In this document: positions 1 to 23,965 of the stretch, one piece after another
How positions within the stretch are numbered: the stretch's first letter is position 1
Layout: each line of letters starts with the position of its first letter
IMG/VR virus record: IMGVR_UViG_3300028030_000434
Span: 1 to 23,965 of that record
Strand: one strand, 5' to 3'
DNA length: 23,965 bases
Origin: a virus
Translations under genes and position numbers: made by a program
The notes under the pieces: model-generated
The model's input: only the letters and a program-made list of their open reading frames with translations
Databases searched by the model: none
Told to the model about the DNA's origin: nothing

Positions 1-681
1 CTACCACAACTCCCGATAATGTAGTGAGGGGAACGATGAAATTTCTTTTATTTTAGTTGTATAGGCTAAATGTGCTTCTTCCGGCGTTCCATACGTGCCT
101 AAATCTACTGCGACACCATTTATTTGACATCTTGCTCTGTGTCTGTTTTTAGATTTATAAACACAAGTAGGAAGACCGGACTTTCTTCTTGGTGTTGCAC
201 TTTTGCTTATATTTTGCCTATTTGTTAATAATTGTAAATTCTTGATATTATTGTTTATCTTACTATCATCGATATGGTCAACCTTAAGGTTTAATTGTTT
301 TCTATCTTTATCGCCGAAATTATCCCACACTAAAGTATGTATTAAATATTTTTTTTTAATCCCATCTTTTGACAGGTTTATATATAAATATCCCTTTTTA
401 GACTTAAATGGCTTTAATTCTTTGCCTTTTAATTTATAAAAAACATTTCTTCCACGTTTATCCCTTGTAAGCGACCTTATTCTGCCTGATGTTGATATTT
501 CATAATATTTCTCATATCCCTTGACGGGTTTCCATTGCTCCATAATATTTGCCCTTATATTATTGCCTGATAAATAAACAACGAAAAGCGGGCAGACATT
601 ACCCGCCTTATCGTTCTGGTTTATAACTCCAAAACTATTCGTTGTATAAAGTAAAAACAATATAACAATTGTTTTTGACAT
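1..681 (-). CDS. HNH homing endonuclease (NUMOD4 + HNH + AP2-like)
   Basis: The gene encodes a free-standing homing endonuclease that would cut an allele lacking the gene. From Met47 the protein has a NUMOD4-like segment (W-K-P-V-K-G-Y-E-x-Y-Y-E-I-S ... GRIRSL), then an HNH core (L-x-V-D-H-I-D-D-x-K-x-N-N, followed by N-L-Q-L-L-T and N-x-S-K), and a C-terminal AP2-like DNA-binding stretch (G-V-Y-K-like, RARCQINGV, LGTYGTPEEAHLAY). The first 46 codons look like a hydrophobic signal peptide unrelated to HNH proteins. Their ATG overlaps the stop of the preceding gene (TAATG), so they may be the remnant head of another gene. The endonuclease probably starts at ATG 543, which has its own AAGGG eight bases upstream. 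The HNH family call is secure; the start is not. Confidence 0.85.
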   Translation of the reverse strand: MSKTIVILFLLYTTNSFGVINQNDKAGNVCPLFVVYLSGNNIRANIMEQWKPVKGYEKYYEISTSGRIRSLTRDKRGRNVFYKLKGKELKPFKSKKGYLYINLSKDGIKKKYLIHTLVWDNFGDKDRKQLNLKVDHIDDSKINNNIKNLQLLTNRQNISKSATPRRKSGLPTCVYKSKNRHRARCQINGVAVDLGTYGTPEEAHLAYTTKIKEISSFPSLHYRELW

Positions 682-1010
682 TAGCTTTCTTGTACTGTAG
701 TGATTCCAAACCAGTCAGTTGTTGCCGGTGTAGCACTCTTAGCGTGATGGATATAAATCTTCGGTGTTGCTAATTCAGGTGCAATAATTACAGTTCCAAT
801 CGGTGTACTTGCAAAATCGGTTAATGTTGGAGCTGTACTCCCTTTGTAAACCAATACATTGAAAGTTTTCACTTCTTTGTTTTGGTCTTTCCCAACAAAT
901 CCGATAATGTTATTAAGTTTTGCTTCTTGGGCTTGGGTTAAACCTAATACGTCTTGGGGTCTGTCGCCTGCATAAATCCCGCTCCAATTCCCTCTTTTAC
1001 CATTTGCCAT
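681..1010 (-). CDS. Small protein after the major capsid gene, possible head decoration/completion protein
   Basis: This 109-residue protein is not recognised by family. ATG 1010 is chosen because GGAG lies seven bases upstream; the in-frame TTG two codons earlier is less likely. It is soluble-looking, rich in Thr, Ala, Ile and Val in its second half, with no membrane segment and no cysteine. It lies directly downstream of the major capsid gene, separated from it by a rho-independent terminator. Small genes in this position in podoviruses often encode head decoration or head-tail completion proteins, so that role is an inference from position only. Its stop codon overlaps the start of the HNH-containing frame by one base. 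Confidence 0.7.
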   Translation of the reverse strand: MANGKRGNWSGIYAGDRPQDVLGLTQAQEAKLNNIIGFVGKDQNKEVKTFNVLVYKGSTAPTLTDFASTPIGTVIIAPELATPKIYIHHAKSATPATTDWFGITTVQES

Positions 1011-1032
1011 TTTCAAACTCCTTGTTAAATTT

Positions 1033-1064
1033 TATAAAAACTTTGCCGGAAGTTAATCCGGCAA
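1033..1064 (-). terminator. Rho-independent terminator after the capsid gene
   Basis: On the minus strand TTGCCGGA and TCCGGCAA form a perfect 8-bp GC-rich stem (1057-1064 with 1043-1050) around a 6-base loop, followed at once by AGTTTTT. It lies 31 bases after the capsid stop. It should end or attenuate the capsid transcript before the next gene, a common way to keep capsid mRNA in excess. Confidence 0.8.
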
Positions 1065-1094
1065 TGATAATTATTTATAGTTGCTATCTACCGA

Positions 1095-2360
1095 TTACCA
1101 ACTAGGGCTATTCGGTGTTTTTGTTGCAAGTACTAATGAAGATGTGTTTTCAACAAATTCGCTTGCGGTCAAGAAATTATCGTGGTCGTAACGGTCTGAA
1201 CGAGTATATCCTACTACAGTTCTGCCTGCTTCGCCTTTGATATTTTCGTAATCATCTGTTCTGTTTTTGAATTGCAACGGTACTGTATGACCTGCCAATA
1301 TTGCCGAAGCTCCCATATAAATAGCAAGTTTAATATCGCTTGCGTGGATAGGGTTTTCCAAAGGATTAACATTACCATAGTTAATAACGCCTCTCGAAGC
1401 GTCATAATCACTATCACCGTTTATCCATACGCCCGGATTATTTGTGTCAACTAAGATTAAAGTTCCTTCAAGTAAATGGGCTTCATAAGCTCCGGTAAAT
1501 AATGCAGCTTTGTTGCCGTCTGCTTGAATTAAAGCAACGTGCAATTTTTCAAACAACGGGTCAGATGCTAATTGCACCATTTGGGCGTCGTTAATAACCA
1601 AAACACCTTTAACTTTATACCCGCCTGCTTCTGTAGGTACGATACGGTGTCTTGAACCGTAAACGTGTAGATTACGGATTGCTTGGACGGTTAAACCGTC
1701 TGATGCACCTAAGTTATTAAGTTGAGTTACAATATTATTCTCATACGTTGTGTTGTTTGAGTTGTATGCTACTCTACCATAACCTGCAACATAAAAGTTA
1801 GGATGCGATTTTTGCGTCATATTGATAGGGTCATCAAATAAGTTATCTGAATAACCTCTATACATTGCGTCGTAAGGTGCGTATGCTTGGAATCTTCTGT
1901 TAATATCAGCGATTTCATCTTTAGTATTTTTCCATACTTGCATAAGCTTTTTCGGACTAAGTGCTTGCTCACCCATTAAACCGTCGGAAGTTTTCACCGG
2001 ATATCTTACTTGGTTGATAAGACCACGTAAATATACCCAATTCATATCTTCTTCATTATCTTTGGCTTGTTTGTCGCCGTAAATCGGTTTTTGTCTTAAC
2101 GGTAATTTAACAGGTACGTCAATCGCCCATCCGCCTTGATGGTTGAAGTCTGTTAAAACTTCAATGGCTTTTCCTGTACCTTTTAAAGTTTTACTTTGAA
2201 CAGAACCGTAAGGTACACTTTTCGGATAACCGCTTGCATCTGTTCCGCCAATATGTCCTAACATTTGCCCCCAAACGGGAACTTGGTACCATTGAGAGTA
2301 CTTTAATTCACTCGAAAGTGCATCTCTATACATTCTCAAATCTGAATTTATTTGACCCAT
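1095..2360 (-). CDS. Major capsid protein, N4 gp56 / DUF4043 type
   Basis: The 421-residue product is the shell-forming head protein. It resembles the N4-gp56 (DUF4043) family: an N-terminal segment with W-x-x-V-P-V-W-G-Q-M-L-G-H, a region on loading linear-epitope motifs such as VKLPLRQKPIYGD, the middle helix with E-Q-A-L-S-P-K-K-L-M, and a C-terminal part with alternating hydrophobic strands (GVLVINDAQM, GTLILVDTNN, AIYMGASAIL). The length fits the family (about 380-430). A strong AGGAG lies seven bases before the ATG, consistent with very high expression. The gene follows the scaffold-like gene and is followed by a terminator. No signal peptide or membrane segment is seen. The family is assigned from recall of sequence pattern, not from a search. 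Confidence 0.88.
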   Translation of the reverse strand: MGQINSDLRMYRDALSSELKYSQWYQVPVWGQMLGHIGGTDASGYPKSVPYGSVQSKTLKGTGKAIEVLTDFNHQGGWAIDVPVKLPLRQKPIYGDKQAKDNEEDMNWVYLRGLINQVRYPVKTSDGLMGEQALSPKKLMQVWKNTKDEIADINRRFQAYAPYDAMYRGYSDNLFDDPINMTQKSHPNFYVAGYGRVAYNSNNTTYENNIVTQLNNLGASDGLTVQAIRNLHVYGSRHRIVPTEAGGYKVKGVLVINDAQMVQLASDPLFEKLHVALIQADGNKAALFTGAYEAHLLEGTLILVDTNNPGVWINGDSDYDASRGVINYGNVNPLENPIHASDIKLAIYMGASAILAGHTVPLQFKNRTDDYENIKGEAGRTVVGYTRSDRYDHDNFLTASEFVENTSSLVLATKTPNSPSW

Positions 2361-2408
2361 TTTTAACTCCTTTTAATTTTTAATTTAGCAAATTGAAAGC
2401 AAATCACA

Positions 2409-3803
2409 CTAATTATACTTTGCTTCGATATTCTGCATTATTTTTTGAAGTGTTTGCGGGTCTGTAATCTTTGTAACGTCTTTAGGTGTTATTTCTCCAT
2501 TTTGTGAACCTGTCGTAAGAGTATTTAAGTTAGTATCTTTTATTTCTTCTCTTTTTTTATCGTCTCTTGCTGTTTTTTTGTCCACGTATGCAGTTAATAT
2601 CTTGCTTTCAAATTCGGATTTGAATTTCTTCGTTAATCCGTTCTTTTTTAATAATACGATTTTCCCAAGTGGTTTAACAACGTCATTATCAAGCTCTTTG
2701 TCGTTGAATAATAAAGGATAAAGGTCTTTATTGTAAAGGCTACCGTCCACAGTCTCTAATTCAAGAGATATTCCTATATCTTCCGGTGTTAATCCTTTAC
2801 TTTCAAGTTCTTTCCTTATTGTTTCAACCTCTTGTCTCAATATTTGGTCGTTAATCTTTGTGAAGTTATCGTTAATCGATTTTAACTGTCCTAAGCTGTA
2901 TTCATTAAGATAATTATAAACCTCAACCGGATTTTCAACATAAAGATTAGGTAGATTACTTTGTGCATAAACATATTTCTGCAAATCTTCATTAACCGAA
3001 TCTTTCGCTGCTTTAATATCGGCTATTAGTTGAGCTTCACCTAATCCGCCTTTTTCTTCCCTAATTTCTCTTTCAAAATCAAGGTATTCCTCGCTGTTTA
3101 AGCTATCAGGGAAACTTTTATATTTTTTCTTTAATCGTTGAATGATTTGTTCTTCAACTATGCTCTGCACTTTCGGGTCGTCGGGTAATACAGGTAATTC
3201 AACTTCCCTATCAGCAAAATAATCATCCGGTTTTTCTTGCCGTCCTACGTCCTTCTGCGTCTCAATTAGCTTTGTAAGTAATTCATCATCCGGCAATTCA
3301 GCTAATTTTTCGGCAATACCTTCAATAGCCTTTTCGTTTCCTTTCAGATACTCATTTTTTACCGCAATTGCGTTGGCTGCTGCTTTCGCAATATCGGCTT
3401 TACTTTTGCCTTTGTACTTTGCTAAAATTTCAGCATTCTCTTTGTGTTTGTTGAGAACATTATCGTCAATTGCAAGCTCTGTTTTCTCTGAAGGCTCAAC
3501 GTCCGGCGTATCTTCTGGTTTTTCAATAGGTTTTTTCCCGTCTCCATCTTCAACATCACCTTTGTTATCTTCATCCGTTGTATCGGTTGCCTCTGGTTCC
3601 GAAGTGTCCGCTGGCTTTTCGCTCTCGGCGGGTTCGTCATCGGCTGGTGTAGTCTCCCCTTTGGGTACACCATATTTTTCTTCAAATAACTCTTGTGCTG
3701 CTCTGATTTCTTCCGGGTCGGTAAGATTCTTTATAACCTCACTTCTTGGGTCTTCTTCCATAAAATTACTTTCTTCTTCGTTTGTATAGCTTACTTTGCT
3801 CAT
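2409..3803 (-). CDS. Acidic scaffold-like head assembly protein
   Basis: This 464-residue protein is very acidic and low in complexity at its N-terminus: residues ~45-110 are a disordered stretch of Glu, Asp, Pro, Thr and Lys. Beyond that it is predicted mostly helical, with long charged helices and K-E-x-x-x-L patterns that could form coiled coils. There is no cysteine and no membrane segment. Position immediately upstream of the major capsid gene, acidic composition and helical build are those of podoviral internal scaffolding proteins, which guide prohead assembly and then leave. I cannot match it to a named family by motif, so function is inferred from context. AGGA lies seven bases before the ATG. 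Confidence 0.75.
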   Translation of the reverse strand: MSKVSYTNEEESNFMEEDPRSEVIKNLTDPEEIRAAQELFEEKYGVPKGETTPADDEPAESEKPADTSEPEATDTTDEDNKGDVEDGDGKKPIEKPEDTPDVEPSEKTELAIDDNVLNKHKENAEILAKYKGKSKADIAKAAANAIAVKNEYLKGNEKAIEGIAEKLAELPDDELLTKLIETQKDVGRQEKPDDYFADREVELPVLPDDPKVQSIVEEQIIQRLKKKYKSFPDSLNSEEYLDFEREIREEKGGLGEAQLIADIKAAKDSVNEDLQKYVYAQSNLPNLYVENPVEVYNYLNEYSLGQLKSINDNFTKINDQILRQEVETIRKELESKGLTPEDIGISLELETVDGSLYNKDLYPLLFNDKELDNDVVKPLGKIVLLKKNGLTKKFKSEFESKILTAYVDKKTARDDKKREEIKDTNLNTLTTGSQNGEITPKDVTKITDPQTLQKIMQNIEAKYN

Positions 3804-3804
3804 C

Positions 3805-4062
3805 TTACATTCCTAAAATATTGTTAATTTTATTTATTTTTTTCTGCTCTGATTTTGTAGCTGTAGCATCCCATAATCTGCTCGTTAATACATTTGGTTC
3901 TTTTGGTTTGCGTCGTTTCTTTGGTCTGTTGTAGTTGAATGCTTTATATGGGTTGAATATTTTACTGTCCGGTATTAACTTAAACGGCTTTTCAGCGTCA
4001 AGCGATTTTAATGTAGTTCCAAGAATATTATTATTCTTCACTATTTCATTAGCTCTTTGCAA
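3805..4062 (-). CDS. Small basic hypothetical protein
   Basis: The 85-residue product is not recognised. It is Lys/Asn-rich with a short proline-basic patch (NRPKKRRKPKEPN, residues ~45-57) and no hydrophobic segment, so it could bind nucleic acid or an acidic head protein. The likely start is TTG 4062, because GAGGAG lies nine bases upstream within the end of the preceding gene (14-base overlap). An in-frame GTG at 4041 is an alternative. It lies between two small genes just upstream of the scaffold-like gene and ends one base before that gene begins. Confidence 0.65.
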   Translation of the reverse strand: MQRANEIVKNNNILGTTLKSLDAEKPFKLIPDSKIFNPYKAFNYNRPKKRRKPKEPNVLTSRLWDATATKSEQKKINKINNILGM

Positions 4063-4354
4063 GTTTGATTAGCTCCTCATCGGACGTATTAAGAAACTTT
4101 TCCGCATATTTTGAAAAATCATCGAATCCGTCAAATACTTTAGAAAAGTTCCGGTAGCTATCTTCATACATTCCGCCGTCTTTTTTATTGGTAGGTAATC
4201 CGCTAATTCTAAATCTTGCGGTGATAACTTCCCCATCTTTTTTTACATCGTCAATAGTTGTTTCTATCTTGCTTTGCTTCAAATCTGCTGCAAGACTAAA
4301 CTTTTCCTGTACTCGCTCCTTTGCGGATTTCTTTTCTTCTTTTTCTTCTTTCAT
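4049..4354 (-). CDS. Hypothetical protein
   Basis: The 101-residue product is not recognised. The first ~20 residues are a highly charged Lys/Glu helix. The rest alternates strand-like (EVITARFRISGLP) and helical segments. There is no cysteine, signal or membrane segment. GGTGGGA precedes the ATG at a short distance, supporting this start. The gene overlaps the next small gene by 14 bases, indicating translational coupling within the head-gene operon. A structural or assembly accessory role is possible from position only. Confidence 0.65.
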   Translation of the reverse strand: MKEEKEEKKSAKERVQEKFSLAADLKQSKIETTIDDVKKDGEVITARFRISGLPTNKKDGGMYEDSYRNFSKVFDGFDDFSKYAEKFLNTSDEELIKLAKS

Positions 4355-4389
4355 ATTCCCACCTGTTTAATTCAAACAAAAATAATTAT

Positions 4390-4629
4390 TTATTTATTAG
4401 CTTTCATTGCTTTTTTTTGTCGAAAAAGTTTTTTTAAGCGTTCCTTTTTCTCTTTGTATGATAGTTTTTTCTTTTTACGTTTTAACCTTCGCCGGATTCT
4501 TTCCGGCAATTTTAGACCTTTGCTTTCTTCGTTCCATTCGTCAACATTCACACCTTGGTTCTCTAACTTATCTCTGTTAGCTCTGTTAGCGTTAAAGAAT
4601 TTTCTTTGTGCATCACTTTTGTATGGCAT
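4390..4629 (-). CDS. Small basic phage protein with KSDAQRKFF motif
   Basis: The 79-residue product begins MPYKSDAQRKFFNAN and contains V-D-E-W-x-x-E-S-K-G-x-x-L-P-E-R. This arrangement recurs in small uncharacterised proteins found in structural clusters of many tailed phages (recalled pattern, function unknown). The C-terminal half is almost entirely Arg and Lys, which suggests DNA or RNA contact, for example inside the head. ATG 4629 is preferred over ATG 4656, since the motif normally starts the protein and GAGG lies six bases before it. It overlaps the upstream gene end by 17 bases. Confidence 0.7.
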   Translation of the reverse strand: MPYKSDAQRKFFNANRANRDKLENQGVNVDEWNEESKGLKLPERIRRRLKRKKKKLSYKEKKERLKKLFRQKKAMKANK

Positions 4630-4819
4630 TTCCCGCCTCGCTTTTTGGTTCTTCAAAAATATATTCGCCGTTTACAGGCACACCCCAAATAAGTTTTGAT
4701 TCCGGGAGTGCTTCTAGCATTCTTTTCGCTCTATGATACTCCATCGGTTCACTAATGAATTTCTTTAATCTAAAACTGTATATTTTTGTGTTCTTAACTT
4801 TAGCCGACATATTTTTCAT
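4613..4819 (-). CDS. Hypothetical protein
   Basis: The 68-residue product is not recognised. It is mixed in charge, with a possible small beta-rich C-terminal half (SKLIWGVPVNGEYIFEEP). Two in-frame ATGs exist, 4819 and 4810, and neither has a strong SD. It overlaps the transglycosylase gene upstream by 20 bases and the next gene by 17, so it appears to be a translationally coupled member of the run of small genes. Confidence 0.6.
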   Translation of the reverse strand: MKNMSAKVKNTKIYSFRLKKFISEPMEYHRAKRMLEALPESKLIWGVPVNGEYIFEEPKSEAGNAIQK

Positions 4820-5246
4820 AGTTTTTTAAGAATTGTTTTTTGGTTGCACTCCCATAAAACGAATTGTAATATCTCTTGTAATACATCCAGACCGCATCGA
4901 GATTATTTCTGTATGGTAACGGATTTCTCACGGCTCTATACCTTAATCGAGTTAAGAGAATGCTAAATTCAAGGTCATATTCAAGCTCCTTAAATTTCCT
5001 ATTCTCAAATCCAAAATCACGTCCGTATTTTTCTTTTATCCACCGGAACGTGTTCTTTTCCATCTGCCCGATGCCAAGACCGTGTTTACTATACTTAAAC
5101 TTTTTTACATTTTGCCTTAAATATGTACCAAAATGAGATTCTTGTGCTATTGTGCAAGCGACAAGAAACTCCGCATTCTCTGAATAGAGATTATACTTTC
5201 TTAATGTGCGACGGATTAAATCCCTTAATTGCCGTTTGTTAATCAT
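4800..5246 (-). CDS. Lysozyme-like / SLT-type lytic transglycosylase
   Basis: The 148-residue product looks like a soluble lytic transglycosylase domain that cleaves peptidoglycan glycan strands. The visible signature is A-Q-E-S-H-F-G at residues ~33-39, with the Glu in the position of the catalytic acid. It is followed by G-L-G-I-G-Q-M-E-K-N-T-F (~57-68), matching the G-x-x-Q-x-x-x-x-T loop of the family, and a later A-V-W-M-Y-Y-K-R-Y-Y helix equivalent to the usual A-x-x-x-Y-N-x-G. There is no signal peptide, so it either relies on a holin or is carried in the virion. Its location within the head genes favours a virion-associated muralytic enzyme. The start overlaps the previous stop (ATGA). 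Confidence 0.78.
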   Translation of the reverse strand: MINKRQLRDLIRRTLRKYNLYSENAEFLVACTIAQESHFGTYLRQNVKKFKYSKHGLGIGQMEKNTFRWIKEKYGRDFGFENRKFKELEYDLEFSILLTRLRYRAVRNPLPYRNNLDAVWMYYKRYYNSFYGSATKKQFLKNYEKYVG

Positions 5247-5488
5247 TTTCTTTCACATTTTAATTCAAGAATATATTTTGTTAGAAATTTAATTGTTTTC
5301 TTAACCGCCTCTTTTTTCGCATCGTGTAAATCTCTTGACTGTAATCTGCCTTCAATCCCAAGTTTGTCGATTGAATAGAAATACTTGTCAGTATCTCTGT
5401 CTAACTTTCGGTAAACTGTTACCGGAAGTGATGTTTTTGTTTTGTATAAATAAGGTCTAGGCGATTCCCATTCAGGCATAATATTCAT
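5243..5488 (-). CDS. Hypothetical protein
   Basis: The 81-residue product is not recognised. It is basic and likely alpha/beta, with Y-R-K-L-D-R-D-T-D-K-Y-F-Y-S-I-D strands followed by two Lys-rich helices. An ATG at 5488 overlaps the sigma-factor gene end by 17 bases; ATG 5479, three codons on, is an equally possible start. It overlaps the transglycosylase gene by four bases, so the two are probably co-translated. Confidence 0.6.
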   Translation of the reverse strand: MNIMPEWESPRPYLYKTKTSLPVTVYRKLDRDTDKYFYSIDKLGIEGRLQSRDLHDAKKEAVKKTIKFLTKYILELKCERK

Positions 5489-6011
5489 CTCTCATAGTTA
5501 TTTTTAATTTCTCTTTTGCCTTGTTATAATAATTATATATCATTTGTTCGGTTACACCTGTCTGCTCTGCAATATCTTTTACCTTCGTCCCCACAAGTAT
5601 GCAGCCTGTAATTATCTGTTCTGTCCTTGGGAGTTCTGCTATCCTTTTATAAAGCAATTGCTTTACATCATCATCTATCTTAGCCCCTTCATCATAAGCA
5701 ATATTTTCGTGTAGCATTCCAAGTTTATATTTTTCATTTTTTCTTATTTCATCAATTAACCGGAATCTTAGCTTTTGGTAAAGGTACGTTACAACTTTTA
5801 TTTTATAACGCAAATCATATTCAGACAATAATTTGACAAGCATTTCATTCATAAATGAAATCTTATCATTATAATCAATAACATTATTCGGCAAGCTGCC
5901 GGAAATCTTAGACAATAATGGTTGAAAGTTGATTATAAGCACGTCAAGGGCTTTTTTACTCTTTGTTTTTTTATAAAGCTTAATCAATTCCCTTGTATTG
6001 CTGTCTTTCAA
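5472..6011 (-). CDS. Phage sigma-70-like RNA polymerase sigma factor
   Basis: The 179-residue product has the size and layout of a short (ECF- or sporulation-type) sigma factor. An N-terminal sigma-2-like helical region ends in V-V-T-Y-L-Y-Q-K-L-R-F-R-L-I-D-E-I-R-K (~residues 73-91). A sigma-4-like helix-turn-helix near the end reads L-P-R-T-E-Q-I-I ... K-V-K-D-I-A-E-Q-T-G-V-T-E-Q-M-I-Y-N-Y (~128-165). It would bind host RNA polymerase core and redirect it to phage promoters, probably the late ones. The start codon appears to be TTG overlapping the KH-gene stop (TTGA). Location among head genes suggests it acts in late-gene timing (inference). Confidence 0.8.
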   Translation of the reverse strand: MKDSNTRELIKLYKKTKSKKALDVLIINFQPLLSKISGSLPNNVIDYNDKISFMNEMLVKLLSEYDLRYKIKVVTYLYQKLRFRLIDEIRKNEKYKLGMLHENIAYDEGAKIDDDVKQLLYKRIAELPRTEQIITGCILVGTKVKDIAEQTGVTEQMIYNYYNKAKEKLKITMRDEYYA

Positions 6012-6250
6012 TCTCTGCTTACCGTGAATGTAATTCTTTTCTTGTGTTCTTTTGCTGCAAATGTTTTTAGTAGTTTTCTTATTGCATTTGCATTACCGCC
6101 TTTTTTCCCGATTATCTTTCCAACATCTTCGGTATTTGCTCCTACTGTTACCGTGAATTGTCCATTTTCTTCAAATGTTTCAATTTCTAAATCGTTAGGG
6201 AAATCAATCAATGGCTTGATTAAACTCTCCGTAAATTCTGTTATAGTCAT
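6008..6250 (-). CDS. KH-domain RNA-binding protein, KhpA-like
   Basis: The ~80-residue product is a single KH domain. It starts M-T-I-T-E-F-T-E-S-L-I-K-P-L-I-D-F-P as in KhpA/YlqC proteins and carries the RNA-binding loop V-G-K-I-I-G-K-K-G-G-N-A-N-A-I-R (G-x-x-G variant) followed by the long helix and a final strand. KhpA proteins bind RNA in the cytoplasm and influence small-RNA or mRNA stability. A phage copy coupled directly to a sigma factor (stop and start overlap) suggests a regulatory pair. ATG 6250 is chosen because CGGAG precedes it at good distance; an upstream in-frame ATG at 6295 lies in a hairpin and is less likely. Confidence 0.82.
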   Translation of the reverse strand: MTITEFTESLIKPLIDFPNDLEIETFEENGQFTVTVGANTEDVGKIIGKKGGNANAIRKLLKTFAAKEHKKRITFTVSRD

Positions 6251-6399
6251 AAATTCTCCGTGTATATTTCCTGTATTAGTATGGTGAACCGCCATCCGTG
6301 AACGGATAGGCTTAAAAGGGTCATAGACTTTTCTAATGAAAACGCCTCACCTTCTTTTTGCTTATAAGTAGGAATCAGTCCCTGACCCCGACTGTTTTT
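6251..6399. other. Intergenic segment with two small hairpins
   Basis: This 149-base gap precedes the KH/sigma pair. It holds the hairpin ATCCG-TGAA-CGGAT at 6294-6307. It also holds CAGTC (6376-6380) and GACTG (6390-6394) around a C-rich loop, followed on the plus strand by seven Ts (6395-6401). The second would act as a weak terminator only for plus-strand transcription, where no gene is visible. I tried to fold a tRNA here and could not. A promoter for the KH/sigma pair may lie in it, but I see no convincing -10/-35 pair. Confidence 0.35.
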
Positions 6400-6639
6400 T
6401 TAGTATGTTAAACTCATTGCGTCTTTTGGGTCTCCGCTGTTCCACATCGCACGTCTCTTTGAATGCGGAATATCTTTAACCTTCAACCCTTTTTTTACTC
6501 TAAAATATGGTTTTGATATTGCTCTTTTCATTTCGGAACCGCATATACTACAGATATGTTTTTCTTTATCTGCATCTACCGGCTCATAATATTCTTCTAT
6601 GTGATTTTGCTCACATTTATAATCGTAAAATCTTGACAT
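6400..6639 (-). CDS. FmdB-like zinc-ribbon protein
   Basis: The 79-residue product begins M-S-R-F-Y-D-Y-K-C-E-Q-N-H and continues to H-I-C-S-I-C-G-S-E-M-K-R-A-I-S-K-P. This is the single zinc-ribbon layout (C-x-x-x-H ... C-x-x-C-G) of the FmdB/putative regulatory protein family common in phages. The C-terminal half is basic and unstructured-looking. AGGTG precedes the ATG. The role is unknown; DNA or protein binding is likely. Its downstream hairpin region separates it from the KH gene. Confidence 0.75.
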   Translation of the reverse strand: MSRFYDYKCEQNHIEEYYEPVDADKEKHICSICGSEMKRAISKPYFRVKKGLKVKDIPHSKRRAMWNSGDPKDAMSLTY

Positions 6640-6646
6640 TTCACAC

Positions 6647-6886
6647 CTAATTTATTTTTGATATTTTCGGCTCTTTAATCAATTGTGCAGGGTCTTTTAT
6701 CTCGATTTCATAAATCTTACCTGGATAAAATTGGTCTGCTTCTACTTGGCTGTACAGTTCAAGTGTCATATCTGCAAAAGGTCTTTTACCGTCTCTTGCC
6801 CTTGTCATAAAATGAAGTTGGTAAGATATGCCATCATCGTCAAATTCTATTTTCGCTTTTGTAAGTAACTTCATATCGATTTTCAT
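6647..6886 (-). CDS. Hypothetical protein
   Basis: The ~80-residue product is not recognised. It appears to be a small all-beta protein (K-I-E-F-D-D-D-G-I-S-Y-Q-L-H-F, then D-M-T-L-E-L-Y, then K-I-Y-E-I-E-I-K). ATG 6886 is favoured because CAGGGG lies seven bases upstream. Extending to 6967 would run into the left end of the tnpB element and add residues typical of random reading. The gene ends seven bases before the zinc-ribbon gene and belongs to the same operon. Confidence 0.65.
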   Translation of the reverse strand: MKIDMKLLTKAKIEFDDDGISYQLHFMTRARDGKRPFADMTLELYSQVEADQFYPGKIYEIEIKDPAQLIKEPKISKIN

Positions 6887-7007
6887 ATAAACCCCTGTAA
6901 AAACACATTCATTAGCTTTACTGTGAATGCGAGGGTGTAACCCCTTTGTTAATAAAAATGTTTTCAAACATTTGATAAATGTTAGTATTATTTTGTATAT
7001 TTACATT

Positions 7008-8138
7008 ATGAAATTGACATTGAAAATAAAACTTTTGCCTGCTGATGAACAGAAACAACTTATCATAGACACTATGAAAGAAGTTAATACTGTTTGTAAT
7101 GCTATATCTAATATAGCTTGGGAAAGAAAAGTTTTTAATCAATTCAAAATTCATAAAGAAGTTTATCACCCTTTCAAGAATACATTTAATCTTTCTGCTC
7201 AAATGCTTGTACGTGCTATTTCTAAAGTTGCGGATTCGTATAAGATTGATAAAAAAGTTAAACGTAAATTTAGACTTTTGGGTGGCATTACTTATGATTC
7301 TCGTATTCTTACCTACAAACCCAATAATATTGTCTCCATTTGGCTTATCGGCGGTAGAAGTAAAATACCTTTTATTTGTCATAATAAAAAGTATATCCCT
7401 TACATTAAAGGAGAAGCTGACCTTATTTACAAAAAAGGTAAATTTTACTTGTTTCAAACCGTTGATGTTCCTGATGAAGAAATTAAAGATATTGAAGAAT
7501 TTATAGGTGTAGATTTTGGTCTTACAGATATAGCTGTTACTTCCGATGGTGTTGTGCATTCTGCTAAATGGCTTAACAACTATCGAGAGAAACGGCAAAA
7601 AGTTCGTAGTTCTATTCAAAGCAAAGGCACTAAAAGTTCTAAAAGACTTTTGAAACGGCTTAGTGGCAAAGAAAAAACTACTTCCAATATTATTAATCAT
7701 ACTATTTCTAAGTCTATTATTAAATCGGCTAAAAAGCAAGGCAAAGGCATTGCTATTGAAGATTTGACCGGTATCAGATTTACGAGTAAAAAAAGAAACA
7801 AAAAGTTTAGGACAAAACTTGGTAAATGGAATTTTAGCCAACTTAGATTTTTCCTTGAATACAAAGCTAAGCTTAACGGCGTTCAACTTGTAGTTGCCCC
7901 ACCGGCTTATACATCGCAAATTTGTAGTAGTTGTAATCATATTGGTAAAAGAATTAATAAAGTGTTCAAATGCACTAATAAAAATTGTGAAGTAGATACT
8001 ATTGATGCCGATTTGAATGCGTCTTATAATATCGCTTCGCTTGGGGCTTCCATAAACAAGCCTGAAAGTTCGAGTATGTTTTGCTTTTTGCATAATATCC
8101 TTAGTTCTAAAATTCACACATCTTTGGTGTGTGAGTAG
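7008..8138 (+). CDS. tnpB: TnpB RNA-guided nuclease (IS200/IS605 OrfB)
   Basis: The 376-residue protein is a complete TnpB, the RNA-guided DNA nuclease ancestral to Cas12. From Met at 7008 it has the N-terminal OrfB region (MKLTLKIKLLP), then the split RuvC core: I-G-V-D-F-G-L at 166-172 (D169), A-I-E-D-L-T-G at 249-255 (E251) and D-A-D-L-N-A-S-Y-N-I-A (D333/D335). A zinc finger C-S-S-C ... C-x-x-x-x-C lies at 306-327. All three acidic residues and four cysteines are present, so activity looks intact. It runs opposite to its neighbours, as expected of an insertion. The start at 7008 is preferred to 6927, which would read through the left-end palindromes. Confidence 0.93.
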   Translation: MKLTLKIKLLPADEQKQLIIDTMKEVNTVCNAISNIAWERKVFNQFKIHKEVYHPFKNTFNLSAQMLVRAISKVADSYKIDKKVKRKFRLLGGITYDSRILTYKPNNIVSIWLIGGRSKIPFICHNKKYIPYIKGEADLIYKKGKFYLFQTVDVPDEEIKDIEEFIGVDFGLTDIAVTSDGVVHSAKWLNNYREKRQKVRSSIQSKGTKSSKRLLKRLSGKEKTTSNIINHTISKSIIKSAKKQGKGIAIEDLTGIRFTSKKRNKKFRTKLGKWNFSQLRFFLEYKAKLNGVQLVVAPPAYTSQICSSCNHIGKRINKVFKCTNKNCEVDTIDADLNASYNIASLGASINKPESSSMFCFLHNILSSKIHTSLVCE

Positions 8139-8151
8139 TTTATTTCTACTC
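8030..8151 (+). ncRNA. Candidate omega/reRNA at the tnpB 3' end
   Basis: TnpB nucleases use a guide RNA made from the 3' end of the gene and the right end of the element, with the guide read from flanking DNA. Here the tnpB 3' end contains CACACATC-TTT-GGTGTGTG and an abutting GAGTAG/CTACTC stem, giving a structured tail. The last ~25 codons do not look like conserved TnpB protein, consistent with RNA constraint. Limits are approximate and no RNA boundary can be seen directly. Confidence 0.35.
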
Positions 8152-8373
8152 CTCGTTAAGTTTTTTAAGTATTTTAGGTATTTCTTGCCTTTTAACAGGC
8201 GTACTTACTATTTTTTTTCGGTATTTCTCTCTTATAGTTCGGATTTTCCCGAATATGTTAAGTTTTGAGAAACTCCCCTTGAACAACAATAATATAATTA
8301 TTAACTGTACAAAGTGCCAAAAGTTATTGAAAAAAAATTCTATTATTCTAAGTATTAGCTCCTGTGTGGACAT
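8146..8373 (-). CDS. Small single-span membrane protein, holin candidate
   Basis: The 75-residue protein has one strongly hydrophobic segment (residues ~6-32, with FFFNNFWHFVQLIIILLLF), followed by a very basic tail rich in Lys and Arg. That topology (short N-terminus, one membrane helix, positive cytoplasmic tail) fits small phage membrane proteins such as some holins or spanin partners. No family is recognised. It overlaps the portal gene's end by 26 bases, so it is translationally coupled to it. The tnpB element's right-end hairpin overlaps its stop codon. Confidence 0.6.
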   Translation of the reverse strand: MSTQELILRIIEFFFNNFWHFVQLIIILLLFKGSFSKLNIFGKIRTIREKYRKKIVSTPVKRQEIPKILKKLNEE

Positions 8374-10513
8374 ATTTTTTCCTCTTTCGTCTGGTTTTTG
8401 GTTTTTGTTCCGGTTCTTTCTTGTACCCTAGTATATTTTCAATTCGCTGTCCGGCTGTTTCGCTTTCAAGCTTCTTTGTTTGAGCGTGTTTATACATTAT
8501 CTCTGCTTTCTTTTCCTCAATCCCTAACTTAGCTGCAATTTGCTGTAATAACATTGCTTGCTGTTCTGCTGCCTGTTGGTTTTCATCTTTAGGTGGATTT
8601 TTAATTGCTTCCCACTTACTAAGTATTTCATCAGCTTTCGGGAAATTGCCTACTTCAACAAATATATCGAGCAATGCGTCTGCCTTCTCTGGATTGATTG
8701 ACGCTGTTGCATTGAATAGGTCGCCAAGTTTTGAGTATCGCTCCTCTTGGGCTGTTACACTATAGGGTTCTTCGGAAATTTCTATATCATATTTCTCAGC
8801 GTTAATATCATTTAAGATGTGTTCAACCATTTGTCCGGACGGAGAAACTCCATATACAGATTGGTTAATTGTAACCGCATCGCCTTTTTTACCTGTGTCT
8901 GGATTTACAACCCGAATCACTTGCTGTGTTTGTGCAAAGTACTGTATGAAATCAAGTGATGTTTGATATACTTCTCTATGAGTTCTGTCCCGGTTCTCAA
9001 GCAAATATGTATAGCTTTTCGCTTGCCTTTGTTCTTTCAGTTGAAAGTGCTTACCTGACGTTACACCTGGTGATGCGTTCCCCCTTACTTCGTCATCGGC
9101 ATTTGATATTGTTTTCATCAAACCTTGAAGTTCAAGAGGCATTCTGATTAGTTCAGGGCTAATCGTCTGCCCCTGTTCAGGCTTAATCATATTGATATAC
9201 CCGGCTCTTACTCGTCTGTAAGGTGCAATTTTGTTTGTCTCCCAATCTTCCTCTAATCCCGAAATTGCATTTTCATCTAATATCCAACCTTTGTTCGCAT
9301 ATCTTCCAAGTAATTCAAGTATAAGCGATTTTGATTTGTTGAAATCTGCTTGCGGGTCTTTCAAGTCATCTATAACTGATTGAGATTTTAACGGGTCGGC
9401 GTGGTAATCATAACAATACTGTGGAATATAAACATATCCAGATGTTTCAACCGGATAGGCTCTTTCGTCTATCTTCATATTGAATGCCGGAATAATTATC
9501 GTTTGAAATCTTCGGGGCTGCAATTCGGTAATTGTATTACCGGAAATACCCATTCCGCCCTTAATTTTGCTTATTATCCCTTTATCTATTGATATAAGAT
9601 TAGCATCAGCGTCGCTTGTTTTGTTCAGCATTTTGTAATAAATCTCTGTAATATCAATCATTCTAAGACTGTTTACATCTTTAACTATCAATCTTCGCTC
9701 TGTGCGTTTCTCGTGAAGCTCCAGAATGTCAAATCTTCCTGTACGTGAATCAAACCAATTTAAGTAATTTTTGAATACATTATCACCTTGCGAAGATGAA
9801 AATCCAGTCGCCGTTTCATATACCGCTGTAAATAATGCTTTCAATCTTTTAGAAATCCATTTATCAGCTTTTTGGTTCGTATCATAAAAAATAGATGCTT
9901 CTTTAATTAGTGCTTGGCTCATTTCATCATCATTCAATGCAAATGTGTTGAGAATATCGTCTATACTCATCTGGTGTTTTCTCATTACAAAACTTGCTTT
10001 ATGCCAAAGTGGGTCATCGAATACCGGCTCGAACATAAATTCTCGTGGGTCTGCGGACGTAACTAACAAACTTCCTTTGTTGTCCGTGCTTCCGTCATAT
10101 TGCCATCCAACTTGAAAAACTCCGAAACGTGCAATTATTGTATCTAAGAATACTCTTTTTGCTGCATCGTTAATATCTGTGTTGTATAGAAAGTAATCAA
10201 GAGTTTGAGTAATCACGTTTGCAAGTTGATTATTTTTGCTATAACGTGGAACCGCAATTCCTTTTCCCCGGTTGTCCTTCTCGATTGAGAATATTACGTT
10301 AATTATTGTTCTGATTAGATTATAGGAGTTCGCCGGTCGGCGTTCGGATTGTAATTGTTTTCTTACTGCTTCATCCCATTGTAAAGCCCCAACGGTGAAA
10401 TCGTATAGTTCGCTCTGTTCCTTGTGGTATTTATCAAACATCCCCGAATAAGTATTGTGTAGCCGGAGCATTTCATATATTGTTTCATCATCCCGTATTT
10501 TGAAATTTCTCAT
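8348..10513 (-). CDS. Portal protein, P22-like family
   Basis: The 721-residue product is the head-to-tail portal subunit, which forms the dodecameric channel for DNA packaging. Recognisable P22-portal features are the N-terminal Y-D-F-T-V-G-A-L-Q-W-D, R-R-P-A-N-S-Y-N-L-I-R-T-I-I-N-V-I, Y-F-L-Y-N-T-D-I-N-D-A-A-K and the G-V-F-Q-V-G-W block. Central parts include P-R-E-F-M-F-E-P and the D-D-P-L-W-H-K-A-S-F segment. Later come S-V-I-D-D-L-K-D-P-Q-A-D-F-N-K and a helical C-terminal barrel rich in Gln, Ala and Lys (from ~residue 640). The length (~720) matches the family. AGGGA precedes the ATG. It lies directly downstream of the large terminase gene, the standard order. Confidence 0.88.
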   Translation of the reverse strand: MRNFKIRDDETIYEMLRLHNTYSGMFDKYHKEQSELYDFTVGALQWDEAVRKQLQSERRPANSYNLIRTIINVIFSIEKDNRGKGIAVPRYSKNNQLANVITQTLDYFLYNTDINDAAKRVFLDTIIARFGVFQVGWQYDGSTDNKGSLLVTSADPREFMFEPVFDDPLWHKASFVMRKHQMSIDDILNTFALNDDEMSQALIKEASIFYDTNQKADKWISKRLKALFTAVYETATGFSSSQGDNVFKNYLNWFDSRTGRFDILELHEKRTERRLIVKDVNSLRMIDITEIYYKMLNKTSDADANLISIDKGIISKIKGGMGISGNTITELQPRRFQTIIIPAFNMKIDERAYPVETSGYVYIPQYCYDYHADPLKSQSVIDDLKDPQADFNKSKSLILELLGRYANKGWILDENAISGLEEDWETNKIAPYRRVRAGYINMIKPEQGQTISPELIRMPLELQGLMKTISNADDEVRGNASPGVTSGKHFQLKEQRQAKSYTYLLENRDRTHREVYQTSLDFIQYFAQTQQVIRVVNPDTGKKGDAVTINQSVYGVSPSGQMVEHILNDINAEKYDIEISEEPYSVTAQEERYSKLGDLFNATASINPEKADALLDIFVEVGNFPKADEILSKWEAIKNPPKDENQQAAEQQAMLLQQIAAKLGIEEKKAEIMYKHAQTKKLESETAGQRIENILGYKKEPEQKPKTRRKRKKYVHTGANT

Positions 10514-10547
10514 TTCATTTCCCTTTTAATTCAATCAAAAATAACTT

Positions 10548-10577
10548 ATTACCATCTAAGTATCAATATTTTGTCAA
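10548..10577 (-). promoter_or_regulatory. Candidate promoter upstream of the portal gene
   Basis: On the minus strand a perfect TTGACA (10577-10572) is followed after 18 bases by GGTAAT (10553-10548), which matches four of six -10 positions but lacks the leading TA. It lies 35 bases before the portal start. It could supply the portal and downstream head genes independently of the terminase transcript. The weak -10 keeps confidence low. Confidence 0.3.
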
Positions 10578-10579
10578 AA

Positions 10580-10618
10580 TTAGATACGATTAGACAAGAT
10601 TTTAGACGCAAATTTAGA
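10580..10618. repeat. Four degenerate tandem TTAGA(C/T) repeats at the terminase stop
   Basis: The plus strand carries TTAGA starting at 10580, 10590, 10602 and 10614, spaced 10, 12 and 12 bases. On the coding strand these read as GCGTCTAAATTT, GCGTCTAAAATC, TTGTCTAATCG and TATCTAATTT. The first copy contains the terminase stop codon. Helical spacing suggests a protein-binding array, or replication slippage of the gene end. Confidence 0.45.
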
Positions 10619-13586
10619 CGCCCATAAAGTCGCTAAGTCGCCTTTTCCTATCATTTTGCAACTCTTTCAACCATTCCGGCGTATTGTCTTCTTTCTTCTC
10701 ACGAGGTTTTCTAAGATACAAAACGGCATATTTTGCCGAATCATAACAGTTTGAAACGAGTATATTGTTTGCGTAATATTCGTGGTGTCCTTCTATATGT
10801 AGATTATATACTTTCCTTTTCCCTAATTTTAAGCCTGTTATGTTTGCCTGCACATCTTTTTGAGCAATGCGTGGCTCTTTGGAATTTGGTTTTGTAAAAT
10901 TCCCGCCCGCAATATTCACATACCGTGAGTACATCCTTCGGAGCGTTGTCTCTTTGCCATTTTTGGTTACATTTTGGGGAGCAAAAGAAAGATGTTGTAA
11001 CGTGTGATTTGTATTTAGTGCCACAAACTTTACAAATACATTCCTTATCTTTTGTACGGTTAATCCAACTCTTTGCCCCAATAACAATATGTGCTTGCCT
11101 TCCTTCTTCGGATTTGTGCCATTTTGTCGCAAGTGGTCTGATTGCGTCCATCCGTGCCTTAATTTTATCGGGGTTGTTTTTGCAATAAAGTTTTGCGTGA
11201 TGCGATAAATGAGAAGATTTAAGAACGCATTCAAGGTTTTCAATCTTGTTATTAGATTTATCGCCGTCGATATGATGGATATGATAGCCTTTAGGAATCT
11301 TTTTTTTATGATAATCTTCCCAAATAGCCCGATGTAAATAAAAAACCTTTGTTTGTTTATTTGTTTGTTTATGCCCTCTAAAATACCCATCTTTGCCTTG
11401 ATGGTATTTAATACCTTTGAATACGATAGTTTTTCTTTGCATACGGCTTTCCTATATTTCTGCTTATCCAACTTACAATAAGTATTCGAGAGTGTCAAGT
11501 CCGATATAGGAATAAAATCTTTGTTTTCATTAGTGAATATCTTATGCGTTTCCGTCGATGCAAGATTAAGGTCAGGATAATAATTCACATCTGCCGATTC
11601 CCTTACAAATGTCATTAGTACCTTTTTGAAGCCTTCTCGTGTCCAGACATAATCACCAACTTTAACATCTCTAATTGGTATCTGTCCTCTTTTTGTAGCA
11701 ACTAATGTATTACCTAAAAAACAATGGTCTTCTTGCCCCTGCTCAATATCGTTTGGATTTGTCTTACTTACAACTAATGAAGGGAATGTCCTAATGAAGT
11801 TTCTACATCTTGCATATACAAGTATTTTCGGTTTTTGTATTATGTTTCCTACTTTGTCGGTTTTATAGTTCAGCAAATCGTGGAACAAATCGTTTGAACC
11901 TTCTCTATAACCTTTATTCTTTTCCGGCGAAGATTTTGAAACTTTAGCAAGCTTTATTCCGCTCTCTATGTATTGATAGGCGACGGTCGCACTAACATCA
12001 ACATCGAATCCGTCCTTAATCCACATATTTGTATCGCCCACAATTGTTATATTTTGCATTCCTCTTACTCTTAGAAATTCTTTAAGGTCTGAAATTTTCT
12101 TACTTCTTACCTCTTTTTCGTGATACAATTCATCGAACAGTAAGTAATTACCGTCTTTTGTCCTTGCAACCAAAGTTGTTACAGTAACATTCCCATAATC
12201 AAGACCGCCTACAATTGCCATATTCCCCTTGATTTCAGAATAACTTAAGTAATTTTCTTCTTCAACAATGTGTATTTCACTATTGAAGTCAAAGAATTGT
12301 CCTTCAAATATATTCCAGTCTCCGTATAATCGAGCTTGCTTCTTTGGCTCCGGTAAATGTGCAAGGTTATGTGCATAATCAGAGTACTTCAGGCAATAGT
12401 TCATTCTTTCTTTTTCAGTCCAGATATTATAATATTCTTCTACCGTGAATCCGTGCTCCTCAAGTTGACGCTCTACCCAAACAACATTATCCCAGATACG
12501 AGCTTCAAGGTAATAATAATCATCCGGGTTTTCGTAGCTTTCGTATTCCCTCGTTACAAATATCCTCTTATGATAATTGTGGGAAATAAATCCGGGTATC
12601 ATTGTGAGAATCATTTTTGCTTGCACTACTTTACTCCGGTTCCTTGTTTTCAGAAACTCTATCATATATTGAGTTGCAAGCGTTGATTCATCGATAAATA
12701 TATAATCGTATTCTTTTCCTTCAAACTGTTCAATGTCCTGCTCTTTGTCTGCGCTTCCGAATTTGATTGTATTGCCGGAAGGAAGATAAAGTATTCTTTC
12801 AGTTTTGTTGAAGTATTGCCGGAAATAAGAATGCGTTTGAAAGAAAGGGTTGATGTGATTCTCTAACAAATCGTTACTTAACCGCCTAAAGATGAGAATC
12901 TTAATCGGAACGGAATAAGCTCTACTTGTAAGTACCAGGGCAAGTTCTCTAACTGCGAATGATTTCGCTCCGCCGTTTGAATTGTGCGTTACTATCTTAT
13001 TGTTCATTAAGTACAAACCGTTCGGATTGCTAACAGTAATACATTTACATTCCTTTTTACCGATTTTTCTTATTTTTTTTACTTTTTTGAACGTTTTTTC
13101 ATCATTTTTGATGTTTTTTTCGGTGGGAATGAGAATTTTATACTTTTTCTGGAATATCTTATATAGTAGTTCGGTTGGATATATTCCGTCTTTTTGCTCG
13201 CTATCTATAATAATAGATGATTTCCAGAGATGGTCATAGCTTGTTTCTGCTTTTGTATTATCGTGAAAAGTAATTTCGTAAGTAAGTAATTTGCCTCTTT
13301 CGTGTATTTCTGTTATTGTCTGGTTAGTTCCGTCGGGGTTCTTAATTACATCACCAATCTTTGCATTTTGCATTGTAATGTAACTTTCCGGTGTTTCTAT
13401 CTTTCCTGTGAGTGGCTGCGCTCCGCCGTACCCAATAACTTTGTAGTTAGTTTCATCAATAAGCCTAAGTAATTCACTTTGCTTTGGTTGAAGTGCAACG
13501 GTTACTTTTTGTTTTTTTTGATTCTTTCTTATTAGTTTATTTTTTTTCTTTCTTTCAAGGAATCCGTTTGTATCTGTTGTAATCAT
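10614..13586 (-). CDS. terL: Terminase large subunit with two inteins
   Basis: The 990-residue precursor is the DNA-packaging ATPase/nuclease. Removing inteins A56-N202 and C622-N946 leaves about 518 residues, the normal TerL size. Extein motifs are as follows. The P-loop is G-Y-G-G then S-N-G-G-A-K-S-F (split by intein 1). Walker B is Y-D-Y-I-F-I-D-E at 293-300. The RNase H-like nuclease has G-L-D-Y-G (D463), I-V-G-D-T (D518) and C-Y-D-S-A-K-Y-A (D949, just after intein 2). The P-loop has Ala before Lys in place of Gly, a tolerated deviation in terminases. The start codon has no clear SD. It lies between the small terminase and portal genes, as usual. Confidence 0.92.
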   Translation of the reverse strand: MITTDTNGFLERKKKNKLIRKNQKKQKVTVALQPKQSELLRLIDETNYKVIGYGGAQPLTGKIETPESYITMQNAKIGDVIKNPDGTNQTITEIHERGKLLTYEITFHDNTKAETSYDHLWKSSIIIDSEQKDGIYPTELLYKIFQKKYKILIPTEKNIKNDEKTFKKVKKIRKIGKKECKCITVSNPNGLYLMNNKIVTHNSNGGAKSFAVRELALVLTSRAYSVPIKILIFRRLSNDLLENHINPFFQTHSYFRQYFNKTERILYLPSGNTIKFGSADKEQDIEQFEGKEYDYIFIDESTLATQYMIEFLKTRNRSKVVQAKMILTMIPGFISHNYHKRIFVTREYESYENPDDYYYLEARIWDNVVWVERQLEEHGFTVEEYYNIWTEKERMNYCLKYSDYAHNLAHLPEPKKQARLYGDWNIFEGQFFDFNSEIHIVEEENYLSYSEIKGNMAIVGGLDYGNVTVTTLVARTKDGNYLLFDELYHEKEVRSKKISDLKEFLRVRGMQNITIVGDTNMWIKDGFDVDVSATVAYQYIESGIKLAKVSKSSPEKNKGYREGSNDLFHDLLNYKTDKVGNIIQKPKILVYARCRNFIRTFPSLVVSKTNPNDIEQGQEDHCFLGNTLVATKRGQIPIRDVKVGDYVWTREGFKKVLMTFVRESADVNYYPDLNLASTETHKIFTNENKDFIPISDLTLSNTYCKLDKQKYRKAVCKEKLSYSKVLNTIKAKMGILEGINKQINKQRFFIYIGLFGKIIIKKRFLKAIISIISTAINLITRLKTLNAFLNLLIYRITQNFIAKTTPIKLRHGWTQSDHLRQNGTNPKKEGKHILLLGQRVGLTVQKIRNVFVKFVALNTNHTLQHLSFAPQNVTKNGKETTLRRMYSRYVNIAGGNFTKPNSKEPRIAQKDVQANITGLKLGKRKVYNLHIEGHHEYYANNILVSNCYDSAKYAVLYLRKPREKKEDNTPEWLKELQNDRKRRLSDFMGV
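10749..11723 (-). other. Intein 2: class 1 intein at the terminase nuclease motif III
   Basis: Residues C622 to N946 of the precursor form a standard Cys-type intein. Block A is C-F-L-G-N-T-L-V-A-T, followed by I-R-D-V-K-V-G-D-Y-V; block B is S-T-E-T-H (T678, H681). Block F is V-Y-N-L-H-I-E-G-H-H-E-Y-Y-A-N, and block G is N-I-L-V-S-N with Cys947 as +1. The usual penultimate His is Ser945. Between blocks B and F lies a ~210-residue Lys/Ile/Asn-rich stretch that is not an endonuclease in this frame. It is the overprinted shadow of a separate HNH gene. The insertion point is immediately before the Y-D-S-A-K-Y-A nuclease motif. Confidence 0.9.
10804..11442 (-). CDS. HNH endonuclease nested out of frame inside intein 2
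   Basis: The 212-residue protein is a complete HNH homing endonuclease. The HNH core is Y-H-I-H-H-I-D-G-D-K-S-N-N-K-I-E-N-L (53-70), with a further H-x-x-H-H near 78-82. Two C-terminal zinc fingers follow, C-x-x-C-G ... C-x-x-x-C (137-158) and C-x-x-C-G-R-E-F ... C-x-x-x-C (175-197). It reads on the same strand as the terminase but in a different frame. It begins at ATG 11442 with AGGAAAG about six bases upstream, and its TAA lies across codons 927-928 of the terminase frame, inside intein block F. It can therefore be translated on its own. Its likely target is the intein-free terminase nuclease motif. Confidence 0.9.
   Translation of the reverse strand: MQRKTIVFKGIKYHQGKDGYFRGHKQTNKQTKVFYLHRAIWEDYHKKKIPKGYHIHHIDGDKSNNKIENLECVLKSSHLSHHAKLYCKNNPDKIKARMDAIRPLATKWHKSEEGRQAHIVIGAKSWINRTKDKECICKVCGTKYKSHVTTSFFCSPKCNQKWQRDNAPKDVLTVCEYCGREFYKTKFQRATHCSKRCAGKHNRLKIREKESI
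12981..13421 (-). other. Intein 1: class 3 (W-C-T) mini-intein in the terminase P-loop
   Basis: Residues A56 to N202 of the terminase precursor form a Hint domain inserted in the ATP-binding loop. The N-terminus reads A-Q-P-L-T-G-K-I-E-T-P, with no Cys or Ser nucleophile. Class 3 markers are all present: Trp121 in D-H-L-W (block B), Cys182 in C-K-C-I-T-V-S-N-P (block F) and Thr200 before H201-N202 (block G). In this class the internal Cys makes the first branched ester. The +1 residue is Ser203. There is no endonuclease domain (about 147 residues). The start is A56 or Q57; A56 gives the usual P-loop spacing (G-x4-A/G-K-S) after splicing. Confidence 0.88.
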
Positions 13587-13735
13587 TATTAGGCAATTGT
13601 TTTATTTGGTTTTGTGTTTGTTTTGTCTTGATTTATTTAAGAAAGTTTGATTTTGGTCTGTTTTGTAGGATATTGGTTTAAGTTTTAAGTAGTCCATACT
13701 CTTTGTTACGGTATAGTTATGTATGACAAAATAAA

Positions 13736-14263
13736 TCATTTGCTTTCTTTTTTTTCTTTTTTTGTTTGAGTTCCTCTGTAATCTGTAATTACTATTTCAA
13801 TAGGTTGGGTAGAGTTATCTTCTTTCTGTTCGTTCCAGATGTCTTTTCTCATATTTTTCAGCCAGAATTGGAGTGAGGCGGGATTTGGTTGATACCATTT
13901 TTTTACTTTTGTTTTTTGGAATTTCTTTATTGTGCGGTCATAAACAGCAACTTCTTCTTTCTTATAATATCCGGTAGCGGAGAGGAAAAGACTTTCTTCA
14001 ACGGTATCGGTAGCAAGCTCTTTGTTCTCTGCAATAGCAAGTTTTAGGTCTTTATGCACCTTTTGCCATCGGTGTAATGTTCTTAGTGATATTCCTATTA
14101 CGTCGGCAATATATTGTTGACTTTTCCCTTCCCTTGCAAGATAGCCGGCAAGTAGATTTATGCTTTCCTCATACTTTACCCGCTTTTTACGTTCTTTTTT
14201 TGTCTCTTTTTGCTCTGTTTTGTCCGTTTTTGCGGATTTCCCGGTGTTGTCATCATCTTTCAT
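13736..14263 (-). CDS. terS: Terminase small subunit
   Basis: The 175-residue product would recognise phage DNA and deliver it to the large subunit. After a charged Lys/Glu/Asp N-terminus, a helix-turn-helix reads Q-Q-Y-I-A-D-V-I-G-I-S-L-R-T-L-H-R-W (~residues 49-66). A central oligomerisation-type helix follows, then S-A-T-G-Y-Y-K-K-E-E-V-A-V-Y-D and W-Y-Q-P-N-P-A-S-L-Q-F-W-L-K-N, a pattern typical of small terminases of this type. ATG 14263 is preferred to ATG 14281, because a good promoter places the transcript start at or next to 14263 and neither start has an SD. The gene lies 149 bases upstream of the large subunit. Confidence 0.85.
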   Translation of the reverse strand: MKDDDNTGKSAKTDKTEQKETKKERKKRVKYEESINLLAGYLAREGKSQQYIADVIGISLRTLHRWQKVHKDLKLAIAENKELATDTVEESLFLSATGYYKKEEVAVYDRTIKKFQKTKVKKWYQPNPASLQFWLKNMRKDIWNEQKEDNSTQPIEIVITDYRGTQTKKEKKESK

Positions 14264-14269
14264 ACAGCT

Positions 14270-14298
14270 AATATACAACATTATTTAGTTGTTTTCAA
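14270..14298 (-). promoter_or_regulatory. Sigma-70-type promoter for the terminase operon
   Basis: On the minus strand TTGAAA (14298-14293) is followed by exactly 17 bases and TATATT (14275-14270), five of six matches at each box. The expected start of transcription is six to seven bases after the -10, which coincides with ATG 14263. The terminase small-subunit mRNA may therefore be leaderless, which fits the lack of an SD there. Confidence 0.6.
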
Positions 14299-14332
14299 TC
14301 CCTTTTTTTGTCAAGTTGCCTTTTTCCGCAAA

Positions 14333-14396
14333 CAATAAATAATTGATATTTGTTCTTTTTGTGATGTGCGTCATTGCTTTAGTCAATTATTTATTG
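14333..14396. repeat. Perfect 14-bp inverted repeat in the divergent control region
   Basis: CAATAAATAATTGA at 14333-14346 is the exact reverse complement of TCAATTATTTATTG at 14383-14396, with a 36-base spacer. The right arm fills the space between -35 and -10 of a candidate rightward promoter. The spacer contains a near-palindrome, TGATGTGCGTCA (14362-14373). The layout suggests a regulator binding both arms to control the rightward promoter and perhaps the leftward one. Confidence 0.6.
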
Positions 14397-14413
14397 CATA
14401 TTTGTGTTAGAAT
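14374..14413 (+). promoter_or_regulatory. Candidate promoter(s) for the rightward operon
   Basis: Two overlapping candidates exist. TTGCTT (14374-14379) is followed after 17 bases by CATATT (14397-14402). An extended -10, TGTTAGAAT (14405-14413), lies just downstream. Either would give a short leader ending in AAAAGGAGAAACAA before the ATG at 14435. The inverted repeat overlaps the first candidate, so repression by its binding protein is plausible. Confidence 0.45.
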
Positions 14414-14434
14414 TCCAAAAAAAAGGAGAAACAA

Positions 14435-14959
14435 ATGGAAAACACAATTAAATTTTTTGAGAGAAAAATCGAAATTGCAGAACGAAATAATCTCTCTGAT
14501 TATAGAGAGTATTTAGACTTCTTGCTGCAATGTAATGATGAAGTCGCACTCGGAAAAATAAAAAAAGAAGAAGACATCCTAAGAGAAAATGCTACTCAAA
14601 GAGGTTACTCACCTGACAAATGCGTCTTTTCTTATGAAATTGACGCAGGATTGTATAGAGGAACCGTATATTTGAGCGTTACTCTAACAGAAACAGAGAC
14701 GCTTGCGAAAAACGAAATAGGCAGTTATACAGCCTATGAGTTCAATGCCGGCGTAATCTACATTGAGAGTGGTCGTGTAGATAGGGTAAACTTTCGGGGT
14801 TGGGACAGGGACGACCAACTCAAAGTTGATACATTCGCCGAAAAAATTCAAAATCGAATTAAGATTCGTAACCTGAAATCTAAGGTACAGGAACTCGAAG
14901 CAACACTTAATGAAAAAGAAAGGAAGATTATCGAACTAGAAGGACGGGAATCACAATAA
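14435..14959 (+). CDS. Hypothetical protein with C-terminal coiled coil
   Basis: The 174-residue product is not recognised. The N-terminal ~60 residues are helical and charged. A middle strand-rich part (residues ~65-125) includes C-V-F-S-Y-E-I-D-A-G-L-Y-R-G-T-V-Y-L. The last ~40 residues form a heptad-like coiled coil (L-K-S-K-V-Q-E-L-E-A-T-L). An AGGAG six bases before the ATG gives strong translation. It is the first gene of the only rightward phage operon in the window, transcribed away from the terminase genes, so it may act early or in control. No DNA-binding motif is seen. Confidence 0.75.
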   Translation: MENTIKFFERKIEIAERNNLSDYREYLDFLLQCNDEVALGKIKKEEDILRENATQRGYSPDKCVFSYEIDAGLYRGTVYLSVTLTETETLAKNEIGSYTAYEFNAGVIYIESGRVDRVNFRGWDRDDQLKVDTFAEKIQNRIKIRNLKSKVQELEATLNEKERKIIELEGRESQ

Positions 14960-14982
14960 TAGACATCAAAGAAATCAAGATG

Positions 14983-15006
14983 CAGCACGGGGTTAATCTC
15001 GTGCTG
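14983..15006 (+). promoter_or_regulatory. Stable intercistronic stem-loop
   Basis: CAGCACG (14983-14989) pairs with CGTGCTG (15000-15006), extended by G-T, G-C and G-T pairs to a 10-bp stem with a TTAA loop. No T-run follows, so it is not a standard terminator. It lies 20 bases before the SD (AGGGGG) of the next gene and may protect or process the mRNA, or regulate that start. Confidence 0.5.
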
Positions 15007-15025
15007 TTCTATCATAGGGGGTAAA

Positions 15026-15217
15026 ATGCGTGGCGGGATGCAATCGGAAGGGTTAAACACATTATATTGCAAATGTGGGAAACCTACAAGTAAAATTTTG
15101 CAATTTGAAAATGGCAAGGAAATTTCAATCCATTTTACACGCAAATCTACATATTGGCATATTTGCGAAAATGGGAAAATTAAAAGAACTTTCAAAAAAC
15201 CGGAGGGGTGGGAATAA
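15026..15217 (+). CDS. Small protein with CxC motif
   Basis: The 63-residue product is not recognised. It carries Y-C-K-C-G-K-P near residue 15 and H-I-C-E-N-G-K near residue 45, which could together hold one zinc ion. AGGGGG precedes the ATG closely. Its stop lies one base before the start of the next gene, showing co-translation. The role is unknown. Confidence 0.65.
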   Translation: MRGGMQSEGLNTLYCKCGKPTSKILQFENGKEISIHFTRKSTYWHICENGKIKRTFKKPEGWE

Positions 15218-15218
15218 A

Positions 15219-15458
15219 ATGCGTTTTGAAATAGTTTGTGCTAAATATCTTGCTGAATATCTATATAATCATAGAATACTCGGTCTTAATGAGCTTGTTG
15301 ATGTTATAAACTCTGATTCAACTGTTATTGTTTGTAAAGGGGAACTTGGGAATCTTGTAAATCGCTTTTGCCGGAAGCGTCAAGTTCAACTTGATTATAG
15401 AATTGCCAGGGTTGAAAACAATTATCTTGTTGCTGTTAAAAAAGGGATTCCGCTTTAG
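15219..15458 (+). CDS. Hypothetical protein
   Basis: The ~79-residue product is not recognised. It starts at ATG 15219, preceded by GGAGGGG, immediately after the upstream stop. The sequence looks like a small alpha/beta domain (A-K-Y-L-A-E-Y-L-Y-N-H-R, E-L-V-D-V-I-N-S-D-S-T, then L-V-N-R-F-C-R-K-R-Q-V) that could be a winged-helix-like fold, but this is weak. It is the last gene of the rightward operon and converges on the methyltransferase gene. Confidence 0.6.
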   Translation: MRFEIVCAKYLAEYLYNHRILGLNELVDVINSDSTVIVCKGELGNLVNRFCRKRQVQLDYRIARVENNYLVAVKKGIPL

Positions 15459-15479
15459 TATTTCACATTTTTATTTCTA

Positions 15480-15504
15480 GCACTTTTTCTAATTCTTCAA
15501 GTGC
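15480..15504. terminator. Possible weak bidirectional terminator between convergent genes
   Basis: GCACTT (15480-15485) and AAGTGC (15499-15504) form a 6-bp stem with a 13-base loop between the convergent gene ends. On the plus strand a run of eight Ts follows only ~20 bases later. The stem is weak and the region also reads as a coiled-coil extension of the methyltransferase in another frame, so the terminator call is tentative. Confidence 0.25.
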
Positions 15505-15505
15505 G

Positions 15506-16285
15506 TCAACTAATTTCTTTTTTTTGCTTTTCTCCGAAAAGTGTAAGCTGTTTCCTATGATTTTGAAGCCTTATTTTCCCAAGCCTTATATACTCACCTG
15601 ATATTTCGCTACCTATCCATCTACGTCCTTCTTTCTCCGCTGCTATTGCCGTTGTAAAAAGCCCCATAAACGGGTCATATATCAATTCATCTGGATAAGT
15701 GAAATAGTGTATAAAATAATGAGGAAGCCAAATCGGGAATGCGAACGAATGCCCTTTAGTCTCAATCCCCGAATGTGCCGGTTTAATAAATATATTTTGT
15801 AAATTGTCAGATTTTGACGATGTTGTATGTGTAAATTTCTTACGCCCCGGAGCATCTTTTGAAAAACAAAAAATATATTCGTGTGCATACCTGACAACCC
15901 CCTGTTCAAGCGATGGTTGCGGGTTTGTTTTAGCCCATACCCAAACTTCTTTTATGTAATCACCATAATTAGCGTAAATAAATTTAATAATGCCTTTGTT
16001 CCCTGTAAATTCGGCAATATTATAAAATATATGATGTTTTGTAATCCGCAACATTCCATCAATCCATTTTTTTGTTTTGTCTAAATATTCTTGAACAGAT
16101 AGATTGTCGTTGTACTCATTATATTTTAATTTATTCCACTTAGTACGCCCGTTTACCTTTGTTTTATTTGTACGACTTCTCCCGATATTATAAGGGGGTG
16201 AGGTAACAATCACATCCACAAAATTATCAGGCATTCTTGCCATTGTTTTTATACAGCTTTCTTTATATGTTTTGTTTAATTTCAT
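15506..16285 (-). CDS. Beta-class DNA methyltransferase (N4-C or N6-A)
   Basis: The 259-residue enzyme would transfer a methyl group from S-adenosylmethionine to an exocyclic amino group in DNA. Motif IV, T-S-P-P-Y-N, is at 28-33 near the N-terminus. Motif I, D-P-F-M-G-L-F-T-T-A, is at 204-213 near the C-terminus, followed by G-S-E-I. This IV-before-I order defines the beta class. Motif I is unusual: canonical enzymes have D-P-F-x-G-S-G-T-T, here S-G is replaced by L-F. No partner endonuclease lies next to it, so self-protection against host restriction is the likely role. It ends just after an A8 run, beyond which a coil-like extension lies in another frame. Confidence 0.88.
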   Translation of the reverse strand: MKLNKTYKESCIKTMARMPDNFVDVIVTSPPYNIGRSRTNKTKVNGRTKWNKLKYNEYNDNLSVQEYLDKTKKWIDGMLRITKHHIFYNIAEFTGNKGIIKFIYANYGDYIKEVWVWAKTNPQPSLEQGVVRYAHEYIFCFSKDAPGRKKFTHTTSSKSDNLQNIFIKPAHSGIETKGHSFAFPIWLPHYFIHYFTYPDELIYDPFMGLFTTAIAAEKEGRRWIGSEISGEYIRLGKIRLQNHRKQLTLFGEKQKKEIS

Positions 16286-16580
16286 AATCAGCTACAAGTT
16301 TCTCAATTAACCATTCACGGATATTTATATCCGTTTGTGTGCTACCTTTTGGGTATTCAATAATATATTTTACCTTCTCATTCTCAATCTCGATTTCTCT
16401 TTCTGGTTCTCCATTGCTCATTCTAACTAACACACAACCATCTATCCCATCTTGGATAGCATAATCCCAATGTCTTTTAGCATTGTTGATAATATCATTG
16501 TTTGAATGGTGGAACTCATATCGTGCAATCCCTTTACCGTTACAGGTTCCCAAATATTTTAAGGCAATTATAGTTTTCAA
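16263..16580 (-). CDS. Hypothetical protein
   Basis: The 105-residue product is not recognised. It is a mixed alpha/beta protein with E-R-E-I-E-I-E-N-E-K-V-K-Y-I-I-E-Y strands and a C-terminal helix. The start appears to be TTG overlapping the stop of the gene before it (TTGA). It overlaps the methyltransferase gene by 23 bases, so they are probably co-translated, but nothing shows a functional link. Confidence 0.6.
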   Translation of the reverse strand: MKTIIALKYLGTCNGKGIARYEFHHSNNDIINNAKRHWDYAIQDGIDGCVLVRMSNGEPEREIEIENEKVKYIIEYPKGSTQTDINIREWLIEKLVADYEIKQNI

Positions 16581-16879
16581 AATGGTAAATTATCATCACT
16601 ATATCGTTCTCGGATGCTTTCGTATATTTCTATATTGGTTTTACCTTCAGCCTGCATTTGTTCAATCGTCCTGGACATTCTTATCACTTCGTTAATGTTA
16701 TTCGTCGCCTTACGTTTATATTTTTCCTTCTCCTCTATTCGCTTAAGTTGGTTCCGGCATTCTTCGTCAATTTCAATTATCACATCATCAATGCTTTCGC
16801 CTTCCTCAATCTTTGCGGTAAGTTCAAGATTATCGTAATTATTGCCTGTTACTTTTCTTTTAATCTTGGTTATTTTCAT
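16577..16879 (-). CDS. Hypothetical protein
   Basis: The 100-residue product is not recognised. The first 35 residues look like a strand-rich motif (M-K-I-T-K-I-K-R-K-V-T ... N-L-E-L-T-A-K-I-E-E-G). The rest is a long charged helix. The pattern of a short beta N-terminus then a helix recurs in small phage early proteins next to single-strand binding or recombination genes, but I cannot name a family. GGAG precedes the ATG. Confidence 0.6.
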   Translation of the reverse strand: MKITKIKRKVTGNNYDNLELTAKIEEGESIDDVIIEIDEECRNQLKRIEEKEKYKRKATNNINEVIRMSRTIEQMQAEGKTNIEIYESIRERYSDDNLPF

Positions 16880-17171
16880 TTTTAGTCTCCATTATTTTTA
16901 ATATATCTTCGTATGCTTCTACCTGTCCATTCATACAAAACGCCGGATATAATGCGTTTGATTTAAGACTTTTTATTTTTGCCTTAATATATTCTATTAT
17001 TTTTTGCGTTTCTGTAGGTTCAGGTTGTTCTGTTTTCTCTATAATCTCTCTTAAGATTGCTTTTAGAACTTTTAGTTCTGTTTCGGTTTCATATTTACTA
17101 AATTCATCTTGCTGTTGTGCTAATTCACCCATAGTGTTAATTCTGTCCTGAATTATCCTTATCGCATCCAT
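16860..17171 (-). CDS. Helical hypothetical protein
   Basis: The 103-residue product is not recognised. It is almost wholly helical with Glu, Lys and Ile in repeating patterns, suggesting a coiled coil or helical bundle. A C-M-N-G-Q-V-E-A-Y-E-D-I-L segment near residue 82 resembles the helix of small phage proteins that dimerise. AGGAC precedes the ATG. It overlaps the next gene by 20 bases. Confidence 0.6.
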   Translation of the reverse strand: MDAIRIIQDRINTMGELAQQQDEFSKYETETELKVLKAILREIIEKTEQPEPTETQKIIEYIKAKIKSLKSNALYPAFCMNGQVEAYEDILKIMETKNENNQD

Positions 17172-17173
17172 AT

Positions 17174-17500
17174 TTACCGTCCTTTTATTAAAAATTTTCT
17201 GATTTTCTCAAAATGATATTGGTCTATGTAAAAATTATCGTTGACAACAATAGAATATTTTCTAAACAAATGGTTTTTTATGTGTTCTTGCTCCTCAATA
17301 TCAATATCACTACACCCAAGTATGCTATCACTAAAGCCATCCTCATAATCCCAAGTCCACCGCTTATCTATACCTGAATACTCAAACACCTGTTCGTGTG
17401 TTTTTGAATATGGATTTCTAAGAAAAACCGAATGTACCGCACCGTATGAATCGATTATCCCAATTATGCTACCGTAAATTATGTCATCATTCGGTATCAT
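17174..17500 (-). CDS. Hypothetical protein
   Basis: The 108-residue product is not recognised. It is acidic and rich in aromatic residues (R-W-T-W-D-Y-E-D-G-F), with no cysteine pair, membrane segment or DNA-binding motif. AAGGGA lies upstream of the ATG. It overlaps the gene before it by 14 bases, in the run of small early genes. Confidence 0.6.
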   Translation of the reverse strand: MIPNDDIIYGSIIGIIDSYGAVHSVFLRNPYSKTHEQVFEYSGIDKRWTWDYEDGFSDSILGCSDIDIEEQEHIKNHLFRKYSIVVNDNFYIDQYHFEKIRKFLIKGR

Positions 17501-17687
17501 TTGTTATGTTCCCTTTTGACGCCTGTGCATATTCCTTATCGGATGTATCACGTAAAAATTTGATAACACAATCTAAATCTACTTTAGCAAAATCTTGCAT
17601 ATATTCTAACATAAATTCAGTCGATTTATCATTAGCATCGCAATACGTCCAGGCTTCGAGTAATTTTTCTTTAGTTGCTCTTTTCAT
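17487..17687 (-). CDS. Small helical hypothetical protein
   Basis: The 66-residue product is not recognised. It appears helical (K-E-K-L-L-E-A-W-T-Y-C-D, then F-M-L-E-Y-M-Q-D-F-A), with D-L-D-C-V-I-K-F-L giving an EF-like but not calcium-binding pattern. It has no strong SD. It lies one base after the preceding gene's stop and overlaps the next gene. Confidence 0.55.
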   Translation of the reverse strand: MKRATKEKLLEAWTYCDANDKSTEFMLEYMQDFAKVDLDCVIKFLRDTSDKEYAQASKGNITNDTE

Positions 17688-17688
17688 A

Positions 17689-17886
17689 TCAAACTGAAAG
17701 CTTTTCTTTGTAATATTTATTTAATTTATAAGCATCTGAAATTAAAGTAATTGTTTTTAGTGCGGTTTTACTTTGTACTTCATAAGCAAGTCTCCTTACT
17801 TCTTTTTCGTATTCGTCTGCTTTCATTATCTGGTTGTTTTTGAATTTTCTAACGGATTTTTTAATTTCTTTTTCTATATTATACAT
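17689..17886 (-). CDS. Small basic helical hypothetical protein
   Basis: The 65-residue product is not recognised. It is Lys-rich and helical throughout, without cysteine or hydrophobic span. Its start overlaps the end of the nuclease-like gene by eight bases, so it is translated with it. It could be a small partner of that protein, but this is only positional. Confidence 0.55.
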   Translation of the reverse strand: MYNIEKEIKKSVRKFKNNQIMKADEYEKEVRRLAYEVQSKTALKTITLISDAYKLNKYYKEKLSV

Positions 17887-18355
17887 TTTTACATAAACTC
17901 CTGTAATATCTCCAGCTTAAGTTGTTTGCAATATGTTCAATTATACTATTATCAATTGTTTCTTTATGCAGCGTTTTTGCTCTTTTTACTATCTTGAAAC
18001 GTATTTCTTTATATTCTTCATAGAAAATTATCTTGCCAGCGTAATCGGGAATATCTACATCTAAATCCCTAGGGACAACAAAATAGAATCTGTTTGTTCT
18101 TTTGCCGTCCATAATTTCTTGGTGTTTGTTGACGCTTTTAAAAACTTTCCGCTCCTTCCAACTATAATAATCTCTCCGTTTTTGGAAGTCTGCTCCAAAA
18201 TCAGATTTTGTTAATTTAATTTCATATTCTGTTGTGAATAATTTTTTGCTTACTGCTAAAATGTCACATTCAAAACCCTTGTAAAAGTAGTTCGGGATAA
18301 CAACTAATCTCGATGTGTTCATAAGATAATGATGCAGCTCTAAATATATATTCAC
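17879..18355 (-). CDS. PD-(D/E)XK nuclease-like protein, MmcB-type
   Basis: The 158-residue product carries the catalytic pattern of the PD-(D/E)XK superfamily: E-C-D-I-L-A-V near residue 29 (D31), then Y-E-I-K-L-T-K-S-D-F at 44-53 (E45, K47). The EIKxxxxDF stretch is characteristic of small MmcB-like DNA-repair proteins in bacteria and phages. It probably acts on DNA structures in replication or recombination. The start is GTG overlapping the previous stop (GTGA), with AGAGGGG upstream. Neighbours RusA and an HNH-like protein support a recombination cassette. Confidence 0.72.
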   Translation of the reverse strand: MNIYLELHHYLMNTSRLVVIPNYFYKGFECDILAVSKKLFTTEYEIKLTKSDFGADFQKRRDYYSWKERKVFKSVNKHQEIMDGKRTNRFYFVVPRDLDVDIPDYAGKIIFYEEYKEIRFKIVKRAKTLHKETIDNSIIEHIANNLSWRYYRSLCKNV

Positions 18356-18783
18356 GATTTCCCCTCTAAATATCTGATGTACTTAATCATTACCCGCAAC
18401 ATCAGTCCTAAATTATCTATTGCAAAGTCAGATTTGTTTTCCTCTGCAAATTGATGCTCATCTCTTGATACCGGGACGGAGCAATAATCACTTGTTTTAA
18501 TACTTGTATAGCTTCCGAACAGATGGTGCATCTCCGAATTAGGATATTCTTTACGGAACCAATCCTTAAATTTTTTTGACCGGTGGAATCCTACCGAATC
18601 TTTTAGATTATTGTATAGCCCTTTATTTTCGACAAAGCTCTTTTTTAACAATCTTTCTGCATTTGCAATATCCTCATCCAAATTTTCCATTATAGAGCTA
18701 TATTTAGGATGCCCTTCCCGCCAAGAGTATTCTGATTTGAGTTTCCTTGTATTCTCTAATAGTTTTTCAATTATGTTTTTCAT
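18352..18783 (-). CDS. HNH-like protein with HHLFGS motif
   Basis: The 143-residue product contains S-E-M-H-H-L-F-G-S followed by K-T-S-D-Y-C-S-V-P-V-S-R-D-E-H at residues ~83-110. This resembles the His-His ... Asp ... His layout of phage recombination-associated HNH-like domains (NinG or DUF968-like), recalled rather than searched. The N-terminal half is charged and helical. It overlaps RusA by 17 bases and the MmcB-like gene by four, forming a compact nuclease cassette. Confidence 0.6.
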   Translation of the reverse strand: MKNIIEKLLENTRKLKSEYSWREGHPKYSSIMENLDEDIANAERLLKKSFVENKGLYNNLKDSVGFHRSKKFKDWFRKEYPNSEMHHLFGSYTSIKTSDYCSVPVSRDEHQFAEENKSDFAIDNLGLMLRVMIKYIRYLEGKS

Positions 18784-19105
18784 ATTTTTTTATCTGAAAT
18801 TCAATAAATTCGTTTCTTTTTTTTACATCCACTTTTTCTTGAACTAACCTATAAATCCGCTTATCATTAAAACCAAATTTCCGCTGCAATACGTCAATAA
18901 ATACCTTCGTCGGATTATCTACATCAGCATTCTTTGAAGAAAAACCGAACCGGAGGCGTAGTTCTAATTTCCCTTCCGGCACTACAATATCGTTTGGAAG
19001 TAGAAACAATAAAGCTACTTCATACGATTTATACTTATCGGTTTTGTATCGTCTCCCCTTCCAGGCTTCATTCACCGAAAGGGGCTTTAATAGTATTTTT
19101 TTCAT
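18767..19105 (-). CDS. rusA: RusA-family Holliday junction resolvase
   Basis: The 112-residue product would cut four-way junctions, clearing branched DNA before packaging. The start K-P-L-S-V-N-E-A-W-K-G-R-R-Y is the usual RusA N-terminus (S-x-N-x-x-W/Y). The catalytic block is D-V-D-N-P-T-K at 61-67 (D61, D63, K67), followed by D71 and N-D-K-R-I at 80-84 (D81). These correspond to the metal-binding Asp residues and essential Lys of E. coli RusA. The length is typical (~110-120). It forms a cassette with the two nuclease-like genes downstream. Confidence 0.88.
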   Translation of the reverse strand: MKKILLKPLSVNEAWKGRRYKTDKYKSYEVALLFLLPNDIVVPEGKLELRLRFGFSSKNADVDNPTKVFIDVLQRKFGFNDKRIYRLVQEKVDVKKRNEFIEFQIKKYEKHN

Positions 19106-19148
19106 ATATATTCCGAAATTTTACTTTCATACTCTATTGTATATATCC

Positions 19149-19163
19149 GTTGTTACCAACAAC
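19149..19163. repeat. Short perfect hairpin at the exonuclease stop
   Basis: GTTGTT-ACC-AACAAC is a 6-bp palindrome with a 3-base loop, beginning in the exonuclease stop codon. No T-run follows in the minus direction. It could slow 3' decay of the mRNA or bind a protein. Confidence 0.3.
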
Positions 19164-19750
19164 TAAGAAATAGCATTCAGATAACATTGTTTTATTATTA
19201 AAGCATCAAATAAAGCGTTGTGTTTTTTAATGTCTTTTTCTGTTTCGGGATATTTGCCATTTGCTAACTTCATATTCTCAATGTGTGCAAATTCTTCTCG
19301 TGAAATATCAGGGTCAATTCCTTTAATCTCAAATAATGTACATAAATCCATAGGTATATAGTAAACGTTTTTTGGTATATTAAAAGCGTGTCCAAATATC
19401 TCATTGAATAATACCCAATCATAAGCCAAACAATCAGACCACATTATCACATTATCAAATTGTTTTAGCCAATCAGATAAAGCGTTTTTTAAACCTTTCA
19501 TACTTCCGAAAAATACTGTTTTGTTTAAATGCTTATATTTTCTTGCAATACCTGCTCTTGAAGTTTGCATTTCTAAATTATCTATTACATTTTTTTGTAA
19601 CCAATCATCTATTTGCGTTTTATCAAAATCATTCAATTCTGCATAAAACATTTTCCCACATTCAGAAACTAATCCTATGCTTATTAGAGTTGTTTTTTGA
19701 TGTAGTCCTGTAAATTCTGTATCAAAGAATATTTTAGTTTTTTTACTCAT
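19163..19750 (-). CDS. DEDDh 3'-5' exonuclease (exoribonuclease-like)
   Basis: The 195-residue enzyme would remove nucleotides from 3' ends using two metal ions. The acidic residues are visible: F-F-D-T-E-F-T at 8-14 (D10, E12), A-Y-D-W at 109-112 (D111), and H-N-A-L-F-D-A-L at 177-184 (H177, D182), which is the DEDDh order. The layout is close to small exoribonucleases of the Rv2179c-like group rather than to polymerase proofreading domains. The start overlaps the previous stop (ATGA). It probably serves in nucleic-acid turnover or recombination. Confidence 0.82.
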   Translation of the reverse strand: MSKKTKIFFDTEFTGLHQKTTLISIGLVSECGKMFYAELNDFDKTQIDDWLQKNVIDNLEMQTSRAGIARKYKHLNKTVFFGSMKGLKNALSDWLKQFDNVIMWSDCLAYDWVLFNEIFGHAFNIPKNVYYIPMDLCTLFEIKGIDPDISREEFAHIENMKLANGKYPETEKDIKKHNALFDALIIKQCYLNAIS

Positions 19751-20004
19751 AATTCTACTGTTTTTAAATCGCAGTTGGTAACACGCAATATATTTAATTG
19801 CTCATTTTCCTTAGTTAAAAAATCTATGTATCTTTCAAGGTCGGCTATTAATTGTACCTTAGTCTTTTTATTAATGTAATCTTTTCTATTAGGTCTTTCC
19901 ATCTTTTCTGTTCCCTTATTTGCAATAAATTCATTGATAATATGCAAATGTCTTTTGGTATAGCTATTAATACCAAGGCTTTGTAATAATTCTTCTGCTT
20001 TCAT
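19747..20004 (-). CDS. Hypothetical protein
   Basis: The 85-residue product is not recognised. It is helical, with a Lys-rich centre (R-P-N-R-K-D-Y-I-N-K-K-T-K) and a C-terminal coiled segment (A-D-L-E-R-Y-I-D-F-L-T-K-E-N-E-Q-L). It overlaps the exonuclease start by four bases. A candidate promoter lies just upstream (20025-20052). Confidence 0.58.
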   Translation of the reverse strand: MKAEELLQSLGINSYTKRHLHIINEFIANKGTEKMERPNRKDYINKKTKVQLIADLERYIDFLTKENEQLNILRVTNCDLKTVEL

Positions 20005-20024
20005 TTTAATTTATTCATTGCCTC

Positions 20025-20052
20025 TTTATAAGTTAATTTATAATTTTTGCAA
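20025..20052 (-). promoter_or_regulatory. Candidate promoter before the exonuclease pair
   Basis: On the minus strand TTGCAA (20052-20047) is followed after 16 bases by TATAAA (20030-20025), 4/6 and 5/6 matches. It lies in the only sizeable gap of this part of the early block and would serve the small protein and the exonuclease. Confidence 0.4.
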
Positions 20053-20066
20053 CGTCAACCGCAATA

Positions 20067-20315
20067 CTAAGAATAACCAAACACTAAACGCCAACTGTCT
20101 ATCTCTTTTGCAAACCAAAGCTGATAAACATTTAGTTTACCGTGAACCTTGCTTATATATTCTGCAATACCATCAACTAAACGCTCTGGATATTGCCCTT
20201 CTATTGTGAAATTAGCACTTATACCATCGCAACCGAAAGTATTTAATAGATGTTGCCTTGTTTCATAATCATAGTCGCCTTTTGCGTATTTTGTGATTTT
20301 ATCAATTTTTCTCAT
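20067..20315 (-). CDS. Hypothetical protein
   Basis: The 82-residue product is not recognised. It looks alpha/beta: Y-A-K-G-D-Y-D-Y-E-T-R-Q-H-L, then I-S-A-N-F-T-I-E-G-Q-Y-P-E-R-L-V-D, and a final R-L-V-F-G-Y strand. There is no membrane segment or cysteine pair. AAGGTAG precedes the ATG. It is separated from the next gene by a 62-base gap. Confidence 0.58.
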   Translation of the reverse strand: MRKIDKITKYAKGDYDYETRQHLLNTFGCDGISANFTIEGQYPERLVDGIAEYISKVHGKLNVYQLWFAKEIDSWRLVFGYS

Positions 20316-20328
20316 TTTATTTTCTACC

Positions 20329-20541
20329 TTAAGAAAATCGTAAATTTTCTTGATTTATAATTAAACAAGCTATATCAAAATCAAAATTATAATCTATTAT
20401 CAATTCTTTTCTTCTAGCTCTATTCTTCAAGGCTCTTTCTGCTGCTTTGCTTCTTTCCCCTAAATTCATAGACGCAATCGCTTCTAACCTTGAGCACCCC
20501 TTATCTTCTACATATTTAGTAATTTGTTTTTCAATGCTCAT
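20329..20541 (-). CDS. Small hypothetical protein
   Basis: The 70-residue product is not recognised. ATG 20541 is chosen because GGAGA lies nine bases before it and it follows the previous stop by 19 bases. A longer reading from 20616 would overlap the previous gene. The sequence is helical and basic in the middle (A-A-E-R-A-L-K-N-R-A-R-R-K-E-L), with a C-terminal helix. Confidence 0.58.
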   Translation of the reverse strand: MSIEKQITKYVEDKGCSRLEAIASMNLGERSKAAERALKNRARRKELIIDYNFDFDIACLIINQENLRFS

Positions 20542-20560
20542 AGTATTTTCTCCGATAATC

Positions 20561-20980
20561 CTATATATTCCCATTCGGGATAACTTTCCCTTGAATAATG
20601 TTAAATTCTTCGTCAACCGTTATTTCAATTTTGCCAAAATCACCATACTTAAACATTTTTGAAATTACATCCTTATAAAAAGCATCCGGTAATTCTTCCT
20701 CAACGTCTAATTCTTGATGTGTTTTTTTATATTCATCAAACTTTAATTCCCAAACTAACTCACTCCACCCATCAGGCATTTTAATATTATCAATTATAAT
20801 AGTTTTTGTTTTGTTGTTACTCTTTTCATTATCTCTAATAACAGTATCTACATCGCCTAATTCACTTGCCGATTCTATATTCTTAATCAATGTTTTTGCA
20901 AAACTTTTAATTGTTTCGCCGTGGTTCATATTCAACGTTGCGACTATAGTATTTAATACTGCTTCTTTATCTAAAAACAT
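20561..20980 (-). CDS. Acidic hypothetical protein
   Basis: The 139-residue product is not recognised. It is acidic and helical at the start, then has strand-like segments (T-I-I-I-D-N-I-K-M-P-D-G-W, G-K-I-E-I-T-V-D-E-E-F). M-P-D-G-W-S-E-L is a helix-capping stretch. ATG 20980 has GGAGAAAGG upstream and is preferred to an in-frame GTG three codons earlier. The role is unknown. Confidence 0.58.
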   Translation of the reverse strand: MFLDKEAVLNTIVATLNMNHGETIKSFAKTLIKNIESASELGDVDTVIRDNEKSNNKTKTIIIDNIKMPDGWSELVWELKFDEYKKTHQELDVEEELPDAFYKDVISKMFKYGDFGKIEITVDEEFNIIQGKVIPNGNI

Positions 20981-21029
20981 TTTATACACCTTTCTCCAAT
21001 TCTTCTTTTAATACTATATTTAACCTATC

Positions 21030-21497
21030 TTAGTTATCTATCCACCCCAAGTATTTTAATGTAGAATCAATATGTTTTTGCATATTTATAGGTATTTTGT
21101 ATTTTTCATAAGCTATAGACAATGAATCCTTGAAACTTAATTTTTTATTCCTTTCGTTTGCTGCCTTCCAGCCCGCAAGCATTTCAAGAATATCGAGCAA
21201 ATTCATATCGCCAAACCCTTTCCCGTGATATGCCGTATGATGTCTATTGTTCTTATAATGATGCTCGATTGCCGGTTTAATTTCTTCCATACATTCCGAA
21301 TATAACTTACTCCCATATTCAGCCTGCTTAAATTTAGGGCGTGTTTTTACGAAAGATGTAAATTCAAATTCATCAAGCTTTGTCCTATCGTGCAATATCC
21401 CTCTTTTCGTTAAATCTGAATTGAACTCACTTATATTTGCTTGTACGTCTGAAATATGTCTGATAATTTCAATTAGTGTATCTGTTTCTGGTGTCAT
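21030..21497 (-). CDS. DUF5662 family protein
   Basis: The 155-residue product fits a widespread phage/bacterial family of unknown role. The markers are H-D-R-T-K-L-D-E-F-E-F near residue 35, a central H-H-Y-K-N-N-R-H-H-T-A-Y-H near 80-92, and M-N-L-L-D-I-L-E-M-L-A-G-W-K-A-A at 98-113. The clustered His and Asp residues suggest metal binding, as in HD-like phosphohydrolases, but I do not claim activity. AGGGGAAA precedes the ATG. Confidence 0.75.
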   Translation of the reverse strand: MTPETDTLIEIIRHISDVQANISEFNSDLTKRGILHDRTKLDEFEFTSFVKTRPKFKQAEYGSKLYSECMEEIKPAIEHHYKNNRHHTAYHGKGFGDMNLLDILEMLAGWKAANERNKKLSFKDSLSIAYEKYKIPINMQKHIDSTLKYLGWIDN

Positions 21498-21512
21498 ATT
21501 TTCCCCTCTTTA

Positions 21513-22049
21513 TTATCTTTCTTCAAAATCTTTTAACGTTAATGTTCCGTTGTTTAGCCCGATTAAAAGCTGCTTTCCCCTTTTGAACTCTGTTTCTGCT
21601 ATTGCCCTTGAATATATAACCAAGGATTTTATAAATTCGTAATAAGCAAGTGCCGTTTCTGTTTTTACGAATATTGTTTCTCCGTGTTCTTTCATAAAAA
21701 CCCTATATTCAATTTTGTCTTTCTCCCCTGCATCAATTGTTTTCATTAAATTATTAAATGTTATACAAAGATTGCCCGATATATCATTACCCACATAGTA
21801 AGGATTGCCTGTTCCTTGATAAAAATTGAATTTATCTGGTCTATCCTCTTTCTTTAATGCTGCGTGATGGATATTCCATCGCCCTAATTGAATTATTGAA
21901 TAACCGTCTGAATTTTCTTTTACCCCCTTCCCTAATTCAAGTAATCTTTTACAGGAGTTACATAATTCATCTTTTGCTATACGTGGATTTTCCTCACCGG
22001 ACAATTTGCAACCTACACAAACAGCTTTCCCTTTATAATATGCCCTCAT
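21513..22049 (-). CDS. Protein with N-terminal zinc-binding motif
   Basis: The 178-residue product is not recognised by family. Two cysteine pairs near the N-terminus, V-C-V-G-C-K (11-15) and L-C-N-S-C-K (29-34), would form one zinc ribbon. The rest is alpha/beta with no recognised motif, though E-T-I-F-V-K-T-E-T-A-L-A-Y-Y is a strand-helix unit. Its ATG overlaps the stop of the gene before it by four bases. Confidence 0.6.
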   Translation of the reverse strand: MRAYYKGKAVCVGCKLSGEENPRIAKDELCNSCKRLLELGKGVKENSDGYSIIQLGRWNIHHAALKKEDRPDKFNFYQGTGNPYYVGNDISGNLCITFNNLMKTIDAGEKDKIEYRVFMKEHGETIFVKTETALAYYEFIKSLVIYSRAIAETEFKRGKQLLIGLNNGTLTLKDFEER

Positions 22050-22228
22050 CTAGCAACCCTGTTAGCAATTATTTTATTTTCTGCATATATTACACCTTTT
22101 TCAAATCCATCTTTGAAACCTAACTTGAATTTATCGCCCACACCGTGCCGATAGCGCAACTCGTTTGCTTGTTTTTCTGCTTCCGCCCTTACTTTGCTAT
22201 AATCAATTTTGAGTTTTTTATTTTTCAT
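22046..22228 (-). CDS. Small basic helical protein
   Basis: The 60-residue product is not recognised. It is a Lys/Arg/Glu-rich helix with a G-F-K-D-G-F-E-K-G-V-I-Y-A-E-N motif in the middle, a repeat-like pattern common to small phage proteins of unknown role. Start and stop overlap both neighbours by four bases. Confidence 0.55.
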   Translation of the reverse strand: MKNKKLKIDYSKVRAEAEKQANELRYRHGVGDKFKLGFKDGFEKGVIYAENKIIANRVAR

Positions 22229-22809
22229 TTATTCACCCTTTGTTTACGCAACCATTCTTTACCGTCCAATATCTCAATACCGTGTTCCGCGCCTTCCCTT
22301 ATTATTTCTTTTATATAGTTCGTGAATGCCCGTGTTGTTAGTGCTGCTGTTGACTTTACCCAGTCAATCCTTAGCCGGACAGTCTTAATTTTTTCCTCTG
22401 AATAGACTATTATTTCTTTCATAGTAGGTCTAATGCTCTGGCTAACATCATTCATTATTCTGTGAATCTTTTTATCTTTATCCGGGTCTGACATATCCAC
22501 TATATCAGTCCTGCCAAGAAATTTCTTTGCAAAATACTCGTGAGCATCATTAGCCGTTTTGAAGTATGCCGGAACAAATGAGGGAAGTACACCGCCTCTA
22601 TAATATTTTTGCATCCGCCAAGTATCATAACTAGACGCTTTCTCATACCTGACGACGTATTCTTCGCCCTCTTTTAATTCATCCAAGAACTGTTTAATTT
22701 TATTATTTGACGTTAAAATTAAATCTTCATCCCCAATTCTCCGATATGAACATTCTGCTTTATTCACTACACCACCCGCAAGTTTTTGTATGACCTGACA
22801 TAACGTCAA
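22225..22809 (-). CDS. Hypothetical protein, possibly recombination related
   Basis: The protein is at most 194 residues. The N-terminus is uncertain: TTG 22809 overlaps the previous gene by 50 bases, and GTG 22767 would give a shorter overlap. The core starts near N-K-I-K-Q-F-L-D-E-L and has Y-Y-R-G-G-V-L-P, then the C-terminal L-T-T-R-A-F-T-N-Y-I-K-E-I-I-R-E-G-A-E-H-like stretch, which resembles the last part of phage NinB-type recombination proteins. That match is from memory and weak. It sits near the RusA cassette's operon end. Confidence 0.55.
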   Translation of the reverse strand: MTLCQVIQKLAGGVVNKAECSYRRIGDEDLILTSNNKIKQFLDELKEGEEYVVRYEKASSYDTWRMQKYYRGGVLPSFVPAYFKTANDAHEYFAKKFLGRTDIVDMSDPDKDKKIHRIMNDVSQSIRPTMKEIIVYSEEKIKTVRLRIDWVKSTAALTTRAFTNYIKEIIREGAEHGIEILDGKEWLRKQRVNK

Positions 22810-22900
22810 AAAATCTTGCTACTGTTATCCGACCACACCTGCATTTGAATTTTGCGTATTGATTCCGGTTATTATCTCTGTGTGAATATTCTGCAAACAT
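22760..22900 (-). CDS. Small zinc-binding-like protein
   Basis: The 46-residue product begins at ATG 22900, coupled to the previous stop (TGATG) and preceded by GGGAAAG; a TTG at 22951 would lengthen it by 17 residues. It carries F-K-C-R-C-G-R-I-T-V and a final G-H-T-K-T-C-G-W-C-S-E. These are the two cysteine pairs of a zinc beta-ribbon found as a module in homing-endonuclease-like and other phage proteins. It is likely a truncated or minimal copy of that module. The function is unknown. Confidence 0.6.
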   Translation of the reverse strand: MFAEYSHRDNNRNQYAKFKCRCGRITVARFFDVMSGHTKTCGWCSE

Positions 22901-23205
22901 CAAATGAACTTTCCCGGTATTTCCGGGTATTTCACTTTTACATTTAGCCAATTTGCAACCTCTTTTGTTAGAAATAACTCCGTTGTCATTAGTACGGAGA
23001 CTACTTCGTGTATATCATCAAGAATATCCACTCTATTAGAATACTCCTGAAATAATTTACTTATTTTATATTTTTTATCAGATAATTCTATTCCTTGAAA
23101 AATTATTAACTTAACCAGTCTTTCTTTAACCGCTACCGGTATTTCTTTGTATATTTCTTCGACATAGGGAAGATGCTTAACCCCTTCTTTCGTGTATTCA
23201 ATCAT
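22900..23205 (-). CDS. Hypothetical protein
   Basis: The 101-residue product is not recognised. It is helical, with V-A-V-K-E-R-L-V-K-L-I-I-F-Q-G-I-E-L and a C-terminal E-V-A-N-W-L-N-V-K-V-K-Y-P. AGGAG precedes the ATG at good distance. It overlaps the DUF5131 gene end by eight bases, so it is the next gene in that operon. Confidence 0.6.
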   Translation of the reverse strand: MIEYTKEGVKHLPYVEEIYKEIPVAVKERLVKLIIFQGIELSDKKYKISKLFQEYSNRVDILDDIHEVVSVLMTTELFLTKEVANWLNVKVKYPEIPGKFI

Positions 23206-23965
23206 TTGGGAACTCCTGCCGTTGTAAATATTTCGGGAATTTAGAAATATCTTTTTCTATTTTCCCGTCAATTTCTATTTGTTTAACAAACACAGACTTG
23301 CCGTATATTTCCGCCTGCTTAACAATTGCACCTATCCATTCTGTTTTGGTACGTTGTTTATTTCTTCCTGACATTGCACCAACAATTATCCAATCCACAA
23401 GACCCGCACCAAACATTTTCCTAGTTGGAATGTACTCCAAGACAGGCTCGAAGGAAACATATCTTATCCTTTCAGTCTTTATAAATTCGTTCAAATCGAA
23501 TAGTTTAGTTAATTCATTTTCTTTTGTTACAGTTACACCAAACCAAACATTATCCGGCATAATCGGGTCAAGTTTTTTATACACTTTCGGAAATTTCGTT
23601 AGGAACAAAAAGGTATGCTGCGGATGTTTTTTGATGCGTTCCACTACTCTATTCATCCACTCATCCTTCCAAAAAGCAATATCCGACATTGAGCCAACGA
23701 ATATTCGGCTCGGTTTTTTCGGTAATTGCTTTTCCAATTGGTGTTCAAATAAAAAAGGTTCAAAGCTTTGAATTTTCTCGATTTTATCATCGTAATAAAC
23801 CTCAGCAATTTCCGGGTCTATATTTCGATACTCATTTTCCGCTCTTACCATCGGTTCGGCAAATCTTTTCGCTATTCCTTTTGCATAACAATTATGAGAA
23901 GCATATCCATTTGCAAAATAAGTATGTTCAGAAGTTGTTATATCAATTAAATCTAAAAATCCAAC
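23198..23965 (-). CDS. DUF5131 (phage Gp37/Gp68) protein, C-terminal part, intein-interrupted
   Basis: The visible frame runs open to the window edge and is longer than a reading from the ATG at 23851 would suggest. The mature part begins C-Y-A-K-G-I-A-K-R-F, the conserved C-Y-A-E-x-x-A-K-R segment that in this family closes an N-terminal cysteine cluster. It continues with F-V-G-S-M-S-D, L-F-L-T-K-F-P, N-V-W-F-G-V-T-V, R-Y-V-S-F-E-P-V-L and W-I-I-V-G-A-M-S-G, all family landmarks. Upstream of the Cys lie 25 residues of an intein. The family role is unknown; its cysteine cluster suggests metal binding. The ATG at 23851 is not the true start. Confidence 0.85.
   Translation of the reverse strand, partial: VGFLDLIDITTSEHTYFANGYASHNCYAKGIAKRFAEPMVRAENEYRNIDPEIAEVYYDDKIEKIQSFEPFLFEHQLEKQLPKKPSRIFVGSMSDIAFWKDEWMNRVVERIKKHPQHTFLFLTKFPKVYKKLDPIMPDNVWFGVTVTKENELTKLFDLNEFIKTERIRYVSFEPVLEYIPTRKMFGAGLVDWIIVGAMSGRNKQRTKTEWIGAIVKQAEIYGKSVFVKQIEIDGKIEKDISKFPKYLQRQEFPND
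23891..23965 (-). other. Intein 3: C-terminal end of an intein in the DUF5131 gene
   Basis: The 25 in-frame residues before the DUF5131 Cys read F-L-D-L-I-D-I-T-T-S-E-H-T-Y-F-A-N-G-Y-A-S-H-N. This is intein block F (L-I-D-I-x-x-x-x-H-T-Y-F-A-N-G) and block G ending in S-H-N, with Cys as the +1 residue. The intein N-terminus and any endonuclease lie beyond the window. Confidence 0.88.

Follow-up and report, generated by a model that had tools for sequence, protein, structure and literature searches.

Phage split inteins of the gp41-1/NrdJ-1 type reportedly exist as fractured genes with an intervening endonuclease gene, as Dassa et al. are said to have described in 2009. A different arrangement, the ShiLan domain, has been described as a "hidden HNH" insertion in a phage DNA methylase, in which its authors found no splicing signature of an intein or intron (Arsenault, Gosselin, Gogarten 2025, PMC11855218). 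Our search of the literature on inteins combined with an out-of-frame endonuclease found only ShiLan-related papers. The preprint of Gosselin et al. 2025 (10.1101/2025.01.02.630785) on actinobacteriophage inteins with a "non-canonical architecture", which is cited in PMC11855218 for overlapping frames in actinobacteriophages, may already describe such inteins.

Here, we describe a terminase (TerL) intein on which an HNH endonuclease gene is overprinted in another frame. The reading that we favor, to which we assign a probability of about 0.8, is that a gene for a homing endonuclease entered a mini-intein; translation of the whole frame would then give a splicing terminase, and internal initiation would give the nuclease.

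Architecture of the terminase intein and the nested HNH gene

The window, by which we mean the whole stretch of viral DNA analyzed (23,965 nucleotides; IMG/VR virus record IMGVR_UViG_3300028030_000434), contains a TerL precursor in the order N-extein, class-3-like mini-intein, ATPase/nuclease, nested-HNH intein, and C-extein (Table 1). The nested-HNH intein (C...N) is inserted between NPNDIEQGQEDH and CYDSAKYAV, in the TerL nuclease motif DHxxDA, and the corresponding empty site, ..PDHDFDSMKY, occurs in an intein-less homologue in the relative L003. In the TerL frame, Pfam models for Hint_2 (2e-6), Intein_splicing (3.4e-7), and Terminase_6N were matched, and the N-terminal splicing part matched gp41-1 and other inteins in both profile and fold. 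The residues for class 1 intein splicing are present, namely C1, T57..H60 of block B (TxxH), N325, and a Cys at +1; the penultimate residue is Ser rather than His, as it also is in 33 of 128 relatives. PHROG family 30251, labelled "terminase", matches the intein frame. The second intein of the same TerL lacks both an endonuclease and C1, which makes it class-3-like, and its match to Intein_splicing is weak (E 0.006).

Table 1. Positions in the window of the TerL precursor, its two inteins, and the overprinted HNH gene
Feature	Positions	Strand	Description
TerL precursor ORF	10614..13586	(-)	990 aa, without stops
Second intein of the same TerL, Walker A region	12981..13418	(-)	146 aa
Intein C622-N946	10749..11723	(-)	325 codons (325 aa), open end to end
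Intein N-terminal splicing part, blocks A and B	11448..11723	(-)	residues 1-92
Intein C-terminal splicing part, blocks F and G	10749..10817	(-)	ends KVYNLHIEGHHEYYANNILVSN; from alignments, pLDDT 97-98
HNH endonuclease gene	10804..11442	(-)	212 aa, HNH_3 and two zinc knuckles; own ATG and TAA
SD AGGAAAG	11447..11453	(-)	4 nt upstream of the HNH ATG
TAG in the HNH frame	11452..11454	(-)	9 nt upstream of the ATG; closes the HNH frame upstream

The HNH ORF lies in the +2/-1 frame relative to TerL and occupies the exact place of the usual in-frame endonuclease domain of inteins, while the intein frame stays open all across it. The HNH_3 domain (PF13392) was identified in the HNH frame with a Pfam E value of 8.7e-15; the H and N columns of this domain are invariant in the family alignment, and the two zinc knuckles of the protein follow the pattern CxxC...CxxxC. 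The preliminary description had given the coordinates and motifs of the intein and the nested gene exactly (open intein frame, SD, stop, HNH, and zinc fingers), and it had rightly placed the HNH stop inside block F, where the TAA falls at intein residues 306-307, the start of that block. When codons were shuffled synonymously, with the HNH protein and its codon set held fixed, the intein frame of the window was open in 3.2% of shuffles, so that the window by itself is only suggestive and the case rests on comparison.

Extent of the nested family and constraint on the two frames

Homologues were collected by alignment-seeded scans of viral contigs and of bacterial and archaeal genomes, followed by HMM classification; a scan of viral contigs with the single window HNH as the query found nothing, and alignments were required. 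Other HNH genes nested out of frame in inteins, which the preliminary description had named as a way of checking its reading, proved to be numerous: 178 nested loci were found, 145 of them distinct by HNH DNA, all in the -1 frame and all with an open intein frame. The distinct nested sequences, at least 145, are almost all viral. When viral contigs were scanned with the HNH alone as the seed, 80 loci were obtained, of which 64 were nested and 14 free-standing. Matches in genomes include Bacteroides, Parabacteroides, Nitrospiraceae, Patescibacteria, and a Thermoplasmatales archaeon, although binning errors are possible for these bacterial and archaeal matches because they are mostly on MAG contigs. 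Three loci initially counted as free (L120, L092, and L094) proved to be free of stops in the intein frame and were excluded; the first two are cut by contig ends, and the third was classed as nested by refined profiles.

In tblastn searches against phage records, the intein and HNH frames matched one and the same place, but in different frames, in three records (Acinetobacter phage Highwayman, Rhodobacteraceae phage LS06-2018-MD07, and a human-gut phage contig); Tetrasphaera phage TJE1 was also matched by both. In all four, the relative frame is identical and the TerL frame is continuous. The nested nuclease is unannotated in the deposited Highwayman, LS06-2018-MD07, and TJE1 phages. Among 10 divergent N-exteins tested against Pfam, eight matched TerL families (Terminase_3, Terminase_6/T7-like, and GpA), one (L150) matched only another intein, and one (L164) had no match. 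Insertion points cluster a few residues apart in the DHxxDA nuclease motif, and some lie in a different motif, between ADWGFA and CDPTA. The presence of the arrangement in at least 145 distinct sequences means that it is no accident or sequencing error. Likewise, an assembly indel, which the preliminary description had considered as a source of the frame difference, was rejected, as the arrangement is present in finished phage genomes and in many independent contigs. At the level of sequence, the comparison of 145 distinct homologues, all open, is decisive for the nested arrangement.

No stop occurs in the intein frame of any of the 145 nested copies (~190 codons each), whereas the equivalent frame of relatives contains on average 7.5 (split) or 8.0 (free-standing) stops and is never without one; as "nested" is defined by the open frame, these zero counts are partly definitional, and the weight is therefore carried by the number of nested loci and the absence of intermediates. 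The expectation from synonymous shuffling is that 10% would be open. The avoidance of stops can also be seen in the HNH protein itself. A Leu, Ile, or Val codon before a codon starting with A or G produced a stop in 0 of 1752 cases in nested copies versus 46-49% in relatives. Met before Met, Ile, Thr, Asn, or Lys, a pair that forces a TGA in the intein frame irrespective of codon choice, was found in 0 of 204 nested cases versus 31/78 and 31/96 (32-40%) in non-nested relatives. Internal Met is about half as frequent in nested HNHs as in their relatives, and the base directly 3' of the HNH start codon is never A (142 cases).

Among close pairs, substitutions at HNH codon positions 1, 2, and 3 made up 28%, 21%, and 51% of the total, and these phases equal those of non-nested HNHs (p=0.51), but substitutions touching an intein-frame stop were depleted (2.1% versus 7.3%, p=5e-8). 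Taken together, this means that selection acts on the HNH as on any ordinary protein and that the sole constraint detected on the overprinted intein middle seems to be the absence of stops, which keeps it translatable. The earlier proposal, according to which the HNH gene entered the intein and persisted only where the terminase frame remained open, is consistent with every comparative test made.

The choice of frame can be explained by the same statistics. In the -1 frame, a stop can form only from an HNH codon whose second base is T (~17% of codons), whereas the other forward frame contains about 21-23 stops on average; since the HNH proteins, being polar (Cys/His/Lys-rich), have few such codons, it is the -1 frame that is used. 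The invariable use of this frame is also what -1 ribosomal frameshifting would need if the nuclease were produced from the intein frame as an IntN-HNH fusion. However, the HNH frame is closed so shortly before the HNH start (9 nt in the window, median 12 nt in the family) that almost no room is left upstream for a shift. Moreover, a start codon of its own (ATG/GTG/TTG) stands just before the HNH domain in 130 of 131 copies, and SD sequences are enriched at these starts: values of -6 kcal/mol or lower were found at 41% of HNH starts versus 11% of internal ATGs, the SD being strong in only about half of the nested family. We therefore regard frameshifting as quite improbable. The HNH looks like a separate gene, and its product is probably a separately made protein.

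The intein, for its part, retains the features of a working one. Its splicing blocks are conserved across the family: all 129 distinct nested inteins have C1 and all but one the terminal Asn (128 of 129), and at +1 the 127 readable sequences have Cys in 122 cases and Ser in 5. The window intein was modelled by AlphaFold with 66 family members; the pLDDT was 90-98 for residues 1-100 and ~97 for residues 301-325, with 40-82 over most of the overprinted middle. Both ends adopt the Hint fold in the model, for which Foldseek gave the gp41-1 intein as the best PDB match (E 3.4e-5), in agreement with the profile. On the basis of these residues and models, the intein looks functional, and protein splicing is predicted. 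HNH_3 genes often sit in group I introns, a point in favor of reading the region as an RNA intron with an HNH gene, in which case the open intein frame would be incidental; the preliminary description had itself raised an RNA intron as a contrary explanation. Yet no Rfam intron match was found in the window, the splicing residues (C1, N, and +1) and the Hint fold are conserved, and stops are avoided in the protein frame across the family, which leaves this explanation scarcely credible.

Split, in-frame, free-standing, and HNH-less relatives

The preliminary description had held that homologues with stops in the intein frame would contradict its reading. Such stops do occur, in 32 distinct relatives, but as a separate state, a split intein with the HNH between its two parts: a stop terminates IntN, the HNH gene comes next, and IntC-TerL-C follows with its own start, often with a strong SD. 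In these split relatives, for which an open frame is unnecessary, all three relative frames are used, the HNH being in frame 0, 1, or 2 in 9, 13, and 10 distinct cases, respectively. The existence of such relatives, with strong SDs before IntC, lends some weight to the idea that the nested copies are themselves split inteins whose C-half is made from an internal start, the open frame being incidental. However, an SD of -6 or lower precedes a possible IntC start in 39% of nested copies, which offer more candidates, versus 75% of split ones; an incidental open frame cannot explain 145 open copies out of 145; and the intein of the window is not split, its frame being open over 325 codons. Such hidden splitting is thus highly improbable. 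Lactobacillus phage CL2 was rejected as a case of a free-standing HNH, as the match to its genome shows a split intein. The related ARRANGEMENTS are split, in frame, or without an HNH.

HNH-less forms are represented by archaeal virus vir335 (L017), which has a 132-aa TerL intein without the HNH, whereas a near-identical virus (L160) has a 345-aa nested intein. The two are almost the same in their exteins and in the ends of the intein but not in its middle, which has been replaced rather than exactly deleted. Thus, the expectation of an endonuclease-free homologue was borne out, but not that of an exact deletion of the HNH gene. L017 was rejected as a deletion derivative of the nested form, as an HNH remnant is undetectable. 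In the HNH tree, nested, split, and free copies are intermixed: the best tree requires at least 22 changes, and branches with good support alone make six changes of the nested label necessary, the details being unsure because of long branches. An earlier tree of nested and free copies alone forced at least four.

The free-standing HNH relatives adjoin terS or terL in several phages, and the HNH of HK97 is treated as a packaging factor in PMC10448857. Both observations are compatible with the nested HNH being a packaging nuclease that cooperates with the terminase and is merely encoded inside the terL intein, rather than a homing enzyme. Against this, the sole match of the HNH profile to PDB sequences was the HNH homing endonuclease 1u3e (E 0.0024), and the HNH stands at the endonuclease position of the intein, also inside split terL inteins. 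The HNH is missing from terL of the related phage L003, and in L202, from an Armatimonadetes MAG, an HNH is encoded in frame within an intein whose extein is reductase-like and thus outside packaging. We consider a packaging role unlikely; from the family, position, and scattered distribution of the HNH, we infer a homing function.

With homing as the preferred function, the locus can be pictured as a composite mobile element, a Hint domain whose endonuclease position is filled by ~200 non-conserved residues that are probably disordered and would be an accidental by-product of reading an HNH_3 homing-endonuclease gene in the -1 frame. Ribosomes from the TerL start would read straight through, and the precursor would excise the intein to give an active terminase; on the same mRNA, other ribosomes would begin at the HNH SD/ATG, and the nuclease would thus be a protein of its own. 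By nicking or cutting terL alleles that lack the intein, the nuclease would cause the intein and HNH to be copied together. More tentatively, and with less than even odds in our estimation, dual-coding inteins may be a widespread, undescribed class of mobile element, and the nested, split, and free states of the terL-targeting HNH family may interconvert, with the HNH invading a mini-intein and the terminase surviving by an open frame or a split intein.

Implications and comparison with known systems

The family is a large natural collection of genes that overlap on one strand, the nuclease frame being protein-constrained and the other apparently only stop-free; matched non-overlapping controls make gene overprinting directly measurable. 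It shows how an intein can carry an endonuclease that is not fused to it, and brings free-standing homing genes together with nested inteins and phage split inteins in one family. Phage split inteins are the source of widely used protein-ligation tools, and interconversion of the states, if true, would offer a concrete route to those of the gp41-1 type.

The ShiLan domain resembles the present arrangement in that an out-of-frame HNH with zinc fingers lies inside a stop-free in-frame insertion; in the ShiLan locus, the HNH likewise occupies the -1 frame, and it is distantly related to the nested TerL HNH (38.8 bits). The two differ in that the ShiLan insertion has no recognizable splicing element (Hint blocks of the TerL-intein type were sought around its HNH, and none were found), whereas the nested HNH lies within a complete TerL intein. 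The gp41-1 intein is the closest solved intein in sequence and fold, and the nested family has split relatives of its own; however, inteins of the gp41-1/NrdJ-1 type consist of two polypeptides, whereas here one continuous frame is overprinted on the nuclease gene. As in canonical inteins, the endonuclease is situated between blocks B and F, and L202 is an in-frame relative, but the canonical endonuclease is an in-frame domain, and the nested one has a start and a stop of its own in a different frame. Group I introns with endonuclease ORFs likewise hold an independent endonuclease gene inside a splicing element, and in the collaborative homing of free-standing HEGs by terL (PMC10448857), an endonuclease gene likewise adjoins the host gene. 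Both differ from the nested inteins, in which it is the protein that is predicted to be spliced and the host frame continues across the nuclease gene.

Other endonuclease and TnpB-like genes and further inteins, one of them possible, in the window

Besides the terminase large subunit (TerL) intein with its nested HNH gene, the window carries the features listed in the table, and the phage genes lie on the strand opposite to the TnpB-like ORF. The second TerL intein lacks the first-residue cysteine (C1) and is class-3-like. In L004, a larger intein adjoins the Walker A motif, and its end (ECKCIT.DNPNGLY..VTHN) resembles that of the window mini-intein. The beginning of the DUF5131 protein looks like an intein C-terminus (SEHTYFANGYASHN followed by CYAKG), and the start of this gene is possibly a third intein of the window.

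Features in the window and in related loci
Feature	Source	Position	Strand	Remarks
Free-standing endonuclease gene	window	1-681	-	NUMOD4 + HNH_3
TnpB-like ORF	window	6927-8138	+	Cas12f1-like_TNB (4.6e-19), OrfB_IS605
Second TerL mini-intein	window	12981-13418	-	146 aa; Walker A region
DUF5131 protein	window	23198-23965	-	start at window edge
Split terL	Lactobacillus phage CL2 (L015)	1670-2684		HNH gene between IntN and IntC halves
Canonical in-frame HNH intein	Armatimonadetes MAG (L202)	818-2086		reductase-like gene

HNH arrangements in related loci

The existing annotation of Lactobacillus phage CL2 presents terL as a complete gene. The same IntN/HNH gene/IntC split occurs in L193, L197, L214-L217, L239, L240, and L248, among others, and the IntC halves of split loci (L015, L193, L197, etc.) are preceded by Shine-Dalgarno sequences. 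Two near-identical archaeal viruses differ in the central part of their TerL inteins: L160 has a nested HNH there, and L017 has a mini-intein. The HNH of the in-frame intein belongs to the same HNH superfamily as the nested HNH of the window.

Follow-up and report, generated by a model that had tools for sequence, protein, structure and literature searches.

A probable intein directly before the third cysteine of the radical-SAM-type motif in a phage DUF5131 gene

At one end of the stretch of viral DNA analysed here (the window, 23,965 nucleotides in all), a minus-strand gene of the DUF5131 family runs off the record, raising the question of what the residues directly before its conserved Cys-Tyr-Ala (CYA) are. 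Our answer is that the window in all likelihood ends in a class 1 intein that splits this phage gene right in front of the third cysteine in a CX3CX2C motif. The reading frame is open from 23965 to a stop at 23198-23200 and reads VGFLDLIDITTSEHTYFANGYASHN/CYAKGIAKRF... (slashes mark splice junctions throughout), with the intein remnant ending in ...LIDITTSEHTYFANGYASHN and followed by Cys. Read directly, the intein closes with the codons CAT AAT, and TGT follows as the +1 codon, so that the span given to the remnant in the first-pass annotation holds to the base. The tail carries block F and His-Asn followed by Cys+1, as expected of the C-terminus of a class 1 intein, and none of its 25 codons is ATG, GTG, TTG or a stop. 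The ATG at 23851, which that annotation had called a false start, is indeed not the real one, because starting there would drop the invariant CYA.

Table 1. Positions of the features described in the text, numbered on the window
Feature	Position	Strand	Evidence
C-extein, DUF5131 (Gp37/Gp68) radical-SAM-like domain, CYA to stop codon	23198..23890	-	PF07505, phrog_2045, TIGR04471
Intein C-terminus, last 25 residues, blocks F and G, ending His-Asn	23891..23965	-	tail profile, NF038136 alignment, homologues
TGT, Cys+1: +1 nucleophile, first C-extein residue and third Cys of CX3-8CX2C	23888..23890	-	
First terminase intein, 147 aa	12981..13421	-	
Second terminase intein	10748..11723	-	
HNH_3 endonuclease ORF, 212 aa	10804..11442	-	
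TnpB/IS605 OrfB-like ORF	6927..8138	+	translation
Free-standing NUMOD4-HNH endonuclease ORF	1..681	-	

The C-extein is a DUF5131 domain, matching PF07505 over profile positions 24-215 of 243 (E 2.8e-31; 109.3 bits, with a gathering cut-off of 28.9) and phrog_2045 (E 5.9e-41); it also matches TIGR04471 (radical SAM mobile pair protein A) at E 2e-31, a score under that model's own cut-off. The domain's opening ~25 residues lie outside the record, and in DUF5131 relatives this part reads K-T-K-I-x-W-x-D-x-T-W-N-P-V-T-G-C-x-x-G-C-x-Y. The public record is exactly the 23,965-base window, and the rest of the intein falls beyond its end. We take the record to be a fragment because no tail genes were recognised in it, and on the same ground set aside a circular record, whose first bases would place an in-frame TAG stop immediately upstream. 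A search of viral contigs for the same virus with the coded tail pattern A-N-G-Y-A-x-H-N-C-Y-A gave no match, and a search with the portal protein found no relatives in viral contigs and only distant phage matches.

A survey of DUF5131 proteins, which the first-pass annotation had proposed, revealed complete inteins at exactly the same residue in six other genes, lending support to its placement of an intein at the conserved CYA cysteine. All six are LAGLIDADG inteins of 333-349 aa, and their carriers are four virus contigs (IMG/VR 3300036760_000945, 2867339791_000001, 3300047160_014427 and 3300012973_001074), a plasmid of Streptomyces sp. P9-2B-2 (NZ_CP129127.1) and an actinobacterial MAG (JACCXF010000321.1). 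In the Streptomyces plasmid gene (L006), tblastn shows GCDN and CYA separated by an insert of 335 residues (GCDN/CLAPETLV...THN/CYALTL), and the Pfam match to DUF5131 is broken into two stretches, between which lies a weak LAGLIDADG_3 match (E 5e-4); the other five inteins measure 339 (L090), 345 (L103), 341 (L183), 349 (L185) and 333 aa (L239). Every carrier locus has DUF5131 split over more than one stretch together with LAGLIDADG_3, and every intein is contiguous, has N-terminal splicing blocks A and B, starts with Cys and ends with His-Asn, followed by Cys-Tyr at the identical residue; those of L006 and L090 share 43% identity. Two alignments, A2 (two artificial chimeric rows) and A5 (trimmed natural tails), served only as baits to pull in candidates, which were then read directly. 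The window gene shares family, residue, tail pattern and Cys+1 with the six, whereas their inteins are complete and their exteins have a longer CX6CX2C spacing and belong to another DUF5131 branch. The window intein is probably likewise LAGLIDADG-bearing and about 330-350 aa long.

The homologous site is filled by complete inteins in these genes and empty in relatives. The joined flanks of L006 align without gaps with the DNA of an intein-free Streptomyces gene (L107, 93% identity) at 148 of 177 bases. Inteins at the DUF5131 site are rare, with none in 72 scored viral genes and one in about 80 genomes with matches. The viral genes come from the best 80 viral DUF5131 loci, in 72 of which the motif is uninterrupted, eight not being cleanly scored by the script. 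DUF5131 matches occur in 45 of 295 Streptomyces genomes, none with the split pattern, and in 43 of 396 actinobacterial genomes, one with it (the source of L103, G002). Long actinobacterial DUF5131 matches were considered as hidden intein carriers and set aside: none of 12 readable stretches (13 fetched) held an intein, and the extra length lay downstream.

What the cysteine itself does is suggested by conservation and by fold. All 49 DUF5131 sequences compared have Cys-Tyr-Ala, and more than 90% keep the two earlier motif cysteines; the window shows the third cysteine, the first two lying beyond the record edge. A sequence search of the PDB with DUF5131 found no relative. The nearest relative of the window protein, the intein-free L010, was modelled as a proxy for it (mean pLDDT 90.5), and the model has a radical-SAM barrel fold. 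It is closest to six entries for spore photoproduct lyase (SPL), at Z 12.8-13.0 and rmsd 3.2-3.3 over 191-193 residues, with model residues 1-225 aligned on SPL 72-341, followed by viperin, RlmN and lipoyl synthase; Foldseek again ranks SPL first (E 5.6e-4). The cluster ligands of SPL are Cys90, Cys94 and Cys97, with which Cys18, Cys22 and Cys25 of L010 agree in spacing (a match of spacing only, model residue 1 falling on SPL 72-73). Because DUF5131 is predicted to fold like spore photoproduct lyase and has the motif, Cys+1 very likely binds a [4Fe-4S] cluster once the protein is spliced. The earlier description of this residue as a likely metal ligand fits both the invariance of the third cysteine of CX3-8CX2C and the SPL-like fold.

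Inteins also occupy the third cysteine of CX3CX2C in other families: DUF1848 (L243, L245), SPL-like proteins (L186-L188), a SPASM-type protein (L189) and QueE (L190). These are inserted directly before the third cysteine, as in the window, and are similar in intein sequence, although their hosts belong to other families. In the SPASM-type radical-SAM gene (3010-4026 of L189) the residues that precede Cys appear to be Ser-Val-Asp rather than His-Asn; this intein may lack activity or rely on an atypical ending. The DUF1848 gene of L245 (2599-3072) holds a 158-aa intein that lacks an endonuclease; this natural mini-intein occupies the same motif and shares 55% identity with the L243 intein, which is complete at 328 aa. 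Outside these families, an intein in L191 (3010-3738) lies within a CxxC of an HNH endonuclease (RCQY/C), directly before a Cys that is probably a metal ligand.

Could the 25 residues instead resemble an intein by chance, being simply the usual N-terminus of a divergent member of DUF5131? About 25 residues precede CYA in ordinary family members too, but those of the window lack the family N-part WNPxxGCxxxC. A 25-aa intein-tail profile searched in six frames against about 620 kb scored the window tail at 34.4 bits (E 1.2e-8), the runner-up reaching 12.0 bits (E 0.12). This profile was built solely from intein tails found without using that of the window; a first tail profile, drawn partly from a pattern that included the window tail, was rebuilt without those rows. 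With a larger profile the window tail scores 41 bits vs 4.2 for the next match inside the window, and the tail plus CYA aligns with positions 313-339 of NF038136, the NCBIfam model of the intein-containing Rv2578c family radical SAM protein (rSAM_Rv_intein). Chance resemblance is thus extremely improbable against this background.

Two further readings accept the intein and differ in what lies beyond the edge. Split inteins occur in phages, and as the gene is cut by the record end, its continuity with an N-terminal half is out of view; the gene might then supply just a C-intein half joined to the DUF5131 C-part, another locus encoding the N-half. We regard this as highly improbable, given that the 25 tail codons offer no start codon, that neither a DUF5131 N-part nor an unpaired block A was found elsewhere in the window, and that every one of the six complete homologues at the site is contiguous. 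Just as improbable, in our judgement, is a decayed remnant in a DUF5131 pseudogene, the rest of the intein having been lost. The visible part is the C-terminal 25 residues only, and the 158-aa intein of L245, with no endonuclease, indicates that inteins at this motif do shrink; the tail nonetheless retains its catalytic His, Asn and Cys+1, and the 230-residue C-extein is open and a good match to its family.

We therefore favour a complete intein that interrupts the DUF5131 gene. The precursor would be translated as an N-extein (...WNPxxGCxxxCxx), the intein and then CYA..., with Cys1 undergoing an N-S acyl shift and Cys+1, the future cluster ligand, accepting the N-extein through transesterification. 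Cyclisation at His-Asn would free the intein, and an S-N shift would ligate the exteins into an uninterrupted CX3CX2CYA, able to hold a [4Fe-4S] cluster. The intein would have spread as a selfish element, its homing endonuclease cleaving intein-free alleles at a near-invariant stretch of codons. For the window copy, of which 25 intein residues lie in the record and the N-terminal splicing block, endonuclease and N-extein outside it, the rest of the support comes from relatives, and from these we infer an intact N-part, splicing, homing and cluster binding by the cysteine.

The phylogenies bear on how such inteins reached their hosts. In the intein tree, one group (87/91) unites the six inteins of DUF5131 genes with the two of DUF1848 genes, and a separate group (99/99) holds inteins of other sites, the deeper position of those from the SPASM-type and QueE genes being uncertain. 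Among the exteins, carriers are scattered, clustering no better than shuffled labels, and the intein label needs seven changes, at least five of them forced by well-supported branches. This conflict between the trees is the pattern expected of horizontal homing or repeated loss, not of simple descent. The window's 25-residue tail is too short to be placed in the intein tree; its extein pairs with L010 (support 96). Because that extein sits in a DUF5131 branch other than that of the six carriers, the window intein might represent a separate lineage that occupies this site. A broader proposal, which we offer tentatively and consider on balance unlikely, is that one intein lineage has specialised on third-cysteine codons (TGY-N6-TGY-TAY) and moved among DUF5131, DUF1848, SPL-like, QueE and SPASM genes. 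Because Cys+1 becomes a cluster ligand, splicing would under this proposal act as a gate for loading of the cluster and could be sensitive to iron or redox state.

Several further features of the window were noted. Its first terminase intein lies in the Walker A region (GYGG/AQPLTG...VTHN/SNGGAKS) and starts with Ala, and by eye its W (DHLW), C (CKCITV) and T (VTHN) resemble the class 3 WCT motif. The second (CFLGNTL...ILVSN/CYDS) contains, in a different frame, the HNH_3 ORF with its own ATG, and the intein frame runs through this ORF without a stop. An insert in a phage methylase, neither intein nor intron, is known to hide an out-of-frame HNH (PMC11855218), whereas the out-of-frame HNH_3 of the window lies inside a Hint intein. 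The TnpB/IS605 OrfB-like ORF sits between mostly minus-strand phage genes, and the NUMOD4-HNH ORF adjoins the major head protein region.

Taken together, these data extend the known hosts of inteins to DUF5131 (and DUF1848) and indicate that inteins recurrently pick the third cluster cysteine of radical-SAM-type motifs, this wider pattern being the more interesting result. With splicing nucleophile and predicted cofactor ligand being the same sulfur atom, such proteins offer a system in which to study coupling between splicing and Fe-S loading. They also carry a warning, as gene callers truncate them at false starts or where a contig ends.

Inteins favour conserved sites, where loss has been argued to be hard since removal has to be precise (PMC2814812); the first-pass suggestion that an intein at this cysteine would be hard to lose precisely draws on that general argument. 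Those of mycobacteriophages (in TerL, RecB-like, ThyX and other proteins) also lie in active-site motifs, often beside invariant residues, and DUF5131 and radical-SAM proteins are absent from the host-protein table of the mycobacteriophage survey (PMC5050341). Among the non-subscription papers searched, DUF5131 is unmentioned and no paper was found on Rv2578c and an intein together. The first-pass remark that inteins in this family are not commonly noted agrees with this, and NCBIfam does cover an intein at the motif in the Rv2578c family. NF038136 resembles the window gene in describing a radical-SAM protein that carries an intein. Alignments of the complete DUF5131 inteins to this model run from about 51-61 to 338-341 and span the cysteine motif and the insert; scores remain far below its curated cut-off of 700 bits, at 17.9 for the window fragment and 84-104 for four complete DUF5131 inteins. 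The host of NF038136 is the Rv2578c/SPL-like family and that of the window DUF5131, so an intein at the radical-SAM third-cysteine motif is already known through NF038136, and the DUF5131 host is, as far as we have checked, the new part.
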